This document shows, one piece after another, positions 1 through 64,000 of a DNA stretch of 64,000 bases (its first letter is position 1; each line of letters begins with the position of its first letter). Where the stretch lies: positions 62,001 through 126,000 of the forward strand of contig CAJTCU010000007.1 in the NCBI GenBank assembly GCA_910574935.1. Reading direction: 5' to 3'. Made by a program: the position numbers and the translations under genes. The notes under the pieces were generated by a model that saw nothing but the letters and a program-made list of their open reading frames with translations, ran no database searches and had not been told where the DNA came from. This stretch comes from Oscillospiraceae bacterium (GTDB lineage Bacteria; Bacillota; Clostridia; Oscillospirales; Acutalibacteraceae).

Positions 1-111
1 TCCCGGCTTATGTATTATACCGGATTCTTTGTAAAAAATCAAGGGGTTTGAGAAAAAAATTTCCTAATGGTGAAATACCATAAAAAGTCCTCAAAAAAAT
101 GCAATCTATAT

Positions 112-140
112 TTGAATATTTTTCCCCAGTTTGGTATAAT
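112..140 (+). promoter_or_regulatory. SigA-type promoter for ppx-ppk1
   Basis: A TTGAAT box (112-117) and a perfect TATAAT box (135-140) are separated by 17 bases, about 33 bases before the GTG start of the Ppx/GppA gene. The match is seen in the sequence; that it drives both polyphosphate genes is inferred from their tight spacing. Confidence 0.75.
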
Positions 141-172
141 GAAATCAGAATTTGTTTTGGGAGGGATTTCCT

Positions 173-1723
173 GTGAACAAAAAAGGTGCCACGAACCAAG
201 CGGCGGTAATCGAAATTGGCTCTAATAATATAAAAATGCGGGTATCTCAGCTAGTAAAGGGAAAAATCCACACTTTAGACTATCTAAAATATCCCGTGCG
301 GCTCGACCATGATGTGTTTGAAACTGGTACAGTAAGTTTTGAGAGCCTGCGCCAGCTTTCCTCTGCCTTGGGCAAGTTTTCCGAGGCACTTTTGTCCTAT
401 AATATAGAAAAGCCCCGGGTGGTATCCTGTACCGCTCTTTTGGAAGCCAGAAACCGCGCTCTGGTGGTGGACCAGCTGAAGGTCCGCAATAATCTGGACG
501 TGAATATTCTGGACAGCAGCCAGGAAAAAGCCTATATTTTTTCTGAAATCGAAAACCATCTTGAGTCAGAGGAATCTATAAAGCAGGGATATTCACTGCT
601 AGGGCATATTGGCTCCGGCAGTATCGGCCTGACAGTGTTTGATGGGGAAAAAGCCGTATACTTTCAGAACATCCCCATGGGTGCGCTGAAACTGCACGAC
701 GTACTGGGTAATTTGCGCCGCCAAGCTGAAGACTTTCACTGCATCCTGGAAGAATACATGGATACGGTCTTAAACCGCATGAACCTTTCTGGATTCCAGG
801 TACAAAATCTGGTTCTGACTGGTTCGCAGATTGATTTGATTGCTAAGCTATGCGATAGCAAAAAACTCGGGTCGGTCCACCACATTGATTCTGAAAAACT
901 GAAAACTCTTTATGATTTTGTCCGGCCTATGACGGCTGAAGGAATTGCTTTACACTATGGGATCACTGAGCACCAGGCTGCGCTATTATACACTGCCTTG
1001 TTTATCTATTGCGGCATGCTGCGCTTCTGTCCCCAGGCCAAAGAGCTTTTAGCCCCGTCGGTTGATCTTTCGGGGGCTATTCTACGACATATGCTTATCT
1101 CTAAGGCCGATGTAGAATGGGCCTCTTATCTGCGAAAAAACGCGATTTCCTGTGCGCAAACCGCTGCCCAATCATTCCACTGTGACTTGGCACATAGCCG
1201 GCTGATTGGAGAGTATGCCTGTAAGCTCTTTGATAAGATGAAGAAAGTCCACGGTCTGGATCCTTCTAAGCGGTTGATTTTGGAGTTAGCCGCCATTTTA
1301 CACAGCTGTGGCAGTTTTATCAGCGTCCGCCAACACAACCGATGCACCTTTGACATTATCCGGGGCATGGATTTGTTCGGTCTCTCTGAGGAGCAAGTAT
1401 TGGAGGTGGCCCTGGTGGCTGGCAGTATTACCGAGGCGGCCTCTGTCCAAGGGGTTCTTGAGTTGGCCTCCTTTTCTCCAAAGGAGCGGCTGGTGGTCTC
1501 CAAGCTTTCCGCTATTTTCCGGCTGGCTAACGCTATGGACAAGTCCCACCAGGAAAAGCTTCGTAATGTGAAGATCAGTCTAGATGACGACCGAGTGCTG
1601 ATCCGGGCTGAGTCCTCCTTTAATACCCTGCTGGAGCGATGGGATTTTGAAGAATCAGCCAAGTATTTTAAAGATGTGTTCGGGCTTTTCCCCGAGCTGG
1701 CAATAAAATTTGATATGATGTGA
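173..1723 (+). CDS. ppx: Ppx/GppA family exopolyphosphatase
   Basis: This 516-residue protein belongs to the ASKHA-fold Ppx/GppA phosphatases, which release phosphate from polyphosphate or hydrolyse pppGpp. The N-terminus has the family's phosphate-1 region (EIGSNNIK, near residues 12-19) and a second glycine-rich loop (GHIGSGSIGL, near 143). The rest, from about 300, resembles the HD-like C-terminal domain of long Ppx proteins. The open frame continues upstream to a TTG at 152, but GTG 173 is preferred because GGGAGG lies eight bases before it. The stop overlaps the ribosome binding site of ppk1, so the two are surely co-transcribed. Polyphosphatase and pppGppase activities cannot be told apart from sequence alone. 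Confidence 0.85.
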   Translation: MNKKGATNQAAVIEIGSNNIKMRVSQLVKGKIHTLDYLKYPVRLDHDVFETGTVSFESLRQLSSALGKFSEALLSYNIEKPRVVSCTALLEARNRALVVDQLKVRNNLDVNILDSSQEKAYIFSEIENHLESEESIKQGYSLLGHIGSGSIGLTVFDGEKAVYFQNIPMGALKLHDVLGNLRRQAEDFHCILEEYMDTVLNRMNLSGFQVQNLVLTGSQIDLIAKLCDSKKLGSVHHIDSEKLKTLYDFVRPMTAEGIALHYGITEHQAALLYTALFIYCGMLRFCPQAKELLAPSVDLSGAILRHMLISKADVEWASYLRKNAISCAQTAAQSFHCDLAHSRLIGEYACKLFDKMKKVHGLDPSKRLILELAAILHSCGSFISVRQHNRCTFDIIRGMDLFGLSEEQVLEVALVAGSITEAASVQGVLELASFSPKERLVVSKLSAIFRLANAMDKSHQEKLRNVKISLDDDRVLIRAESSFNTLLERWDFEESAKYFKDVFGLFPELAIKFDMM

Positions 1724-1733
1724 GGTGTGCGCT

Positions 1734-3845
1734 GTGGCAGAGAAAAAAATGCCCTACTATAACAGAGAACTAAGCTGGATGGACTTTAATGCCCGTGTGC
1801 TGGAAGAAGCCACAAAAAAGGAAAATCCTCTCATGGAGCGTTTGCGCTTTTTGGCCATTACTGGCTCCAACCTAGACGAATTTTTTATGGTGCGGGTGGC
1901 CGGAGTTAAGGCCCAAGTGAACTCTGGCTACAAGGCAAAAGACAAATTCGACTTGGCTCCCGAGGACCTTCTGAAAGAGCTGGAAGAAAAGACCCACCAT
2001 TTTATGGAGCGCCAATATTCTTGTCTGCACCGCTCCATTGTGCCTGCTTTGGACCGAGCTGGTATCCGGTTTTTGTCATTTATCAACATGGACCAAGAAC
2101 AGAAAGCTTATGCCGAGCATTATTTTAAGTATGTGCTCTTCCCTGTATTAACGCCTCTGGCTGTGGACGGCAGCCGCCCCTTTCCACAGTTGTCCAATAA
2201 GTCTTTAAATCTGGCTGTGTTGCTAAAAAGCAAAGAAGAGAAGGAGAAGAATTTTGCCATTGTACAAGTTCCCTCCATCCTCCCTCGTTTCCTGGAACTC
2301 CCCAGTAAAGAGGGACGGGCTTTTGTTCTGTTAGAAGATATTATCGCCGCCAATCTAGAAGAACTTTTTGAGCTGCATCATATTGAGGCTGTGTGTCCCT
2401 TTAGGGTGACCAGGGACTCTGACCTGGAGATCGACGAAGAGGCCGAAGACTTTATGAACGAGGTAAAAAAGTCCATCAAGCGCAGAAAGCGCGGACGTCC
2501 CGTGCGGCTGGAACTATTGCAAAAATGCGACAAGGACCTGCGGGGCTTTTTGATCGACATGCTGAAAATGAAGAAGAATGAGATCTACCAGCTGCCCGGC
2601 CCTCTGGACCTAACCTTCTTCGCTAAATTTGCTGGGATTAAGGGTTGTGAAGCGCTATGCTTCAAACCCATTATCCCAGTGGCGCCAGCCGATTTTTGGG
2701 GTTATACCGATATTTTTGAGGCCATTCGAGAGAAAGACCGCATGGTACACCACCCGTATGAAAGCTTTGACTGTGTAGTAAAATTCATTGAACAGGCGGC
2801 CGAGGATGAGGACGTACTGGCCATCAAGCAAACCCTGTACCGGGTCAGCGGCAACTCCCCCATTATTGCCGCCCTGATACGGGCTGCGGAAAATGGCAAG
2901 CAGGTTACTGTTTTGGTGGAGTTAAAGGCCCGGTTTGATGAAGAGAACAACATTAACTGGGCCCAGAAGCTGGAAAAGGCAGGATGCCATGTGATTTATG
3001 GACTGCATGGGCTAAAAACCCACTGCAAAATTGCCTTGGTAGTCCGCCGGGAGGAGGACGGTATTCGCCGATACCTGCATCTGGGAACGGGTAACTATAA
3101 TGACTCCACCGCAAAAATCTACACAGATGTGGGCCTGTTCACCTGCAACAGCCAGTACGGGGCGGACGCCTCTTCCCTATTCAATGTCATTACCGGTTAT
3201 TCTCGTCCACCGGAATACCACCACTTTGCTGTAGCTCCTCATGGCCTGCGTAGCTTTTTTGAGCGGCGCATCTGTTTGGAAACCGAAAACGCCCGTAAGG
3301 GCCTGCCCTGCGGCATTACCGCTAAGGTAAACTCTCTGGTAGACCCTGAAATTATTTCTCTTTTATATGAGGCCAGTCAGGCCGGGGTGCCGGTACGGCT
3401 GGTGGTCCGGGGCATTTGTTGTCTGGTCCCAGGGTTGGAAGGCATCAGCGACCATATTGAGGTAATCAGTATTGTAGGCCAGCTGCTAGAACACAGCCGG
3501 ATATTCCGTTTTGAAAATGCTGGCGACCCCAAAATTTATATGGGCAGCGCAGACTGGATGCCCCGCAACCTGGACCGCCGGGTAGAACTGGTGTTTCCCA
3601 TTGAGGACGTGGATCTAAAACAGCGGGCGTTCGAGATTTTGGAAACGCTGCTAAGCGACAACACAAACGCCCGGGTTATGCAGCCGGATATGTCCTACCA
3701 ACATGTAAATCGTCGCGGTAAGAGCACTTTTAGTAGCCAACAGGAATTTTATCGCCATGCGCAAGAGCGTTTAAAGGGACTTCAGCATGTGGAGAGCGAC
3801 AGCCCATTGATCCCCATTCACTCGGCTGAGGACGCAGGGCAATAA
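1734..3845 (+). CDS. ppk1: Polyphosphate kinase 1
   Basis: This 703-residue protein is the usual length for Ppk1, which reversibly transfers the gamma-phosphate of ATP to a growing polyphosphate chain. It shows the two phospholipase-D-like halves. The first has the autophosphorylated histidine region (KTHCKIALV near 427) followed by HLGTGNYN (near 448). The second has HSRIFRF (near 586) and GSADWM (near 603). The N-terminal domain begins with the typical NRELSWMDFN. GTG 1734 is chosen because GAGGTG at 1722-1727 is correctly spaced; the frame opens three codons earlier. It forms a polyphosphate synthesis/degradation pair with ppx. Family assignment is secure. Confidence 0.95.
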   Translation: MAEKKMPYYNRELSWMDFNARVLEEATKKENPLMERLRFLAITGSNLDEFFMVRVAGVKAQVNSGYKAKDKFDLAPEDLLKELEEKTHHFMERQYSCLHRSIVPALDRAGIRFLSFINMDQEQKAYAEHYFKYVLFPVLTPLAVDGSRPFPQLSNKSLNLAVLLKSKEEKEKNFAIVQVPSILPRFLELPSKEGRAFVLLEDIIAANLEELFELHHIEAVCPFRVTRDSDLEIDEEAEDFMNEVKKSIKRRKRGRPVRLELLQKCDKDLRGFLIDMLKMKKNEIYQLPGPLDLTFFAKFAGIKGCEALCFKPIIPVAPADFWGYTDIFEAIREKDRMVHHPYESFDCVVKFIEQAAEDEDVLAIKQTLYRVSGNSPIIAALIRAAENGKQVTVLVELKARFDEENNINWAQKLEKAGCHVIYGLHGLKTHCKIALVVRREEDGIRRYLHLGTGNYNDSTAKIYTDVGLFTCNSQYGADASSLFNVITGYSRPPEYHHFAVAPHGLRSFFERRICLETENARKGLPCGITAKVNSLVDPEIISLLYEASQAGVPVRLVVRGICCLVPGLEGISDHIEVISIVGQLLEHSRIFRFENAGDPKIYMGSADWMPRNLDRRVELVFPIEDVDLKQRAFEILETLLSDNTNARVMQPDMSYQHVNRRGKSTFSSQQEFYRHAQERLKGLQHVESDSPLIPIHSAEDAGQ

Positions 3846-3872
3846 AACCAAGGAGCCAGTTGAAAAGGCATA

Positions 3873-4414
3873 TTGAAAAGGAAGCTTATCTTCTGGATTG
3901 GAAACGCCGCTGTTGGCAAAATGACAGTGGGACAGGAATTTGATGAAGCTGACCGGCCTGCGCCTTTTCCACAACCCTATGACCATCGAGCCGGTGCTGG
4001 AGATTTTTGGCCAGTTTCACGCTAGGGCCATCACCCGATGCCGGGAGGTCATCTTTGAGGAATTCGCCCGCTCGGACCAGTACGGTATGATTTTCACCTA
4101 TATGTGGGCCTTTGACCAGCGGTCCGACTGGGACGTGAAAAGCATCTTTGCCCCCTACGGCACGGAATTCTATTATGTGGAGCTGGTGGCCTCCCAGCGG
4201 GTCCGGCTGGAGCGCAACGCCACAGAGAACCGGCTGCAGAACAAGGCGTCGGGACATAGCGTGGTCCAACCAGAGGCTTTTGCAAGACGATGCCAGCTAC
4301 CGCCTGGAGAGCCGGGAGGGTGAGATTCCTTTTTCAAATTACATGAAAATCGACAATTCCCAGCTTCCGGTGGATGCGGTAGCCAGGAAGATCAAAGAGC
4401 GGTTTTTGCTGTGA
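3873..4414 (+). pseudogene. P-loop nucleotide kinase-like protein, two frameshifts
   Basis: Three successive frames encode one recognisable small AAA/shikimate-kinase-like P-loop protein. Frame one, from TTG 3873, carries the Walker A region GNAAVGKMT. Near 3937-3940 the reading moves to the frame encoding KLTGLRLFHNPMTIEPVLEIFG. Near 4250 it moves again, to a frame ending ESREGEIPFSNYMKIDN and stopping at 4414. Reassembled, it is about 180 residues, normal for this family. No single frame yields a whole protein, so it is a decayed gene or contains two sequencing errors of one base each. It lies between ppk1 and pfk, in the same orientation. Function of the intact family is unknown to me beyond the P-loop. 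Confidence 0.75.
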
Positions 4415-4468
4415 CCGCGTGATTCTTTTACAGAGTATTTTTAATCAATCATTACCAGGAGGTTTTTT

Positions 4469-5545
4469 ATGAAACGAGTAGGAATTCTTACCAGCGGCGG
4501 CGACTGTCAGGGCTTGAATGCGGCCATTCGGGGCGTGGCCAAAGGACTGTATGAGGAGTTCGGCAAGGACGTGGAGATCTACGGCATCAAGGATGGCTAC
4601 AAGGGACTGATTTTCGGCGAGTACAAGCTGATGAAGCCTTCGGACTTTTCCGGCATTCTCACCTTGGGCGGCACTCTACTAGGCACTTCCCGCCAGCCCT
4701 TTAAGACCATCCGGGTCATTGACGAAAACAGCGTGGATAAGGTAGCGGCCATGAAAGACCACTACAAAAAAATGAAGCTGGACTGCCTGGTGATTCTGGG
4801 CGGCAATGGTACCCAGAAAACCGCCAACCTGCTGCGGGAGGAAGGGCTAAACGTGATTCATCTGCCCAAGACCATCGATAACGACATCTGGGGCACTGAC
4901 ATTACCTTTGGATTCCATAGCGCGGTGGAAATTGCCACGGACGTTATCGACTGTATCCATACCACCGCCACCTCTCACGGGCGCATCTTTATTGTAGAGG
5001 TCATGGGCCACAAGGTGGGCTGGCTGACCCTGTCCGCGGGCATTGCTGGCGGCGCGGACGTGATCTTGCTGCCCGAGATTCCCTACGACATCAACAAGGT
5101 GGCCAAGACCTTGAATAACCGCATTGACAGCGGCAAAAAGTTCTCCATATTGGCTGTGGCCGAGGGCGCTATTTCTAAGCAGGAGGCCGCGCTCTCCAAG
5201 AAGGAGCTAAAGAAAGTCAGGGCCGAACAGAAATATCCCTCCATTGTCTACCGCATCGCCGAGGAACTAGGAGACAAAATTGACAATGAGATTCGCGTCT
5301 GTGTGCCCGGCCACTTCCAGCGGGGCGGCAGCCCCTGCGCCTACGACCGGGTACTATGCACCCGCCTGGGCGCTACTGCGGCCCGGTTCATTAAGGAAAA
5401 GACTTTCGGCGTGATGGTTGGCATGGTAGGCGGCGTCACAGTACCGGTGCCCCTGGCCGACGTGGCCGGAAAGCTGAAGTCGGTGCCTATAGATTGTGAC
5501 GAGGTCAAAGCGGCCCGGCAGATCGGCATCAGCTTCGGCGACTAG
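4469..5545 (+). CDS. 6-phosphofructokinase family protein
   Basis: This 358-residue protein is a PfkA-superfamily enzyme converting fructose 6-phosphate to the 1,6-bisphosphate in glycolysis. Visible motifs are GGDCQGLNAAIR (10-21), the nucleotide/PPi-site loop LGGNGTQKTA (about 109-118) and the catalytic PKTIDND (about 133-139). The length and PKTIDND suggest the mixed group III rather than the 320-residue E. coli PfkA type. The residue equivalent to E. coli Gly104 is Gly, as in ATP users, but position 124 is Lys, as in PPi users. The phosphoryl donor is therefore uncertain. An AGGAGG box precedes the ATG; the gene appears monocistronic. Confidence 0.88.
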   Translation: MKRVGILTSGGDCQGLNAAIRGVAKGLYEEFGKDVEIYGIKDGYKGLIFGEYKLMKPSDFSGILTLGGTLLGTSRQPFKTIRVIDENSVDKVAAMKDHYKKMKLDCLVILGGNGTQKTANLLREEGLNVIHLPKTIDNDIWGTDITFGFHSAVEIATDVIDCIHTTATSHGRIFIVEVMGHKVGWLTLSAGIAGGADVILLPEIPYDINKVAKTLNNRIDSGKKFSILAVAEGAISKQEAALSKKELKKVRAEQKYPSIVYRIAEELGDKIDNEIRVCVPGHFQRGGSPCAYDRVLCTRLGATAARFIKEKTFGVMVGMVGGVTVPVPLADVAGKLKSVPIDCDEVKAARQIGISFGD

Positions 5546-5557
5546 TAGGAGAATGTT

Positions 5558-5674
5558 ATGGCTTTTTGGGAAAAAATGGAATTCATTCCATTCCCCAATG
5601 TTCGTATTGTTGGGCACGAAGTGACATGCTCTCTTGACCCGATAAGGAAAAATTCGGTTCCAGCTCTTTGAAAT
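5558..5674 (+). pseudogene. 5' relic of a GyrI-like effector-binding gene
   Basis: A start codon with an AGGAG box (5547-5551) opens a frame of 38 codons that stops at 5674. The peptide (containing NVRIVGHEVTCSLD and ending NSVPAL) resembles the beginning of stand-alone GyrI-like/AraC effector-binding domain proteins, which normally run to about 150 residues. The following 120 bases hold no continuation in any frame, although a short stretch reading EVYPDDLLYS (about 5737-5766) could be a remnant of the far end. It immediately precedes an intact gene of the same general superfamily, so it may be a decayed neighbour or duplicate. Assignment rests on my recognition of a short segment. Confidence 0.45.
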
Positions 5675-5801
5675 TGGCATGCTAAAGCAGTTTGCCCTTA
5701 GCTCTGGAGAGCTGCACCATTGGCTGGAGCTCTGAGGTGTACCCGGACGATCTGTTATATTCAGCCGTGCAAGGAAAACTAATTTTCAGGAGGTTTCTCT
5801 C

Positions 5802-6287
5802 ATGGACTATCGTATCATTTCCCTGCCTTCCTTTACCGCTGTGACTTCCGGCCCGGACCCGGACATGGACTTTTCTCCCCAGGGCCGGCTGGGAAAATTC
5901 AACGCTTATTTCAGTGCCATCACCCCCTCCCCCAGAGATGCTTTTATGCCCCGGGACTTCCTATTCTTTAACGCTGGGGCCGGTGGGCTGGAATGGTGGT
6001 GGGCCCTTGAGGAGGGAATGCCAGACGGCGGCTTTCCAAAGGTCTTCTTTGAGGGCGGTATTTATTTGACCTATACCTACCGGGACCATGACCAGGAGGA
6101 GAATAACCGGCTTTACCAAGAGGCCGTGGCTTTTGTCAACAGCAGCGCGGTTTTCCAGCTGGACGAGCGGCCCGGGCACTACTCCATGGGGCATATTATC
6201 ACGCCCCCGCAGGTCATTCCGGCCCAGGGCTTCGCCCTGATGGAGTGCTTCGTGCCCATCAGACTAAAGCAGGACTGCAATCTATAA
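5802..6287 (+). CDS. GyrI-like small-molecule-binding domain protein
   Basis: The 161-residue product looks like a stand-alone effector-binding (GyrI-like/AraC_E_bind) domain. It opens with the characteristic first strand (YRIISLPSFTAVTSG), has a central aromatic segment (GLEWWWALEEGM), and ends in a strand of the type ALMECFVPIRL seen at the end of such domains. No DNA-binding segment is present, so it would bind a ligand rather than regulate on its own. AGGAGG lies at the right distance before ATG 5802. It is followed after 56 bases by a sugar-phosphate isomerase gene but no functional link is evident. The ligand is unknown. Confidence 0.6.
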   Translation: MDYRIISLPSFTAVTSGPDPDMDFSPQGRLGKFNAYFSAITPSPRDAFMPRDFLFFNAGAGGLEWWWALEEGMPDGGFPKVFFEGGIYLTYTYRDHDQEENNRLYQEAVAFVNSSAVFQLDERPGHYSMGHIITPPQVIPAQGFALMECFVPIRLKQDCNL

Positions 6288-6343
6288 ATCTGTAGCCCCA
6301 ACCAATTTTATAATATATCATGCATCAAGAAAGGAAAATCATT

Positions 6344-7216
6344 ATGAAATTCTCAGTTAGCCTTTACAGCTTTTTCCCGGCCTTGCAAAAAGGTGAACTT
6401 ACGCTGCTAGAATGTGTGGCCAAGGCCAAGGAACTGGGCTTTGATGCCGTGGAGGCCGTAGACTTTGTGTTTATGTGTTCTCCAGAAGAAATGCCCCAAA
6501 AGGCCCGAGAGCTGAAAGCCGAGGCCGACCGGCAAGGCCTGGCCATCTCCTCTTTCGCGGTGGGCGCGGACCTGCTTAACGGCATCAACGGCAGCGGTGG
6601 CGGCAAGGCGGAGATTGAGCGGGTTAAGTCCATGGTGGACATTGCCGCGATTTTAGGTGCGCCCCGTATGCGCCACGACATCACCTCTGGCAAAAAAGGC
6701 GCTCCTTGCAGCTACGCCTCCCTGGTGCCGGAGCTGGCCCAGGCGGTACGAGAGATCACCGAGTACGCCGCTGGCAAGGGGATTATGACCATGACCGAGA
6801 ACCACGGCTACTTCTCTCAGGATTCCCAGCGGGTGGAGATGCTATATAACGCCGTGAACCACCCCAACTTTGCCCTGCTGTGCGACATGGGCAACTTTAT
6901 GTGCGCCGACGAGGACCCCGCCCTGGCGGTGGCCCGGGTAGCCCCCTATGTAAAGTACGTCCATGCCAAAGACTTTATTTGGAAGAGTTATAAAGACGCC
7001 AACCCCGGCGAGGGAGCCATTCCCACCCGGTCCGGCAACTATCTGCGGGGCACTGTCATTGGCCACGGGAATGTGCCGGTAAAGCAGTGCCTGCATATCT
7101 TGAAAGCGGCGGGGTACGACGACACCGTGGCCATCGAGTTTGAAGGCCTGGAGCCCTGTGTGGAGGCCGTACGCATCGGGCTGGCCAACCTAAAGCGTTA
7201 CTGGGAAGAAGCCTAA
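6344..7216 (+). CDS. Sugar phosphate isomerase/epimerase (xylose isomerase-like TIM barrel)
   Basis: This 290-residue protein is of the AP-endonuclease-2/xylose isomerase-like TIM barrel family that includes inositol and ketose epimerases. Metal-ligand-type motifs are visible: TENHGYF (near 151), LLCDMGNFM (near 179), YVHAKDF (near 206) and the C-terminal VAIEFEGLEP (near 261). ATG 6344 has an AGAAAGGA box; the frame is open to 6320 but without a better site. The next gene, a Gfo/Idh/MocA dehydrogenase, follows after 18 bases, and this pairing is common in sugar or inositol catabolic operons. A similar pair recurs at 36.8-38.9 kb. The substrate cannot be assigned. Confidence 0.8.
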   Translation: MKFSVSLYSFFPALQKGELTLLECVAKAKELGFDAVEAVDFVFMCSPEEMPQKARELKAEADRQGLAISSFAVGADLLNGINGSGGGKAEIERVKSMVDIAAILGAPRMRHDITSGKKGAPCSYASLVPELAQAVREITEYAAGKGIMTMTENHGYFSQDSQRVEMLYNAVNHPNFALLCDMGNFMCADEDPALAVARVAPYVKYVHAKDFIWKSYKDANPGEGAIPTRSGNYLRGTVIGHGNVPVKQCLHILKAAGYDDTVAIEFEGLEPCVEAVRIGLANLKRYWEEA

Positions 7217-7234
7217 CGCAGAAAGGATGCTTTA

Positions 7235-8233
7235 ATGTTAAAATTTGCCACCATTGGTTCCGGCTGGATTACCGATGAATATATCCACGGAGCAAAAGAT
7301 AGCGGCCTATGGGAGCTGGCCGCCGTCTATTCCCGAGACCCCGCCCGGGGGCGGGAATACGCCCAAAAGCATGGGGCCAAGCTGGTCTTTACCGATTTGC
7401 GGGAGCTGGCCCAATCGCCAGAGATAGACGCGGTCTATGTGGCCAGCCCCAACGCGGCCCACTATGAGCAGTGCAAAGCCCTGCTGTTGGGCGGTAAGCA
7501 TGTGATCTGCGAAAAGCCCCTTTGCGCCCAGGCCTGGAAAGTTAAAGAACTGGTAAAACTTTCAGAGGAAAAGGGCCTGGTTTTTCTGGAAGCCATCATG
7601 TTTCTGCACCAACCCCAGCTGAAAAAATTGGAGAACGCCATGAGCCAGATTGGCAATATCACCATGGCGAAGTTCGACTTCTGCCAGCGTTCTTCCAAGC
7701 TGGACGCTTACCAAAGAGGCGAACTGCCTAATATCTTTAATCCCCAGATGGAAACCGGTGCTTTAATGGACCTGGGCGTTTACTGCGTCTACCCGGTTCT
7801 GCACCTGTTTGGGCCGCCTGTTAGCTATCGGGTGGAGCGCACTCTGCTGGAAAGCGGCGCCGATGCCAACGGCGCGCTGATCCTGACCTACCCGAACGGG
7901 CTGGTCACCCTGACCTATTCCAAAATCAGTCAGGCCGGGGCCAACTCAGATATTCAAGGCGACCGGGGAACCATCACCATCGACTCCATCTCCAAACTAA
8001 ACGGCATGGCCCTGCACCGCCGGGACGGTACGGTGGAGCTGCTGCACGGCGAGGACGAGAAATATAAGCTGATGGGCAACGAGGCTAGGGACTTCTACCG
8101 CTACATCACTCAGCCGGAGGCCAGCCGCCAAGAGTACGCCAACTGCTCTCAGATGAGCGTGAAGGTGGCTGAATTCCTGGAGGATGTGCGTCGGCGGTCG
8201 GGGATCTCCTTCCCTGGCGACCAAGAGGCGTAA
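7235..8233 (+). CDS. Gfo/Idh/MocA family oxidoreductase
   Basis: The 332-residue protein has the N-terminal Rossmann fold of the family (FATIGSGWIT, residues 4-13) with the diagnostic CEKPLC motif near 90-95, followed by the C-terminal alpha/beta substrate domain (DLGVYCVYP near 178-186). These enzymes oxidise or reduce sugars, inositols or their derivatives with bound NAD(P). It has an AAAGGA ribosome binding site and lies 18 bases after the TIM-barrel isomerase, with which it is probably co-transcribed and metabolically linked. An intrinsic terminator follows at 8279. The substrate is unknown. Confidence 0.85.
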   Translation: MLKFATIGSGWITDEYIHGAKDSGLWELAAVYSRDPARGREYAQKHGAKLVFTDLRELAQSPEIDAVYVASPNAAHYEQCKALLLGGKHVICEKPLCAQAWKVKELVKLSEEKGLVFLEAIMFLHQPQLKKLENAMSQIGNITMAKFDFCQRSSKLDAYQRGELPNIFNPQMETGALMDLGVYCVYPVLHLFGPPVSYRVERTLLESGADANGALILTYPNGLVTLTYSKISQAGANSDIQGDRGTITIDSISKLNGMALHRRDGTVELLHGEDEKYKLMGNEARDFYRYITQPEASRQEYANCSQMSVKVAEFLEDVRRRSGISFPGDQEA

Positions 8234-8278
8234 ATAGCGGCCGAACCGCTTATCGAGACGAACGCTTTTCGCGCTCAT

Positions 8279-8310
8279 AAAAAAGGATCCCACGGGGTCC
8301 TTTTTCTTTT
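8279..8310 (+). terminator. Intrinsic terminator after Gfo/Idh/MocA gene
   Basis: An A-rich stem whose left arm ends GGATCC (8280-8290) pairs with a right arm (8295-8305) ending CCTTTTT, with one G-T wobble and a four-base loop, followed by TTTTTCTTTT. It closes the 6344-8233 pair. Confidence 0.8.
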
Positions 8311-8414
8311 CGTCGCACCGCACAAATAAAATACGCGGCGGTGCCGATGGATTATGGCGCGTGTTTGCTCTTAGACCGATTATATCATTATGCAAAGCCG
8401 GTTCTACCTGACTC

Positions 8415-8443
8415 TTGACAAATTCCCCTACCAGTGGTATAGT
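8415..8443 (+). promoter_or_regulatory. SigA-type promoter, probably for ilvA
   Basis: A perfect TTGACA (8415-8420) and TATAGT (8438-8443) are separated by 17 bases. The only good gene downstream on this strand is ilvA at 8876, which implies an unusually long leader. Confidence 0.65.
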
Positions 8444-8795
8444 ATCTATAAATAACCGCAAAAGCTGTGGTGTCTTATTTATCGTCTTGCCCTTTTAAAG
8501 CAACGCGAACACCGAAATCTAAAAAGTTTTTTGGGTGTTTTTATAGCAGACGAGATATGCCAAGCATAAACCGCAGCCCTGTACAAGGGGTGTATTCCAC
8601 TCTTAAATTTCGAGAGCTTATTTCAGCCGAAAAGAAGCTTGGTATTTACGTTAATGGCTGCCCTTATTTCGGTTTGTAAAGCCAAAAGTACGGGAAGCAC
8701 ATAAGGGTTACGTATTTAGCAGGCGGAACACCTTGAAAATACGGGGTTTTCGGAAGATAGCTAAGATAAATATGAATTTTTCCAGCGAACAAGTT

Positions 8796-8822
8796 GCACC
8801 CTTCAAAGCTTTGAATGGGTGC
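8796..8822 (+). promoter_or_regulatory. Strong hairpin in the ilvA leader
   Basis: The arms GCACCCTTCAAA and TTTGAA-T-GGGTGC form a nearly perfect 27-base inverted repeat, 53 bases before the ilvA start codon. There is no U-tract after it, so it is not a classical terminator. It may be part of a leader structure or a protein-binding site. Confidence 0.4.
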
Positions 8823-8875
8823 GCAATTATTATTTGTGCAATTGTGCTGGGAGTTTTACAGAATGGGGAATTCAC

Positions 8876-10078
8876 ATGCTTACTATCGACAAAATTTTTC
8901 ACGCTTCTGTTGTATTAAAGAACATCATTCGTCAAACAGCCATTGTTCATACAGAGGGTATTACCGAAACTTGTTCTCTGTTTCTGAAACCGGAAAATTT
9001 GCAAAAAACTGGTTCTTTTAAGTTACGGGGTTCTGGCTATAAAATTTCTATGCTTTCTGAAGAGGAAAAGAGCCGGGGGGTTATTGCCTGTTCAGCAGGT
9101 AACCACGCCCAGGGGGTAGCCTTGGCCGCAAGTAAAAGTGGTGTAGAGTCGCTGATTTGCTTGCCAGACAGCGCTCCTATCTCTAAAATTGAGGCCACAA
9201 AAAAGTATGGCGCCAAAATCTGCCTAGTAGAGGGCTGCTATGACGACGCGTATAATCGTGCCTTAACACTGAAGGAAGAGCGCAACCTCACCTTTGTGCA
9301 TCCCTTTGATGATGAGGATGTGATAGCCGGCCAGGGGACTATTGGCCTGGAGATTGTCCAAGAGATCAATGACATTGACGCAGTGATTGTGCCCATTGGT
9401 GGTGGTGGACTTATTTCTGGCGTGGCCTGTGCCATTAAGTCAATGAACCCTTCTATTAAGGTATATGGTGTTCAGGCTGCTGGCGCTCCTAGTATGTTTC
9501 AGTCTCTGCGGGAAGGCTCGATCGGTTGTTTAGAGAATGTTTCTACTATTGCGGACGGTATTGCCGTAAAACAGCCAGGAGAAAATACCTTCCAACTGGT
9601 GCAGAAGTATGTGGACGACATCGCTCTAGTTAGTGAGGATGAGATTTCTTCGGCTATTCTGGCCCTGATCGAAAAACAGAAGATGATTGCCGAGGGTGCG
9701 GGTGCTGTGTCTGTAGCAGCGGCTATGTTTAATAAGTTCCCCATTCAGGGTAAGCGGGTGGTTAGCCTAGTCTCTGGTGGCAACATTGATGTAACGATTC
9801 TCTCTCGAGTCATTGAACGGGGCCTGATGAAATCTGGCCGGTCTGCCACCTTAGTTATTGAGCTGATTGACAAGCCCGGCCAACTGAAGGATGTTTCCCG
9901 TATTATTGCCGACTGCGGTGGAAACGTAACCAGTGTGCAGTATGAACGGGCTGGGGAGATCGAGAGCATTACCGGCTGCTACCTGCGCATTGGCATGGAG
10001 ACCCGGAATTACCAGCATGTGGAGATGATTGCTCAGGCGCTAACGGACAATGGATTTAAACTAATTGAACGGGTGTAA
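8876..10078 (+). CDS. ilvA: Threonine ammonia-lyase (threonine deaminase)
   Basis: This 400-residue PLP enzyme deaminates threonine to 2-oxobutanoate, the first step toward isoleucine. The PLP lysine is in GSFKLRG (near 46-52), and the phosphate-binding glycine loop is GGGGLISG (near 175-182). A single C-terminal ACT domain begins about 325 (LVIELIDKPGQLKDV). The length matches the single-ACT form widespread in Clostridia; such domains can give allosteric control. ATG 8876 is preceded by GGGGA at a good distance; an upstream in-frame start at 8819 lacks a site. Downstream ilvBN, ilvC and ilvD support a biosynthetic rather than catabolic role, which sequence alone does not prove. Confidence 0.9.
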   Translation: MLTIDKIFHASVVLKNIIRQTAIVHTEGITETCSLFLKPENLQKTGSFKLRGSGYKISMLSEEEKSRGVIACSAGNHAQGVALAASKSGVESLICLPDSAPISKIEATKKYGAKICLVEGCYDDAYNRALTLKEERNLTFVHPFDDEDVIAGQGTIGLEIVQEINDIDAVIVPIGGGGLISGVACAIKSMNPSIKVYGVQAAGAPSMFQSLREGSIGCLENVSTIADGIAVKQPGENTFQLVQKYVDDIALVSEDEISSAILALIEKQKMIAEGAGAVSVAAAMFNKFPIQGKRVVSLVSGGNIDVTILSRVIERGLMKSGRSATLVIELIDKPGQLKDVSRIIADCGGNVTSVQYERAGEIESITGCYLRIGMETRNYQHVEMIAQALTDNGFKLIERV

Positions 10079-10121
10079 TAGAGCTTAAAGCGTTCTACCT
10101 GCATTTTTGGAGAGAGACATT

Positions 10122-10660
10122 ATGATGAATACCTCCAATCTGCTGGAACGGTGGCGCGGCCTCTTTGAAAAAGGGGAATCGTCTCCGATGATTGCCAGGC
10201 TTTACTGGCAGCCAAAATCTATGCCGGAAGCTCTCAAAACAGACGGCTCATTCACTATACAAAAAATTCCCAGCATAGAATCACTGAAAGCGCTGGATTC
10301 CCAGGATCTGCTGCCGGTACTTTTAAACACGGAGAGCTTCATCTTCCAGGGAGCGAACCACTGGTTTTCTCCATTTATTAAGTCAGCCGCAAAATATACC
10401 TTTATTTTGGCTTTTCTTCCTCCTTCTGAAACCTTTTCTCAGGTGATAGAGGGTATGGCGACGCTATCATTGTAGTGTTGATTGACTATAAGTCACTGGA
10501 GCTGAGTCAGAGGCTTTCGGATATGATTCCTATTGGGCTTATCGATGTGGACGAGAGTATTCTCCATACCTGCCACTTTGGCTTCGGCAACGGCAGGGTT
10601 CACTTGGGTCTGGCGATTGATTTAGCGCACCGTCTATGTCTATTAAGGGAACTTGTTTAA
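10122..10660 (+). pseudogene. Unrecognised gene, apparently frameshifted
   Basis: The first frame, from ATG 10122 (site GGAGAGA), encodes 117 residues and stops at 10475. The frame continuing to 10660 begins without its own ribosome binding site, and upstream of the junction it reads RGYGDAIIVVLIDYKSLEL. Joining the two with a single-base change near 10440-10455 would give about 178 residues in one protein. I do not recognise either half. Two short overlapping genes would be the alternative. It lies between ilvA and a GNAT gene on the same strand. Confidence 0.4.
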
Positions 10661-10690
10661 AATCCTATTCATTAACAGGAGGCGAATCAC

Positions 10691-11386
10691 ATGAATAAGA
10701 AGTTATGGAAGAGTTTGGCCTGGACCGCTGCCGGGGTACTGGCCGGGGTCGGCTATGCAAAGCTCACAAAGAAGAGGCGCGAGGAAGAAACACGGCTGAC
10801 AGGAGGCCTGCGAGGCTCCGGCACGGTCATCATAGAGACGGACAGGCTGGTTCTGCGGGAATTCACCCTGGAAGATGCACCAGCAATGTTTAACAACTGG
10901 GCCCATGACCCAGAGGTCACCCGGTTCCTAATATGGCCGCCCCACAAAGACGTGGACGAAACCGAAGAAATCCTTAGCAGCTGGATTGAGCGCTATGATG
11001 AAGGCAACTATTATAACTGGGCTATCGAGCTGAAAGAAATCGGCCAGGTAGTGGGCAGCATCTCTGTAGTGCAGCAGGATGACCGGGCCCGGCGTGCCCA
11101 CATTGGCTATTGTATGGGCAAAACCTGGTGGCACCAAGGCGTTATGAGCGAGGCCCTGTCTGTTATCATCGATTTCCTCTTTAGCGAGGGCTACCAGCGT
11201 ATTGACAGCCGCCACGACGTGAGAAACCCCCACTCCGGCGACGTAATGAAAAAATGCGGAATGTGCTATGAGTGCACCATGAAAGGCTACGACTGGAATA
11301 ACGCTGGAATTTGTGATACGGCATTTTACGCCATATTGGCTGAGAACTACTATAACAAAAATAAACGTAGGGAGGAAAGCACATGA
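10691..11386 (+). CDS. GNAT acetyltransferase with N-terminal membrane anchor
   Basis: The 231-residue protein starts with a short basic-hydrophobic segment (residues 5-23, LWKSLAWTAAGVLAGVGYA) that could anchor it in the membrane. A RimJ/RimL-type N-acetyltransferase domain begins near 48 (ETDRLVLREFTLEDAPAMF). The acetyl-CoA loop is near 145-155 (KTWWHQGVMSEAL). A strong AGGAGG precedes the start. Its stop overlaps the ilvB start by four bases (ATGA), so the two are translationally coupled. The target of acetylation is unknown, and its link to branched-chain synthesis may be only positional. Confidence 0.8.
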   Translation: MNKKLWKSLAWTAAGVLAGVGYAKLTKKRREEETRLTGGLRGSGTVIIETDRLVLREFTLEDAPAMFNNWAHDPEVTRFLIWPPHKDVDETEEILSSWIERYDEGNYYNWAIELKEIGQVVGSISVVQQDDRARRAHIGYCMGKTWWHQGVMSEALSVIIDFLFSEGYQRIDSRHDVRNPHSGDVMKKCGMCYECTMKGYDWNNAGICDTAFYAILAENYYNKNKRREEST

Positions 11387-13065
11387 TCTTATCCGGCGCG
11401 GATATTATTGTAAGAACTTTGATTGAACAGGGCTGTCAGGTAGTGTTTGGCTATCCTGGTGGGCAGATTATCAACGTGTATGACTCGCTCTATAAATACC
11501 GAGACGAGCTGCGCCATGTGTTGGCCGCCCACGAGCAGGGCGCGGCCCACGCTGCCGACGGCTATGCCCGGGTTAGCGGCAAGCCCGGAGTGGTGATCGC
11601 CACCTCGGGCCCCGGCGCCACCAATCTGGTTACTGGTATTGCTAACGCTTACCTGGACTCAGTTCCCATGGTAGCCATTACTGGCAATGTGCCCGGCTCC
11701 CAGCTGGGCACCGATAGTTTCCAAGAGATTGACATTACGGGTATTACCTTACCTATCACGAAGCACAACTATATTGTAGGTAGTGTAGAGGAGTTGGCCG
11801 ATACCATCCGTGAGGCTTTCCGGCTGGCGATGTCTGACCGGCCGGGTCCTGTACTGGTAGACGTACCCAAAAACATTCAAATTGCTACCTGTGAGTACCA
11901 GCCCCTACCATCTGTGCAGGCCGACCCGAAATTTTCCGCCAAGGATGTTCGTATTCAGCAGGCTGTGCAGTGTATTAACAGCTGCCACAAGCCCTATATC
12001 TATTTTGGCGGCGGTCTGATTAATTCCGGTGCGGAGGAGGAGCTTTTGGCTCTGGCGGACAAAATCGATGCGGCCATCGGCTGCTCCTTTATGGGGATTT
12101 CCGGGGTGTCCACTCATCATCCCCGTTTCTTAGGAATGCAGGGAATGCACGGACACTATGCCTCTTCCATGGCGATGCACAACGCAGACTGTATCATTGC
12201 CTTGGGAGTCCGTTTCAATGATCGAGTTACGGGCAATCGAGCCAAATTTGCTACTAAAGCGCAGATTGTTCATATTGATGTAGACGGCGCGGAGCTCTCG
12301 AAAAATGTGACTCCCGCTCATGCTTTACGAGGGGATCTGAAACTTACCCTGCAAAAGCTGCTGCCCCTCATTCAGCAGAAAGAGCATCCCCAGTGGCAGC
12401 AAGCCATAAGTCAGCTGAAAAATGACGAACACTGGTCCTTAGACCATCGAGAGGGCATGACACCCCGGAACATCTTAATGGCCTTAAATCAATATACCGG
12501 CGGTGTGCTTCCTGTGGCTACCGACGTGGGACAACACCAAATGTGGGCTGCCCAGACCCTAGAGTTTGCCCAGATTCGGCGGTTTGTCTCCAGTGGAGGC
12601 CTGGGTACCATGGGTTTTGGCATGGGTGCGGCTATTGGCGCACAGATTGCGGCTGAGCAAATAGTGCCAGGGCAGTCTGCTGTACTAGTAACAGGAGACG
12701 GAAGCTTTGGCATGTGCCTGAATGAACTGGCTACGGCTGTACATGAAAACATTCCCCTAGTCATTGTACTGATGAACAACGGTGTACTGGGCATGGTGCG
12801 TCAGTGGCAGACTCTATTCTTTGACAAACATTATTCCAACACTATCTTAGACCGTAAAACAGATTTTGTGGCTTTAAGTAAGGCATTTGGCGCAGACGGT
12901 GTCCGGGCTACCACCCTAGACGAGCTGGACGCTGCCTTGAAAAAAGCCTTTGCCGCCAAAGCGCCCTATCTGGTAGAGTGTATGATTGATAAAGACGAGT
13001 TTGTTTTGCCCATGCTGCCTCCTGGAGGATCTATGGACGACATAATTGTGAAAGTGGGTGACTGA
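11383..13065 (+). CDS. ilvB: Acetolactate synthase large subunit
   Basis: This 560-residue thiamine diphosphate enzyme condenses pyruvate with pyruvate or 2-oxobutanoate, the first common step of branched-chain amino acid synthesis. The catalytic glutamate lies in AAHEQGAAHAADGYAR (near 48-63). The ThDP-binding motif starts GDGSFG (near 439) and ends NN near 465. The length matches the anabolic FAD-containing enzyme, and the adjoining ilvN regulatory subunit confirms this over the catabolic AlsS type. The start overlaps the upstream acetyltransferase stop by four bases, and ilvN follows after two bases. Confidence 0.95.
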   Translation: MILSGADIIVRTLIEQGCQVVFGYPGGQIINVYDSLYKYRDELRHVLAAHEQGAAHAADGYARVSGKPGVVIATSGPGATNLVTGIANAYLDSVPMVAITGNVPGSQLGTDSFQEIDITGITLPITKHNYIVGSVEELADTIREAFRLAMSDRPGPVLVDVPKNIQIATCEYQPLPSVQADPKFSAKDVRIQQAVQCINSCHKPYIYFGGGLINSGAEEELLALADKIDAAIGCSFMGISGVSTHHPRFLGMQGMHGHYASSMAMHNADCIIALGVRFNDRVTGNRAKFATKAQIVHIDVDGAELSKNVTPAHALRGDLKLTLQKLLPLIQQKEHPQWQQAISQLKNDEHWSLDHREGMTPRNILMALNQYTGGVLPVATDVGQHQMWAAQTLEFAQIRRFVSSGGLGTMGFGMGAAIGAQIAAEQIVPGQSAVLVTGDGSFGMCLNELATAVHENIPLVIVLMNNGVLGMVRQWQTLFFDKHYSNTILDRKTDFVALSKAFGADGVRATTLDELDAALKKAFAAKAPYLVECMIDKDEFVLPMLPPGGSMDDIIVKVGD

Positions 13066-13067
13066 AT

Positions 13068-13577
13068 ATGCCGGGATTTACATTAGCTGTTCTGGTAAAA
13101 AATGAATTTGGCGTGCTAAACCGGGTAACCAGCATGTTCCGGCGCAGGCGTTTCAACATAAAAAGTCTTAGTGTTAGCGAAACGGAGTCAGTCACTAAGT
13201 CCCGGATTACCGTTACTTCGGACGGCGGCGGAAGGGAGAAGAACCAGCTAATCGATCAGTTGTACAAACTGCCAGTGGTAATTTCTATTTTAGAAATTCA
13301 AGAGGAGGATTCCATTACCTGCGAACTGCTGCTTCTGAAAGTAGAAAATCGTCCGGAGTTCCGTAGCGACGTACATGCAGCCGCCGAGGCCTTTGGGGCG
13401 AAAATTGTGGACTATACCCGGGACTCAGTTGTCATGCAAATGGTGGGCAGTTCTCGAAATATTGACGCCTTTATTGATGTGATGCGAGACTATACGGTTC
13501 TTGAGATCTGCCGCACTGGCGTGATTTCTCTGGAACGCGGAAGCGCTATCATGGAGAAAAAGACAGAAATTTATTAA
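13068..13577 (+). CDS. ilvN: Acetolactate synthase small (regulatory) subunit
   Basis: The 169-residue protein has the N-terminal ACT domain of IlvN/IlvH (TLAVLVKNEFGVLNRVTSMF, then FNIKSLSV) and the usual C-terminal domain (ELLLLKVENRPEFRSDV). It activates the catalytic subunit and confers valine feedback inhibition in the family. It starts two bases after ilvB, as expected for stoichiometric synthesis. The symbol could equally be ilvH; length favours the long form. Confidence 0.93.
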   Translation: MPGFTLAVLVKNEFGVLNRVTSMFRRRRFNIKSLSVSETESVTKSRITVTSDGGGREKNQLIDQLYKLPVVISILEIQEEDSITCELLLLKVENRPEFRSDVHAAAEAFGAKIVDYTRDSVVMQMVGSSRNIDAFIDVMRDYTVLEICRTGVISLERGSAIMEKKTEIY

Positions 13578-13628
13578 TAGAAACCTTATGAAAGAGTGAT
13601 TTCTATTTTAGAAAAAGAGGCGTTACAA

Positions 13629-14246
13629 ATGATGAATTTAAAGTGGCTGGGACATTCCTGCTTTCGGGTAGAATGTGACAGTTATGTGATTATTATCGAT
13701 CCCTTTGCCCCTGGCAGCGTACCCGGGGTTCGGGACATTAAAGAAAGCGCTCAGCGCGTTCTTTGTAGCCATGAACATTTTGACCATAACTGCCGGGACG
13801 CGGTAAAGCTGGTGCCCTATAACGGAGAACCACCCATTCGAGTGACGCCTCTTCCCTCTTTCCATGACAACTGCGGTGGTATGCAGCGGGGAGAAAATAC
13901 TATTTATTTACTAGAAGGCGGTGGCGTACGCGCGGCACATTTGGGTGATGTGGGCTGTATGCCCACGCCTGAAGTGATGGACCAGATGAAAAACCTAGAT
14001 GTTGTGATGTTACCAGTGGGTGGACATTATACCGTGGGTCCCCAGGAGGCTAAGGCCATTGTGGACGCAATTCAGCCCAGAGTGATTATTCCCATGCACT
14101 ACCGGTCTGCCTTTTTTGGATTCGACGTGATCGGACCTGTAGAAGACTACTTAGCTCTGTGTGGCAAATGGATTCATTATGACAAGAATAGTATTCAGGT
14201 TGGTCTTCACATGGAGCCGCATACCGCAGTACTTACCTATCAATAA
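13629..14246 (+). CDS. MBL-fold metal-dependent hydrolase
   Basis: This 205-residue protein is a UlaG-like metallo-beta-lactamase-fold hydrolase. It begins with the family's opening strand KWLGHSCFRVE and carries the metal motif SHEHFDHN (H-x-H-x-D-H, near 46-53), a further HLGDVG (near 105) and IPMHY (near 156). The frame is open from 13596, but ATG 13629 has a GAGGCG box. It sits 50 bases after ilvN, and a GNAT gene follows after 14 bases. The substrate is unknown. Confidence 0.82.
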   Translation: MMNLKWLGHSCFRVECDSYVIIIDPFAPGSVPGVRDIKESAQRVLCSHEHFDHNCRDAVKLVPYNGEPPIRVTPLPSFHDNCGGMQRGENTIYLLEGGGVRAAHLGDVGCMPTPEVMDQMKNLDVVMLPVGGHYTVGPQEAKAIVDAIQPRVIIPMHYRSAFFGFDVIGPVEDYLALCGKWIHYDKNSIQVGLHMEPHTAVLTYQ

Positions 14247-14260
14247 GTGGGGGCGGTTAT

Positions 14261-14779
14261 ATGCATAGAGATTCTATTTCTTTGGAGTTGCTTACAGAGG
14301 AGAATTTCCCCTTGGTCCGTACCATTTGCCGGAAGGATATTCCCGAAGAGTATGTCGATACAGTGGATAACCTGATGGAACTAACTCGTTACGGAAACGA
14401 GCACCACTGTCTAGGCCACACCTATGTGGTGAATTACGAAAAGAAATACATTGGTATCCTTCTTTTAGGGGAGGCGATTCCCTGGGAGACCGACCCGGAG
14501 GAAATGAGAGAAGTCCCTTTTTACCGCTTGATGGGATTTGTTTTGGATCAAAACTTCCGAGGCCAGGGCATTGGTGGTGCTGTGCTGGAAATGGCGGTTC
14601 AGCAAATCTATAGAGACTTCGGCCCCCGTCCCATTTCCCTGGGATGTCATAAAAACAACCGAGCGGCCGAGCGATTTTATCTGCGCCATGGCTTTGTGAA
14701 AACACAAGCTATGGAAGGCAATGATTATTACTTTTTTCGGTATCCAATTCCCGAGACCAGCTCGGAGAAAAATAGCTAA
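14261..14779 (+). CDS. GNAT family N-acetyltransferase
   Basis: The 172-residue product has a GNAT core with an acetyl-CoA binding segment LDQNFRGQGIGGAVL (near 91-105) and the C-terminal region CHKNNRAAERFYLRHGF (near 129-145). It follows the MBL hydrolase after 14 bases with a GGGGG box before the ATG, so it is likely the last gene of the ilvBN transcript. The substrate is unknown. Confidence 0.82.
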   Translation: MHRDSISLELLTEENFPLVRTICRKDIPEEYVDTVDNLMELTRYGNEHHCLGHTYVVNYEKKYIGILLLGEAIPWETDPEEMREVPFYRLMGFVLDQNFRGQGIGGAVLEMAVQQIYRDFGPRPISLGCHKNNRAAERFYLRHGFVKTQAMEGNDYYFFRYPIPETSSEKNS

Positions 14780-14921
14780 TACGTCAGCATATTCAAGGTT
14801 TGCCGCTGGCCGAAACTACAGTAGGGCGGTTTATCTTTAACCGAACAGAGCCCGCTCGGAACATTTTTTCTATCATTAGGCAAAATACCGAAAGGTATCA
14901 AATATTATATAAAAGAGGTAA

Positions 14922-15944
<1,023 letters not shown>

Positions 15945-16048
15945 CCAACGCTGGAACTTTAGTCGCGTGGCCGCTCGAAGGTCCTCGCTGCCGGCATCGG
16001 ATGGCTTGGTTTCTGCCGGATGAGTGATATATATAGGAGATGGAGAAA

Positions 16049-16720
16049 ATGAGACGGTTTCTTTGCGTCATAAGCGTTTTACTGCTCTGCCTAGGACTCT
16101 GTGGGTGCCAGGTCATCACAAAAGCAGGAGCGGATACCGCAGACGATGCCGTGCTTTATGAGCATGGGATGGAGTTGGTGGAACTCTTGGATGAAATGCT
16201 GAAAACGCCGGAGTATTTTCAAATGATGGGCGGCTCGGAGACAATCAGCAGGGTCATAACGCCCTATATGCAAACGGACTTCTCAAGCCCTGGCGGCGCC
16301 TATATCATCACCCTTCCCGAGGACGCTCTGTCCACGCTGATGAGCGCGGCGGAGGTGGACATAAACGGGTTTTCAGACTCCCTACGGGAGTTTGTGGAGC
16401 GCCGGGCGTTCAGTTCCCTGCCCTCTATCCTTAACTCCCGGCAGGGGGCTGAGATTCTGGCGGCGGCCAGCATCCTGACTGTTTCCGACTCCTGGGTGGG
16501 CAAAACGCTTTCTGAAAGCTGCTATTTGCTGCTGGTCTATCCCGATACCTGCCCGGTGATGGTGTCTTTCACCGGCAAAGAGGGTGCCATAAGCGGCACC
16601 GCGTCCCTGTTGCCGGGCGATCCCATAAAAGGAGACACACTGGACGTTGTAACCGATTTGTTCGAGTATCTGGACCTGGACGGCATGGATATAAGAGAAC
16701 TGGATATTGACACAGACTGA
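16049..16720 (+). CDS. Putative lipoprotein of unknown function
   Basis: The 223-residue protein begins with a classic type II signal peptide (basic RR, hydrophobic core, lipobox LCGC with Cys near residue 20), so it should be anchored to the outer face of the membrane. The mature part is acidic and shows no domain I recognise. ATG 16049 is eight bases after an AGGAGA box that would overlap the alternative ATG at 16040. It lies between ilvC and ilvD on the same strand; there is no obvious role in amino acid synthesis. Confidence 0.7.
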
Positions 16721-16778
16721 CCAAATCAGGGTAGGGCCTCTGCCCTGCCCTGTACTTTTTTACGAAGGAGAAATCAGA

Positions 16779-18434
16779 ATGGTAAGCGACAACATCAAGC
16801 TGACGCCCCAAAACGCCCCCCACCGGGCGCTGTACCACGCTCTGGGCCTTACCGACGAGGAGATTGCCCGACCACTGGTGGGGATTGTCAGCTCCTATAA
16901 TGAGATTGTGCCTGGGCACATGAACATCGACAAGATCGTGGATGCCGTCAAGCTGGGGGTGGCTATGGCCGGGGGTACGCCTATCGTGTTCCCCGCCATC
17001 GCTGTGTGCGACGGCATTGCCATGGGCCATGTGGGCATGAAGTACTCCCTGGTGACCCGGGACCTGATTGCCGACTCCACCGAGGCTATGGCCCTGGCCC
17101 ACGGCTTCGATGCTCTAGTGATGGTACCTAACTGCGACAAGAACGTCCCCGGCCTGCTGATGGCCGCCGCCCGGCTGAACCTGCCCACGGTGTTCGTCAG
17201 CGGCGGACCCATGCTAGCCGGCCATGTGGACGGCTGCAAGACCAGCTTTTCCTCTATCAGCGAGGCGGTGGGCGAATTTAACGCCGGAAAGATCAGTGAG
17301 GAAAAGCTCCACGAGTACGAGCTGAAAACATGCCCCAGTTGCGGGTCCTGCTCGGGCATGTATACCGCCAATTCCATGAACTGCCTCACTGAGGTGCTGG
17401 GCATGGGGCTGCGGGGCAACGGTACCATTCCCGCCGTGTACTCTGCCCGCATTGAGCTGGCCAAGCATGCGGGCATGGCCGTGATGGATATGCTGAAAAA
17501 GAACATCCGTCCCCGGGACATCATGACTAAAGAGGCTTTCTACAACGCCCTGACCGTGGATATGGCCCTGGGCTGCTCCACCAACAGTATGCTGCACCTG
17601 CCGGCTATTGCCCACGAGTGCGGTATTGATATTGACCTAGATATAGCCAACTCCATCAGCGAAAAGACCCCCAACCTCTGCCATCTGGCCCCTGCTGGGC
17701 GCACCTATGTGGAGGATCTGGACGAGGCCGGCGGCGTGTACGCAATTATGCATGAGCTGAACAAAAATGGGCTGCTAAATACCGGCTGTGTCACTGTCAC
17801 CGGCAAGACTGTAGCCGAGAACATCGCCCACACTCCCAACCTGAATCCAGCGGTGATCCGCCCCATTGAGAATCCCTACAGCCAGAGCGGCGGCATCGCG
17901 GTGCTGAAGGGAAATCTGGCTCCTGAGGGCAGCGTGGTGAAGCGCTCGGCGGTGCTGCCGGAAATGCTGGTACATGAGGGCCCAGCCCGGGTGTTCGACT
18001 GCGAGGAGGACGCCCAGGCGGCTATCAACGCGGGGAACATCCACCCCGGCGACGTGGTGGTTATCCGCTATGAGGGCCCCAAGGGTGGTCCCGGAATGCG
18101 GGAGATGCTGAATCCTACCTCCGCTATTATGGGTATGGGTCTAGGCAATAGTGTGGCCCTGATCACTGATGGGCGGTTCAGCGGGGCCACTCGGGGGGCC
18201 TGCGTGGGCCATGTTTCTCCCGAGGCTGCTAGCGGCGGACCCATCGGTATAGTGCGGGAAGGGGATATTATCAGCATTAATATTCCTAAAAATACTATTG
18301 AACTAAAAATCAGCAGCGAGGAAATAACCGCACGGATGGCGGCTTTCACGCCTAAGACAAAAGAGCTCTCCGGCTACCTAAAACGTTATGCGGCCCTGGT
18401 CTCCAGCGGGGCGAAAGGAGCTGTGCTAAACTAA
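16779..18434 (+). CDS. ilvD: Dihydroxy-acid dehydratase
   Basis: This 551-residue IlvD/Edd-family iron-sulfur enzyme converts dihydroxy acids to the 2-keto acid precursors of valine and isoleucine. Cluster-binding cysteines are visible in [10 protein letters not shown] (Cys near 118) and [18 protein letters not shown] (near 184-201). The C-terminal [10 protein letters not shown] segment (near 464) is also conserved. The open frame starts at 16707 inside the previous gene, but ATG 16779 has an AAGGAG box. It completes the ilv set together with ilvA, ilvB, ilvN and ilvC. Confidence 0.95.
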
Positions 18435-18436
18435 TT

Positions 18437-19693
18437 ATGCTAGATGATGAAGAAAAGTTGTACCGAATAGGTATACAGTTGAGAATGCTAACGGTGTTTC
18501 ACGATCTGCTAAAAGACCCGGTAATAGGTGCGCTATTGGAATTTTTAGAAAGCGGCCCTTTCTCCTTGAACTATATGGATCCTGGCACTTCCGCAAAAAG
18601 TGTAGGAGACAATATCGTGAAATATACAGAATTCGTATCCAGACTATATGATTCCGGTTCGGTTAACTTAACTCATTATGTACAAGAACAAATCAATAAT
18701 AATGAAAATATTTATATCCGAAATTTTGGATCAGGCAAACCACCATCACAGATCTTAGAACAAAGCGCTATGGCGGATTTGGAAGCCCTATCGGCTGCCG
18801 CTAGCCTAACCCCCGCGGATTTGAAAGCAAAAATATCCGGCTTTTGCTCTAATCTTTTTTGGCCAGAGTTTGAGAGTCATTCTGTTAATTTCCAAGAGGC
18901 CTACCGGGAACGAGTAGCAAATATTAACCAGTACGGCTACGGCATTTATGCCAAGTATCATATGTTCTTTATCGACGGCAGCGCCCATATCACCCCTGTG
19001 GGCAGCCCAGACCCGGTACAGCTGGACGACCTTATTGACTACCAAAAAGAAAAGCAAGTAATAGTGGACAACACCTTGGCTCTGCTGGCAGGAAAGCCTG
19101 CTGCCAATATACTGCTAACCGGCGATGCGGGTACGGGCAAATCTTCCACGGTAAAGGCTGTGGCCAACAAGTTTTGGAACCGAGGCCTACGTATCATTGA
19201 GATGCGCAAGGAACAGCTCCATGAGATTCCCGGCATTTTGAAGGAGCTGAACGAAAATCCCCTAAAGTTTATTCTGTTTATCGACGACCTGTCCTTTCAG
19301 AAGGACGACGATAATTTCAGTGCCCTAAAGGCTATGCTGGAGGGGTCGGTCTCGGCCAAGTCGAAAAATGTCGTGATCTATGCCACCAGCAACCGGCGGC
19401 ACCTAGTGAAAGAGCGTTTCTCAGACCGGGAGGGAGACGACATCCACCGGGGAGACGCTATGCAGGAGATAGTTTCGCTGTCCGAGCGCTTTGGGCTGCG
19501 GGTGACCTTCCAGCGACCAGATAAGGCCACCTACTTGAACATTGTGAGGCGGCTGGCAGAAGAAGCCGGCCTTGCCCTAACGGACGAAGAGCTGTGTGCC
19601 GGGGCCGAGCGCTTTGCCCTGGGGCGCAGCGCCCGTTCGGCCCGGGCGGCGCGGCAGTATGTGGACGGGTTGCTTTCGGCCCGGAAGGAATAG
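18437..19693 (+). CDS. DUF815 family AAA ATPase
   Basis: The 418-residue protein matches the DUF815 (predicted AAA+ ATPase) family. Walker A is GDAGTGKSST (near 229-238) and Walker B is ILFIDDLSF (near 278-286). A sensor-like TSNRRHLVKERFSDREGDD follows near 317-335, and the N-terminal 200 residues are specific to the family. The C-terminal lid contains an Ala/Arg-rich helix. It starts two bases after ilvD with only a distant AAAGGAG, suggesting coupling. An intrinsic terminator follows. Its biochemical role is not established; a place at the end of an ilv transcript may be fortuitous. Confidence 0.85.
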   Translation: MLDDEEKLYRIGIQLRMLTVFHDLLKDPVIGALLEFLESGPFSLNYMDPGTSAKSVGDNIVKYTEFVSRLYDSGSVNLTHYVQEQINNNENIYIRNFGSGKPPSQILEQSAMADLEALSAAASLTPADLKAKISGFCSNLFWPEFESHSVNFQEAYRERVANINQYGYGIYAKYHMFFIDGSAHITPVGSPDPVQLDDLIDYQKEKQVIVDNTLALLAGKPAANILLTGDAGTGKSSTVKAVANKFWNRGLRIIEMRKEQLHEIPGILKELNENPLKFILFIDDLSFQKDDDNFSALKAMLEGSVSAKSKNVVIYATSNRRHLVKERFSDREGDDIHRGDAMQEIVSLSERFGLRVTFQRPDKATYLNIVRRLAEEAGLALTDEELCAGAERFALGRSARSARAARQYVDGLLSARKE

Positions 19694-19696
19694 GAA

Positions 19697-19730
19697 AAAA
19701 ATGGCATGGGGAAACCTATGCCATTTTTAT
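19697..19730 (+). terminator. Intrinsic terminator after DUF815 gene
   Basis: AAAATGGCAT pairs with ATGCCATTTT across a ten-base loop, followed by TTTTTAT. It ends the ilv-DUF815 transcript just before the promoter of the surface-protein gene. Confidence 0.8.
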
Positions 19731-19739
19731 TGGTTCGGC

Positions 19740-19768
19740 TTGACATTTCCAGGCGGGAAAGCTATAAT
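19740..19768 (+). promoter_or_regulatory. Consensus SigA promoter for the surface-protein gene
   Basis: TTGACA (19740-19745) and TATAAT (19763-19768) both match consensus exactly with a 17-base spacer, 40 bases upstream of the start codon. This predicts strong constitutive transcription. Confidence 0.9.
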
Positions 19769-19807
19769 GAGTTGGAATATTCTACAAAAATGGAGGGTGA
19801 ATATAAT

Positions 19808-22800
19808 ATGTTTAAGAAGATACTTAGCCTGATGCTGAGTTTCATTATGATAGTAGGCCTGGCAGTGCCAGCAGGGGCTGCGGACAATCTTACTGTTACG
19901 CTGAATGTTGACTTTGGTACGATTACTGATACTAGTTGGACTTCAGGCGGATCAGGAACAAATACATATTCCAAAACAGTTACTTCAGGTCAATCAATTA
20001 CGTTGCCAACTCCAGCTCCCTCTCGCACCGGCTATATTTTTGAAGGGTGGTGTACTAAAGCCACTGTGGATGGCGAGGATACTTATACAAAAATTAGCAA
20101 TAGCGATTCGTATACTCCAGCCGCCGATACTACTCTCTATGCCAACTGGAAATATACGATTACTTATAACACAAATGGTGGACAACTTTCTACTGGCCAC
20201 GATACGGTGACATCTAATTTCGAATCCCTTCTTGGTGATACTGAACTGTGGCGTGCCGGAGCACAACCCAAAAAAGATGATTATGTCTTTTTAGGTTGGA
20301 GCGGCGACAAGAGTGCTATTAGCCCTGCATTTAAGCACTGGGAGGTTAATAATGTCTTTACTGCCGATGTCCCTCAAACAGTATACGCCATATGGCAACA
20401 AGCTACTGATGATAACTTTGAAATTTCTGTGCACTTAGACTATAAGTGTAAAGAAAACGATATGTCTTTTGAGAACGGTGAGTATTATCAAGAGATAATA
20501 AACTACCTTAAGCCCAGAGAAACTACTTACACTGGCCTTCCCTCCCCCAAACGCACTGGTTATACGTTTAAGGGCTGGTTTACACAAGCTACCGGTGGTA
20601 GTCTGGTTACCACCAGTACCCCGCTAAAGCGCCAACCGTCTAATCAAACCTTGTATGCCCAGTGGATTCCCGACACTGCGCAGACGGTTTCGTTTGAGCT
20701 TTATTACGGCTACAACAACACCACCATAGAAACGATAACCGCCCAAGTTGGCGACTTATTTAGTGACTACACAGATGACAGCAGAAATACTGCAACCGGC
20801 CATACGTTTATCGGTTGGGCAGATACCAGCGTGACCGACTCAACGGCCATGTGGATGGATAATAATCGGAAAGTTCAGGCAACAGATGATGGTAAGAAGT
20901 TTATATCTGTGTACCATAGAGTCGGGGAGACTCGGGGCCATATTATTCTATTTAATAGGAATTATCCGAACGCTCCTGCGGAGCGAGGGAGTATTAATGT
21001 TTCGACAGGAAAGGCTTATAAAGATTCTTACCAAAAAGGGTTGATTCAACTTGCTAACTCGTTATATCCCGGCCATCGTTTTGTAGGATGGTATCGACCC
21101 AGTGACCCTAATATAATCCTTACCGATGATGATAAACCTAGTGGTGACGAAGTCCTTTATGCTAAGTGGGAGCCCAGTGGCACCAACCCCGGCACACCTA
21201 CCCCTACTCCTGGTACACCTACCCCCACCCCGCCCACGGGCACCATTCAGCTAAACTCCAACGGCGGTACGTTATCCGGCAGTGCAAGTATCTCCATTAC
21301 AGACGGTAAATACCCCGCGCTGCCTGTGCCCACCCGCACCGGCTATACCTTTACCGGGTGGTTTACCACCGCGAACAGCGGCACGGAGATTAAGCAAGAC
21401 GCCACCGCGGACCTAAATGTGAAGGAAATCTTTGCCCACTGGACCGCTAACCAGTACAACCTTTCTTTCGATCTAGGCTATGCCGCCACAGCCCCTGCCC
21501 CACGAAAGGTCACTTATGATTCCACTTACGCGCCCAGTCTGCCCGAGGACCCCCAGCGCAGCGGCTATGCCTTTATCGGCTGGTACACCAATCCCTCCGG
21601 CGGCACCTTGATCACCCGCAGCACAAAGGTTACCTCTACGGTGGACCATACCCTTTATGCCCAGTGGCAAGAGGGCGACCCCACTATTCTGGACACGGAC
21701 GGCGGTTCTCTCCCCTCTGGCGTTAGCAACCGAATTGCTCTCATTGCCGGCGGAAAGTATCCCCCCCTCCCTGTCCCCACCCGCCCGGGCTATAAGTTCA
21801 ATGGTTGGGCTACTGCTCGAAACGACGACAAAACCAAAATCAATCCGTCCGGCAATGTGAGTACTCCTGCGCCCAGCACCTTATACGCCCTATGGAGTGC
21901 CATTAAGTACAAAGTCAGCTTTGATTTTAACGGTGCCTCCGGCGAGGCTGCTCCCCGTGAGGTGACCTATGGTAGCCGGTACAACCTGCCTTCTGCCCAC
22001 CGGGGCGGTTACACCTTTATGGGCTGGTACACAGACCTTACCGGCGGTACTTTGGTGGACAGTAATAGCTTGGTCTCCATTGCCGAGGACCACACTCTAT
22101 ATGCCCGCTGGGGTTTTAGCGTAAACTTTAATTCCAACGGCGGTTCAGGTACGATGGCACCTGTGGTTGCCCCCTCAGACTCTGCTTACACGCTGCCTGC
22201 CTGTACCTTTACCCCGCCCTCCGGTATGTCCTTTAGCTGCTGGGCCATTGGCAGCGACCGCGGACAACAGATTACTGGGAGCAGTCACACCTTTACCGGA
22301 AACACCATTCTCTATGCCATTTGGAAAGAGTCCCCAGTCACCATTACAGCCAGTTCCTCTTTGGGCGGAACCATCAGCCCCACAGGCTCCATTTCTGTAG
22401 AAAAGGGCCAGGACCGCAGCTTTACCGCCACCCCGCGCACTGGCTTCCGACTGGTAGACCTAGTGGTAGATGGAATGAGCTACGGCCCGGTAGACAGCTA
22501 TGTATTCCGCTCGGTCACCGAGGACCATACAATTCATGCTGTGTTTGAGCAGATCGGTCTTCCCGGCTACCAGACCTGTGACCGTAACCTAGACTGTCCC
22601 CTGATTCGCTTTACAGACCTGAATCCCTATGGCTGGTATCACGACGCAATTCATTACTGTTTAGATAATGTGATCATGACCGGACAGAGCGCCACCAAAT
22701 ATGTTCCCAACGCAAAAGCCGAGCGGGCTGAACTGGCCACGGTGTTGTGGCGTGCCAACGGTTGCCCCAATCCGGAAAATTATGGGCAGCTGAACCAGCC

Positions 22801-23158
22801 CTATACGGATGTTCCCCCCACCCGATGGTATTATCGGGCCATAACCTGGGCTAGCCGTGAGGGGATTGTTACTGGTTATGGTGACGGTACTTTTCGTCCC
22901 AACGTTAAAATTACCCGCGAACAGATGGCCACCATGCTCTGGCGGCACTCCGGCAGTCCTAAGCCCGCGAGCAACCGTATCCCCTATTATGATGCCGGAC
23001 GTATCAGTAACTACGCCTGGGAGGCTATGTGCTGGGTTACCGAGCAGGGCTATATGCAAGGTAAGGGCAACGGCATTCTGGACCCCAAAGGATATGCTAC
23101 CCGTGCCGAGGTTGCTCAGTTAATGAAGAACTACTTGACGGATGCAAGGAATCAGTAG
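19808..23158 (+). CDS. Large secreted surface protein with InlB-type repeats and SLH domains
   Basis: This 1116-residue protein has a Sec signal peptide (FKKILSLMLSFIMIVGLAVPAGAA). About ten repeats of the Listeria-Bacteroides InlB-B type follow, each containing GY-x-F-x-GW and ending LYAxW. A Pro/Thr linker (GTPTPTPGTPTPTP, about 21189-21230) divides the first five repeats from the rest. After a short beta domain (near 840-910) come three SLH modules (from about 936: FTDLNPYGWYHDAI, YTDVPPTRWYYRAI, YYDAGRISNYAWEA). SLH domains bind pyruvylated secondary wall polymers, so the protein should sit on the cell surface. GGAGGG precedes ATG 19808. The ligand is unknown; adhesion or interaction with host or other cells is an inference. 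Confidence 0.88.
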   Translation: MFKKILSLMLSFIMIVGLAVPAGAADNLTVTLNVDFGTITDTSWTSGGSGTNTYSKTVTSGQSITLPTPAPSRTGYIFEGWCTKATVDGEDTYTKISNSDSYTPAADTTLYANWKYTITYNTNGGQLSTGHDTVTSNFESLLGDTELWRAGAQPKKDDYVFLGWSGDKSAISPAFKHWEVNNVFTADVPQTVYAIWQQATDDNFEISVHLDYKCKENDMSFENGEYYQEIINYLKPRETTYTGLPSPKRTGYTFKGWFTQATGGSLVTTSTPLKRQPSNQTLYAQWIPDTAQTVSFELYYGYNNTTIETITAQVGDLFSDYTDDSRNTATGHTFIGWADTSVTDSTAMWMDNNRKVQATDDGKKFISVYHRVGETRGHIILFNRNYPNAPAERGSINVSTGKAYKDSYQKGLIQLANSLYPGHRFVGWYRPSDPNIILTDDDKPSGDEVLYAKWEPSGTNPGTPTPTPGTPTPTPPTGTIQLNSNGGTLSGSASISITDGKYPALPVPTRTGYTFTGWFTTANSGTEIKQDATADLNVKEIFAHWTANQYNLSFDLGYAATAPAPRKVTYDSTYAPSLPEDPQRSGYAFIGWYTNPSGGTLITRSTKVTSTVDHTLYAQWQEGDPTILDTDGGSLPSGVSNRIALIAGGKYPPLPVPTRPGYKFNGWATARNDDKTKINPSGNVSTPAPSTLYALWSAIKYKVSFDFNGASGEAAPREVTYGSRYNLPSAHRGGYTFMGWYTDLTGGTLVDSNSLVSIAEDHTLYARWGFSVNFNSNGGSGTMAPVVAPSDSAYTLPACTFTPPSGMSFSCWAIGSDRGQQITGSSHTFTGNTILYAIWKESPVTITASSSLGGTISPTGSISVEKGQDRSFTATPRTGFRLVDLVVDGMSYGPVDSYVFRSVTEDHTIHAVFEQIGLPGYQTCDRNLDCPLIRFTDLNPYGWYHDAIHYCLDNVIMTGQSATKYVPNAKAERAELATVLWRANGCPNPENYGQLNQPYTDVPPTRWYYRAITWASREGIVTGYGDGTFRPNVKITREQMATMLWRHSGSPKPASNRIPYYDAGRISNYAWEAMCWVTEQGYMQGKGNGILDPKGYATRAEVAQLMKNYLTDARNQ

Positions 23159-23160
23159 AG

Positions 23161-23496
23161 ATGGACTCAACAGTTTTTCCAGATATAATCTGGTACCACG
23201 GCTCTAATCTGCTTTTTGAAGAGTTGCGGCAAGGTAGTACTGTCACACCGCTGCGGGCTCTGGCAGAAGCCTTTTCTCACAGGCCTACGCTTCTCTGTAT
23301 CGAGGACGATGGAAGTATTATCCACAACGGCGCTGAGGATGGTTATCTGTACGTCATTGATGAAAAGATTTCCTCTGGAGATGTCTACCCGCATCCTCAT
23401 ACTACCATGGAGCCAGGGATGGAATATCTCACTCAGCGGTCGCTGAGGGTACACTTGCTGTGTAAGTTGAACAGCAAACAACACAAATTACTATAA
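23161..23496 (+). CDS. Small protein of unknown function, YHGS motif
   Basis: The 111-residue protein starts two bases after the surface-protein stop. It contains WYHGSNLLFEELRQGS near 12-27 and YLYVIDEKI near 62-70. A YHGS followed by a GS(T/S) element is reminiscent of small ADP-ribosyltransferase-like folds, but the catalytic set is not evident and this is only a weak resemblance. A conserved-looking tail reads YPHPHTTMEPGMEYLTQRSLRV. Coupling by position suggests co-expression, though the ribosome binding site is poor. A strong terminator follows. Confidence 0.6.
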   Translation: MDSTVFPDIIWYHGSNLLFEELRQGSTVTPLRALAEAFSHRPTLLCIEDDGSIIHNGAEDGYLYVIDEKISSGDVYPHPHTTMEPGMEYLTQRSLRVHLLCKLNSKQHKLL

Positions 23497-23500
23497 TATA

Positions 23501-23545
23501 AAGCGCCTAGATCCAATATTTGGGGGATCTAGGCGCTTTCGTTTT
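23501..23545. terminator. Perfect-stem terminator between convergent genes
   Basis: A 14-base-pair perfect stem (23501-23514 with 23525-23538; arm AAGCGCCTAGATCC) with a ten-base loop is followed by TCGTTTT. On the opposite strand it is followed by CTTTATATT. It serves the surface-protein transcript and probably the histidine kinase transcript coming the other way. Confidence 0.85.
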
Positions 23546-24440
23546 AAAACTCCTCCGGAAACTCCACTATCATAATTAAACGGTTGCCCACATAGTGGGC
23601 TGTCAGACTGCCGCCCATGCGTTCAGCTAATGCACGGGCAATAGAAAGACCCAGGCCAGTAGACTTTCTGGCTGCTTCCACAGTATAAAAACGGTCAAAA
23701 AGCTTCTCGACCTCTATGCCGCTCAGCGCCCGGCAAGTATTGATAAACTCTACTCGACCGTCTTGGGTAAGACTTACTTCCAAGTCGCCGTCGCTATACT
23801 TAACCGCATTACTTAATAAGTTGGAAAACACTCGAGAAAGCGCACCCTTATTCAGTCGACGTACCACTTTTTCCTTCGGCATACCGATCTCTGGGGTAAT
23901 ACCCTTTTCAGTCAGAGACACATAAAAAGAAGCTAAACTAGATTCCAGCACGCTGCCTATATTGACTGGCTCCACATCCAAACTACCTTGGTTTGGGAGC
24001 ACCACGCAGTAACGGAACAACTCTTCGGTCAATTGGCGCAACAGTACGGTACGTCCTCTGATAATGTTCAGGTAGTTGGCCACTGCTGTGCTTTTCTCTT
24101 CTTGCTCCAATAAATCCAGATAACCACAAATGGCTGTTAGAGGTGTGCGTAGATCATGAGAGATATTTGCAACAGCGGCTTTTAGCTCCAGGTCGCCCTG
24201 CTGATAGCGAGTGCGCTGGCGGTTCAATTGGCGCAATTCCTGATTAATTTGAGAAGCCAAGGCCATCATATAGCGGTCTCGAGAGGAAATGTCAATCAGC
24301 GTATTGGTATCGATTTTTAGCTTTTCCGCAAAACCCACGGCGATCTCCTCCGCCGACCTTTGCATCAGGTGAATTTTTATCGCCAAGCCCAAAATCACAA
24401 TCATCAACAACCCACATAACACCCCGAGAAAGAAAACCAT
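23544..24440 (-). CDS. Sensor histidine kinase (short membrane anchor)
   Basis: The 298-residue kinase has one N-terminal hydrophobic helix (about 3-23), no large extracellular domain, then a HAMP-like/coiled segment. The dimerisation box ISHDLRTPL has His near 95, and the catalytic domain has NLLSNAVKYSD (N box) and STGLGLSIARALAERMGG (G2 box). This intramembrane-sensing layout resembles kinases that monitor ABC transporters in Firmicutes. GAGGAG precedes the ATG. Its likely partner, an OmpR-type regulator, lies 3.3 kb upstream on the same strand, with an ABC transporter between them, so all may form one unit. The stimulus is unknown. Confidence 0.9.
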   Translation of the reverse strand: MVFFLGVLCGLLMIVILGLAIKIHLMQRSAEEIAVGFAEKLKIDTNTLIDISSRDRYMMALASQINQELRQLNRQRTRYQQGDLELKAAVANISHDLRTPLTAICGYLDLLEQEEKSTAVANYLNIIRGRTVLLRQLTEELFRYCVVLPNQGSLDVEPVNIGSVLESSLASFYVSLTEKGITPEIGMPKEKVVRRLNKGALSRVFSNLLSNAVKYSDGDLEVSLTQDGRVEFINTCRALSGIEVEKLFDRFYTVEAARKSTGLGLSIARALAERMGGSLTAHYVGNRLIMIVEFPEEF

Positions 24441-24494
24441 AACTACTCCTCACAATCATTTGGCGGTCACCCGGCAAAAAGCCCACCCTCTTCC

Positions 24495-24816
24495 CTATTT
24501 GATGTTCTTGCGCTGGAACAGGAGCAGTACCGACCTACGGCAACAAAGAATATTAAGCGCCTTGTAACCTGCTTGCAGCCAGGTAGGGCTATGTGCGTAA
24601 TCCTCTCGGTATGATGAAAGGCGCACCCACCTGGGAAAGTCATACAGAAGAAAATATAAAGAGACCCGAATATCAGATCTGTGGCCAACTGTGCGTTGCT
24701 TGGATCTGCGGTGATTTAGCATATCGTAAAGACCACATACATTCAGTACAAGCGCTGCCCCCAGCAAAGACTATAAGCTGCCGCAGCAATTTGCTGATAA
24801 GCGTTCTCGCGTTTTA
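24495..24816 (-). pseudogene. Relic of a third ABC-2 permease
   Basis: Between the last permease and the kinase is a frame whose start reads LLGAALVLNVCGLYDMLN, like the first helix of the neighbouring permeases (AMLAFCCYNIWEHI). Its end reads SVLLLFQRKNIK, matching their C-termini (GLLLFQRKDLK and GWVLFRRKDLK). The middle of about 200 residues is missing, and the first part (TLISKLLRQL, compare RKLISAGFFALF) lies in another frame. It is best explained as a permease gene that lost its interior. The 90-codon frame is unlikely to be functional. Confidence 0.6.
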
Positions 24817-24832
24817 TATCGTCCATCCTATG

Positions 24833-25741
24833 CTATTTCAAGTCCTTTCTTCGGAACAGTACCCATCCTGCCGCAGTAGAAAGCGCAGTCATCCCTAAGG
24901 CATAAGCTGCCAGCTGCCAGTAGGGCGTTTTCACCCGGCTTCTATCAGGCTCATCGTGACCATTTTGTATCAGCTCCATGAGCTGGCCCCCGGGATGGAT
25001 GTTGTTTATCGTCCGTAAAGCCGTCCGCATGGGCTCCCGCACATAGCTGGGATTAGGAACCGTAGGGAGATCATCGAACTGAATAACATTTCCTTCCTTG
25101 TCAAAAAACTCCGTGATCAGTTGGCCATTGTCCTGGAACGTAGTAGCCGTTGTATAGCCTCCATGTTCAGTTTCCGGCTCGGACAACATTCCATTGACAA
25201 TCTGTGCCAGAAACATCATGCCAAAGGCAATGAATGCACAGAGAACCAGTACCACCCGGTGGGGAATCAGCGTGGCGAATAGCGTGGCCACCGCTGAAAT
25301 GGACAGAAACACCAGTGTCAGCATAAAAAGCTTTTCACCAATCTCTACCGGCATCTGATACCAGCCAAAAACTGGGAAACCTACCAGTGAATACACCAGG
25401 AGATACAGCAACTGATAGAACATCCCGACAGTAAATACCGTGACCAAATTCGCCAGATAGACCGCGCCTCTGGTGCGGCCCACCACCAGCTTGTTGCGGA
25501 TGGTACCGTCATGGTAATCCGTGTTGATAAATCCCCCGCCCAGGGCCGGCAGTAGAACAAAGAGTAAGATAGAAAAGTAGTAGGCTCCAGCATCCAGTGT
25601 CACAGAGTCTTCATATTGAACCATTCGCTTATAGCCGTCGCATACCGCATAAATAGCTGTCGTGGACATTATAAAAGCTCCTAACCAGAAATACTTAGAG
25701 TGGAACATAGCAAAGAGATTAGCAGATAATATTTTTCTCAT
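24833..25741 (-). CDS. ABC-2 type transporter permease (second)
   Basis: The 302-residue membrane protein has an N-terminal helix after SKYFWLGAFIMST, a conserved NTDYHDGTIRNKLVVGRTRGAVYLANL segment (about 95-122), several central helices and a last helix ending WVLFRRKDLK. It is a paralogue of the permease encoded just upstream, with the same plan and the same soluble extracellular-type loop (DNGQLITEFFDKEGNVIQFDDLP). The two would form a heterodimer with the ATPase encoded before them. Substrate is unknown. GGGGAGGGGAAGAG lies before the ATG. Confidence 0.85.
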   Translation of the reverse strand: MRKILSANLFAMFHSKYFWLGAFIMSTTAIYAVCDGYKRMVQYEDSVTLDAGAYYFSILLFVLLPALGGGFINTDYHDGTIRNKLVVGRTRGAVYLANLVTVFTVGMFYQLLYLLVYSLVGFPVFGWYQMPVEIGEKLFMLTLVFLSISAVATLFATLIPHRVVLVLCAFIAFGMMFLAQIVNGMLSEPETEHGGYTTATTFQDNGQLITEFFDKEGNVIQFDDLPTVPNPSYVREPMRTALRTINNIHPGGQLMELIQNGHDEPDRSRVKTPYWQLAAYALGMTALSTAAGWVLFRRKDLK

Positions 25742-25755
25742 TCTCTTCCCCTCCC

Positions 25756-26646
25756 CTATTTCAAGTCCTTACGCTGAAACAGCAATAACCCCGCGCCGGA
25801 AAGAATTAGTATGACCGCCGCCGCGTTAACCATCAACACCCAATCTGGGGAACGGTGTTCGGTACTGCCCATCAGCTGCAAACTCTGGCCGCCGGGGTTT
25901 AGGTCCAGTGCCATGGCATAAATGCTGCGCAAGGGCTCATGAACATAATGGGGGTTTGGAATTTCCTTCAACGCATCGACCGGGATGAGATTGCCCTCTT
26001 TGTCAAAATACTGCATTTTCATGTCCCCGTTCTCAGTGGTAATGTAAGTGATTTTATCATAGTCCAGAATAGTCTCCGTATTGGCCAGAGCCATGTCAAT
26101 AAACAAAGAGCCAAACATCATAGTTACGGACACGAATATAACCACTATGGACACCGAGCGGGAAGTGATTACCGTAGCCAGCAGGGTGTGCAGGGCCGTG
26201 ATACTTAGCGTTATCAAGACGCAGGTGAAGATATGGCTGACAATCTCCAGCAGCGGACTTTGGGGCCAGCCAAACAGCGGTATGCCGATAAGCAGTGAGA
26301 GCACTACATATAGTGTCATGTAGAGTAGCGATGTGACTGAAAGTACCGTCAAATTAGCCACATAGATACTGGCCCGGCTGCACCCCACTGTAATTTTGTT
26401 GCGAATAGTCCCATCCTGGTAATCCGTATTAATATGCAGAGCCACCACCACGGGTACAAGCATCATAATCATGGAAGGAAAGTCGAAGAGAACGGTCTCA
26501 GTTGCCGAAGTTTCTTCCCAGTGCTCTACCAGCTTGATGTGCTCCCAAATATTGTAACAACAAAAAGCCAGCATTGCCGCACCACCTATCCAAAAGCGCT
26601 TGCTGCGAAATAGAGCGAAAAACCCGGCAGAAATTAGCTTACGCAC
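25756..26646 (-). CDS. ABC-2 type transporter permease (first)
   Basis: The 296-residue permease has six predicted hydrophobic segments and the same NTDYQDGTIRNKITVGCSRASIYVANL element as its downstream paralogue. Its start overlaps the end of the ATPase gene by eight bases, showing translational coupling. The large loop (GDMKMQYFDKEGNLIPVDALKEIPNPHYVHEPLRSI) corresponds to that of the neighbour. Together they look like a drug or peptide exporter of the BcrAB/LanFEG-like kind; that function is inferred from architecture only. Confidence 0.87.
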   Translation of the reverse strand: MRKLISAGFFALFRSKRFWIGGAAMLAFCCYNIWEHIKLVEHWEETSATETVLFDFPSMIMMLVPVVVALHINTDYQDGTIRNKITVGCSRASIYVANLTVLSVTSLLYMTLYVVLSLLIGIPLFGWPQSPLLEIVSHIFTCVLITLSITALHTLLATVITSRSVSIVVIFVSVTMMFGSLFIDMALANTETILDYDKITYITTENGDMKMQYFDKEGNLIPVDALKEIPNPHYVHEPLRSIYAMALDLNPGGQSLQLMGSTEHRSPDWVLMVNAAAVILILSGAGLLLFQRKDLK

Positions 26647-27565
26647 GGCGGTTTTCCCCCTTTCCAGTGCCCACCAGCTCTAGGAAATAGCTTTCCAAGC
26701 TCTCATCATGGTTCTGCACCGAAAACACCTCGCAGCCCCGGGCCGAAAGGGCCTTCACCAGTTTGCTGATATTTACCGCATCGTACACGTCCACTTGGTT
26801 ACCGTTGAGGATCTTATACTCCAGCTCCATTTCGTCCAGCACCAGGGCTACGGCCTTGGGGTCCGAAACATCCGCCCGCAGGCATTTCCGGCAAGTGGCA
26901 TCCAGCTCTTCGGCACTGACCTGCCGAAGCATACGGCCTCCGTCAATAAAGCCATAGTGGGTGGCCAGCTTGTGCATTTCTTCTAAAATATGGCTGGAAA
27001 TCAGCACGGTGATGTTCCTCTCCCGGTTCAGCTTGAGGATGAGCTCACGAATCTCCACAATGCCCTGGGGATCCAGACCATTGACAGGCTCGTCCAGCAC
27101 CAGAAAGTCTGGGTCTCCACACAGGGCCACGGCAATGCCTAGACGCTGGCGCATACCAAGCGAAAAGTTTTTGGCTTTTTTCTTTCTGGTGTTTTCCAGA
27201 CCTACCAATTCCAGCAATTCGGGGACACAGGAAAAGTCTGGCAGTCCCAGCACCCGGCACTGCTGCCGGAGATTATTTTCGGCAGTCATATCCAGGTAGA
27301 TGGAGGGAGTCTCCACCACCGCGCCCATGCGGCGGCGAGCCTTTACAATATCAAGCTGGCTATTATTGATACCGTATAGACTATAGGTACCATAGGTGGG
27401 TGTCTGTAGGCCGCAGATCAGACGGAGTAAGGTAGTTTTGCCAGCTCCATTTTTTCCCACAATTCCATAAATTGAACCCTTGGGTATCGACATAGTCAAA
27501 TTATCTAAAGCCACAAATTTTCGGTAATTCTTTCCTAACGCGTTAGTTTGCAGTACATATTCCAT
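26639..27565 (-). CDS. ABC transporter ATP-binding protein
   Basis: The 308-residue ATPase has Walker A GKNGAGKTT (37-45), signature NFSLGMRQRL (near 133-142), Walker B FLVLDEPVNGLDP (near 153-165) and the H-loop ISSHILEE (near 192). A C-terminal extension of about 90 residues follows, as in BcrA/CcmA-type exporters. AAGGAGG lies before the ATG. It overlaps the first permease gene, and it lies 131 bases after the response-regulator stop; GGGAT-CATTAT-ATCCC (27591-27606) in that gap could be an operator. Confidence 0.93.
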   Translation of the reverse strand: MEYVLQTNALGKNYRKFVALDNLTMSIPKGSIYGIVGKNGAGKTTLLRLICGLQTPTYGTYSLYGINNSQLDIVKARRRMGAVVETPSIYLDMTAENNLRQQCRVLGLPDFSCVPELLELVGLENTRKKKAKNFSLGMRQRLGIAVALCGDPDFLVLDEPVNGLDPQGIVEIRELILKLNRERNITVLISSHILEEMHKLATHYGFIDGGRMLRQVSAEELDATCRKCLRADVSDPKAVALVLDEMELEYKILNGNQVDVYDAVNISKLVKALSARGCEVFSVQNHDESLESYFLELVGTGKGENRRA

Positions 27566-27696
27566 GGGGATACCTCCTTTTATATGATGGGATCATTATA
27601 TCCCCAAATAGTCAAGAAAACGGTTAAGGAAAAGATAAAGATTTGGTTAGGATTTTTTGTAAATGAACATTCTCAACTTGTATCCTTTGCTCCTTT

Positions 27697-28362
27697 TCAT
27701 CCGTCCACGCTGAGCTTGAAACCAATCCCCCATACTGCTTCCACATATTCTTTTCCGCAGACAGTACGCAGTTTCTTCCTGAGATTACTAATATGAGTCT
27801 TTAATGAACTTTCTGTACAATCTGGCGTGTCTAAAGCAATACGCTCTAGCAGGGATGTTTTGGTGACCACCTGGCCTGGGTTACGCATTAATTGCCGCAA
27901 GATAGCATATTCTGTAGGAGTCAGCCGTACTTCTTCCCCATCGGCAATGGCGCTGTGGGTGTCTATATCCAAGGTAAGACCTCCAAAGCTTAACCGGTTC
28001 TTCTCCCGTCGGGCACCGCCCCGCAGTTGCACCGCCACCCGGGCCAATAGCTCCTGGGTGTCAAAAGGCTTGGTAATATAGTCCGCCGCGCCGCCCATGA
28101 GCAGCCCAACTTTGTCATCTATTCCCACCTTAGCACTTACCACGATCACGGGTACGCCATCAATATGGGGCAGTAACTCTTCCCCAGAGAGACCAGGCAG
28201 TATGAGGTCCAGCAAAATCAAATCCGGCATGGTCTCGTTCAATAGTAAAAGAGCTTCTGTACCCGAGTACGCCCTATCCACACGATACCCTGCCTTTATT
28301 AAGAGCTCTTCCAACAGATTGCCAATGTGCAAGTCATCATCTATTACAAGAATCCGCTTCAA
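27697..28362 (-). CDS. OmpR-family response regulator
   Basis: The 221-residue regulator has a receiver domain with the acidic pocket VIDDD (6-10), phospho-acceptor Asp near 52 (LILLDLILPG) and Lys in VSAKVG. A winged-helix DNA-binding domain ends the protein (LTPTEYAILRQLMRNPGQVVTKTSLLERI, then SLKTHISNLRKKL). The open frame extends far into the upstream gene, but TTG 28362 has a GAAAGGTAGGA box and starts exactly where receiver homology begins (KRILVIDDD). It is 11 bases after the DUF1700 stop. The cognate kinase is probably that at 23544-24440. Confidence 0.88.
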   Translation of the reverse strand: MKRILVIDDDLHIGNLLEELLIKAGYRVDRAYSGTEALLLLNETMPDLILLDLILPGLSGEELLPHIDGVPVIVVSAKVGIDDKVGLLMGGAADYITKPFDTQELLARVAVQLRGGARREKNRLSFGGLTLDIDTHSAIADGEEVRLTPTEYAILRQLMRNPGQVVTKTSLLERIALDTPDCTESSLKTHISNLRKKLRTVCGKEYVEAVWGIGFKLSVDG

Positions 28363-28373
28363 ATGTTCTGTTC

Positions 28374-28931
28374 CTACCTTTCTATTTTCTTCTTGGTAGC
28401 ACTGATCTTCCGGACCATCCACAGCGTAAGCATCCAGGCGCTTCGTCCCAGTAAAAAGAGAAGGCCCCCCATAAAAACAGAATACAGCAGTGTTGCTGCT
28501 GGACCTGGAATATAGCTGCCAAACTGAACAACTATCCAGGGCAGTTCTATCCCTATCAGACTGGACAGAAACTTTACCAGCCCTGCTAAAGGGGCCAGCA
28601 CACCGCAAGCCATAAAGCTGACTCCAATAATACCGGTCACTGGCAGCACAATTACCCAGGCGGCCCCAGCCAGACTATAAAAGACAGCTAATGCCCCCAG
28701 TCGGCTAAGGCTAAATCCCTTGCCTTTGGTAATAGCCTCTCCTAAATAGGCCTGAGCCAGGTCCTTTGCGCTGCCCAGCCGCGTCAAGATTTCCTGATCT
28801 CCATGCCCAGCCTCTTGCAGCTCCACCATTTCGCTTTTTATCTCCGCTGCAATATCAATGCGTTCCGCTACGGGCAGCGGCCTTAAATATTTCTCAACTT
28901 CCTCAAGATACTGATTCAATGGCTTACTCAT
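28374..28931 (-). CDS. DUF1700/HAAS-type membrane protein
   Basis: The 185-residue protein opens with the characteristic helical HAAS/DUF1700 domain (residues about 5-65; YLEEVEKYLRPLPVAERIDIAAEI, then LGSAKDLAQAYLGE). Three or four transmembrane helices and a basic cytoplasmic tail (SATKKKIER) follow. Such proteins are almost always encoded beside a PadR regulator, as here with an eight-base overlap. They are thought to sense or mediate a membrane-related response, but the mechanism is not established. Confidence 0.87.
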   Translation of the reverse strand: MSKPLNQYLEEVEKYLRPLPVAERIDIAAEIKSEMVELQEAGHGDQEILTRLGSAKDLAQAYLGEAITKGKGFSLSRLGALAVFYSLAGAAWVIVLPVTGIIGVSFMACGVLAPLAGLVKFLSSLIGIELPWIVVQFGSYIPGPAATLLYSVFMGGLLFLLGRSAWMLTLWMVRKISATKKKIER

Positions 28932-29268
28932 CTTGCATCGCTCCTTTAATTTCTATAATCGCATCCGTCAGTTGCTTCCATTCCACACACATGGCGGCCA
29001 GATATTCCCGGCCCTGATCTGTAATACTGTAATACTTTCGAGGCGGCAGACCCTCTGTGGTCTCCTGCCAAAAAGAAGTAAGAAATCCTTCCTTCATCAA
29101 CCGCCGGAGCAGCGGGTAGATCGTACTCTCCTTCACCGCCAGACTAGGCCGGGTCTCTAGGGCGCTGATCAACTGGTAGCCATAACAGGGGGCCTGGCGA
29201 ATCATCAGCAGAATACAGAGTTCAAGCGTTCCCCTGCGAATTTGTACCTTCCAATCGTCCAAACTCAT
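28924..29268 (-). CDS. PadR family transcriptional regulator
   Basis: The 114-residue protein is a short PadR: winged helix from about residue 8 (IRRGTLELCILLMIRQAPCYGYQL) through the wing (PPRKYYSITDQGREYL), ending in a single C-terminal dimerisation helix. AAGGAGGTGAT precedes the ATG, the strongest site in this cluster. It heads the minus-strand set PadR, DUF1700, response regulator, ABC transporter, kinase. Autorepression is likely because a partly palindromic element overlaps its promoter. Confidence 0.9.
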   Translation of the reverse strand: MSLDDWKVQIRRGTLELCILLMIRQAPCYGYQLISALETRPSLAVKESTIYPLLRRLMKEGFLTSFWQETTEGLPPRKYYSITDQGREYLAAMCVEWKQLTDAIIEIKGAMQDE

Positions 29269-29286
29269 AGCGTATCACCTCCTTAT

Positions 29287-29320
29287 AGTACATCGTACCA
29301 CATAGTATATTGGTTGTCAA
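29287..29320 (-). promoter_or_regulatory. padR promoter with overlapping operator-like repeat
   Basis: Read on the minus strand, TTGACA (29320-29315) and TACGAT (29297-29292) are 17 bases apart. The -10 region is embedded in the inverted repeat GTAC-GAT-GTAC, flanked by ACTAT and ACTATA, a likely self-binding site for PadR. Confidence 0.6.
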
Positions 29321-29422
29321 GCATCCAGTGAAAACTTTTTAAAGCGGACTCACTCTGTATGGACAACATTCCCTTGTCTAAATAATTGCCCCGTCTGCCG
29401 GCCAGTAAAGCGGAGCCGTATT

Positions 29423-29462
29423 AAAAAATTAGCGGCACAGCATCCAAAATGCCATACCGCTT
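29423..29462 (-). terminator. Terminator of the aroF-tyrA-aroB operon
   Basis: On the minus strand, AGCGGTATGGCAT pairs imperfectly with ATGCTGTGCCGCT across a five-base loop, followed by TAATTTTTTAA. It lies 12 bases after the aroB stop. Confidence 0.7.
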
Positions 29463-29473
29463 GATTAGAATTT

Positions 29474-30520
29474 CTATTTTAAAGCCCTTCGTAGTTCTTC
29501 CCGAGTAATGGGAGAAATTACACTCTCACCGATCTCTTTAATAAAGATAAACCGCAGCGTGTCGCCGTCACTCTTCTTGTCTAGGGCCGTGGACTCCACT
29601 ATCTCATCGGCACGGAACTGAGTGCTGGTGGGCAAACCATACCGCTCAAGAACCTGAGCAATTCTTTTTCCGGTACCGGATCGAGTTATCCCTAGCCTTT
29701 CTCCGGCTTGACAAGCCAGTACCATACCGATGCCCACCGCCTCGCCGTGTGAAAGCTCCCGGAATTGATGGAGCTTCTCTAGCGCGTGACCGCAGGTGTG
29801 TCCAAAGTTAAGAATCATTCTCCGTCCGGTATCTCGGGTGTCGGCCTCTACAAAATCTCGCTTAATCGACACAGACCGTGCCACCACTTGCTCTATATTG
29901 TCCAGAGCCGCCCCCTGCTCCAAGGACGCGAACAACTCGGGATCAGCAATGCATCCATGCTTAATGACCTCGCCTAAGCCATCGTTAAAGAAATGGTTTG
30001 GTAATGTAGAGAGGGCCGTGGGGTCGCTGATCACCGCAATCGGTTGGTGGAAAGCACCCACCAAATTTTTTCCAAAAGGCAGATCGACACCAGTCTTTCC
30101 CCCTATACTGGCGTCGGCCTGGGCCACCAGGCTGGTAGGCACCTGGATGAAGTCCATCCCTCGCAAAAAAGTGGCCGCCGCAAAGCCGCCCATATCGCCA
30201 GTAACACCGCCCCCCAAAGTAACAATAAGGTCTGTGCGGGTAAAGCCAGACTGAGCCAACGCCATATACATGCTCATAATGGTCTCCATTTTTTTGTTTT
30301 CCTCTCCGGCTGGAAAAACAAAGCGGCTTGTCTCAAAACCAGCAGACTCTAGGGAAGCAAGAACCCTCTGCCCATACAGAGGCATTACGTTGGTTTCTGT
30401 GATTAGCATGGCCTTTGTACCAACTTTTTTCAGTTGAGCTGCAATGGTGCCCACTTGGTCCAAGGACTCGTTCTCTACTGTCACAATGTAGGGCCTTTGG
30501 GTTTTTACCTCTATTTTCAT
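29474..30520 (-). CDS. aroB: 3-dehydroquinate synthase
   Basis: The 348-residue protein is AroB, which cyclises DAHP to 3-dehydroquinate with NAD and a divalent metal. Conserved elements are the NAD-binding GGGVTGDMGGFAAATFLRGM (near 103-122), IQVPTSLVAQADASIGGKTGVD (near 124-145) with the substrate lysine, and the metal ligands in LNFGHTCGHALE (near 243-254) and the histidine of LSHGEAVGIGM. AAGGAG precedes the ATG. It is the third gene after aroF and tyrA, 95 bases after the latter. Confidence 0.95.
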   Translation of the reverse strand: MKIEVKTQRPYIVTVENESLDQVGTIAAQLKKVGTKAMLITETNVMPLYGQRVLASLESAGFETSRFVFPAGEENKKMETIMSMYMALAQSGFTRTDLIVTLGGGVTGDMGGFAAATFLRGMDFIQVPTSLVAQADASIGGKTGVDLPFGKNLVGAFHQPIAVISDPTALSTLPNHFFNDGLGEVIKHGCIADPELFASLEQGAALDNIEQVVARSVSIKRDFVEADTRDTGRRMILNFGHTCGHALEKLHQFRELSHGEAVGIGMVLACQAGERLGITRSGTGKRIAQVLERYGLPTSTQFRADEIVESTALDKKSDGDTLRFIFIKEIGESVISPITREELRRALK

Positions 30521-30615
30521 GTTGAACTCCTTCTGTATTCATGCCTTTTAGCGTGAGATTGCGGCGAAGAGTGTTTCAGCTTTAGCCCGGGGATTTCCCC
30601 TCTTTAGCCTCTCGC

Positions 30616-31443
30616 TTATCCGAACTGCTGTTTTACCTCTGCTGCTTTGCGCAGTAACCGTTGCAGTTGTTTTTCGTCGCCATCTGCTACCGCATCCCGA
30701 ATCCTTGTTAAATTATCCCTTAGTAGATCCAGTTCCTCCACTAGTGCCTCCTGATTGTCTAAAAACAGCCGGCTCCATAGAACATCGTTGATATTCGCCA
30801 CCCGGGAAACATCCCGATAGCTGCCTGCGGAAAACCCTTTATGCCCTGGACATTGGGGGCTCATTACATAACCACAGGCCAGGGCATGGGGTACCTGGGA
30901 GGTAAATGCGATCATTTGGTCATGCCGCTGGGCAGTGGTATGCTCTATATGGCCAAAGCCCATAGCAGCCGCCAGAGTTTCCACTCGCTCTACAGCCCAA
31001 TCCGGTGCGCCTGTCTCCACCAATATATAGGAGGCTCCCACAAAAATACTGGGATCACTGAACGCAAACCCACTTCGCTCTTTTCCTGCCATGGGATGTC
31101 CTGCCACAAAAGTGTACCGGATTCCTCTGGCCAGCCGTGCTATGCCCTGACAGACCACCGTCTTTACTCCACAGGTATCTGTAAGCACACAGCCCTCCTT
31201 CAGCAAAGGGCCGTATACCTCTGCAAACTCCAAAACGGCCCGCGGGTATACGCACAGGTATACCACATCCGCAGTTTTCAAGTCCTCCATTCCTGCCTTG
31301 CCGTCGATGGCGCCACAGGAGCAGGCATCCAGCAATGACTCCTCATGGGTATCCATGCCCAGTACGCAATGCCCCGTGTTCTGCTTCAATGACTTAGCAA
31401 TAGATCCGCCAATTAGCCCCAGCCCTACAACGACAACTTTCAT
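30616..31443 (-). CDS. tyrA: Prephenate dehydrogenase
   Basis: The 275-residue product is a TyrA-type dehydrogenase forming 4-hydroxyphenylpyruvate for tyrosine synthesis. The Rossmann glycine loop VVGLGLIGGS is near residues 5-14. The region VAGHPMAGKERSGF (near 129-142) holds the conserved active-site histidine segment, and FTSQVPHALA is near 193. No C-terminal ACT domain is present, so it is the short form. The open frame runs seven codons further up, but ATG 31443 overlaps the aroF stop as ATGA, giving coupling. Confidence 0.93.
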   Translation of the reverse strand: MKVVVVGLGLIGGSIAKSLKQNTGHCVLGMDTHEESLLDACSCGAIDGKAGMEDLKTADVVYLCVYPRAVLEFAEVYGPLLKEGCVLTDTCGVKTVVCQGIARLARGIRYTFVAGHPMAGKERSGFAFSDPSIFVGASYILVETGAPDWAVERVETLAAAMGFGHIEHTTAQRHDQMIAFTSQVPHALACGYVMSPQCPGHKGFSAGSYRDVSRVANINDVLWSRLFLDNQEALVEELDLLRDNLTRIRDAVADGDEKQLQRLLRKAAEVKQQFG

Positions 31444-32453
31444 AGGGCATGTACCGCATTCCATACCCGGCCTACCTTTTTAGCCAGGCTGTCAAACTGA
31501 GCTGGAGTAATAGACTGTGCTCCATCGCAAAGGGCGTGGCTAGGGTCATTGTGGACCTCAATAATTAATCCATCGGCCCCAATGGCGGCAGCTGAAATGG
31601 CCAAAGGCTCGATCAACCAGTTAACGCCGCTGGCATGGCTGGGGTCCACTACAACAGGCAGATGAGAAAGACGCTTAATTACCGGAACGGCGGAAATATC
31701 CAGGGTATTCCGGGTCATAGTCTCATAGGTACGAATGCCCCGTTCGCAAAGAATAACCTGTTCGTTTCCCCCAGCCATGATATATTCTGCACTCATTAAT
31801 AGTTCCTCAATAGTATTAGCAAGGCCCCGCTTTAGCAGGATGGGCTTATCTATTCGTCCTAACTGCTTGAGCAGTTCAAAATTTTGCATGTTCCTGGCCC
31901 CTACTTGAATAATATCCACATCGTCAAACAGGGACAGATGCTCAATACTCATAATCTCGGTGACAATGGGCAGCCCCGTCTTTTTCTTTGCTTCCGAAAG
32001 CAGCTCCAGGCCCTCGGCCTTCATACCTTGAAAGGCATAGGGCGAAGTGCGGGGCTTGAAAGCACCTCCCCGCAGGAAAGCAGCTCCAGAGGCCTTGACG
32101 CTTTCCGCTATGCCGCAGATCTGCGCTTCGCTCTCCACCGAGCAAGGCCCAGCGATCAGTGTCAGGCCTCCCCCGCCAATCTGCTGTCCCCCTGGCAATG
32201 TAACCGCAGTATCCTCTGGATGAAATTTTCTATTGGCCTTTTTATAGGGCTCCTGTACCCGGCGTACGGCCTCCACCACATCTTGGGCGGCAATGTATTC
32301 ATCATCTATCACGGTAGTATCTCCAATAAGCCCTAGTACCGTGCTGTGCGCGCCTACCCAGGTATTAACGGTCACATCGTAACGGCTGGTCAGCTTTTTC
32401 ATAAAGTCATCCACTTTTTCTTGAAGTTGGTTGGGCTTGAGTACAATAATCAT
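31440..32453 (-). CDS. aroF: DAHP synthase (3-deoxy-7-phosphoheptulonate synthase), type Ib
   Basis: This 337-residue enzyme commits PEP and erythrose 4-phosphate to aromatic synthesis. It has the N-terminal ferredoxin-like regulatory domain of the Thermotoga type (MIIVLKPNQLQEKVDDFMKKL) and the KDO8P/DAHP barrel (LIAGPCSVES near 105; GAFKPRTSPYAFQG near 130; VVDPSHASG near 273). No chorismate mutase domain is fused. ATG 32453 has AGGAG at the right distance. The reading frame stays open upstream through the terminator to a stop at 32627, which is probably fortuitous. It is the first structural gene behind the leader peptide and attenuator. Confidence 0.93.
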   Translation of the reverse strand: MIIVLKPNQLQEKVDDFMKKLTSRYDVTVNTWVGAHSTVLGLIGDTTVIDDEYIAAQDVVEAVRRVQEPYKKANRKFHPEDTAVTLPGGQQIGGGGLTLIAGPCSVESEAQICGIAESVKASGAAFLRGGAFKPRTSPYAFQGMKAEGLELLSEAKKKTGLPIVTEIMSIEHLSLFDDVDIIQVGARNMQNFELLKQLGRIDKPILLKRGLANTIEELLMSAEYIMAGGNEQVILCERGIRTYETMTRNTLDISAVPVIKRLSHLPVVVDPSHASGVNWLIEPLAISAAAIGADGLIIEVHNDPSHALCDGAQSITPAQFDSLAKKVGRVWNAVHAL

Positions 32454-32524
32454 ATTCATTCTCCTAACAAAAATTTTTGCAAGATCGGAAACGGTGTTGT
32501 TCAACGTTTTGACAACTCTGAACA

Positions 32525-32551
32525 CAAAAAAGCGGAGCGCCACGGCTCCGC
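32525..32551 (-). terminator. Attenuator terminator in the aroF leader
   Basis: On the minus strand, GCGGAGC (32551-32545) pairs perfectly with GCTCCGC (32538-32532) and is followed by TTTTTTGTG. It lies 72 bases before the aroF start and about 53 bases after the aromatic leader peptide, so it would stop transcription before the structural genes. Its position inside the transcript argues for regulated attenuation rather than end-of-operon termination. Confidence 0.8.
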
Positions 32552-32604
32552 AAATATAAATCTCTATCTTCTTGTCTACTACAGACAGGTCGTAGCAACA
32601 TGGT

Positions 32605-32709
32605 TCAAGAGGAAACGCCGCCGTCTATTCCATTGTACGCACAAAAAACTCGCGCGGTAAATCGCAAGCTAAAATAATAATAAAATCGTTTTGCACGGTA
32701 AATAGCCAT
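32605..32709 (-). CDS. Aromatic leader peptide of the aroF operon
   Basis: This small gene encodes 34 residues with nine aromatic ones: Tyr at 4, 10, 11, 12 and 25 and Phe at 9, 13, 17 and 22, including the run RFYYYF. GAAAGGA lies upstream of the ATG, and the consensus promoter is 46 bases before it. The peptide stop (TGA, 32605-32607) precedes an intrinsic terminator. Its layout matches ribosome-mediated attenuation leaders such as pheA or trp leaders, where stalling at aromatic codons favours an antiterminator. The coding frame and aromatic run are seen; the mechanism is inferred. I do not know of this peptide having been described in this organism. Confidence 0.75.
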   Translation of the reverse strand: MAIYRAKRFYYYFSLRFTARVFCAYNGIDGGVSS

Positions 32710-32754
32710 AGACAGAGATGTCCTTTCTATGCAATATCTTTATCTTTGAATTTC

Positions 32755-32783
32755 ATTTTATCTCAAATGTACTGTCTTGTCAA
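32755..32783 (-). promoter_or_regulatory. SigA-type promoter of the aroF operon
   Basis: On the minus strand, TTGACA (32783-32778) and TAAAAT (32760-32755) are separated by 17 bases. Transcription would start near 32748, giving a leader of about 295 bases before aroF. The -35 box begins nine bases past the aroK stop codon. Confidence 0.85.
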
Positions 32784-32791
32784 GTGCTTTT

Positions 32792-33325
32792 TCATTCACC
32801 ATCACTGGTCTGGACCCAGTGCGCATAGGCTGTTTCCACCCGCCGGGCCACTGTTAGAGGCGGAGCACCTGCGTCTACCGTTAGGTCCGCAGCTGTTTGG
32901 TATAAAGGACAACGCTTTTCATGAAGCATAGCAATCACCTGCCGCCGGTCCGGCACTTGCAGCAGTGGACGTCGCTTGTCCCGCTTTAGACGTTCCTGGA
33001 GCGCAGCTAGGGGAACATCCAAAAAAATAATGACTCCGCCTTTTTCGTGAAAGGCCTCCACATTCTTTTCGGCCAGTACCGTACCCCCGCCACTGGCAAT
33101 AATCTGCTGCTTTTTTTCTGCGATTTCTCGCACAGCCTGGGTCTCCCGCCAACGAAAACCGTCTTCACCATATTTTGCAAAAATCTCCGAGACTGTCATG
33201 CCCTCCCGGGCCTCAATGTACTGGTCCAAATCGCAAAATTCCCGTTCCATTAGTTTTGCCAGCCACCGGCCCACACTGGTCTTTCCGCAGCCCATAAAGC
33301 CGCAGAGGATGATATTTCCACTCAT
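32792..33325 (-). CDS. aroK: Shikimate kinase
   Basis: The 177-residue kinase phosphorylates shikimate at O3. The P-loop is GFMGCGKTS (9-17), the substrate-binding aspartate/arginine segment includes DLDQYIEAREG (near 33-43) and GFRWRETQAV (near 56-65), and the Walker-B-like glycine motif is ASGGGTVLAE (near 77-86). The ATG overlaps the aroE stop by four bases. It ends just before the aroF promoter, so aroE-aroK form their own transcript upstream of the attenuated operon. Confidence 0.94.
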   Translation of the reverse strand: MSGNIILCGFMGCGKTSVGRWLAKLMEREFCDLDQYIEAREGMTVSEIFAKYGEDGFRWRETQAVREIAEKKQQIIASGGGTVLAEKNVEAFHEKGGVIIFLDVPLAALQERLKRDKRRPLLQVPDRRQVIAMLHEKRCPLYQTAADLTVDAGAPPLTVARRVETAYAHWVQTSDGE

Positions 33326-34230
33326 GACCGGCCTCCAAACAGCCGCTCCATCTCTTTCTGAGCGTCCTGGATCAGCCGCAAAAGATCCTCATTGCGGAAC
33401 TCTGTGTCATACCATATCTTGTGGGAATACGCCGCCTGGCATACCAACATCCCCATGCCGGGCACGGTTTTCGCACCCAACCCGCGGGCTTTTTTTAGCA
33501 GCGCCGTCTCAGTGGGGTTATAGACCGCATCGAACACCGCGCTACACCGGGCCACCACCCGCTCGCTCACAGGGCAGGCCTCCCAGTGGGGATACATGCC
33601 CACGCTGGTGGCGTTTACCAGCAGGCCATAGCGGCAGGGGGGCTCCTCCTCCAGCTCCCGGTAGCTTTCTACCGTGACCAAGAAGCGCTGGTCCCCCCGG
33701 CCCCGGGCAAACTCCGCCAGCTTATTGGCCAACTCCATCGCCTTTTCGTAGGAACCCTCCCGGTGGACCAGGGTGATGTCAAAATCCTTATGCTGGATCG
33801 CCGCCTGAAAAGCTACGGCCTTGGCCGCACCGCCGCTACCCAGAATCAGCACTTTCCGGCGGAAATCCAGACCGTGGATAGCCAGAGATACCGCCGCGCC
33901 GGCGCCATCGGTGGTATAGCCGTAAAGCCTGCCGTCCACCACCTTTACGGTGTTCACCGAGCCGCATAGCTTCGCGCTCTCGCACATATCCTCAAGGTAA
34001 GGTATGATAGCTGTCTTATGGGGGATGGTAACGTTAAAGCAATCCAGTTCCCGCAGTTTTGGTAACGCCGCTTTCAAATCTGGCACATCCAGCACCTGAT
34101 ACTCCATTGGAATGTTGGATAGCTCAAATAGGCGTTTCTGAATAAAAGGCGACATGGTATGCCCAATGGGGTGGCCAATCACCCCTGCTCGGACAGCCGC
34201 CTTGCCGGCGGCCATCTTTTGTGTGATCAT
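33322..34230 (-). CDS. aroE: Shikimate dehydrogenase
   Basis: The 302-residue protein reduces 3-dehydroshikimate to shikimate with NADPH. Substrate-site motifs are GVIGHPIGHTMSP (near 16-28) and NVTIPHKTAIIPYL (near 67-80), with TDGAGAAVSL near 112, a Rossmann loop ILGSGGAAKAV (near 129-139) and NATSVGMYP near 208. ATG 34230 is preferred; the frame opens 13 codons earlier. The gene overlaps aroK by four bases. Confidence 0.93.
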   Translation of the reverse strand: MITQKMAAGKAAVRAGVIGHPIGHTMSPFIQKRLFELSNIPMEYQVLDVPDLKAALPKLRELDCFNVTIPHKTAIIPYLEDMCESAKLCGSVNTVKVVDGRLYGYTTDGAGAAVSLAIHGLDFRRKVLILGSGGAAKAVAFQAAIQHKDFDITLVHREGSYEKAMELANKLAEFARGRGDQRFLVTVESYRELEEEPPCRYGLLVNATSVGMYPHWEACPVSERVVARCSAVFDAVYNPTETALLKKARGLGAKTVPGMGMLVCQAAYSHKIWYDTEFRNEDLLRLIQDAQKEMERLFGGRS

Positions 34231-34384
34231 GGAGATTTTCCCTCTTCCTTTCTGGATTTTGTGGACCATAGCCGGGAAAAAGGCCCAAATATGGATTTTT
34301 TTTCATTTCATAGTTGACAAAGGGCCACGCAGTAAATAAAATGAAAGGGATAGATGTACTCACCGTAAGCTCCGGTATGGGACT

Positions 34385-34413
34385 ATTATAGCACAGGCGT
34401 GCAGGTTTGTCCA
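34385..34413 (-). promoter_or_regulatory. SigA-type promoter for aroE-aroK
   Basis: On the minus strand, TGGACA (34413-34408) and a perfect TATAAT (34390-34385) are 17 bases apart. The untranslated leader before aroE would be about 148 bases. Confidence 0.75.
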
Positions 34414-34507
34414 TCATCACTCACAGCGGCTCAAGCTGTTAGGGAATCCGTCCCGTTGGACTGGACTCCCACAAATATGAAATATCTAAAATTAGGAGGC
34501 AGCAAAG

Positions 34508-34741
34508 ATGGTTCTGGAAAAAATTAAAACAATACTCAGTGAGCAGTTCAGTGTAGAAGAAAGTGAGATCTCTCCTGATACTCTTTTGGAGGACGACCTG
34601 GGGGCCGACTCCTTGGATGTCGTGGACCTGCTGATGACCATTGAGGACGATTTTGAGGTGGAGATTCCCGACGAAGAGGTAGAAAATATCAAGACCGTGG
34701 GCGCGCTGGTAGAGTACATCGAGAGCCATTCTCAGGACTAA
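34508..34741 (+). CDS. acpP: Acyl carrier protein
   Basis: The 77-residue acidic protein is a typical ACP carrying the growing chain in fatty acid synthesis. The phosphopantetheine attachment site is GADSLDVVDL with Ser35, and helices II and III (LLMTIEDDFEVEIPDEEVENIKTV) are canonical. AGGAGG precedes the ATG. No other fatty acid genes are adjacent, and a terminator follows directly, so it is monocistronic here. Confidence 0.95.
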   Translation: MVLEKIKTILSEQFSVEESEISPDTLLEDDLGADSLDVVDLLMTIEDDFEVEIPDEEVENIKTVGALVEYIESHSQD

Positions 34742-34753
34742 GCCCCGCTTTCG

Positions 34754-34785
34754 GCCCGCGGCAGACCTTTTGCCCGGGCTTTTTT
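34754..34785 (+). terminator. Intrinsic terminator of acpP
   Basis: GCCCG-C-GGCA pairs with TGCC-CGGGC (one bulged C, seven-base loop), followed by TTTTTT, starting 13 bases past the acpP stop. Confidence 0.8.
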
Positions 34786-34798
34786 CATCTTTCTAAAC

Positions 34799-34965
34799 CA
34801 GCGGCGGCCTTTGTCACCATTGTTCTAAACTCTGACAATGTACAGAACACTTATGAGGCGCTTAAGGCCAAGGGCCTTGAAATCGACCCGTCCAAAACCG
34901 CTGTCTGGGGCGTTCAGGAGCTAACCTTCCAGGACCCGGACAGTAATGAGATGGGATTTCCCTAG
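34799..34965 (+). pseudogene. C-terminal relic of a VOC/glyoxalase-like protein
   Basis: A frame without a start codon encodes about 54 residues reading VTIVLNSDNVQNTYEALKAKG, then WGVQELTFQDPDSNEMGF, and stops at 34965. This is the recognisable C-terminal half of a vicinal-oxygen-chelate (glyoxalase/bleomycin-resistance) domain, including the FxDPDxN signature and a tail where the last metal-ligand glutamate normally lies (NEMGF). The N-terminal half is missing, replaced by the acpP terminator region. It is therefore a fragment, not a functional gene. A hairpin terminator (34970-35001) still follows it. Confidence 0.7.
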
Positions 34966-34969
34966 TGAC

Positions 34970-35001
34970 AAAAAGAGCCCCTTTGACTGGGGCTTTTTCT
35001 T
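34970..35001 (+). terminator. Terminator following the VOC relic
   Basis: AGCCCC pairs with GGGGCT across TTTGACT, flanked by AAAAAG and TTTTTCTTTT, so it can act in either direction. Confidence 0.75.
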
Positions 35002-35055
35002 TTGCATCGGTCTGGCCTGCTCATAAAATCGCACCCGGTTTTTTGCGCAAATTCC

Positions 35056-35084
35056 TTGCAAATCCCTACCGTTCCCGTTATAAT
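35056..35084 (+). promoter_or_regulatory. SigA-type promoter for proS
   Basis: TTGCAA (35056-35061) and TATAAT (35079-35084) are 17 bases apart, 35 bases before the proS start codon. Confidence 0.8.
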
Positions 35085-35118
35085 GAGTAGGAATACGCAA
35101 TCGGAAAGGACGATGGAT

Positions 35119-36558
35119 ATGGCACAACAAAAAAAGATGGTAGAGGCCATCACCTCTATGGATGAGGACTTTACCCAGTGGTATACCGATGTAGTAAAAA
35201 AGGCCGAGCTGGCCGACTACTCCAGCGTAAAGGGCTGCATTGTGTACGAGCCTTACGGCTATGCCATTTGGGAGAACATCCAGCATGAGATGGACGTCCG
35301 CTTTAAAAAGCTGGGTGTGCGGAATGTCTGTATGCCCATGCTTATTCCCGAGAGCCTGCTGCAAAAGGAAAAGGACCACATTGACGGCTTCGCCCCCGAG
35401 TGCGCCGTGGTAACCCAGGGGGGCGGTGAAGACCTAAGCGAAAAGCTGTACATCCGCCCTACCAGCGAAGTGTTGTTTTGTGAGCATTACCAGAAGGTGA
35501 TCCACTCTTATCGAGACTTGCCCAAGCTGTATAACCAGTGGTGTTCGGTAGTACGCTGGGAAAAGACTACACGGCCATTCCTGCGAGGTATGGAGTTTTT
35601 GTGGCAAGAGGGTCATACCATGCACGAAACCCCCGAGGAGGCCCAGGAATTCGCCCTAAAAATGCTACGGGTATACGAAGAGGTTTATCGGGACGTGCTG
35701 GCTATACCCCCTGTAGTGGGCAAAAAGACGGAAAAGGAGAAGTTCGCCGGGGCCGAGGCCACCTATACCCTGGAACCCATGATGCACAATGGCGTGGCCC
35801 TTCAGGGCGGCACCACCCATTACTTTGGCGATGGCTTTGCTAAAGCTTTTGGGATTGCTTTCACCGGTCGGGACAATCAGCTGAGCGCCCCCTTCCAGAC
35901 CTCCTGGGGCATGAGCACCCGGCTCATCGGTGCGGTGATTATGGTTCACGGAGATGACAGCGGCCTGGTATTGCCCCCCAAGGTGGCTCCTGTACAGGTG
36001 GTTATTCTGCCCATTGCCATGCACAAGCCAGGAGTACTAGAAAAGGCTCGAGAGCTTTGTGAGCGCCTCTCGGAAAAATTCCGGGTAAAACTAGATGACA
36101 GCGATAACTCTCCCGGGTGGAAATTTTCGCAGTATGAGATGCAGGGCGTACCTCTGCGTCTAGAAATTGGTCCCAAAGACATCGAAAATAGCCAGTGTGT
36201 GCTGGTGCGCCGGGACAATCGAGCAAAGACTTTTGTCTCACTGGATCAGTTGGAAGAGACTATTACCCATAGCTTGGAAGAACTACACCAGGCTATGTAT
36301 CAAAAGGCCCAGGAAAACCTGGCACAAAAGACTCACGTGGCCACCACCCACGAAGAATTTTTGGATCTTGCAAAAAATAGGCCAGGCTTCATCAAGGCCA
36401 TGTGGTGCGGCGACAGTGCCTGCGAGGACCAGCTGAAAGACGAGACCGGCGGCGTAAAGAGCCGGTGTATTCCTTTTGAGGAGGAACCTGTTTCCGACGT
36501 ATGTGTCTGCTGCGGAAAGCCCGCTAAGCATATGCTATACTGGGGCCGTCAGTACTAA
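35119..36558 (+). CDS. proS: Prolyl-tRNA synthetase, type 3 (archaeal/eukaryote-like)
   Basis: This 479-residue class II synthetase charges tRNA-Pro. It is the short type without the bacterial editing insertion. Motif 2 lies around [23 protein letters not shown] (near 146-168), and the proline/ATP region includes [17 protein letters not shown] and [19 protein letters not shown] (near 255-274). The C-terminal domain has a zinc-type cysteine set (Cys in WCGDSAC and [19 protein letters not shown], ending in the characteristic terminal Tyr). ATG 35119 is eight bases after AAAGGA; the frame is open to 35002. It is monocistronic with its own promoter and terminator. Confidence 0.94.
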
Positions 36559-36571
36559 AGAATCGACTACT

Positions 36572-36612
36572 GAAGCCGTGTTCCTCTTTTGGAACATGGC
36601 TTCTTGTATTTC
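36572..36612 (+). terminator. Intrinsic terminator of proS
   Basis: GAAGCC-G-TGTTCC pairs with GGAACA-T-GGCTTC across a short loop and is followed by TTGTATTTC. Confidence 0.8.
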
Positions 36613-36712
36613 ATGAGATTTAACGTGGACTTGTTTTATTCCATCTGTAAAATAGGTGGGGAGACTCCTTGTACCCTTTTCAAAATTGTTATAGAAAAAT
36701 GCAATAATTTCC

Positions 36713-36773
36713 TTTACTTTTTAGGGCTGGTGATATACAATAGAAATTGTAATCCATATGCGTTTTCGCATAT
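36713..36773 (+). promoter_or_regulatory. Promoter and operator-like palindrome for sugar genes
   Basis: TTTACT (36713-36718) and TACAAT (36736-36741) are 17 bases apart. Just downstream, ATATGCG (36756-36762) and CGCATAT (36767-36773) form an inverted repeat around TTTT, at about +8 to +25. The position suits a repressor site for the dehydrogenase/isomerase pair. Confidence 0.55.
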
Positions 36774-36802
36774 AGCATATATGAATTTGGAGGATGATTC
36801 CC

Positions 36803-37921
36803 ATGGCAAAACTAAAAATTGGCTTTATCGGCTGCGGCGGCATCGCCAACCAGAAGCATCTGCCTGGCATGGCTCAGCAGACTGAGTATGTCGATTTAGT
36901 CGCTTTCTGCGATCTTATCCCCGAGCGCGCCGAGAAGGCCGCTAAAGAGTACGGTACCCCTGACGCCAAGGTCTATACTGATTACCATGAGCTGCTGGCG
37001 GACAAGTCTATTGATGCTGTGCATGTACTGACCCCCAACATTGCCCACTGTGAGATCACTGTGGCCGCTTTGGAGGCTGGCAAGCATGTTTTGTGCGAAA
37101 AGCCCATGGCCGCTACCCCCGAGGATGCCCAGAAGATGCTGGACGCCCGGGACCGCACCGGCAAGATGCTGACTATTGGTTACCAGTATCGTCACTTCCA
37201 TGAGAACGCCGTGGCCCGGGCCGTTGTGGCCGATGGCTGGCTGGGGGACATCTACTACGCCGAGGCCACCTACCTGCGCCGCCGTGGTGTGCCTACCTGG
37301 GGCGTGTTTACTGACAAGTCCAAGCAGGGCGGCGGTCCGCTAATCGACATTGGCACCCATGCTCTGGACAATACCTTGTTCCTGATGCAGAACTATGATG
37401 TAGACTATGTAGTCGGCACTTCTTTCGAGAAGCTGGGCCGTCTGCTTGGGCCCAAGGAGCAGGGCCAGGTTAACTGGCGGGGTGAATTTGACAGCTGGAA
37501 CAACGAAACCTATGACGTAGAGGACTCTGCCGTGGGCCAGATTAAGATGAAGAACGGCGCTGTTATCAATCTGCGGGCTTCTTGGGCCCTGAACATGGCC
37601 GAAAAGGCTGGCTGTGACAACCAGGCCCACACTCTGTTGTGTGGCACCAAGGGCGGCCTGGACACCATGGAGGGTCGTGTGCGTCTGAACCATGTGGTTG
37701 CTGGTCAGCCCAGCATCACCTGGGTAGGTGAAAAGGTGTCCGGTTATATCCCCGGTTTCAGCCAGGGCCCCGCACCTATCAGCAAGGAGCATGACATCTG
37801 GGTAAAGGCTCTGCGCGGCGAAGGCGAGCTGTTTGTTACTGCCGATCAGGCCTTTGTGGTCACCAAGATTCTGGACGCCATCTATCAGTCCAGCCGTACT
37901 GGCCAGGCCATCAAGTTCTAA
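36803..37921 (+). CDS. Gfo/Idh/MocA family oxidoreductase
   Basis: The 372-residue dehydrogenase begins with the Rossmann motif IGFIGCGGIANQKH (near 5-18) and has CEKPMAATPEDA (near 94-105). The C-terminal substrate domain includes GGPLIDIGTHALDN (near 174-187). GGAGG precedes ATG 36803. It resembles inositol- or sugar-type dehydrogenases and is followed by a TIM-barrel isomerase/epimerase, the reverse of the gene order at 6.3-8.2 kb. Its moderate-length UTR has an operator-like palindrome, consistent with substrate induction. The substrate is unknown. Confidence 0.87.
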   Translation: MAKLKIGFIGCGGIANQKHLPGMAQQTEYVDLVAFCDLIPERAEKAAKEYGTPDAKVYTDYHELLADKSIDAVHVLTPNIAHCEITVAALEAGKHVLCEKPMAATPEDAQKMLDARDRTGKMLTIGYQYRHFHENAVARAVVADGWLGDIYYAEATYLRRRGVPTWGVFTDKSKQGGGPLIDIGTHALDNTLFLMQNYDVDYVVGTSFEKLGRLLGPKEQGQVNWRGEFDSWNNETYDVEDSAVGQIKMKNGAVINLRASWALNMAEKAGCDNQAHTLLCGTKGGLDTMEGRVRLNHVVAGQPSITWVGEKVSGYIPGFSQGPAPISKEHDIWVKALRGEGELFVTADQAFVVTKILDAIYQSSRTGQAIKF

Positions 37922-37959
37922 GACAAGCCTCAAAGAGCAATTCTTAATAGCCTTACGCT

Positions 37960-38004
37960 CAAGGCCGCGTTTTTGGCTCTTGCCAAGTTTTCAGCGCGGC
38001 CTTG
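37960..38004 (+). repeat. Intercistronic hairpin between two sugar genes
   Basis: A perfect ten-base inverted repeat (CAAGGCCGCG at 37960-37969 with CGCGGCCTTG at 37995-38004) encloses a smaller GGC/GCC stem. No U-tract follows, so it looks like a transcript-stabilising or processing stem rather than a terminator. A TATATAAT further on could be a second promoter. Confidence 0.6.
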
Positions 38005-38047
38005 AACTATATAATACGCACCTACTGAGAAAGGAACATATTCAAAT

Positions 38048-38896
38048 ATGGAAAATATTAATTTGCAGCTGTACTCTTTTGGTCATGACTGCCCCCTCTC
38101 TCCTCTGGAGAAAATCAAGGCTGCCGGTGAGATGGGCTATGCCGGTGTGGAGTTTGCCCGAGACTATGACGGTATTCCTGTAGAAGATGTAAAAAAGGCT
38201 TTGGATGAGGCTGGTGTCAAAGCGGTTTCCGCTCACGTGGGCTTTGACAAAATGGCTGAGGATTTGCCCTACTTAGCTCAGCTAGGCGTAAAGTATGTAG
38301 CCTGCCCTATGACCGCCTTTGCCGACGTGGAGGAAGCCAAAGAGGTAGCTGCCGAGCTAAACAAGTGGGGGGAGGAAGCCAAAAAGTACGGTATTACCAT
38401 TGGATATCATAATCATACCCAGGAGTTCAATAAGGACCAGGACAAGTACCTCTTTGACTGGGTAATGGAGAATACCAACCCGGACACTGTGGCCTTTGAA
38501 ATCGACTGCGGCTGGGCCTCTGCTGCCGGCATTAACCCGGTGGAGTATATTAACCAGCACGCTGGGCGTATTGCTGCCATCCATATCAAGGAAAACGGCG
38601 CGGTCATTGGTCCGGATAAGGCGAACTCCCGGAAGGATCCTCCGAAGATGAAGTTTGAGCTAGACGAAAATGGCAAGCCTATCTTCCCCCCTGAGTTCCT
38701 GCAGATGATGGAAGAGCGGGATAAGCTGAACGTAGCCACTGGCAGCGGTATTGTAAACTGGAAAGCCATAAAAGCCGCTGCGGACGCCCAGCGTGACGGG
38801 GTAATCTATGTAGTGGAACGTGAGGCTAACTATGGCGGTAAGGACCGTATTTCCTGTCTGAAAGAGGACATTGCCTGGCTGAAAGCAAATGTCTAA
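38048..38896 (+). CDS. Sugar phosphate isomerase/epimerase (TIM barrel)
   Basis: The 282-residue protein is a xylose-isomerase-like TIM barrel. Metal-ligand-type segments are IGYHNHTQEF (near 118-127), FEIDCGWASAAG (near 152-163), IAAIHIKE (near 176-183) and a C-terminal YVVEREANYGG (near 257-267). GAAAGGA lies before the ATG. It is encoded 126 bases after a Gfo/Idh/MocA dehydrogenase and is probably in the same pathway. A terminator follows. It is longer at the end of the barrel than the 6344-7216 protein, so the two pairs are probably not simple duplicates. Confidence 0.83.
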   Translation: MENINLQLYSFGHDCPLSPLEKIKAAGEMGYAGVEFARDYDGIPVEDVKKALDEAGVKAVSAHVGFDKMAEDLPYLAQLGVKYVACPMTAFADVEEAKEVAAELNKWGEEAKKYGITIGYHNHTQEFNKDQDKYLFDWVMENTNPDTVAFEIDCGWASAAGINPVEYINQHAGRIAAIHIKENGAVIGPDKANSRKDPPKMKFELDENGKPIFPPEFLQMMEERDKLNVATGSGIVNWKAIKAAADAQRDGVIYVVEREANYGGKDRISCLKEDIAWLKANV

Positions 38897-38935
38897 TGTA
38901 TCAGTAGACCTATCATTGATACTTATATCAATGAG

Positions 38936-38975
38936 GCGGCGCATGAACTTTCAATTCATGCGCCGCTTTTATTTA
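38936..38975 (+). terminator. Intrinsic terminator after the sugar isomerase
   Basis: A perfect 12-base stem (GCGGCGCATGAA with TTCATGCGCCGC) and a seven-base loop are followed by TTTTATTT. Confidence 0.88.
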
Positions 38976-39028
38976 CATATTCAAACTTCTCCTAATTATT
39001 GAGCAATATGCCACACGCGATTCGCTTA

Positions 39029-39076
39029 GTTATAATTCTTAAGAAGAATTATAACTGCGTGCTCTCTGTGTATAAT
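39029..39076 (+). promoter_or_regulatory. Operator-like perfect palindrome and -10 box before the substrate-binding protein
   Basis: GTTATAATTCTT (39029-39040) and its exact reverse complement AAGAATTATAAC (39044-39055) flank AAG. TATAAT (39071-39076) follows at promoter distance, so the repeat covers the -35 region and could bind a repressor or activator. The half-site GTTATAATTC also occurs before the hydrogenase operon (51483-51508). Confidence 0.6.
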
Positions 39077-39120
39077 AGAAAATAGCATTGTTAAGCTAAA
39101 TTCCAAATAAGGAGGGCTCA

Positions 39121-40716
39121 ATGAAACGGGTATTTTTGTTCATATTCAGTGTCTTCTGTCTGCTAACCGCTCTACCAGGCTGCGGCGGTAGCTTTCAAGA
39201 AGGCATGGAGTTCACCTATCTTCTCCCCCAAAATGTGGATACCTTGGACCCTCAAACCGCATCTCGTTCCTCCTCTTATCTGGTAATCGGTTCCATTTTC
39301 CAGGGGCTGTGCAAAATTGATCCCGATGGCGACGTGGTGCCTGGGGCTGCCAAAAGCTGGGAAGTCAACGAGACCTTCACACAGTTTACCTTTCATCTAA
39401 ATAATGATTCTTACTGGAGCAATGGCCAGCCGGTCACTGCTGATGATTTCCTCTTTGCTATTCAGCGCGCCCTACGTCCTGAAACAGCTACACCCTCTGT
39501 AGACGATCTTTTTATCATCCAAGGGGCTAGAGCCGTATACAAGGGGGAAGCCGATATATCTTATCTGGGAGTTTGGGCCGAAGACGAGCGTACCTTGGTA
39601 GTACAGCTGGAACGCAGTTACCCGGACTTCCCTGCCCTAACAGCCGGTACGCACTACATGCCCTGCAACAGGGTTTATTTTGAAGAATGTGCCGGACATT
39701 ATGGACTTTCCTCGGAATATCTTATTACCAATGGTCCATTTACCTTTACCAGTATTTACTCTTGGGACACCAACTATGGCAGCCGGAAAATTGAGCTGGA
39801 ACCCTCTTCCCATTACCGAGAGGCTAAGAAGGTCTCCCCCGCTAAACTCACTTATTTGATTGACTATGAGGACGAACTCGTTCAAAATCCTGTGTCGGCC
39901 CTTGTCAGCGGAAATACGGACATTACCATATTAACCGAAAATGCCGCCCAAGAGGCCGCCGCCCAGGGCTGTGATATTCAGGTTTTGGATGACGCCGTGA
40001 CCGGACTTCTGTTCAATTCCAAGGCCGATGTAGTGAAGCATCACGAGGCCCGGGAAGTGTTCTTTAAAACCCTGAATCGTCAGGAGCTGCTGGACCGGCG
40101 TAAAGACAAAAAAAGCGGTGAAGCTATGGGGATTATGCCGGATTGTGTCCGCTGGGGCGGAGAATCCTACTATGCGGACGGCGTGCAGATGTTTCCCCCA
40201 GAAGATCCTGCTGTGATGACTGATGTGTTACCTAAACTACTGAAGGAACTGGATGTCTCTCAGTTACCCAGTATTACAGTGATTTGTCCTGACGACGAAG
40301 AGTCTATTTCTCTGGCCAATGGTCTTTTGGTGTGCTGGAACGACCGTCTGGGCAATGCGTTTAATATCAACCCGCTACCTGACGCTGAGTTTCAGGAGTG
40401 TATCGCCACTGGAGAGTATCAGGCTGCCATCTATACTCTTCGCGCCGGAGGCACCACCCCTTATCAGGTCCTTAAGGCATTTGAAAGTTCCTCCAGTCCT
40501 ACTCTTTTTGAAAACGAAGAGTACGATGCCCTTCTCCACTCCTTGGATTTCCAACTGTTCTCATACAGGGGGCTGGAGTCTTACTTGCAGGACCAGTATA
40601 TTTTCTATCCCCTGTTCAGCGACAAAACCTATTATGTCAGTAGCCCTATGAGCCGAGATATTTTTGCCGCCCCGGACCTAACCATTGATTTCTCCCACGC
40701 AAAAAAGAAGGAGTGA
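39121..40716 (+). CDS. ABC transporter substrate-binding lipoprotein (OppA/DppA type)
   Basis: The 531-residue protein has a lipoprotein signal peptide (lipobox LPGC, Cys near 21) and the family 5 solute-binding fold that captures oligopeptides, nickel or similar ligands outside the membrane. Typical segments are LDPQTASRSSSYLVIGSIFQGL near 42-63, AKSWEVNETFTQFTFHLNNDSYWSNGQPVTADDFLFAIQRAL near 78-119 and a folded C-terminal lobe. GGAGG precedes the ATG. No permease or ATPase genes adjoin, so it is an orphan that must use transporter subunits elsewhere or act as a sensor. It overlaps, or is coupled to, a sigma-like regulator gene. Confidence 0.85.
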   Translation: MKRVFLFIFSVFCLLTALPGCGGSFQEGMEFTYLLPQNVDTLDPQTASRSSSYLVIGSIFQGLCKIDPDGDVVPGAAKSWEVNETFTQFTFHLNNDSYWSNGQPVTADDFLFAIQRALRPETATPSVDDLFIIQGARAVYKGEADISYLGVWAEDERTLVVQLERSYPDFPALTAGTHYMPCNRVYFEECAGHYGLSSEYLITNGPFTFTSIYSWDTNYGSRKIELEPSSHYREAKKVSPAKLTYLIDYEDELVQNPVSALVSGNTDITILTENAAQEAAAQGCDIQVLDDAVTGLLFNSKADVVKHHEAREVFFKTLNRQELLDRRKDKKSGEAMGIMPDCVRWGGESYYADGVQMFPPEDPAVMTDVLPKLLKELDVSQLPSITVICPDDEESISLANGLLVCWNDRLGNAFNINPLPDAEFQECIATGEYQAAIYTLRAGGTTPYQVLKAFESSSSPTLFENEEYDALLHSLDFQLFSYRGLESYLQDQYIFYPLFSDKTYYVSSPMSRDIFAAPDLTIDFSHAKKKE

Positions 40717-40718
40717 CT

Positions 40719-41036
40719 ATGCGCACAGAATTTATCAGCCTGGAAGAGGCAAGAGATTTTTTAACTCAGGGTGACAAAGGCGATTCATCCAATCGAGTAG
40801 ACCTCCAGGCAGATCAGCGGCTACTTCAGATAGGGCTCCGTAACGCTCTCACCCCACGCCAGTTAGAATGTGTGCAGCTATATTATTTCAAAGGTTACAC
40901 GATGGAGCAGACCGGCGAAGAACTGGGAATTGGTAAAGCCACTGTCTGCCGGCATCTACAGAAAGCTAAAACTCGCCTAAACCGATTTTTTCAGCTGGCC
41001 AGAGAAATTCAGGAAAAACAACACAAAATATTTTAG
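40719..41036 (+). CDS. Sigma-70 region 4-like helix-turn-helix protein
   Basis: The 105-residue protein has an N-terminal linker of about 40 residues and then a helix-turn-helix typical of sigma region 4 or YlxM-like proteins (LTPRQLECVQLYYFKGYTMEQTGEELGIGKATVCRHLQKAKTRL, near 46-89). There is no region 2, so it is not a full sigma factor. ATG 40719 is six bases after AAGGAG, two bases past the lipoprotein stop. Coupling with an orphan binding protein whose promoter carries a palindrome suggests a regulatory partnership, but this is inference. Confidence 0.75.
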   Translation: MRTEFISLEEARDFLTQGDKGDSSNRVDLQADQRLLQIGLRNALTPRQLECVQLYYFKGYTMEQTGEELGIGKATVCRHLQKAKTRLNRFFQLAREIQEKQHKIF

Positions 41037-41052
41037 CTTTTAAATTCATTTG

Positions 41053-41095
41053 GGCTGGACCTTTCCTTTTAGGAAAAGTCTAGCCATTTTATTTG
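41053..41095 (+). terminator. Intrinsic terminator after the HTH gene
   Basis: GGCTGGAC-CTTTCC pairs with GGAAAAGTCTAGCC, with small mismatches and a short loop, followed by TTTTATTTG. Confidence 0.7.
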
Positions 41096-41131
41096 TTGTT
41101 TAAAATTCTCTCTTCTCTCATCATAAAAAGC

Positions 41132-41160
41132 TTGACATTTGCGAACACATGTTCTAAAAT
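41132..41160 (+). promoter_or_regulatory. SigA promoter with LexA (SOS) box before dinB
   Basis: TTGACA (41132-41137) and TAAAAT (41155-41160) are 17 bases apart. The whole spacer is taken up by CGAACACATGTTC (41142-41154), which fits the Gram-positive LexA/DinR consensus (CGAAC-N4-GTTC). LexA bound here would exclude RNA polymerase. The transcript would have about 140 untranslated bases before dinB. Confidence 0.85.
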
Positions 41161-41306
41161 AATATAGATACATCACCACCCTTGTTTACCATAGGCTATA
41201 TAATTGCTATTAATATTGTACTAACTAATACGCAACAACGCCACCAAATGGTCATTTGAAAATTCTACAGTGTTATAACTTATAAAATGAATGGGGGCGC
41301 CAAGGT

Positions 41307-42509
41307 TTGGAAAACGGAATTCTTCACGTAGATATGAATAATTTCTATGCCTCGGTAGAGGCTCTTTACGATCCCTCCCTGCGGAAAGGCCCCGTGGCAG
41401 TGGCCGGCGACAAAGAAAGCCGTCACGGCATTATTTTGGCCAAAAATAACCTTGCTAAGGAGAAAGGCGTAAAAACCGCCGAACCTATTTGGCAAGCCAT
41501 GAAAAAGTGTCCTAACCTAAGGCTAGTGCCACCCCACCACGACCGCTATGCTTTGTATTCAAAATTAGCAAAAAAAATGTACTGCGACTATACCGACCGT
41601 GTGGAATCTTTTGGGCTGGATGAGTGTTGGCTGGACGTATATGATAGCGAGAAGCTTTTTGGCAGTGGATGGAACATTGCCCAGGAAATCCGCCGTCGGG
41701 TCAAGGAAGAGTTGGGGCTTACCGTTTCCGTGGGAGTTTCCTTCAATAAGATATTTGCCAAGCTAGGCAGTGATTACAAAAAACCGGATGCCATAACCGA
41801 GTTTGGCCGCAAAGAAATGGAAACCGTGATATGGAAAATGCCATGCTCCGAGCTATTGCTGGTGGGGCCTAGCACCCAACGTACCCTACTAAAGTACGGT
41901 ATACGTACTATTGGAGAACTTGCAAAGGTGGATTTGGTTTTCATACGCAGGTTGATGGGCCGTATGGGCGAAACCTTGTGGACGTATGCAAATGGACTTG
42001 ACAATGATCCTGTGCAGCGAATAGATGCCCAGGAGGAGCCAAAAACCATTGGTAATAGCGTAACCTTAGCCCATGATATTACCACTGAGGTCCAGGCGAA
42101 GAAAACGCTCTTTCACCTGGCGGAAACCGTATCCGCACGCCTGCGGAAATATGGATTAAAGGCCGGCGAGGTGCAAATCACAGTGCGCAATCATGAATTT
42201 CAAGAGCTTCAGCGGCAAAAGCGTCTGGCTGCGGCGGTATGTGACAGTCGGTCCATCTACCGGACCGCGCTGGAGCTCTATCTTCGGGAAAACAAAAAAT
42301 GGGCTGTACGGTTATTAGGGATCCGTGCTGGTCAACTTTCCCCAGCAGAGGCCACACAAGTGAGTTTATTTGAAGAGAGTGACGGATTAAAACGCCGGGA
42401 ACAGTTGGAGAATGCAGTGGACCGGGTGCGGGAAAAGTATGGGCCAGAAAGTTTGACTCATGCTTTTGTGATGAGCCAGGAGAATGCGAACAGAACTGGG
42501 GAAATATAA
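41307..42509 (+). CDS. dinB: DNA polymerase IV-like Y-family polymerase
   Basis: The 400-residue protein is a translesion polymerase. The catalytic carboxylates are in HVDMNNFYASVE (near 7-18) and SFGLDECWLD (near 100-109; the usual form is SIDEAFLD). Palm and finger segments and the little-finger domain (QRIDAQEEPKTIGNSVTLAHDI) are complete. It lacks a visible C-terminal beta-clamp motif of the usual QL(S/D)LF form except VSLFEE near 353. The start is TTG 41307, with GGGGG as the likely site. It heads an SOS-type transcript with a radical SAM protein and a DUF4130-like protein, suggesting mutagenic repair of a specific lesion. Confidence 0.88.
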   Translation: MENGILHVDMNNFYASVEALYDPSLRKGPVAVAGDKESRHGIILAKNNLAKEKGVKTAEPIWQAMKKCPNLRLVPPHHDRYALYSKLAKKMYCDYTDRVESFGLDECWLDVYDSEKLFGSGWNIAQEIRRRVKEELGLTVSVGVSFNKIFAKLGSDYKKPDAITEFGRKEMETVIWKMPCSELLLVGPSTQRTLLKYGIRTIGELAKVDLVFIRRLMGRMGETLWTYANGLDNDPVQRIDAQEEPKTIGNSVTLAHDITTEVQAKKTLFHLAETVSARLRKYGLKAGEVQITVRNHEFQELQRQKRLAAAVCDSRSIYRTALELYLRENKKWAVRLLGIRAGQLSPAEATQVSLFEESDGLKRREQLENAVDRVREKYGPESLTHAFVMSQENANRTGEI

Positions 42510-42541
42510 CCCTTCTTCCCCATACTGGTAGGAGAGTGGCT

Positions 42542-43855
42542 ATGGACATCTTTGAAAAATTAGAAATTTTAACTGACGCCGCCAAGTATGATGTGGCATG
42601 CACTTCCAGCGGCGTAGACCGCCCAGCCCAGCCTGGTAAGCTGGGTAATGCGGTAAAGGCTGGCATTTGTCACAGTTTTGCCGCAGACGGCCGGTGCATC
42701 TCCCTCTTGAAAGTGTTGATGAGTAATGACTGCGCCTTTGATTGCTCCTACTGCGTAAACCGCCGCACCAATGAATGTACACGAGCTACCTTTACGCCTC
42801 AGGAACTCTGCGATTTAACTATGCAGTTTTACCGGCGCAACTATATTGAAGGATTATTCCTATCTTCCGCCGTAATCAGAAATCCTGACTATACCTGTGA
42901 GCTAATGTTAACGGCCATAAAAATGCTCCGGGAAATTCATGGCTTTTGGGGCTATGTACACATTAAAGCCATCCCTGGGGCCAGTCAGCGACTGACCGAA
43001 CAGCTGGGGCTTTACGCCGACCGTATGAGCGTGAACATTGAATTGCCATCAGGAGATAGCTTAAAGCGTTTGGCTCCTCAAAAAAGCAAAGAAAAGATAT
43101 TGGTCCCCATGGGCCGCATTCGGGATGGCATTGCTCAGAACAGCCGAGAAATTGTCAAGTACAAATCCGCGCCACGTTTTGTCCCTGCTGGACAGTCCAC
43201 TCAAATGATCATTGGCGCAAGTCCGGAGAGCGACCGGCAAATTCTGCGGCTGACAGAGGGTCTGTATAAAAAATATCAACTGAAACGGGTATTCTTCTCC
43301 GCCTATATGCCCGTGGTGGAAGACCGTGCCCTGCCTGCCCTGACCACCCCGCCCCCACTGCTGCGAGAGCACCGGCTATATCAGGCAGACTGGCTGCTGC
43401 GGTTTTATGGCTTTACAGCCGGAGAGATCTTGGATGATAGCACTCCAGACTTTAATCCTCTTTTGGACCCCAAATGTAACTGGGCTGTCAACCATATGGA
43501 TCAATTTCCCGTAGAGATAAACCGCGCGCCCTATGAAATGCTCCTACGGGTACCTGGCATTGGTGTAAAGAGTGCCATGCGGATACGGGCGGCCCGTCGG
43601 CAGCAGAAGCTGGATTTTGAGGGGCTAAAAAAACTTGGGGTCGTTTTAAAACGAGCCAGGTTTTTTGTGGTGTGCTCGGGCAAAAGTATCTCACCTTTGC
43701 CCATGGACAATCCCACCGTAATTGCCGGGGCTATTGGAGAACGGGCTCTGGCCCGACAAACGCAACGGGACCGGTTGGAAACCGGATTTGAACAGCTTTC
43801 ATTGTTCTCCCCTACCCAAGAGGATGGAGTAAAGTGTCTAACAGGACAGATTTGA
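42542..43855 (+). CDS. Putative DNA modification/repair radical SAM protein
   Basis: The 437-residue protein carries the radical SAM cluster motif CAFDCSYC (C-x3-C-x2-C, near 64-71) and a helix-hairpin-helix near the C-terminus (YEMLLRVPGIGVKSAMRIRAARRQ, near 332-355), which binds DNA. I recognise it as the family TIGR03916 that is always paired with the following gene. Such pairs are predicted to repair or modify DNA, but the chemistry is not known. ATG 42542 is seven bases after GGAG; GTG 42536 is too close. It lies 32 bases after dinB and in the same transcript. Confidence 0.85.
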   Translation: MDIFEKLEILTDAAKYDVACTSSGVDRPAQPGKLGNAVKAGICHSFAADGRCISLLKVLMSNDCAFDCSYCVNRRTNECTRATFTPQELCDLTMQFYRRNYIEGLFLSSAVIRNPDYTCELMLTAIKMLREIHGFWGYVHIKAIPGASQRLTEQLGLYADRMSVNIELPSGDSLKRLAPQKSKEKILVPMGRIRDGIAQNSREIVKYKSAPRFVPAGQSTQMIIGASPESDRQILRLTEGLYKKYQLKRVFFSAYMPVVEDRALPALTTPPPLLREHRLYQADWLLRFYGFTAGEILDDSTPDFNPLLDPKCNWAVNHMDQFPVEINRAPYEMLLRVPGIGVKSAMRIRAARRQQKLDFEGLKKLGVVLKRARFFVVCSGKSISPLPMDNPTVIAGAIGERALARQTQRDRLETGFEQLSLFSPTQEDGVKCLTGQI

Positions 43856-43913
43856 TTTAACAAAAGTCCATAAGGTCTGGTCTTGTATGCATTACAAAAA
43901 GGAGGCTTTAACC

Positions 43914-44681
43914 ATGCCCACGCAAGCCAACTTGGTTTACCGCTATGACGGTAGCTATCAGGGATTTCTTTGTTGCGTAGCCCAATGTTTTACGGACAAA
44001 CGCTTACCCCAAGGGGTTCAGTCCCTGGACGAACCCCAAGCTACCCTATTCCCTATCCAAGCGGTAGCCACCCAGCCGGAGCTAGCGCAGCGAGTGGAAA
44101 ACTCACTCAGCAGAAAAATCTCTCCCTTAGCTGCTGACATGGTACGCAGAGGCTTCCTCACCTGTATGGAGGACAAGGAGCTGCGGCTCATCCGCTTTAT
44201 CCTTCTTGGATACAAGCACGGGCCCCGAGTGACAAGCCTTTCGGTAAATGATGACGTACATGCATTGGATAAAGCTCTTTTATATCTCAAGAATGAAGCC
44301 CACTACCATGTGGAATTTCTTCGCTTTGCCGACTGCGGAGGCTTTTTAGCGGGAATGATCACCCCGAACAACCTAGTTCTACCACTGATTGTTGGACATT
44401 TCTGTGAACGGCTGAATACCGAAAACTTTGTAATCTTCGACAAAAATCATGGGATGGGTTTTGTACACCAGCGGGGATCAAATAGCCGGCAAGAGTTCTT
44501 TTATGCTGATTCCGTAGACCTACCAGAGCCCCAGGAGAATGAGGTAAAATATCAAGAGCTTTGGCGGCTCTTTTATAAAACAATTGCGGTAGAAGGACGT
44601 GTGAACCATCAGCTGCGTCGGGGAAATATGCCCATGCGATACTGGAAAAACATGACAGAGTTTATGGGATCTGCTCAATAG
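43914..44681 (+). CDS. TIGR03915/DUF4130-type probable DNA metabolism protein
   Basis: The 255-residue protein has the conserved opening LVYRYDGSYQGFLCCV and the central DUF4130 pattern (FLRFADCGGFLAGMITPNNLVLPLIVGHFCERL near 146-178; WRLFYKTIAVEGRVN near 215-229; LRRGNMPMRYWKNMTEF). It is the constant partner of the radical SAM protein encoded before it; some homologues are fused to uracil-DNA glycosylase, which is absent here. AGGAGG precedes ATG 43914, and the frame is open nine codons earlier. The function is inferred to be in DNA repair from partner, fusion and SOS context. Confidence 0.83.
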   Translation: MPTQANLVYRYDGSYQGFLCCVAQCFTDKRLPQGVQSLDEPQATLFPIQAVATQPELAQRVENSLSRKISPLAADMVRRGFLTCMEDKELRLIRFILLGYKHGPRVTSLSVNDDVHALDKALLYLKNEAHYHVEFLRFADCGGFLAGMITPNNLVLPLIVGHFCERLNTENFVIFDKNHGMGFVHQRGSNSRQEFFYADSVDLPEPQENEVKYQELWRLFYKTIAVEGRVNHQLRRGNMPMRYWKNMTEFMGSAQ

Positions 44682-44827
44682 AAATCTAAGGCATTTAGTG
44701 ACTATTGGTCATATATAAAAAACTTTTCAATTTACTCTTGCATTTTTAGATAAAATATGGGATGATAATAAGGGCGATTCTTTGTGGATTCTTCAGAAAT
44801 GACCGCCCTGGAAAGGGGTGCTGCCGA

Positions 44828-46120
44828 ATGGCAAAAACACTGACAAAAACAAATGAAAAAAGATTCACAAAAACCGAAAAAAGCTGGATTATGTACGATT
44901 GGGCCAATTCGGTGTACGCTACTAACATTTTAGCCGTTATCTTCCCTATCTACTTTGGCAATGTCTGTCAGCAGAATGGTGCCGATAACCTAGTACTGTG
45001 GTCCTATGGTACCTCGGCCGCCACCTTTATTGTTGCCATTCTAGCGCCTATCTTGGGGGCCTTAGCGGACCACAAGGGACACAAGATGCGGTTATTTGCA
45101 GGCTTTTTAGCCATAGGCGTAGTATTCACTCTTTGCAGTGCCTTATTTGACCAATATCAAATGCTGCTGGTAGGATATGTTATCTCACACATCGGTTTTT
45201 CTGGATCCTGCCTATTTTATGATTCCTTTCTCACTGATGTGACCACTAACGAGCGAATGGATCGGGTATCCTCCTGGGGATATGCTATGGGGTATATTGG
45301 CGGGAGTACCATCCCCTTTATAATTTCTATTGTCATTCTGGTTGTGATGGGGATGTCTAATATGCTTGCCTTTAAGCTTGTGATCGTACTGACCAGTTTA
45401 TGGTGGGCAATCTTCAGTATTCCATTTTTGAAAAATGTGCGTCAAATATACTACATTCAACCACAAAAGAATCTGCTGCGCTCCACGTTCTCTAATCTCT
45501 TGCATACAGCCAAAAGCATTTTTTCTCATAAAAAAATTCTTCTTTTTATGCTGGCCTATTTCTTCTATATCGATGGAGTTAATACCATAATTGCCGTGTC
45601 CACCTCTTATGGCTCTAAACTGGGTATGGACAATATCAGCATGATTTTAGCCCTCTTGATGACCCCGATTGTTGCGGTACCTTTCTCCATCCTATTTGGC
45701 AAGCTAGCTGGAAAAACTGGTGCTTTAAATGCCCTTCGTGGAGCTGTTTGCGTGTACTTTTTTATCTGCCTGGTAGGCTTTTACATGGGCTTCAATATTG
45801 AACAAAATCCTGATAATTCGTCGGCACTTACTTTATCACTGGTCTTGTTCTGGTGTATGGCCTTTCTGGTGGGGACAGTGCAAGGAGGCATCCAGGCTAT
45901 TTCCCGGTCCCATTTTGGCAAATTGATTCCAGCAGAACGCTCTAACGAGTATTTCGGATTCTTCGACATTTTTGGTAAATTCGCCGCTGTTATTGGGCCA
46001 TTGCTGGTAGCCATGTTCACTCAGCTAACTGGGCGAGATTCTATTGGAGTGATCAGCTTGGCGGTATTGTTCCTATTAGGGTTCGTTTTGCTAAGTTTAG
46101 GACAACGCAGAGAATCGTAA
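44828..46120 (+). CDS. MFS transporter of the UMF1/Atg22-like family
   Basis: The 430-residue protein has about twelve transmembrane helices and the family's N-terminal signature KSWIMYDWANSVYATNILAVIFPIYFG (near 18-44). Later come GALADHKGHKMRLFAG (near 78-93) and GGIQAISRSHFGKLIPAERSNEYFGFFD (near 356-383). GAAAGGGG precedes ATG 44828, and the upstream open frame lacks a site. It is encoded alone; the transported compound in bacteria is unknown (the yeast relative exports amino acids from the vacuole). Confidence 0.83.
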   Translation: MAKTLTKTNEKRFTKTEKSWIMYDWANSVYATNILAVIFPIYFGNVCQQNGADNLVLWSYGTSAATFIVAILAPILGALADHKGHKMRLFAGFLAIGVVFTLCSALFDQYQMLLVGYVISHIGFSGSCLFYDSFLTDVTTNERMDRVSSWGYAMGYIGGSTIPFIISIVILVVMGMSNMLAFKLVIVLTSLWWAIFSIPFLKNVRQIYYIQPQKNLLRSTFSNLLHTAKSIFSHKKILLFMLAYFFYIDGVNTIIAVSTSYGSKLGMDNISMILALLMTPIVAVPFSILFGKLAGKTGALNALRGAVCVYFFICLVGFYMGFNIEQNPDNSSALTLSLVLFWCMAFLVGTVQGGIQAISRSHFGKLIPAERSNEYFGFFDIFGKFAAVIGPLLVAMFTQLTGRDSIGVISLAVLFLLGFVLLSLGQRRES

Positions 46121-46144
46121 AATTCTACTTAATATATATAAGAT

Positions 46145-46190
46145 AAAAAACAAGGGAATTTTCAAAATGAAAAATCCCTTGTTTTTTTAT
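46145..46190. terminator. Bidirectional terminator between MFS and hydrogenase genes
   Basis: AAAAAACAAGGGA pairs with TCCCTTGTTTTTTT, with an inner TTTTC/GAAAA stem. The A and T tracts on both sides allow use by both convergent transcripts. Confidence 0.85.
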
Positions 46191-46208
46191 AACATTTAGT
46201 ATAGGAGC

Positions 46209-47951
46209 TTAGAACTTATTGCCCCGCGCCACATAGCTAGTATGCAGCACTTCATGGGCCTTGTGGCTGCCAGGTTCGCCCAGGAACTCCTCATAACATT
46301 TCTTTACTACCGGGTTATCATGAGACTTCCGCAGCGGCATATTCTTGTCCTGGTCATATAGGGCCTTAGCGCGCAGAGTCTTAATGTCATTGTAAGCCCA
46401 ATCATTGGCACTACGGACTGGCTGTCCACCACCGTTGACACAACCACCAGGGCAGCACATGACCTCAATAAACTGATAATCCGCCTCGCCAGCACGAACC
46501 TTTTTCAAGATCGTGTCCGCATTGGACAGACCGCTAACTACCGCTACCTTCACGTCCATACCAGCTACGTTATAAACAGCTTCTTTAATGCCATCCGTGC
46601 CACGAATCTCGTTGTACTCAATAGCATCCTGGCTTTCGCCGGTAAGCACATCAGCCGCGGTACGCAGAGCAGCCTCCATTACGCCGCCTGTTGCACCAAA
46701 GATAACTGCTGCACCAGTAGAAACACCCATGGCATCATCAAATGTTTCGTCGGGCAAAGCATTAAAGTTCAACTGGGCTTTTTTGATGAGACGGGCCAAC
46801 TCACGGGTGGTCAAGCTAATGTCTACATCGGGTAGGCCGGCGGCAGACTCATCGTCCCGCTTAATCTCAAACTTCTTGGCAGTACAGGGCATGATGGATA
46901 CAGATACGATCTTCTGAGGATCAATGCCCTCTTTCTCGGCGTACCAAGTCTTGATCAAGGCACCAGTCATATTCTGAGGTGATTTACAGCTGGACAAATT
47001 AGGCAGCAGATCAGGATAGTAATGCTCACAAAACTTAATCCAGCCAGGTGAGCAGGAGGTAATCATTGGCAGAGTACCACCATTCTTTACCCGATCAACG
47101 AACTCATGGGCCTCCTCCATAATGGTCATGTCCGCACCGAAATCGGTATCGAATACCTTATCAAAGCCCAAACGACGCAGGGCCGCAGCCATTTTTCCCT
47201 CTACGTTGGTGCCAATGGGCAGACCAAATTCCTCACCCAGAGCAGCGCGAACCGCAGGAGCCGTTTGTACAATAACAATCTTGTCGGGGTCATTAATGGC
47301 CTCAATCACCTCGTGAGTGTTGTCCTTCTCCGTGAGAGCGCCAGTGGGACAGCTGACGATGCACTGTCCGCAGGCAACACAGGAAACACTATCCAATGTG
47401 TTCTCAAATGCACAGCCGATCTCAGTATCAAAACCCCGGTTATTTGCGCCGATGACCGCCACATGCTGGTTCTGGCAAGCAGCTACACACCGGCGGCACA
47501 GTACACACTTGGCGTTATTACGCTCCAGATACTGAGTGGAGCAGTCCTTATTACCCGCAGGCATAATGCCCTCAAAACGGCTATCCTCTTCAATCCCCAT
47601 ATCAGCGCAGAGCTTTTGCAGCTCACAGTTGCCACTGCGCTCACAGGTCAGACACTTGCGTTCGTGGACAGAGAGCAAAAGCTCCAGGGTCATCTTCCGG
47701 GACTCCTGGACCTTAGGAGAGTTGGTGAAGATCTCCATCCCTTCGTTCACCGGATAGACACAGGCAGCTGCCAGGGACCGGGCTCCCTTCACTTCCACCA
47801 TACACATACGGCAAGCGCCGATTTGGTTGATGTCCTTCAGATAACAGAGAGTAGGGATATCAATGCCGGCGTGGCGAGCAGCTTCCAGGATAGTGGCATC
47901 CTTAGGAACCTGATAGTCTACGCCGTTTATTTTTACGTTGACCATATCCAT
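46209..47951 (-). CDS. hndD: [FeFe] hydrogenase catalytic subunit (HndD/HydA type)
   Basis: The roughly 580-residue subunit makes or uses H2 at an H-cluster. It has a plant-type [2Fe-2S] ferredoxin domain (LCYLKDINQIGACRMCMV) and a His-type cluster motif (HERKCLTCERSGNCELQ). Two [4Fe-4S] motifs (CVLCRRCVAAC; CVACGQCIVSCPTGAL) and the H-domain follow: L1 TSCSPGW, L2 IMPCTAKKFE, L3 EVMCCPGGCVNGGGQP. L1 has Ser where many enzymes have a second Cys. With the neighbouring NuoE/NuoF-like subunits it forms an NADH-linked, possibly electron-bifurcating complex. The start is uncertain: ATG 47951 begins conserved sequence, but the frame is open to 48035. Confidence 0.92.
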   Translation of the reverse strand: MDMVNVKINGVDYQVPKDATILEAARHAGIDIPTLCYLKDINQIGACRMCMVEVKGARSLAAACVYPVNEGMEIFTNSPKVQESRKMTLELLLSVHERKCLTCERSGNCELQKLCADMGIEEDSRFEGIMPAGNKDCSTQYLERNNAKCVLCRRCVAACQNQHVAVIGANNRGFDTEIGCAFENTLDSVSCVACGQCIVSCPTGALTEKDNTHEVIEAINDPDKIVIVQTAPAVRAALGEEFGLPIGTNVEGKMAAALRRLGFDKVFDTDFGADMTIMEEAHEFVDRVKNGGTLPMITSCSPGWIKFCEHYYPDLLPNLSSCKSPQNMTGALIKTWYAEKEGIDPQKIVSVSIMPCTAKKFEIKRDDESAAGLPDVDISLTTRELARLIKKAQLNFNALPDETFDDAMGVSTGAAVIFGATGGVMEAALRTAADVLTGESQDAIEYNEIRGTDGIKEAVYNVAGMDVKVAVVSGLSNADTILKKVRAGEADYQFIEVMCCPGGCVNGGGQPVRSANDWAYNDIKTLRAKALYDQDKNMPLRKSHDNPVVKKCYEEFLGEPGSHKAHEVLHTSYVARGNKF

Positions 47952-48091
47952 AGACTTATAATCAATCCTTTCTGGGATTTGTTTACAACAAAGATCACAT
48001 TCGCGAAAAGCAGCTTCATTGCTATAATCTATCATAGCACATTACGCTCCCGCAAAGTCGGTCAGAGCATGTACGCTCTTTAATGCGCCGC

Positions 48092-49882
48092 TTATTTCTT
48101 CACAACAGCGTTAAACTTACACTTCTCCATGCACACGCCACACTTGATGCACTTTTCCGTGTCAATAATATGGGGCTGCTTGACAGAGCCGGAAATGGCT
48201 CCAACAGGACAGTTACGGGCACAAAGGGTACAGCCCTTGCACTTATCAGCCTCAATATGGAAATTGGTCAACGCCTTGCACGCTCCGGCGGGGCAGCGGT
48301 GCTCGGTAACGTGGGCCTCATACTCGTCCCGGTAATACTTTAGGGTGGATAGCACCGGATTGGGAGCTGTCTGGCCTAAGCCGCACAGAGAATTCTCTTT
48401 AATGTAGTAACACAACTCCTCCATCTTATCAATGTCCTCCAGAGTTCCGTTACCCTTGGTAATCTTGTCAAGAATTTCCAGCAGACGCTTGGTGCCCACC
48501 CGGCAGGGAGTGCACTTGCCGCAGCTTTCATCAACCGTGAATTCCAGAAAGAACTTAGCGATATCTACCATACAGGTGGTCTCATCCATGACAATTAGAC
48601 CACCGGACCCCATCATAGAGCCAATGGCAATCAGGTTATCATAGTCAATGGGAGTGTCGATCAGAGAGGCCGGGATACAGCCGCCAGAAGGACCGCCAGT
48701 CTGAGCAGCCTTAAAGGTATGGCCATCCGGTACACCACCCCCGATATCTTCAACTACCTCGCGTAGAGTGGTACCCATAGGTACCTCCACCAGGCCGGTA
48801 TTTGTGATCTTACCGCCCAGAGCAAATACCTTAGTACCAGGAGACTTTTCGGTACCAATGGACTTGAACCAGTCTGCGCCCTTCAAGATAATCTGAGGGA
48901 TGTTGGCGTAGGTCTCCACATTGTTCAGCACAGTGGGTTTGCCAAACAGGCCCTTCACTGCCGGGAACGGCGGACGCACTCGAGGCTCGCCGCGCTTGCC
49001 CTCAATAGAGGTCATTAAGGCGGTCTCCTCGCCGCAAACGAAAGCACCGGCGCCCAGGCGAATGTCTATGTCAAAGTCAAAACCGGAATCAAAAATATTC
49101 TTACCCAAAAGGCCATAGTCCCGAGCCTGTTGAATGGCAATTTGCAGGCGCTTGACCGCGATGGGGTACTCTGCACGGATGTATATATAACCCTGAGATG
49201 CGCCAATGGCATAGCCGGCAATGGCCATAGCCTCCAGCACACTGTGGGGGTCGCCTTCCAACACGGAACGATCCATAAACGCGCCCGGGTCACCTTCGTC
49301 CGCGTTACAGCAAGCATACTTCTGATCCGCCTGGTTAGCAGCCGCAAATTTCCACTTAAGCCCTGTGGGGAAACCCGCACCGCCGCGGCCACGAAGTCCG
49401 GAGGCCAGCATCAGATCAATGACCTGCTGGGGAGTCATTTCTGTAAGGACCTTACCAAGAGCGGCATAGCCGTCCTGGGCAATGTACTCATCGATGAGCT
49501 CTGGGTTAATCACACCGCAGTTACGTAAGGCAATACGCATCTGCTTGGCATAAAATTTTGTCTCGTTAAGAGACTTTGTTGTGTTGTCGTCCACCACGGT
49601 CTCCTGATACAGCAGGCGGGTGACAATACGGCCCTTGAGAAGATGCTCGGAGACGATTTCGGGTACATCCTCGGGAGTAACGCGGCTATAAAACGCGCCC
49701 TCGGGATAGACCACCATAATGGGGCCCAACGCACACAGGCCAAAGCAGCCGGTACGGATGACATTCACTTCTTTATCCAAACCCTGGGCCTTAATCTCCT
49801 CATTGAGCTTTTCAATAATCTGCTCACTGTTCGAGGAGGTGCAGCCGGTGCCGCCGCATACCAGCACATTTGAACGGAACAT
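48092..49882 (-). CDS. hndC: NADH-dehydrogenase-type hydrogenase subunit (NuoF-like, HndC)
   Basis: The 596-residue flavoprotein has an N-terminal thioredoxin-like [2Fe-2S] domain (LVCGGTGCTSSNSEQ). It is followed by the NuoF core with NADH/FMN loop GLRGRGGAGFPTGLKW (near 168-183), NADEGDPGAFMDR (near 198-210) and GAGAYVCGEE-like GAGAFVCGEETAL (near 286-298). Next come a [4Fe-4S] site (SCGKCTPCRVGTKRL) and a C-terminal two-cluster ferredoxin (CKGCTLCARNCPVGAI; CIKCGVCMEKCKFNAV). It accepts electrons from NADH and passes them to the hydrogenase. AGGGAGG precedes the ATG. Confidence 0.95.
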   Translation of the reverse strand: MFRSNVLVCGGTGCTSSNSEQIIEKLNEEIKAQGLDKEVNVIRTGCFGLCALGPIMVVYPEGAFYSRVTPEDVPEIVSEHLLKGRIVTRLLYQETVVDDNTTKSLNETKFYAKQMRIALRNCGVINPELIDEYIAQDGYAALGKVLTEMTPQQVIDLMLASGLRGRGGAGFPTGLKWKFAAANQADQKYACCNADEGDPGAFMDRSVLEGDPHSVLEAMAIAGYAIGASQGYIYIRAEYPIAVKRLQIAIQQARDYGLLGKNIFDSGFDFDIDIRLGAGAFVCGEETALMTSIEGKRGEPRVRPPFPAVKGLFGKPTVLNNVETYANIPQIILKGADWFKSIGTEKSPGTKVFALGGKITNTGLVEVPMGTTLREVVEDIGGGVPDGHTFKAAQTGGPSGGCIPASLIDTPIDYDNLIAIGSMMGSGGLIVMDETTCMVDIAKFFLEFTVDESCGKCTPCRVGTKRLLEILDKITKGNGTLEDIDKMEELCYYIKENSLCGLGQTAPNPVLSTLKYYRDEYEAHVTEHRCPAGACKALTNFHIEADKCKGCTLCARNCPVGAISGSVKQPHIIDTEKCIKCGVCMEKCKFNAVVKK

Positions 49883-49899
49883 AGGTTTTACCTCCCTTT

Positions 49900-50280
49900 T
49901 TATTTCGCGCCAATTGCATTGGCGCCGATAGTATATTCTGTAACAACATTACCGTTTACCAGATGATCGTTAACCACGCGAACAGCTTTTTCAGCAGTCA
50001 TCTTTACATAGGTGACCTTTTCCTTGCCAGGAGTGATAACTTCCACCACAGGCTCGTATTGACAAATACCGATACAGCCGGTCTGAGTAACCATGGTATC
50101 CTTCAGGCCGCGTTTTGCCACCTCTTCTACAAAGGCAGTCAGTACCGGGCGTGCGCCTGCGGCAATACCACAAGTGGCCATGCCTACCAGCACACGAGTC
50201 TCGGCCTCGGCGTTCTCACGGATATTCACAGAAGCCCGGGCCTTGTCGCGGATGGCTTGTAGTTCAGCTAATGATTTCAT
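49900..50280 (-). CDS. hndB: HndB-type [2Fe-2S] ferredoxin-like subunit
   Basis: The 126-residue protein has a thioredoxin-like [2Fe-2S] fold with cysteines in VGMATCGIAAGA (near 33-44) and TQTGCIGICQYEPVVEV (near 65-81). It corresponds to the small HndB subunit of tetrameric NADH/NADP-linked hydrogenases. AAAGGAG precedes the ATG. It lies between a HATPase gene and hndC. Confidence 0.9.
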   Translation of the reverse strand: MKSLAELQAIRDKARASVNIRENAEAETRVLVGMATCGIAAGARPVLTAFVEEVAKRGLKDTMVTQTGCIGICQYEPVVEVITPGKEKVTYVKMTAEKAVRVVNDHLVNGNVVTEYTIGANAIGAK

Positions 50281-50349
50281 AATTGTAAATAGCTCCTTTC
50301 AAATGAATCGTAAAGAAGATTTATTACATAATGTGATAAAAGAGCCGGG

Positions 50350-50916
50350 TTATTCCTCCCCCAAAAGCTCTGCGGTGTTCTCGGTCAGGTAGTCTTTTAT
50401 CCATACGACCACGTCCGGGGCATCCAGAGGCACATCGTTCCCCAGAACCTGCCGCAATTCTGTGGTTTTCAAGTCAAACTTCCGCTCCTCCCCGTCTTCG
50501 TCCAGTCTCCGGCGGCGAAAGATGAAGTCTAAATTCGGGTTACAGGAGACCAGCAGCTGAATGGTACTGTTAATGTCTCCCAGAGGAATCATATCCACGC
50601 TAGAAGGTTTGAACACAGCTGTAGTAGTAGTACCCACTCCCACTGTAGACTGAATTTCAAAGCTTCCACCAGTCATTTCAGCCTCCATCTTGAAAAGTGG
50701 CACCCCCAACCCCACACTGCGGGTGGTTCGGGTGGTAAAAAATGGATCTGTCACGTGGGCCACCTGCTCGGGGGTCATCCCCCGACCGTTGTCACCGATG
50801 CTAATGGACATGGTATCAGCGGCCAGGTCCTCGTCTACCGTCACAGTGATCAGGCTGGCCCCGGCAGAGATGGAATTTTGCACGATGTCCATAACGTTCA
50901 AGGATAGCTCACGCAT
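50350..50916 (-). CDS. HATPase-domain protein in the hydrogenase operon
   Basis: The 188-residue protein has a GHKL ATPase fold with N box ELSLNVMDIVQNSISAGA (near 3-20), G1 box IGDNGRGMTPE (near 40-50) and G2-like TRSVGLGVPLFK (near 64-75), but no phospho-acceptor histidine domain. About 70 C-terminal residues form an unidentified extension. It lies between hndA and hndB, within six bases of hndA, so it is produced with the hydrogenase. Such proteins are repeatedly found in clostridial hydrogenase operons with no proven role; a kinase or switch acting on the DRTGG partner is a guess. Confidence 0.8.
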   Translation of the reverse strand: MRELSLNVMDIVQNSISAGASLITVTVDEDLAADTMSISIGDNGRGMTPEQVAHVTDPFFTTRTTRSVGLGVPLFKMEAEMTGGSFEIQSTVGVGTTTTAVFKPSSVDMIPLGDINSTIQLLVSCNPNLDFIFRRRRLDEDGEERKFDLKTTELRQVLGNDVPLDAPDVVVWIKDYLTENTAELLGEE

Positions 50917-50922
50917 GTTTGA

Positions 50923-51420
50923 TCATTCCCTATACTTATCTAGTATGCCGTCTACGTCCTCGGGGACCAATCGACCGTAAACGTCCTCATTAATCATCAT
51001 AACCGGGGCCAGGCCGCAGGCGCCAATGCACCGGCAGGCCGTAAGGGAAAACAGACCGTCCTCTGTACACTCCTCAGGTCCAATCCCCAGCTTTTGGGTA
51101 ATGCGGTCCAGAACCTTGTCGGACCCTTTTACATAGCAGGCTGTGCCTAGGCACACCGAGATATGGTTGCGGCCCTTGGGGGTAAGGGAGAACTGGGAAT
51201 AGAAGGTAGAGACGCCGTAAACCTCTTCCAGCGGTACATTAAGGCCATCGGCAATCTTCTTCTGTACCTCCAGGGGCAGATAACCATAAATGTCCTGGGC
51301 CTGGTGCAGAGCGGGCATAACCGCGCCAGGCTGGCCCTGCAAGCTTTTGATGACCTCATCCAGCTTTTGGGCCTGCTCAGCGGTGTCATGGAAAGGCAAA
51401 CTGCTGATACGTTTTTGCAT
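50923..51420 (-). CDS. hndA: NuoE-like hydrogenase subunit (HndA)
   Basis: The 165-residue protein is the thioredoxin-like [2Fe-2S] subunit (NuoE/HydC type). The helical start has ALHQAQDIYGYLPLEVQKKIA, and the cluster cysteines are in CLGTACYVKGS (near 92-102) and LTACRCIGACGLAP (near 130-143). ATG 51420 has an AAAGGAAG box; the frame is open 17 codons upstream. It is the first structural hydrogenase gene after a regulatory region full of palindromes. Confidence 0.93.
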   Translation of the reverse strand: MQKRISSLPFHDTAEQAQKLDEVIKSLQGQPGAVMPALHQAQDIYGYLPLEVQKKIADGLNVPLEEVYGVSTFYSQFSLTPKGRNHISVCLGTACYVKGSDKVLDRITQKLGIGPEECTEDGLFSLTACRCIGACGLAPVMMINEDVYGRLVPEDVDGILDKYRE

Positions 51421-51482
51421 GATCGTCCATCTTCCTTTCTTAACTTTCGTTTGTACAGCTAAATATATCAAAATAATTCGCA

Positions 51483-51588
51483 GTTATAATTCCAAAAAAG
51501 AATTATTCGTAAAAGAACAACAATTTCCATCTTTTTTTATCGATAGAAGTGGTAATTGTTCCCAAAATATCGATATATTTTATCGATA
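51483..51588 (-). promoter_or_regulatory. Palindrome-rich regulatory region before hndA
   Basis: The 235-base gap before hndA holds three exact copies of the palindrome TATCGATA (51538-51545, 51568-51575 and 51581-51588). It also holds an inverted repeat GTTATAATTC/GAATTATTC (51483-51508) and a wider pair GAACAATT/AATTGTTGTTC on the minus strand. These are likely binding sites for one or more regulators of the hydrogenase operon. I see no convincing -35/-10 pair; a TATAAC lies within the proximal repeat. Confidence 0.6.
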
Positions 51589-51655
51589 CTAAATGTTCTA
51601 AAAACTTCAGCTACCCAAAACATTGCAATGATTCAGAGATCGTTCTGCCTCTCAC

Positions 51656-52393
51656 TTACATGCCAAGACCCGAAATTCCTTTTTGTAGTGCATGAATAAC
51701 CGCCCGGGCAGTGGGCTCTTCAAGAGAAATCTTTAACGCCTGAGAAACCGCTAGGGTATCTAAATAATGGCTGTCTGAGTCCCGAACAATGCCCATGGCC
51801 TTCAGCTCTGGGTTGTGTTCCAGCAGCGCCGGTAAGTCTGCGTCCCGAGTGACCTCTGCTAGGGTATACTCTCCTTCCGGTGGGATGCTGCCTAGGGCAG
51901 CTATCACACTGTAGGAATCCCGGTCCACATGCGCAGGAAAGGCCGTACCGCCGTACTGTTCCGTCAGAGCCTTTACCTCATCCACCCCAATGAAAGAGGA
52001 TACTAACAACAAATCCTCCAGGGTACTGGTAAGCTGGTCATCCTGGTCCAGAATGCGCTGCTCGCCGAAAATCTCCGCCTTGTTTTTGATATGGGGCATG
52101 TTATCATATATGTAGCGGTCGAAGTCCATAGCACCCTCTAAGGTCTCAAACAGGCAAACCACGTGGGCTTCCTCAGCCGTGCACAGTTCCATGCCAGGCA
52201 GAGCTAAAAGGCCAGCCTCCTCTGCCACCCGAAGCACGGCGGGGGCGTTTTTACAAGTATTGTGGTCCGTGATGCCTATAACCTGAAGCCCCGCCACCAA
52301 GGCCATGCCCACCAGATTGTTGGGAGTCATATCGTTGTCTCCGCAGGGCGACAGACAAGAATGAATATGAAAGTCATAAAAATAATCTTTCAT
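51656..52393 (-). CDS. PHP-domain metal-dependent phosphoesterase
   Basis: The 245-residue protein is a PHP-fold hydrolase: metal motifs FDFHIHSCLSPCGDND near 6-21 (HxH), VIGITDHNTCKNAP near 37-50, MELCTAEEAHVVCLF near 67-81 (E and H), then FPAHVDRDSYS near 153 and DSDSH near 210. The family comprises phosphoesterases of varied substrates. It starts six bases after the stop of a DRTGG gene and is followed by the hydrogenase operon. This DRTGG-PHP-hydrogenase neighbourhood is recurrent in Clostridia, hinting at a signalling or cofactor-processing role, which remains unknown. Confidence 0.82.
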   Translation of the reverse strand: MKDYFYDFHIHSCLSPCGDNDMTPNNLVGMALVAGLQVIGITDHNTCKNAPAVLRVAEEAGLLALPGMELCTAEEAHVVCLFETLEGAMDFDRYIYDNMPHIKNKAEIFGEQRILDQDDQLTSTLEDLLLVSSFIGVDEVKALTEQYGGTAFPAHVDRDSYSVIAALGSIPPEGEYTLAEVTRDADLPALLEHNPELKAMGIVRDSDSHYLDTLAVSQALKISLEEPTARAVIHALQKGISGLGM

Positions 52394-52399
52394 GATGCT

Positions 52400-52726
52400 T
52401 TATTTTTGCGCCTCATAGACTTTTATAGCGGTTTGATAGAGATTTTCTGCACAGGCGTATACAGGAATCCCCTGCATATCCGCACGTTTTTGGGCATCTT
52501 GATCTAAAGCGGCATCCTCGCAGAGAACGATGCCTGCCACATCTGCTAAGGCAGCTACGGCAATAGCGTTTAGATTGCCCATTACAGTAAGCCAGACGTT
52601 ACCTGCCTGAGCCCGCCCCATAACCCAGCTGAGCAGGTCGCCGATATAGCAGCCATCCATCTTATTCTCTTGTCCATCCTCCCCGGCCAGCAGTTTCCAG
52701 CCCAGGGTTTCGGCCATTTCTTTCAT
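52400..52726 (-). CDS. DRTGG-domain protein (second copy)
   Basis: The 108-residue protein is almost entirely a DRTGG-type domain. Its course is like that of the other small protein at 54770-55120: a hydrophilic start, YIGDLLSWVMGRAQAGNVWLTVM, then NLNAIAVAALADVAGIVLCEDA and IPVYACAENLYQTA. DRTGG domains occur beside CBS and phosphotransacetylase domains and may bind nucleotides. ATG 52726 is used; TTG 52732 is possible. Expressed with the PHP gene, it probably has a regulatory role in hydrogenase metabolism. Confidence 0.75.
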   Translation of the reverse strand: MKEMAETLGWKLLAGEDGQENKMDGCYIGDLLSWVMGRAQAGNVWLTVMGNLNAIAVAALADVAGIVLCEDAALDQDAQKRADMQGIPVYACAENLYQTAIKVYEAQK

Positions 52727-52789
52727 TGTCAAATCATATCACCACTTTCTTAAATAATACACCAAATATCCAGGAAACGGTTTTTGTGT

Positions 52790-52899
52790 CTAAGGAAGCA
52801 CTGATTAAATCTGGTGCGCAAATCGCGCTCTGACGGAAAAGATACAAGCGAGTTGCGTGCCAAGCCGTCAGGCGTGATTGATTCAGTGGTTCCCTAAAT
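52790..52899. repeat. Imperfect 105-base inverted-repeat element
   Basis: The ends of this intergenic stretch are imperfect inverted repeats: TAAGGAAGCACTGATTAAAT on the left, and on the right the reverse complement reads TTAGGGAACCACTGAATCAA, with about 18 of 23 positions matching. A nested inner pair CTGACGG (52830-52836) and CCGTCAG (52865-52871) sits inside. The whole could fold into a long hairpin. It resembles a small non-autonomous mobile element (MITE) or a REP-type element, and it lies between two genes of the hydrogenase cluster. No second copy was noticed in the window. Confidence 0.55.
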
Positions 52900-52916
52900 C
52901 TTAATAAGTCTTTTAC

Positions 52917-54242
52917 CTACAGCTTTTTTGTTTCACTGGGCATCCAGCTAAGGCCCGCGTCCAGCTCAGACAGGGTGCTGGCTACTTTCTGCATCTGCTT
53001 GCGATAGATAAACACACAGTCTACCTTTTTGCTGACACCCTTTACCACGTCCTCGGCAAAGGCACGGCAGGTGGGCGCGCCACAGGCACCGCAGTCCAGT
53101 CCAGGCAACTCCTCTTCAATGGCGTCGATCTCCACCATCATCCGCATGGCCTCTGAAAGGTCTGAGGACAGAGTCATCACATTGGAGAATTCCAGTTCAC
53201 CCTCCCATTTCATCTCCTTGGGTACTGGGCCACCTGCCAAGTGATTTTGGGAGACCGGCAGATATTTGCGCAGCCGCTGGATTCGTGCTTTTGCCACGTA
53301 GGGATTTTCAACGCACAATACGCCCCCCACGCAGCCGCCAGAGCAGGCATTCAATTCGATAAAGTCCAAATCGCCGATGCGCTCGTCCTCCACCTCTTCC
53401 AGTACCCGTATGACATTCTCTATCCCGTCGGCAGCCAGGTATTTTTCATTCAGCAGGGCAGCGGCCTCTCCTCCGCTGGTAGACCAGCCCACACCAATGA
53501 TGCCGGAATTGGCGATAGGCTCTACACTTTCCAAACGGTCCATGGTGTGGGAAAGTGTGGGAAACACCTCGCTGATGGCAATGGCTCCGTCCACCATAGA
53601 TTTTTCCGTATCCAAAGGCATTTTGATGTCCGTGACTTTGGCCGGGCAGGGTGTGATAAAGAAGCAGCCAATCTGCTCCATGGGCAGCTCAGTTTTCTCC
53701 GCAGCTTCTTTTTTAGCCATAGCGGCGGCGGTCTCCATGGGAGATTTCAGGGGCAGTACGTGTTCGCACAGATCAGGAAAACGCACCCGAATAAGCCGCA
53801 CCACTGCGGGACAGGCCGAACTGATCACCGGCCTGGGCAGGGCCACGGCGTTTTCGGAATTATACATTATTTTGCGGGTAGCCTCGCTTACCAGCTCCGC
53901 TGCACGGCTCACTTCATAGACCTGGTCAAAACCCATCTTCTTTAAGCCAGTCAAAACATAATCAATGTCATCCAAATTATTAAACTGTCCATACAGAGAG
54001 GGGGCTGGCAGGGCGATAGTATATTGAAACTTGCCCAGGGCTTCTATATGGGTAAACCGGGCGCGCTTGGCGTGGTGGGGACAGATGCGGATGCACTCGC
54101 CGCAGTCAATACAGCGCTCGGGAGCAATGGAAGCCTTGCCTCCCCGAATACGGATGGCCTCAGTCGGGCAGCGCTTTACACAGTTCGTGCAGCCCACACA
54201 CTTATCCTCATGTAATGTTACGGAATGGTAAAACTCAGTCAT
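52917..54242 (-). CDS. Hydrogenase-like iron-sulfur protein (sensory/HfsB-type)
   Basis: The 441-residue protein combines two [4Fe-4S] motifs (CVGCTNCVKRCPTEAI; CIDCGECIRICPHHAK, residues about 15-55) with the [FeFe]-hydrogenase large-subunit C-terminal domain. Its H-cluster motifs are altered: L1 SSACPAVV, L2 TPCPAKV, L3 ELNACSGGCVGG without the GGGQP. A C-terminal Fe-S motif follows (DCGACGAPTCRAF, then Cys after about 16). This matches the putative sensory or HfsB-like proteins next to clostridial hydrogenases. Whether it holds an H-cluster is unclear. ATG 54242 follows a GGGGGG site; GTG 54251 overlaps it. Confidence 0.82.
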   Translation of the reverse strand: MTEFYHSVTLHEDKCVGCTNCVKRCPTEAIRIRGGKASIAPERCIDCGECIRICPHHAKRARFTHIEALGKFQYTIALPAPSLYGQFNNLDDIDYVLTGLKKMGFDQVYEVSRAAELVSEATRKIMYNSENAVALPRPVISSACPAVVRLIRVRFPDLCEHVLPLKSPMETAAAMAKKEAAEKTELPMEQIGCFFITPCPAKVTDIKMPLDTEKSMVDGAIAISEVFPTLSHTMDRLESVEPIANSGIIGVGWSTSGGEAAALLNEKYLAADGIENVIRVLEEVEDERIGDLDFIELNACSGGCVGGVLCVENPYVAKARIQRLRKYLPVSQNHLAGGPVPKEMKWEGELEFSNVMTLSSDLSEAMRMMVEIDAIEEELPGLDCGACGAPTCRAFAEDVVKGVSKKVDCVFIYRKQMQKVASTLSELDAGLSWMPSETKKL

Positions 54243-54341
54243 TGGATTCACCCCCCAGCGCTATGCTGGACCCGGACAGTAAAAGCAAATCCGGGAAATT
54301 TTGTTTGAATTCATCTTGGAACTTCATGATTTTTCTATCAC

Positions 54342-54773
54342 TTATCCTTTTCGGCCTGGACGCACGGTCATTTTTACAGTGGTTCCCACGCCTACCGTGG
54401 AATCAATGGTCATTTCATCGGTGTACTTCTTCATGTTGGGCAGCCCCATGCCCGCCCCAAAGCCCAGCGCACGCACATTATCCGGGGCAGTGGACCAGCC
54501 AGCCTGCATGGCCTGCTCCACGTCTGCAATGCCCGGGCCCTGGTCGATAAGGGATATGTCCACCCGGTCAGGGTCCACATCAACTACAGCCTCTCCCCCG
54601 CCGCCATGAATTACCAAATTGATCTCGCCCTCGTACATGGCAATGGCCACCCGGCGGATGGCATCCGGTTCATAACCTAGCTTTTTAAGTTTATGTTTTA
54701 CGTCGCCGCTGGCTTCCCCCGCCCGGGTGAAGTCGTCGCCGGGCACCTGATATTCCAGATGAAGCATGCTCAT
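54342..54773 (-). CDS. Serine-kinase-like HATPase (RsbW type)
   Basis: The 143-residue protein is a compact GHKL ATPase resembling anti-sigma factor kinases. The N box is AIAMYEGEINLVIHGGGG (near 43-60), the G1 box LIDQGPGIADVEQAM (near 75-89) and the G2 box GFGAGMGLPNMKKYTDEM (near 104-121). It overlaps the preceding DRTGG gene by four bases (ATGA), so the two are translationally coupled, and it is followed by the hydrogenase-like gene. It may regulate a partner protein by phosphorylation, but the target is unknown. Confidence 0.82.
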   Translation of the reverse strand: MSMLHLEYQVPGDDFTRAGEASGDVKHKLKKLGYEPDAIRRVAIAMYEGEINLVIHGGGGEAVVDVDPDRVDISLIDQGPGIADVEQAMQAGWSTAPDNVRALGFGAGMGLPNMKKYTDEMTIDSTVGVGTTVKMTVRPGRKG

Positions 54774-55120
54774 GAGATGTCGCAGCCTCCTCTCAAGCCG
54801 TTTTCAAACAGCAGCCCGCAGGCAGTAAACATACGGTAGGGCGAACTGAGCACGGTCATATCTTTCATTTCCGCCAGATCCAGCACCTGCTGGTTCACGG
54901 GCTTACCCCGCACAAAGATGATACAATGCATATCCATCATTTCGGCGGTACGCACCACCTGGGGGTTCATAAGCCCTGTGAGCAGTACAGACTGATCTTT
55001 CACAAAGGCTAATACATCACTCATCATATCGCTGCCACAGGCAGTTTTGACCTCCTGTTCCAAGTCGCCTTCTACTAGTACTTGGCACTTTAGAATGTCT
55101 ATGATGTCTTTTACTCGCAT
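54770..55120 (-). CDS. DRTGG-domain protein (first copy)
   Basis: The 116-residue protein begins MRVKDIIDILKCQVLVEG, then GSDMMSDVLAFVKDQSVLLTGLMNPQVVRTAEMMDMHCIIFVRGKPV, a DRTGG-type domain. It is followed by a short C-terminal cap (FTACGLLFENGL). The start has AGGAGGCAAG before it, the best site of this minus-strand group, and it lies at the promoter-proximal end. It is the gene most likely expressed first, together with the coupled HATPase. The ligand is unknown; a nucleotide is plausible. Confidence 0.78.
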   Translation of the reverse strand: MRVKDIIDILKCQVLVEGDLEQEVKTACGSDMMSDVLAFVKDQSVLLTGLMNPQVVRTAEMMDMHCIIFVRGKPVNQQVLDLAEMKDMTVLSSPYRMFTACGLLFENGLRGGCDIS

Positions 55121-55220
55121 AATCTTGCCTCCTGTATCTAGAAATTCACACCAAACGGTGCGGGGGACATGACGGAAAGAAGGAGCACAGCCACTTCTGC
55201 CTTCATACTCTCTGCTTAAT

Positions 55221-55250
55221 ATTATAACATAGTTCCCCTACAGAGTGCAA
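55221..55250 (-). promoter_or_regulatory. Promoter for the DRTGG-HATPase-hydrogenase-like genes
   Basis: On the minus strand, TTGCAC (55250-55245) and TATAAT (55226-55221) are 18 bases apart, about 100 bases before the DRTGG start. Confidence 0.65.
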
Positions 55251-55308
55251 ACATTATATGTAATTCGCCGCATTTTTCCTATATGAAGCCATTTGTATCG
55301 GTTTCACC

Positions 55309-55337
55309 TTGCATTTCGGCGTAAATGAAGATATAAT
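55309..55337 (+). promoter_or_regulatory. SigA-type promoter for serC
   Basis: TTGCAT (55309-55314) and TATAAT (55332-55337) are separated by 17 bases, about 75 bases before the serC start. It is divergent from the DRTGG promoter. Confidence 0.75.
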
Positions 55338-55412
55338 TAAATAGCTTTACTCTTTAACAATTTAGCGGATGAAAGAATTTTATCAAAAAATTTCCCTTCT
55401 GGAGGTATTCTT

Positions 55413-56498
55413 ATGTCACGTGTTTACAATTTCTCTGCCGGTCCCTCTATGCTGCCGGAGTCCGTGCTACAAAAAGCGGCTGCGGAAATGCTGGACTATC
55501 AGGGCAGTGGCCAGTCCGTGATGGAGATGTCCCACCGCTCCAAGGTATACGACGCCATCATTAAGGGTGCCGAGGCCGCCCTGCGGGAAGTAATGGGTAT
55601 TCCGGATAACTATAAGGTGCTGTTCCTTCAGGGGGGCGCTTCCAGCCAGTTTGCCGCTGTGGCTATGAACCTGATGACCAGATCTCGCAAAGCAGACTAT
55701 GTGCTCTCCGGCCAGTTCTCCACCAAGGCATTCCAGGAGGGAATGCGCTACGGTGACTGCAAAGCCGTGGCCTCCTCTAAAGAGGACAATTTCTGCCGCA
55801 TCCCCACCTTGGACAAAAATGAATTCCGCCCAGATGCAGACTACTTTCATATCTGCATGAACAACACCATCTATGGCACCTATTGGCACCAACTGCCCGA
55901 TACCGGCAGCGTTCCCCTGGTGGCGGACATATCCTCCTGCATCCTTAGCCGCCCTATTGACGTGAGCAAATTTGGCCTCCTCTATGCCGGTGCCCAAAAA
56001 AATGTAGCCCCAGCGGGTCTTACTATTGTGATCGTTCGGGAGGATCTGATCTGCGAGCCCCAAGAGGGTACTCCCACTATGTTCAACTATGGGGTCATGG
56101 CTAAGAATGAATCTATGTACAATACCCCGCCCTGCTGGTCCATCTACATCTGCAAGCTAGTGCTGGAATGGATTCGAGATGAAATTGGCGGACTGGAGGC
56201 TATGGAGGCTCGCAATGTACAAAAAGCCCAGACGTTGTATGATTTTCTGGATAACTCCAAGTTGTTCAGGGCCTGTGCCGAAAAGGACAGCCGTTCCATT
56301 ATGAACGTGACCTTTGTCACCGGTGACCCGGACCTGGACGCCAAGTTTGTAAAGGAGAGCACTGCCGCTGGGTTTGTGAACTTGAAGGGCCACCGCAGTG
56401 TGGGCGGTATGCGGGCCTCTATTTACAACGCCATGCCTCCGGAAGGCATAGACAAACTGGTGGCCTTTATGGCGGAGTTTGAGAAAAACAATGGATAA
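55413..56498 (+). CDS. serC: Phosphoserine aminotransferase
   Basis: The 361-residue PLP enzyme converts 3-phosphohydroxypyruvate to phosphoserine. Conserved elements are NFSAGPSMLPESVL (near 5-18), GGASSQFAAVAMNL (near 74-87), ADISSCILSRPIDVSKFGLLYAGAQKNVAPAG with the Schiff-base Lys near 197 and HRSVGGMRASIYNAMP (near 329-344). GGAGG precedes the ATG. serA follows after one gene, forming a serine biosynthesis unit; serB is not in this window. Confidence 0.95.
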   Translation: MSRVYNFSAGPSMLPESVLQKAAAEMLDYQGSGQSVMEMSHRSKVYDAIIKGAEAALREVMGIPDNYKVLFLQGGASSQFAAVAMNLMTRSRKADYVLSGQFSTKAFQEGMRYGDCKAVASSKEDNFCRIPTLDKNEFRPDADYFHICMNNTIYGTYWHQLPDTGSVPLVADISSCILSRPIDVSKFGLLYAGAQKNVAPAGLTIVIVREDLICEPQEGTPTMFNYGVMAKNESMYNTPPCWSIYICKLVLEWIRDEIGGLEAMEARNVQKAQTLYDFLDNSKLFRACAEKDSRSIMNVTFVTGDPDLDAKFVKESTAAGFVNLKGHRSVGGMRASIYNAMPPEGIDKLVAFMAEFEKNNG

Positions 56499-56946
56499 CG
56501 GACGTTTTTCCTTCCGGGAGATGGGCCCTGAGGATGCCGGGGCTGTAGTGCCCCTGGATATCGACTATTACAATGCCTGTGAGGGCGGCCAGTGGACGGA
56601 AGAAACCGCCGGGCGGCGCATCCGGCAGGTGCTGGGCATGGACGGCGGCTGGGGCCTGCTGCTGGAAGAGGACGGCCAGCCCGCCGGCTTTGTGATGGGC
56701 TATTTCAAGCCCTATGACGACCTGACCTCCTTTGTGTTGGAAGAGATCGTCATTTCCCGCGCCCGCCAGGGAAAGGGCCTGGGCACCCTGCTTTTAGCCG
56801 AGGTGGAACGCAGGGTCCAAGAGTTAGGCGCCTCAGGCGTGGAGCTTAGCGCGGTCAATGATGAAGTCCATCACCGTTTTTACAGCAGGGCCGGATATAG
56901 AGACGTGCAAAATTTTGTTCCGAAGGTCAAGTGGTTCTCTAGTTAG
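56491..56946 (+). CDS. GNAT family N-acetyltransferase
   Basis: The 151-residue protein has a GNAT fold with acetyl-CoA loop ISRARQGKGLGTLLLAEVERR (near 89-109) and a C-terminal GVELSAVNDEVHHRFYSRAGYRDV. ATG 56491 overlaps the last codons of serC by eight bases, so it is coupled. Its location between serC and serA may indicate an amino acid substrate, but this is only inference. Confidence 0.8.
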   Translation: MDNGRFSFREMGPEDAGAVVPLDIDYYNACEGGQWTEETAGRRIRQVLGMDGGWGLLLEEDGQPAGFVMGYFKPYDDLTSFVLEEIVISRARQGKGLGTLLLAEVERRVQELGASGVELSAVNDEVHHRFYSRAGYRDVQNFVPKVKWFSS

Positions 56947-56994
56947 CTCGTGCACTTATTCTCTGTCTCTTTACTTTTAGAAAGGATGATTCCC

Positions 56995-58206
56995 ATGCAT
57001 AAAATTCTCTGCCTCAATAAGATCAGCCCTACTGGTACCAAACGTTTTGGAGAAAACTATACTTTTTCTCCGGAGATGAAAGATCCTGAGGGCATTCTGG
57101 TGCGCTCGGCCTCTATGCACGATATGGACTTCGCCCCTTCCTTGTTAGCCATTGCTCGGGCTGGAGCCGGCACCAATAATGTTCCGGTAGAGGAGTGCAA
57201 CAAAAAGGGCATCGTGGTATTCAATACTCCTGGGGCAAATGCCAATGCTGTGAAAGAGCTGGTACTGTGTGCCCTCTTGCTTACCTCCCGAAAGATTGGC
57301 CCCTCTATGGACTGGGTAAAGACTCTAAAAGGCCAGGGTGCGGAGGTCGGCAAGCTGGTGGAAAAGGGTAAGGGCCAGTTCACCGGGCCGGAGATTCAAG
57401 GCAAAGCCCTGGGTGTGGTGGGCCTGGGGGCCATCGGCATTTTAGTGGCCAACGCCGCCCACAGCCTGGGCATGGAGGTCTACGGCTACGACCCCTTCCT
57501 GTCGGTAGATGCGGCCTGGCGGCTGTCCCGGTCGGTGCATCGCTCCCTGTCCCTAGATGAAATCTACCAGAACTGCGATTACATCACCTTGCACCTGCCC
57601 TTGACCCCCGAAACCAAGAATATGGTAAACCCAGGCATCCTGGAAAAAATGAAGGATGGGGTGCGTATTCTGAACTTTGCCCGAGGCGACCTGGTAGACA
57701 GCGCCGCGCTGCTGGCGGCCCTCTCGTCCGGCAAAGTAGCCGCCTACGCCACCGACTTCCCGGACGACAGCCTTATCGGTACGGAAAACGTGGTGGCCCT
57801 GCCCCACCTGGGCGCTTCCACCCCTGAGAGCGAGGACAACTGCGCCCAGATGGCTGTGGACCAGATGAAGGAGTACCTGGAGAACGGCAACATTATCAAC
57901 TCGGTGAACCTGCCCAACCTGGTCCTGGCCCGGGAGCCCGGAACCCTCCGGCTGTGCGTCATTCATAAAAACGTGCCCGGGGCCATTGCCACCTTCACCT
58001 CGGTCTGCGGCAAAGAGGGCATCAACATCGAAAACATGCAGAGCAAGTCCCGGGGAGAGTACGCCTACACCATTCTGGACGTGACCAGCACTGCCGCCGG
58101 AGACGTGTCCCGGGCGGCCCAGTCGCTGGACAGCCTGGACGCCATTATCCGGGTGCGGGTCATTTGCCTAAACTCTGAAAGGATGAGCCACCATGAGCCA
58201 CTTTGA
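56995..58206 (+). CDS. serA: D-3-phosphoglycerate dehydrogenase
   Basis: The 403-residue protein oxidises 3-phosphoglycerate, the first step of serine synthesis. The NAD-binding loop VVGLGAIGILVAN lies near 139-151, with active-site ARGDLVDSAALLAAL (near 224-238) and PHLGASTPESEDN (near 269-281). A C-terminal ACT domain follows (LRLCVIHKNVPGAIATFTSVCGKEGINIENM, near 318-348). It lacks the intermediate ASB domain. ATG 56995 has an AGAAAGGA box; the upstream open frame has none. The stop overlaps the start of the MazG-like gene by 14 bases. Confidence 0.93.
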   Translation: MHKILCLNKISPTGTKRFGENYTFSPEMKDPEGILVRSASMHDMDFAPSLLAIARAGAGTNNVPVEECNKKGIVVFNTPGANANAVKELVLCALLLTSRKIGPSMDWVKTLKGQGAEVGKLVEKGKGQFTGPEIQGKALGVVGLGAIGILVANAAHSLGMEVYGYDPFLSVDAAWRLSRSVHRSLSLDEIYQNCDYITLHLPLTPETKNMVNPGILEKMKDGVRILNFARGDLVDSAALLAALSSGKVAAYATDFPDDSLIGTENVVALPHLGASTPESEDNCAQMAVDQMKEYLENGNIINSVNLPNLVLAREPGTLRLCVIHKNVPGAIATFTSVCGKEGINIENMQSKSRGEYAYTILDVTSTAAGDVSRAAQSLDSLDAIIRVRVICLNSERMSHHEPL

Positions 58207-58519
58207 CTTTGAGGCCATGCAGGAGATTCAGCGGGAGCTTCAGGAAAAATATCAGGAGCGGTGGGGCGGCCTAAGCCCTGAAAAGGGCATACAGAAGCTG
58301 CTTTGGATGTTTTCCGAGGCAGGCGAGGTGGCGGATGCCATCAAAAAGACCTCCACCGAGGACCTACTGGCCGACACGCCCCAGCGCCGGCATTTTATAG
58401 AAGAAATGTGCGACGTGATGATGTACTTTAATGATCTGATGATCTGCTATCGTGTCAGCCCCCAGGAGTTGGAGGCAGTCTACCGAGAGAAGCACCAGCG
58501 AAACATGAAGCGCTGGTAA
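58193..58519 (+). CDS. MazG-like nucleotide pyrophosphohydrolase
   Basis: The 108-residue all-helical protein matches the MazG-like NTP pyrophosphatase fold. It shows the acidic helix pairs FSEAGEVADAIKK (near 39-51) and FIEEMCDVMMYFND (near 68-81), giving the E-x2-E and E-x3-D metal motifs. It overlaps serA by 14 bases with GAAAGGA before the ATG. Members remove abnormal nucleotides; the substrate here is unknown. A terminator follows. Confidence 0.8.
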   Translation: MSHFDFEAMQEIQRELQEKYQERWGGLSPEKGIQKLLWMFSEAGEVADAIKKTSTEDLLADTPQRRHFIEEMCDVMMYFNDLMICYRVSPQELEAVYREKHQRNMKRW

Positions 58520-58535
58520 GCTTTCCTAAAAATCA

Positions 58536-58571
58536 AAAACGGAGCGGCCCTTGGGGGCTGCCCCGTTTTTT
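58536..58571 (+). terminator. Intrinsic terminator of the serC-serA operon
   Basis: AAAACGG-GC-GGCCC pairs with GGGC-GC-CCGTTTT with small internal bulges, then TTTTTT. The flanking A tract may allow use by the convergent HD gene as well. Confidence 0.85.
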
Positions 58572-58577
58572 CTGCTA

Positions 58578-59084
58578 TTATTCATCCGTCCTGGTATTCA
58601 AATAGAGGGAGTTCAACAGTTTTCGCCCCGCCTGGGTCCGAAATACCTTTTCCCGGAAAGACTCCACTGCCTGCTGGTTTTGACCCATCTCATGGGCATT
58701 GACCAGATAGTCCGCCTCCAGCAATATTTGACAGTCCAGGCCGTCCACATTGGCATAGGTATGGTGGCGGCAGACCAGCCGCACCACTCGCTCTATCATG
58801 GCCTCCGGCAGCGGGAATCGCGCCAAGAAGGGCCGCAGCACCGCTTCGCTTTCCTGCTCTTGCAAGTGCCCGGCAGCGGAGCCATACTTCTCCCGGCAGA
58901 CCGGACAGGCAATGTCGTGCACAATAGCTGCCACCTCCAAGGTCTCCTGGTTCTCTTGGTCCAGCCCTTCCAGCAGTCCAATGGCTCTGGCATAGGCGTA
59001 TACCTTCAAAAAGTGGGCCACGTCCTCTTGATTGCCTTGGGAATAGTCGATCATTCCACGGATAATTTGTCCCGTCATTCCCAA
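58578..59084 (-). CDS. HD-domain phosphohydrolase
   Basis: The 168-residue protein has a metal-binding HD pattern: FLKVYAYARAIG (near 25-36), AAIVHDIACPVCREKYG (near 52-68) with the His-Asp doublet near 56-57 and CRHHTYANVDGLDCQILLEADYLVN (near 107-131). Such proteins hydrolyse phosphoesters of nucleotides. It lies eight bases after tyrS and is likely the last gene of the T-box operon, though it has no known relation to tyrosine. Confidence 0.8.
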   Translation of the reverse strand: MGMTGQIIRGMIDYSQGNQEDVAHFLKVYAYARAIGLLEGLDQENQETLEVAAIVHDIACPVCREKYGSAAGHLQEQESEAVLRPFLARFPLPEAMIERVVRLVCRHHTYANVDGLDCQILLEADYLVNAHEMGQNQQAVESFREKVFRTQAGRKLLNSLYLNTRTDE

Positions 59085-59092
59085 GCGCCCCC

Positions 59093-60313
59093 CTACAGCA
59101 CTACCTTATGAAAGACCTTCTTACCTTTTTTGATAACCAGGCCTTCTTCCAGCTGGGCCTTTTCAAAGGAGGCCGCGATATCCCCTACCTTTTCGTCATT
59201 GACGGATACGCCGCCTTGCTGCACCAAACGTCGGGCCTCCCCCTTGGAGGGAGCCAAGCCGCTCTTAACCAGCAGATCTAAAATACCGGCCTTTTCATTA
59301 ACCAGGTCCTCTTCTGTCAGCTGGGTGGTGGGCATATTTGCGGTACTGCCTCCCGCGCTGAATAGGGCCCGGGCGCCGTCTTGGGCCTTTTTTGCCTCTT
59401 CCGGGCCGTGGACCATCTCGGTGAGCTGGTAGGCCAAAATTTCCTTGGCCTGGTTTAGCTGGCTGCCCTCCCAGTGAGACATCTCGTCAATCTCCTCCAG
59501 AGGCAGGAAGGTGAGCATCCGAATAAACTTGACCACGTCCGCGTCCTCTACGTTCCGCCAGTACTGGTAGAAGTCGAAGGGCGAGGTCTTGTTGGGATCC
59601 AGCCAAACCGCATTTCCAGCGGTTTTACCCATCTTATTCCCCTGGGAATCGGTAAGCAAATTAATGGTCAGGGCGTGGGCGTCCTTTCCCAGCTTCCGGC
59701 GGATGAGCTCAGTACCTCCCAGCATATTGCTCCACTGGTCGTTACCACCGAACTGCATATTACAGCCATAATGCTGGAAAAGATAGTAAAAATCATAAGA
59801 CTGCATGATCATATAGTTGAATTCCAAGAAACTTAGGCCTTTTTCCATGCGCTGCTTGTAGCAGTCGGCCCGCAACATGTTGTTTACAGAGAAGCAGGCC
59901 CCCACCTCCCGCAATAGATCTACATAGTTCAGGCCCAGCAGCCAATCCGCGTTGTTAAGCATTTGTGCCTTGCCCTCACCAAACTCAATGAAACGTTCCA
60001 TTTGCCGCTTAAAGCAAGCGGCATTGTGATTGATGTCCTCCCGGCTCAGCATTTTACGCATGTCCGTACGGCCCGAGGGGTCCCCGATGGTGGTGGTTCC
60101 CCCGCCGATCAGCGCGATAGGACGATTCCCCGCTAGCTGTAGGCGCTTCATCAGGGTCAGGGTCATGAAATGTCCGGCAGTCAGGCTGTCGGCCGTACAG
60201 TCGTAACCAATGTAAAACACCGCATCGCCATTGTTAATCACATTGCGAATTTCGTCCTCATTGGTCACTTGGGCGATAAGTCCTCGGGCCACTAATTCTT
60301 CATAAAGCTGCAT
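59093..60313 (-). CDS. tyrS: Tyrosyl-tRNA synthetase
   Basis: The 406-residue class I synthetase has YIGYDCTADSLTAGH (near 34-48, HIGH-type region), the tyrosine pocket FNYMIMQSYDFYYLFQHYG (near 165-183) and GGNDQWSNMLGG (near 189-200). The ATP loop is GNKMGKTAGN (near 227-236), and the C-terminal S4 domain ends the protein (LVKSGLAPSKGEARRLVQQGGVSVN, near 346-370). It is the bacterial TyrRS-1 type. It is the third gene behind a T-box leader whose specifier triplet reads Tyr, which confirms its identity and control. Confidence 0.95.
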   Translation of the reverse strand: MQLYEELVARGLIAQVTNEDEIRNVINNGDAVFYIGYDCTADSLTAGHFMTLTLMKRLQLAGNRPIALIGGGTTTIGDPSGRTDMRKMLSREDINHNAACFKRQMERFIEFGEGKAQMLNNADWLLGLNYVDLLREVGACFSVNNMLRADCYKQRMEKGLSFLEFNYMIMQSYDFYYLFQHYGCNMQFGGNDQWSNMLGGTELIRRKLGKDAHALTINLLTDSQGNKMGKTAGNAVWLDPNKTSPFDFYQYWRNVEDADVVKFIRMLTFLPLEEIDEMSHWEGSQLNQAKEILAYQLTEMVHGPEEAKKAQDGARALFSAGGSTANMPTTQLTEEDLVNEKAGILDLLVKSGLAPSKGEARRLVQQGGVSVNDEKVGDIAASFEKAQLEEGLVIKKGKKVFHKVVL

Positions 60314-60332
60314 TTTATTCGTCCTTTCAAAA

Positions 60333-61031
60333 TCAAATAATATCCAACAGTTCGTTAAGTGCGCTTACAGTATGTTCAGGCGCTCCGATGTATCCAGGTA
60401 CTTGTATAAATTGGTTGACCGGCATCCAAACCACGTCCATATGCGCTTCATGAGCACAGAGTATATCAAAGGGATGATCACCCACATACACACAGTCATT
60501 AGAGGATACGCCAGCCTGGGCGCAAGCCAGCTTCAATATCTCAGGATCGGGTTTATAGAGGCTGACCTCTTCAGAGATGATGATAGGGGCAAAAAAGTGG
60601 GAAATCCCTTGCTCTTCCAATGCCTGCCGAATACCCGCATAATTGTTGCTGACGATCCCTAGTAATAGACCGCGTGCTTTCAGTTGGGTGAGCACCTTCA
60701 TAGCACCCGGGACTAAATAATAGGACTTCTCATAGCCCCGAGAGAAAATATCAGTCAGCTCACCGCCCACTAGGGCGCTTAGGTTCAGGGAATCACAATA
60801 TATTTTTACCACATGCGCTAGATACTCGTCATCTGGCATACGAATCCCTGTTTCATTTTCTTTCTTGACCTGCTCACCTTGCCAAATCTCGCTGGCAGCA
60901 TAGGCTCGTTCCACTGTCTCAAAATTAAGGCCTGGAATATGTCGGATGGCTGCCTCAAATACTTTTTCCTGAATACTAGGCTTTTTCAGCAGCAGTGTAT
61001 TATCAATATCAAAGAAAACCGCTTGATACAA
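60333..61031 (-). CDS. HAD-superfamily hydrolase
   Basis: The 232-residue protein is a HAD-IA hydrolase: motif I FFDIDNTLL (near 6-14, nucleophile Asp), motif II GIVSNNYAG (near 124-132), motif III lysine in KPDPEIL (near 160) and motif IV VGDHPFDILCA (near 179-189), with an N-terminal helical cap. It lies between a GNAT gene and tyrS in the T-box operon. The substrate is unknown; phosphatase activity is probable from the family. Confidence 0.85.
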   Translation of the reverse strand: MYQAVFFDIDNTLLLKKPSIQEKVFEAAIRHIPGLNFETVERAYAASEIWQGEQVKKENETGIRMPDDEYLAHVVKIYCDSLNLSALVGGELTDIFSRGYEKSYYLVPGAMKVLTQLKARGLLLGIVSNNYAGIRQALEEQGISHFFAPIIISEEVSLYKPDPEILKLACAQAGVSSNDCVYVGDHPFDILCAHEAHMDVVWMPVNQFIQVPGYIGAPEHTVSALNELLDII

Positions 61032-61043
61032 AATAATAGCCTC

Positions 61044-61499
61044 CTATCTCTTGCAAAAGTCGATTATATCCATTCCTGGCTTTATTTCGTATGATCCTCC
61101 GGTACGCCGGTATCCTAGGCTTTCATAAAAGCGGCACAGGCCGGGTTCCTGAAGAATAGTATCCAACTCCCAGCAAAATATGTCCGGGTATCGCTCCTCT
61201 AAAAGCCGCATAGCCCCGTGCCCTACTCCCCGCCCCTGGTATTCCGGCAGAACGCCAATAGGCGACACCCGGCCGGTCTTCTCCCACCGGCGGATGCCGG
61301 CAAAGCCCAGGATTTTGCCATCCTCTAAAATGAAGTAATAGTCCCTTTCACTGATTTTGCGCCGGATGGATTCCAGCGGCTCCATAGCCGGGTTAGTGTC
61401 ATAGTCCTGGTACTTTTCCAACAAAGCCGCAAAGCACCGCCGCTGAATATCTAGCAGAGCGGCAGCGTCCCCGATCCACGCCGGCTTCAATTGAAGCAC
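61044..61499 (-). CDS. GNAT family N-acetyltransferase, first gene of T-box operon
   Basis: The 151-residue protein has a GNAT fold with acetyl-CoA motif VSPIGVLPEYQGRGVGHGAM (near 82-101) and a C-terminal strand pair (CRFYESLGYRRTGGSYEI). The start is GTG 61499, preceded by GGAGGTG; the ATG at 61526 lies inside the T-box terminator and is not credible. As the first gene after a tyrosine-responsive T-box it would be induced by tyrosine starvation together with tyrS, which is unusual for an acetyltransferase. Confidence 0.8.
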   Translation of the reverse strand: MLQLKPAWIGDAAALLDIQRRCFAALLEKYQDYDTNPAMEPLESIRRKISERDYYFILEDGKILGFAGIRRWEKTGRVSPIGVLPEYQGRGVGHGAMRLLEERYPDIFCWELDTILQEPGLCRFYESLGYRRTGGSYEIKPGMDIIDFCKR

Positions 61500-61521
61500 A
61501 AAATTCACCTCCACAGCCCAA

Positions 61522-61804
61522 CACAAAACGCCCTCTGCAAAAGCGCCCCATTGGGCATACTTTTTACAGAGGGCGATAAAATCGCGGTACCACCTCAGTT
61601 TACTGGGACCTCACGGCCACAGCCTCTACGGGTACATCCATACCCTGACAAGTTAACGCCCGTCAAACGGCTTTCCCTACTATCAGATTCAAGAAAGCAA
61701 CTCTGGAAGGTATTTTCGACCGCTACCATGCTCCCGCTTTCACCACCCGCGGGCTCTCTTTGCCATATAAAGCAGCGCCTACTTGCATTCCGTCATTGTC
61801 ATTG
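61522..61804 (-). ncRNA. T-box riboswitch leader, tyrosine specifier
   Basis: Read on the minus strand, the leader has the stem I signatures (GAGAGC, GGTGGTGAAAGC), a specifier region GAAAA-TAC-C with the triplet TAC at 61712-61710 (Tyr) and the conserved T-box core GAGGTGGTACCGCG (61598-61585). An intrinsic terminator GCCCTCTG...CAGAGGGC ends it, followed by GTTTTGTGTT. Uncharged tRNA-Tyr would pair with the specifier and with the T-box bulge to form the antiterminator. The triplet assignment is by position and by tyrS downstream. Confidence 0.92.
61530..61574 (-). terminator. T-box terminator
   Basis: On the minus strand, GCCCTCTG (61574-61567) pairs exactly with CAGAGGGC (61537-61530), with an additional AAAAG/CTTTT extension inside, followed by a T-rich run. 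Alternative pairing with the T-box core gives the antiterminator. Confidence 0.88.
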
Positions 61805-61810
61805 GCAAAC

Positions 61811-61839
61811 ATTATAGACTATTTTTTACCGAATGTCAA
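61811..61839 (-). promoter_or_regulatory. Consensus SigA promoter of the T-box operon
   Basis: On the minus strand TTGACA (61839-61834) and TATAAT (61816-61811) are both perfect, with a 17-base spacer, placing the transcript start just before the T-box stem I. Confidence 0.92.
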
Positions 61840-61896
61840 GCCAATCGTCCACAAAAATTTCGCTGCCATCAGTCCAGGCAGGCTGCGGGGAGGTTC

Positions 61897-63555
61897 TCAG
61901 GCCTTTTTCAGCATTTCTCCCGCCATATCCAGTTGCAGCTGTGTTGCCTCTTCTCCACCGATGATCCGAGCTAGCTCCCGCTTTCGTCCCTCAAAGTCTA
62001 AGGGCTCCACCTGCGTATAGGTTCTCCCGGAAGAAATATGCTTGCTGATACGCAGATGATGGTCTGCCATAGCCGCGATCTGCGCCAGGTGGGTGATACA
62101 CAGTACCTGGCGGTTTTGACTAACCTGCTTCAGCTTTTCGCCAATACGGTTGGCCGCTCCACCGCTGACGCCGGTATCCACCTCGTCAAAAATTAACGTG
62201 TCGATCTTATCCCGTCCAGAAAGCACTGTCTTAACCGCCAACATAATGCGGGAGAGCTCGCCGCCAGAGGCGATTTTGGACAAGGGCTTAGCTGGTTCTC
62301 CCTTGTTGGCCGAGACCAAAAATTGCAGCTTGTCACAGCCAGTCGGATTCAGAGGGACCCGCTGAATATCCGCCAGGAACTCTACCCCCGGCATATTCAA
62401 AAAGGCCAGCTCACTCTTCACCTGCTTGATAAACCGCTCTGCCGCCGCCCTGCGCTTAGTGGAGAGCTCCCGGGCCAAGCTAATGGCCACCTGCTTCTCC
62501 TGCTCAAACTTCCTCTGAAGCTCTTCCCGCTCTTCATCAGAGAACTCAATCTTCCGTAGGCTTTCTCGGCAGTTTTCCAAAAAAGCCAGCATCTCCTCCT
62601 CTGTCTCACCGTACTTCATCCCCAGCCGGTATAGTAAGTCTAGCCGGCTCTCAATGGCATCTAGAGCTGCTGGGTCAAACTCCACTGAGATATTCCGCAG
62701 GGCGCTGTCTGCATCCTCCAAAAGATACCCCGCCTCCCGCAACTTTTGCAGGGCTTCGTCTAGCTGGGGCTGGTAGCCAGCTGTCTGCTCCAGCTGATCT
62801 GCGGCTTGAGACAGGTCTGACAAGACGCCGCTACTCTCTTCATCTCCTGCCAACAGAGCTTTGACCAACTCCACGGCTGCCGATATTTTTTCACTGTTTC
62901 GGACAACTTCCCGATTTTGGGTTAGTTCCTCCCTCTCTCCAGGAACTAGATTAGCGCTTTCCAGCTCATTAATCTGGTAACGCAGCAGGTCTGCCTGACG
63001 GCTCTTTTCGCCCTCGTCCGTGTTCAACTCCTTCAGCCGCCGCTGTAGCCCCCGTACCCGACGGTAGCTGACCTGATATTTTTCTAAAAGCCCTTCTAAT
63101 CGGCCAAAGCTGTCAATATAAGTCATGTGTATTTCTGGAGAAAGCAGCTCGTAGCTTTCATGTTGGCCATGGATGCCCACCAGCCGGGGCGCAATAGTTT
63201 TTAGCATAGAGACTGTGGCTGGCGCACCATTCAGCTTGCAGCTAGACTTCCCCTCCAGTTTGATGTCTCGCTGAATTAACAGGGAGCCATCCTCCTCTAA
63301 GGGAACGGAAAGCCCTTCCAGCTGCTGCAAGGCATCCTCTGAAAGCCCTGTAAACAAGGCGGACACGGACGCCGAAGCTGTGCCTGTGCGCACGAGTTCC
63401 CTTGAGGTACGCTCTCCCAGCACCGCATGAATCGCGTCAATGATAATTGACTTGCCCGCTCCAGTCTCACCAGTAAGCACTGTGAAGCCAGATTCCAAGT
63501 CGATGGAAGCCCGCTCAATGACAGCGATATTATTGATAAAAAGCTGCGCAAGCAC
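61897..63555 (-). CDS. recN: DNA repair protein RecN
   Basis: The 552-residue SMC-like ATPase takes part in double-strand-break repair. Walker A is GETGAGKSI (29-37), a long coiled-coil region fills the middle (about 150-380), and the ABC signature KIASGGELSRIMLA (near 431-444) and Walker B LIFDEVDTGVSGGAA (near 458-472) complete the head. The start lies 19 bases after the argR stop, and AAAGGAGG precedes it. The argR-recN order is common in Firmicutes. No LexA box is visible before it. Confidence 0.95.
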   Translation of the reverse strand: MLAQLFINNIAVIERASIDLESGFTVLTGETGAGKSIIIDAIHAVLGERTSRELVRTGTASASVSALFTGLSEDALQQLEGLSVPLEEDGSLLIQRDIKLEGKSSCKLNGAPATVSMLKTIAPRLVGIHGQHESYELLSPEIHMTYIDSFGRLEGLLEKYQVSYRRVRGLQRRLKELNTDEGEKSRQADLLRYQINELESANLVPGEREELTQNREVVRNSEKISAAVELVKALLAGDEESSGVLSDLSQAADQLEQTAGYQPQLDEALQKLREAGYLLEDADSALRNISVEFDPAALDAIESRLDLLYRLGMKYGETEEEMLAFLENCRESLRKIEFSDEEREELQRKFEQEKQVAISLARELSTKRRAAAERFIKQVKSELAFLNMPGVEFLADIQRVPLNPTGCDKLQFLVSANKGEPAKPLSKIASGGELSRIMLAVKTVLSGRDKIDTLIFDEVDTGVSGGAANRIGEKLKQVSQNRQVLCITHLAQIAAMADHHLRISKHISSGRTYTQVEPLDFEGRKRELARIIGGEEATQLQLDMAGEMLKKA

Positions 63556-63574
63556 ACTAAAGCCTCCTTTTTAT

Positions 63575-64000
63575 TTAGGTGGTAAACAGCCTTTTTAGCT
63601 CTTCCTGGGCGCTTTTCGCTGTGGCGTCGTTGCGGCACACCACAAAAATCGTATCCTCTCCTGCCAGAGTACCCACGAAATCTTTCCAATACATCGAGTC
63701 CATGGCAGCGCACACAGCCTGAGCCATCCCACTCTGACACTTGATTACCAGCATATTTTGCGCCGCCTCCACGGAAAGCACAGAATCGGCAAAAAGTGAA
63801 AAAAACTTAGAGGACATATCTGTTGCCGTATCGGTGCCTGCTGAATACTTATACTTTCCGCTGCTGCTTAGCGTTTTAACCAGCCGCAGTTCTTTAATAT
63901 CCCGGGAAACAGTGGCCTGGGTCACGTCGTAGCCAGCCTCCCGCAAAAATCGAAGCAGCTCGTCCTGTGTCTCTAGGTCGTACTCCTTGATCAATTCCAG
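63575..64000 (-). CDS. argR: Arginine repressor, partial (5' end beyond the window)
   Basis: The window encodes about 141 residues of ArgR, the hexameric arginine-responsive repressor of arginine genes. The winged helix includes TQDELLRFLREAGYDVTQATVSRDIKEL, and the C-terminal oligomerisation/arginine-binding domain has GTLAGEDTIFVV near the end (family GT(I/L)AG(D/E)DT). The frame is open at position 64000, and the preceding codons (Leu-Glu) match the usual start of the family, so the true start is a few residues outside. It is the first gene of argR-recN within this window. Confidence 0.92.
   Translation of the reverse strand: MELIKEYDLETQDELLRFLREAGYDVTQATVSRDIKELRLVKTLSSSGKYKYSAGTDTATDMSSKFFSLFADSVLSVEAAQNMLVIKCQSGMAQAVCAAMDSMYWKDFVGTLAGEDTIFVVCRNDATAKSAQEELKRLFTT

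Follow-up and report, generated by a model that had tools for sequence, protein, structure and literature searches.

The leader ahead of aroF in a 64,000-nt stretch of Oscillospiraceae DNA (hereafter the window) is conserved among relatives and is very probably a Phe/Tyr leader-peptide attenuator. We consider it, with a probability of about 0.86, a ribosome-mediated transcription attenuator that would sense charged tRNA-Phe and tRNA-Tyr and control aroF-tyrA-aroB. Comparative sequence analysis demonstrated the reading frame, its Phe codons, the promoter and the terminator, together with a terminator-like hairpin within the frame in the genus and, outside the genus, the pairing of an antiterminator strand.

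Organization of the aroF leader and operon

The locus lies on the minus strand, in the order aroE and aroK, promoter, ribosome-binding site (RBS), leader ORF, terminator T2, aroF, tyrA and aroB (Table 1). The promoter, described as perfect in the initial annotation, departs from the consensus at one of 12 positions and is therefore strong rather than perfect. The 34-residue ORF was re-read in the sequence as described there, with nine aromatic residues (four Phe and five Tyr) including RFYYYF, and a terminator scan bore out the intrinsic terminator 72 bases ahead of the aroF ATG (32453). The assignment of the downstream genes as aroF-tyrA-aroB held for aroF and aroB, both above their family cut-offs, whereas the tyrA matches stayed below the curated cut-offs. 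The gene pheA is found elsewhere in the genome, downstream of aroC, and no leader was noticed there when the sequence was inspected. Folding of the whole window leader gave a z-score of -2.57, which is suggestive only. Stems resembling the outer stem P1 were seen by eye in relatives, with shifted registers. The window strand ACGGCGGCGTTT near the ORF stop, the candidate antiterminator, aligns with GGCTGCG of relatives.

Table 1. Features of the aroF leader and operon in the window
Feature	Position	Strand	Basis or remark
Promoter of the leader transcript, sigma-70 type, TTGACA-17 nt-TAAAAT	32755..32783	-	11/12 to consensus
RBS-like GAAAGGA, ending 11 nt 5' of the leader ATG	32721..32727	-	From sequence
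Leader peptide ORF, 34 codons, MAIYRAKRFYYYFSLRFTARVFCAYNGIDGGVSS	32605..32709	-	ORF translation; genus conservation
Putative sensing codons CGA TTT TAT TAT TAT TTT (RFYYYF)	32671..32688	-	Directly 5' of the in-ORF hairpin
Outer stem P1, 5' arm (CGTGCAAAA)	32689..32697	-	Predicted fold
Outer stem P1, 3' arm (TTTTGTGCG), which overlaps the T1 U tract	32638..32646	-	Predicted fold
In-ORF terminator-like hairpin T1, AGCTTGCG-ATTTACCG-CGCGAGTT, then TTTT	32647..32670	-	Genus covariation
Candidate antiterminator strand ACGGCGGCGTTT, close to the ORF stop and able to pair in part with the 5' arm of T2	32613..32624	-	Fold
Intrinsic terminator T2, GCGGAGC-CGTGGC-GCTCCGC-TTTTTT	32526..32551	-	Terminator scan
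aroF, 3-deoxy-7-phosphoheptulonate (DAHP) synthase	31440..32453	-	NF006421, above cut-off
tyrA, prephenate dehydrogenase; start codon uncertain	30616..31464	-	Family matches below curated cut-offs
aroB, 3-dehydroquinate synthase	29474..30520	-	TIGR01357, above cut-off

Conservation of the leader and its hairpin within the genus

The aroF gene is present in all 28 same-genus genomes examined. We aligned 27 genus leaders, comprising the window and those of 26 same-genus genomes; the two left out were L029, which meets a contig end, and L018 (genome G008), which has no recognisable leader between the aroK end and aroF and no match to the leader model genome-wide. A promoter of the form TTGAC[AT]-16..18-TANNNT precedes all 27 leaders, and purine-rich stretches resembling an RBS were seen by eye at about the same place in the alignment. 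The reading frame is open through both RF pairs in 27/27 leaders, with an ATG seven codons 5' of the first pair in 26 of them; in L030, a TTG stands at that start position and an ATG lies further upstream. Indels between the start codon and the in-ORF hairpin are multiples of three, and beyond the hairpin some of the genus ORFs diverge, that of L019 extending to 78 codons. The consensus of the genus leader is approximately KRFxxxFSLRFTARAFxAW. The Phe residues of the first and of the second RF pair are present in 27/27 leaders and the three consecutive Tyr in six, indicating that the signal is aromatic, with Phe as its steadiest residue. Conservation of the aromatic run and its stop, as looked for in the initial annotation, was thus seen at the Phe positions; it was not seen for the Tyr triplet, and the frame past the hairpin is not fully kept. 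The ORF itself is conserved among close relatives, the point on which that annotation had made its proposal depend, and the promoter, Phe codons and frame up to the hairpin shared by the 27 leaders support its reading of a leader-peptide attenuator.

The neighbourhood of the leader is also kept, with a tyrA match 3' of aroF and on its strand in 29/29 genus loci and an aroB match 3' of aroF in 24/29, the stretches being limited in extent. A covariance model of the leader (R1) detected one strong copy per genome, located at aroF, in 27/29 genus genomes (own included). No second leader copy was detected by this model in the own genome and in a set of 60 genomes, 29 of which, with the own one included, belong to the genus, and its matches away from aroF had E values of 0.04 or worse. 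These scans scored part of the first-look candidates (150/1660 in one scan and 70 per genome in the other), and may thus have overlooked a second copy that has diverged.

Analysis of the genus alignment further revealed the in-ORF hairpin T1, which the initial annotation had overlooked and which is possibly a new trait. Its positions pair in 94.9% of alignment cells, and its covariation score is 0.231, compared with 0.169 in shuffled alignments (reached in 0/500), while sliding the partner strand destroys the pairing. Two less decisive measures gave two pairs changed on both sides, equalled by 33/500 shuffles, and 10 further types, equalled by 38/500. No structure besides this hairpin was found by RNAalifold in the genus alignment. 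The terminator signature of T1 (score 14) is present in 27/27 genus leaders versus 31% of synonymous shuffles, with a rank of at most 5% in 16/27. Outside the genus this signature is weak, being present in 58/90 non-genus leaders versus 40% (rank of at most 5% in 11/90) and in 27/40 class leaders versus 45% (4/40). The ORF RNA is more stable than its synonymous codon shuffles, with a mean z of -1.87 in the genus (17/27 at no more than 5/100 shuffles) and of -1.35 among the 90 non-genus leaders (36/90 at this level).

Two CGATTT (Arg-Phe) hexamers of the leader are fixed at the nucleotide level, that at window positions 32688-32683 (minus strand) in 25/27 genus leaders and that at 32664-32659 (minus strand) in 27/27. 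CGA makes up 16 of the 152 Arg codons across nine window genes; rare-codon pacing and contact with the RNA are guesses at what fixes the hexamers. Such fixation despite the modest use of CGA, like the covariation of the in-ORF hairpin, would also fit an RNA sensor, either riboswitch-like or a protein-bound hairpin, for which nucleotide conservation matters and the ORF is incidental. This explanation is improbable, as the genus indels ahead of the hairpin respect the codon triplets, the F/Y-rich frame stays outside the genus where the sequence is mostly gone, and no Rfam family reached the gathering score at the site.

Phe/Tyr-rich leaders, antiterminator pairing and T-boxes beyond the genus

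To cover a broader set of relatives, we screened the 400 nt 5' of aroF at 163 loci, taking as score the count of F, Y and W in 16 residues; L029, L108, L147 and L148 (too short) and L099, L100 and L118 (duplicates) were dropped. A score of at least 8 was reached at 69/163 loci versus 2/163 reverse complements and 10/815 shuffles, and a score of at least 7, that of the window leader itself, at 94/163 loci versus 3/163 and 44/815. F/Y-rich ORFs precede aroF in the family, the order and the class. In an even draw across the class, a set without shuffled control, 45/80 aroF loci reached seven aromatics, and the 40 loci of the class draw reaching eight were spread over 26 of the 41 families sampled. 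Not every aroF carries a leader. The named loci with an F/Y leader include those of Clostridium weizhouense and Sporobacter termitidis. Similar leaders at aroF were also observed in two metagenome-assembled genomes (MAGs) labelled Lentisphaerae and Treponema (L143 and L158), which may be mislabelled or may have received the gene by transfer. The primary sequence is largely lost outside the genus, while the F/Y-rich frame is kept. The leader cores contain 17-24% Phe, 9-19% Tyr and 1-2% Trp overall, and 23-24%, 15-19% and 1-2%, respectively, outside the genus, a composition that points to Phe and Tyr and not to Trp.

Folding and pairing were analysed in 117 leaders, 27 from the genus and 90 from outside it. 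The 90 were chosen because their best ORF had at least seven aromatics in 16 residues or because they were among seven named by hand (four genus peptides were hand-named as well); chance ORFs may be present among them, and the set includes a few near-duplicates (e.g., L063/L064). The other loci of the 163-locus screen lie outside these analyses. A permissive scan without shuffled control placed a terminator-like site in 117/117 leaders and in 40/40 separate class leaders; among the 117, the automatic choice of T2 looks wrong in a few rows (e.g., L020, L013, L017 and L019).

Comparison of the T2 5' arm with the strand near the ORF end revealed, among the 90 non-genus leaders, a mean z of -1.49, with 37/90 at no more than 5/100 shuffles. 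When arms were swapped among these leaders, the summed energy changed from -1381.8 for the own arms to -1035.1 (sd 25.6), and 0/5000 permutations equalled the own arms; shuffles and permutations ignore relatedness. The 40 class leaders gave a mean z of -1.57 (16/40 at no more than 10/200), with -491.2 for own versus -349.6 (sd 15.7) for swapped arms and again 0/5000, and swaps restricted to arms of similar GC gave 0/1000 across 130 leaders. The best-pairing strand ends between -45 and +20 of the ORF end in 71/90 non-genus and 21/27 genus leaders, a count without position control. These comparisons support, outside the genus, a strand at the ORF end that pairs with the T2 5' arm as expected of an antiterminator, and in these relatives the antiterminator/terminator pairing anticipated by the initial annotation was recovered. 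Within the genus, where the sequences are alike, the mean z was -0.41 (1/27 at no more than 5/100 shuffles) and 376/5000 permutations equalled the own arms, which is not significant.

The same relatives allowed the leader peptide to be compared with the T-box. Neither a T-box nor any other Rfam family was detected at the window leader at gathering score, and a permissive Rfam scan returned four sub-threshold, chance-like matches. The T-box scan of relatives covered 60 chosen loci (40 of the 80 class loci and 20 others, mostly leaderless) and, in addition, ten leader-bearing loci. Six of the 60 (L094, L095, L096, L252, L256 and L259) have a T-box upstream of aroF on its strand; their aromatic score is at most 6, with no clear F/Y leader. 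Both sensing systems thus serve aroF in different lineages, and by sequence the sensing system appears to have been exchanged at this one gene among relatives. Control of the window aroF by a T-box, or by some other RNA that reads tRNA, could be considered in view of these six loci and of the eight T-box matches in the window genome, one of them above the Rfam cut-off. It is nevertheless extremely improbable, since RF00230 has no match at 32400-32800, even at a permissive threshold, and none was found in the ten leader-bearing aroF loci of relatives.

Elsewhere in the window, a T-box leader of 109.6 bits occupies 61566-61805 (minus strand), and the next ORF 3' of it resembles acetyltransferases of the GNAT family, with a RimI match that stays under the cut-off. 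On contig C2 of the own genome, a T-box match of 51.3 bits, below the Rfam cut-off, lies 5' of a TrpB-like enzyme (L007:1501-1823). In this genome, some aromatic genes may thus be under a T-box and others under a leader peptide. In one relative, a glmS ribozyme match (L088:639-793, 95.9 bits) lies upstream of aroF on the opposite strand.

Proposed attenuation mechanism and comparison with known systems

For the leader-peptide attenuator, we infer an aminoacyl-tRNA response, a sequence of events and a role for the in-ORF hairpin as follows. When aromatic amino acids are plentiful, the ribosome would reach the leader stop and mask the antiterminator strand just 5' of it, so that T2 could form and transcription would end ahead of aroF. 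When they are scarce, the ribosome would halt at the Phe/Tyr codons with its footprint over the T1 5' arm; the antiterminator strand, left free, would then pair with the T2 5' arm and let the polymerase enter the operon. On a transcript that no ribosome follows, T1 would form and pause or terminate transcription.

We modelled these states by folding with a ribosome footprint. In a refined model of 26/27 genus leaders (L011 left out), the mean value of the antiterminator was 0.46 with the ribosome stalled, 0.18 with the ribosome at the stop codon and 0.32 without a ribosome; stall exceeded stop by more than 0.1 in 13/26 leaders and the reverse held in two. A cruder model, following the fraction of the T2 arm paired upstream, gave 0.68 stalled versus 0.50 at stop for the 90 non-genus leaders (52 favouring stall and 10 the reverse) and 0.76 versus 0.64 for the 27 genus leaders (11 and 4). 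The stop codon of 11/26 genus leaders is 57-171 nt beyond the in-ORF hairpin, and some of these leaders (L012, L024, L025 and L031) retain the antiterminator in the model even when the ribosome has reached the stop. The window antiterminator was weak in the refined model (0.15 at stall, 0.00 at stop and 0.56 without a ribosome), and in the cruder model, where the ribosome was stalled at codon 5, stop came out above stall (0.69 at stall and 0.84 at stop). The scheme is therefore well supported for the family, and for the window itself we infer it.

The weak modelled antiterminator of the window would suit constitutive partial termination, by which leader and terminator fix a level of expression and sense nothing. 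We give this explanation a slim chance, since the codon enrichment and the antiterminator complementarity are kept across order and class and would be pointless for a fixed terminator. Within the attenuation scheme, T1 and T2 may form a pair of terminators, T1 ending ribosome-free transcripts and T2 being bypassed only by a ribosome stalled at Phe/Tyr. This addition is tentative and, on balance, doubtful; it draws on the refined model, in which the mean fraction of T1 pairs falls from 0.78 without a ribosome and 0.81 with the ribosome at the start codon to 0.27 at an aromatic-run stall (26 genus leaders). The window antiterminator can form in that model with no ribosome present (0.56), a case that a check on translation would need to handle. 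If it were true, readthrough would need both translation and aromatic starvation.

In Clostridia, regulation of aromatic amino acid synthesis would be expected to involve T-boxes or TRAP. We found no report of an aromatic leader peptide in Clostridia in the open-licence PMC literature, although older work may exist. In the literature found, as far as the available text of the sources goes, Acholeplasma is the sole case with a predicted uORF at aroF. The available text on this uORFC-13-1 motif describes 24 examples 5' of aroF, in Acholeplasma and in environmental sequences of unknown organisms, with a predicted uORF of at least one Phe codon, a U run and a further predicted stem, directly preceding an apparent intrinsic terminator (PMC8632094). 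Judged by this text description, the window shares with it a uORF with Phe codons that stands before a terminator and 5' of aroF. Among other Firmicutes, the accessible parts of the reports describe an experimentally supported Leu-rich attenuator peptide at the Staphylococcus aureus ilv operon (PMC5794164), predicted His leader peptides at hisS/hisZ in bacilli (PMC2965389), and predicted leader peptides at his operons of the Bacillus cereus group, Eubacteriales and Erysipelotrichales in a 2022 survey of 17 genomes (PMC9413887). The initial annotation had described the aromatic genes of Firmicutes as mostly attributed to T-boxes or TRAP; according to these parts, leader-peptide attenuation is already supported in Firmicutes for ilv and predicted for his. 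The S. aureus case likewise concerns a Firmicute, but its peptide is Leu-rich and it belongs to an ilv-leu operon of another lineage. The His leaders share with the aroF leaders the predicted leader peptide, antiterminator and terminator, with T-boxes in other lineages, but they sense His, and the accessible text contains no aromatic case (PMC2965389, PMC9413887).

The aroF leaders apparently constitute a new, large family of leader-peptide attenuators. Their identification points to a control device for the entry step of aromatic amino acid synthesis in a considerable share of the Clostridia, and many of the named loci come from MAGs of animal guts. T-box and leader peptide would here replace each other at the same gene. 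The leader set also offers very diverse and compact attenuators, in which the sequence has drifted while the codon content and the pairing logic are kept.

Ribosome-mediated attenuators operate in enterobacteria at the trp, pheA and his leaders. The aroF leaders resemble them in having a promoter, a short ORF rich in codons for the end product, an antiterminator, supported outside the genus, and a terminator before the first gene. Unlike them, the aroF leader mixes Phe and Tyr codons, its target is the first shikimate enzyme together with tyrA and aroB, and in the genus its ORF encloses a terminator-like hairpin that shows covariation and has a U tract.
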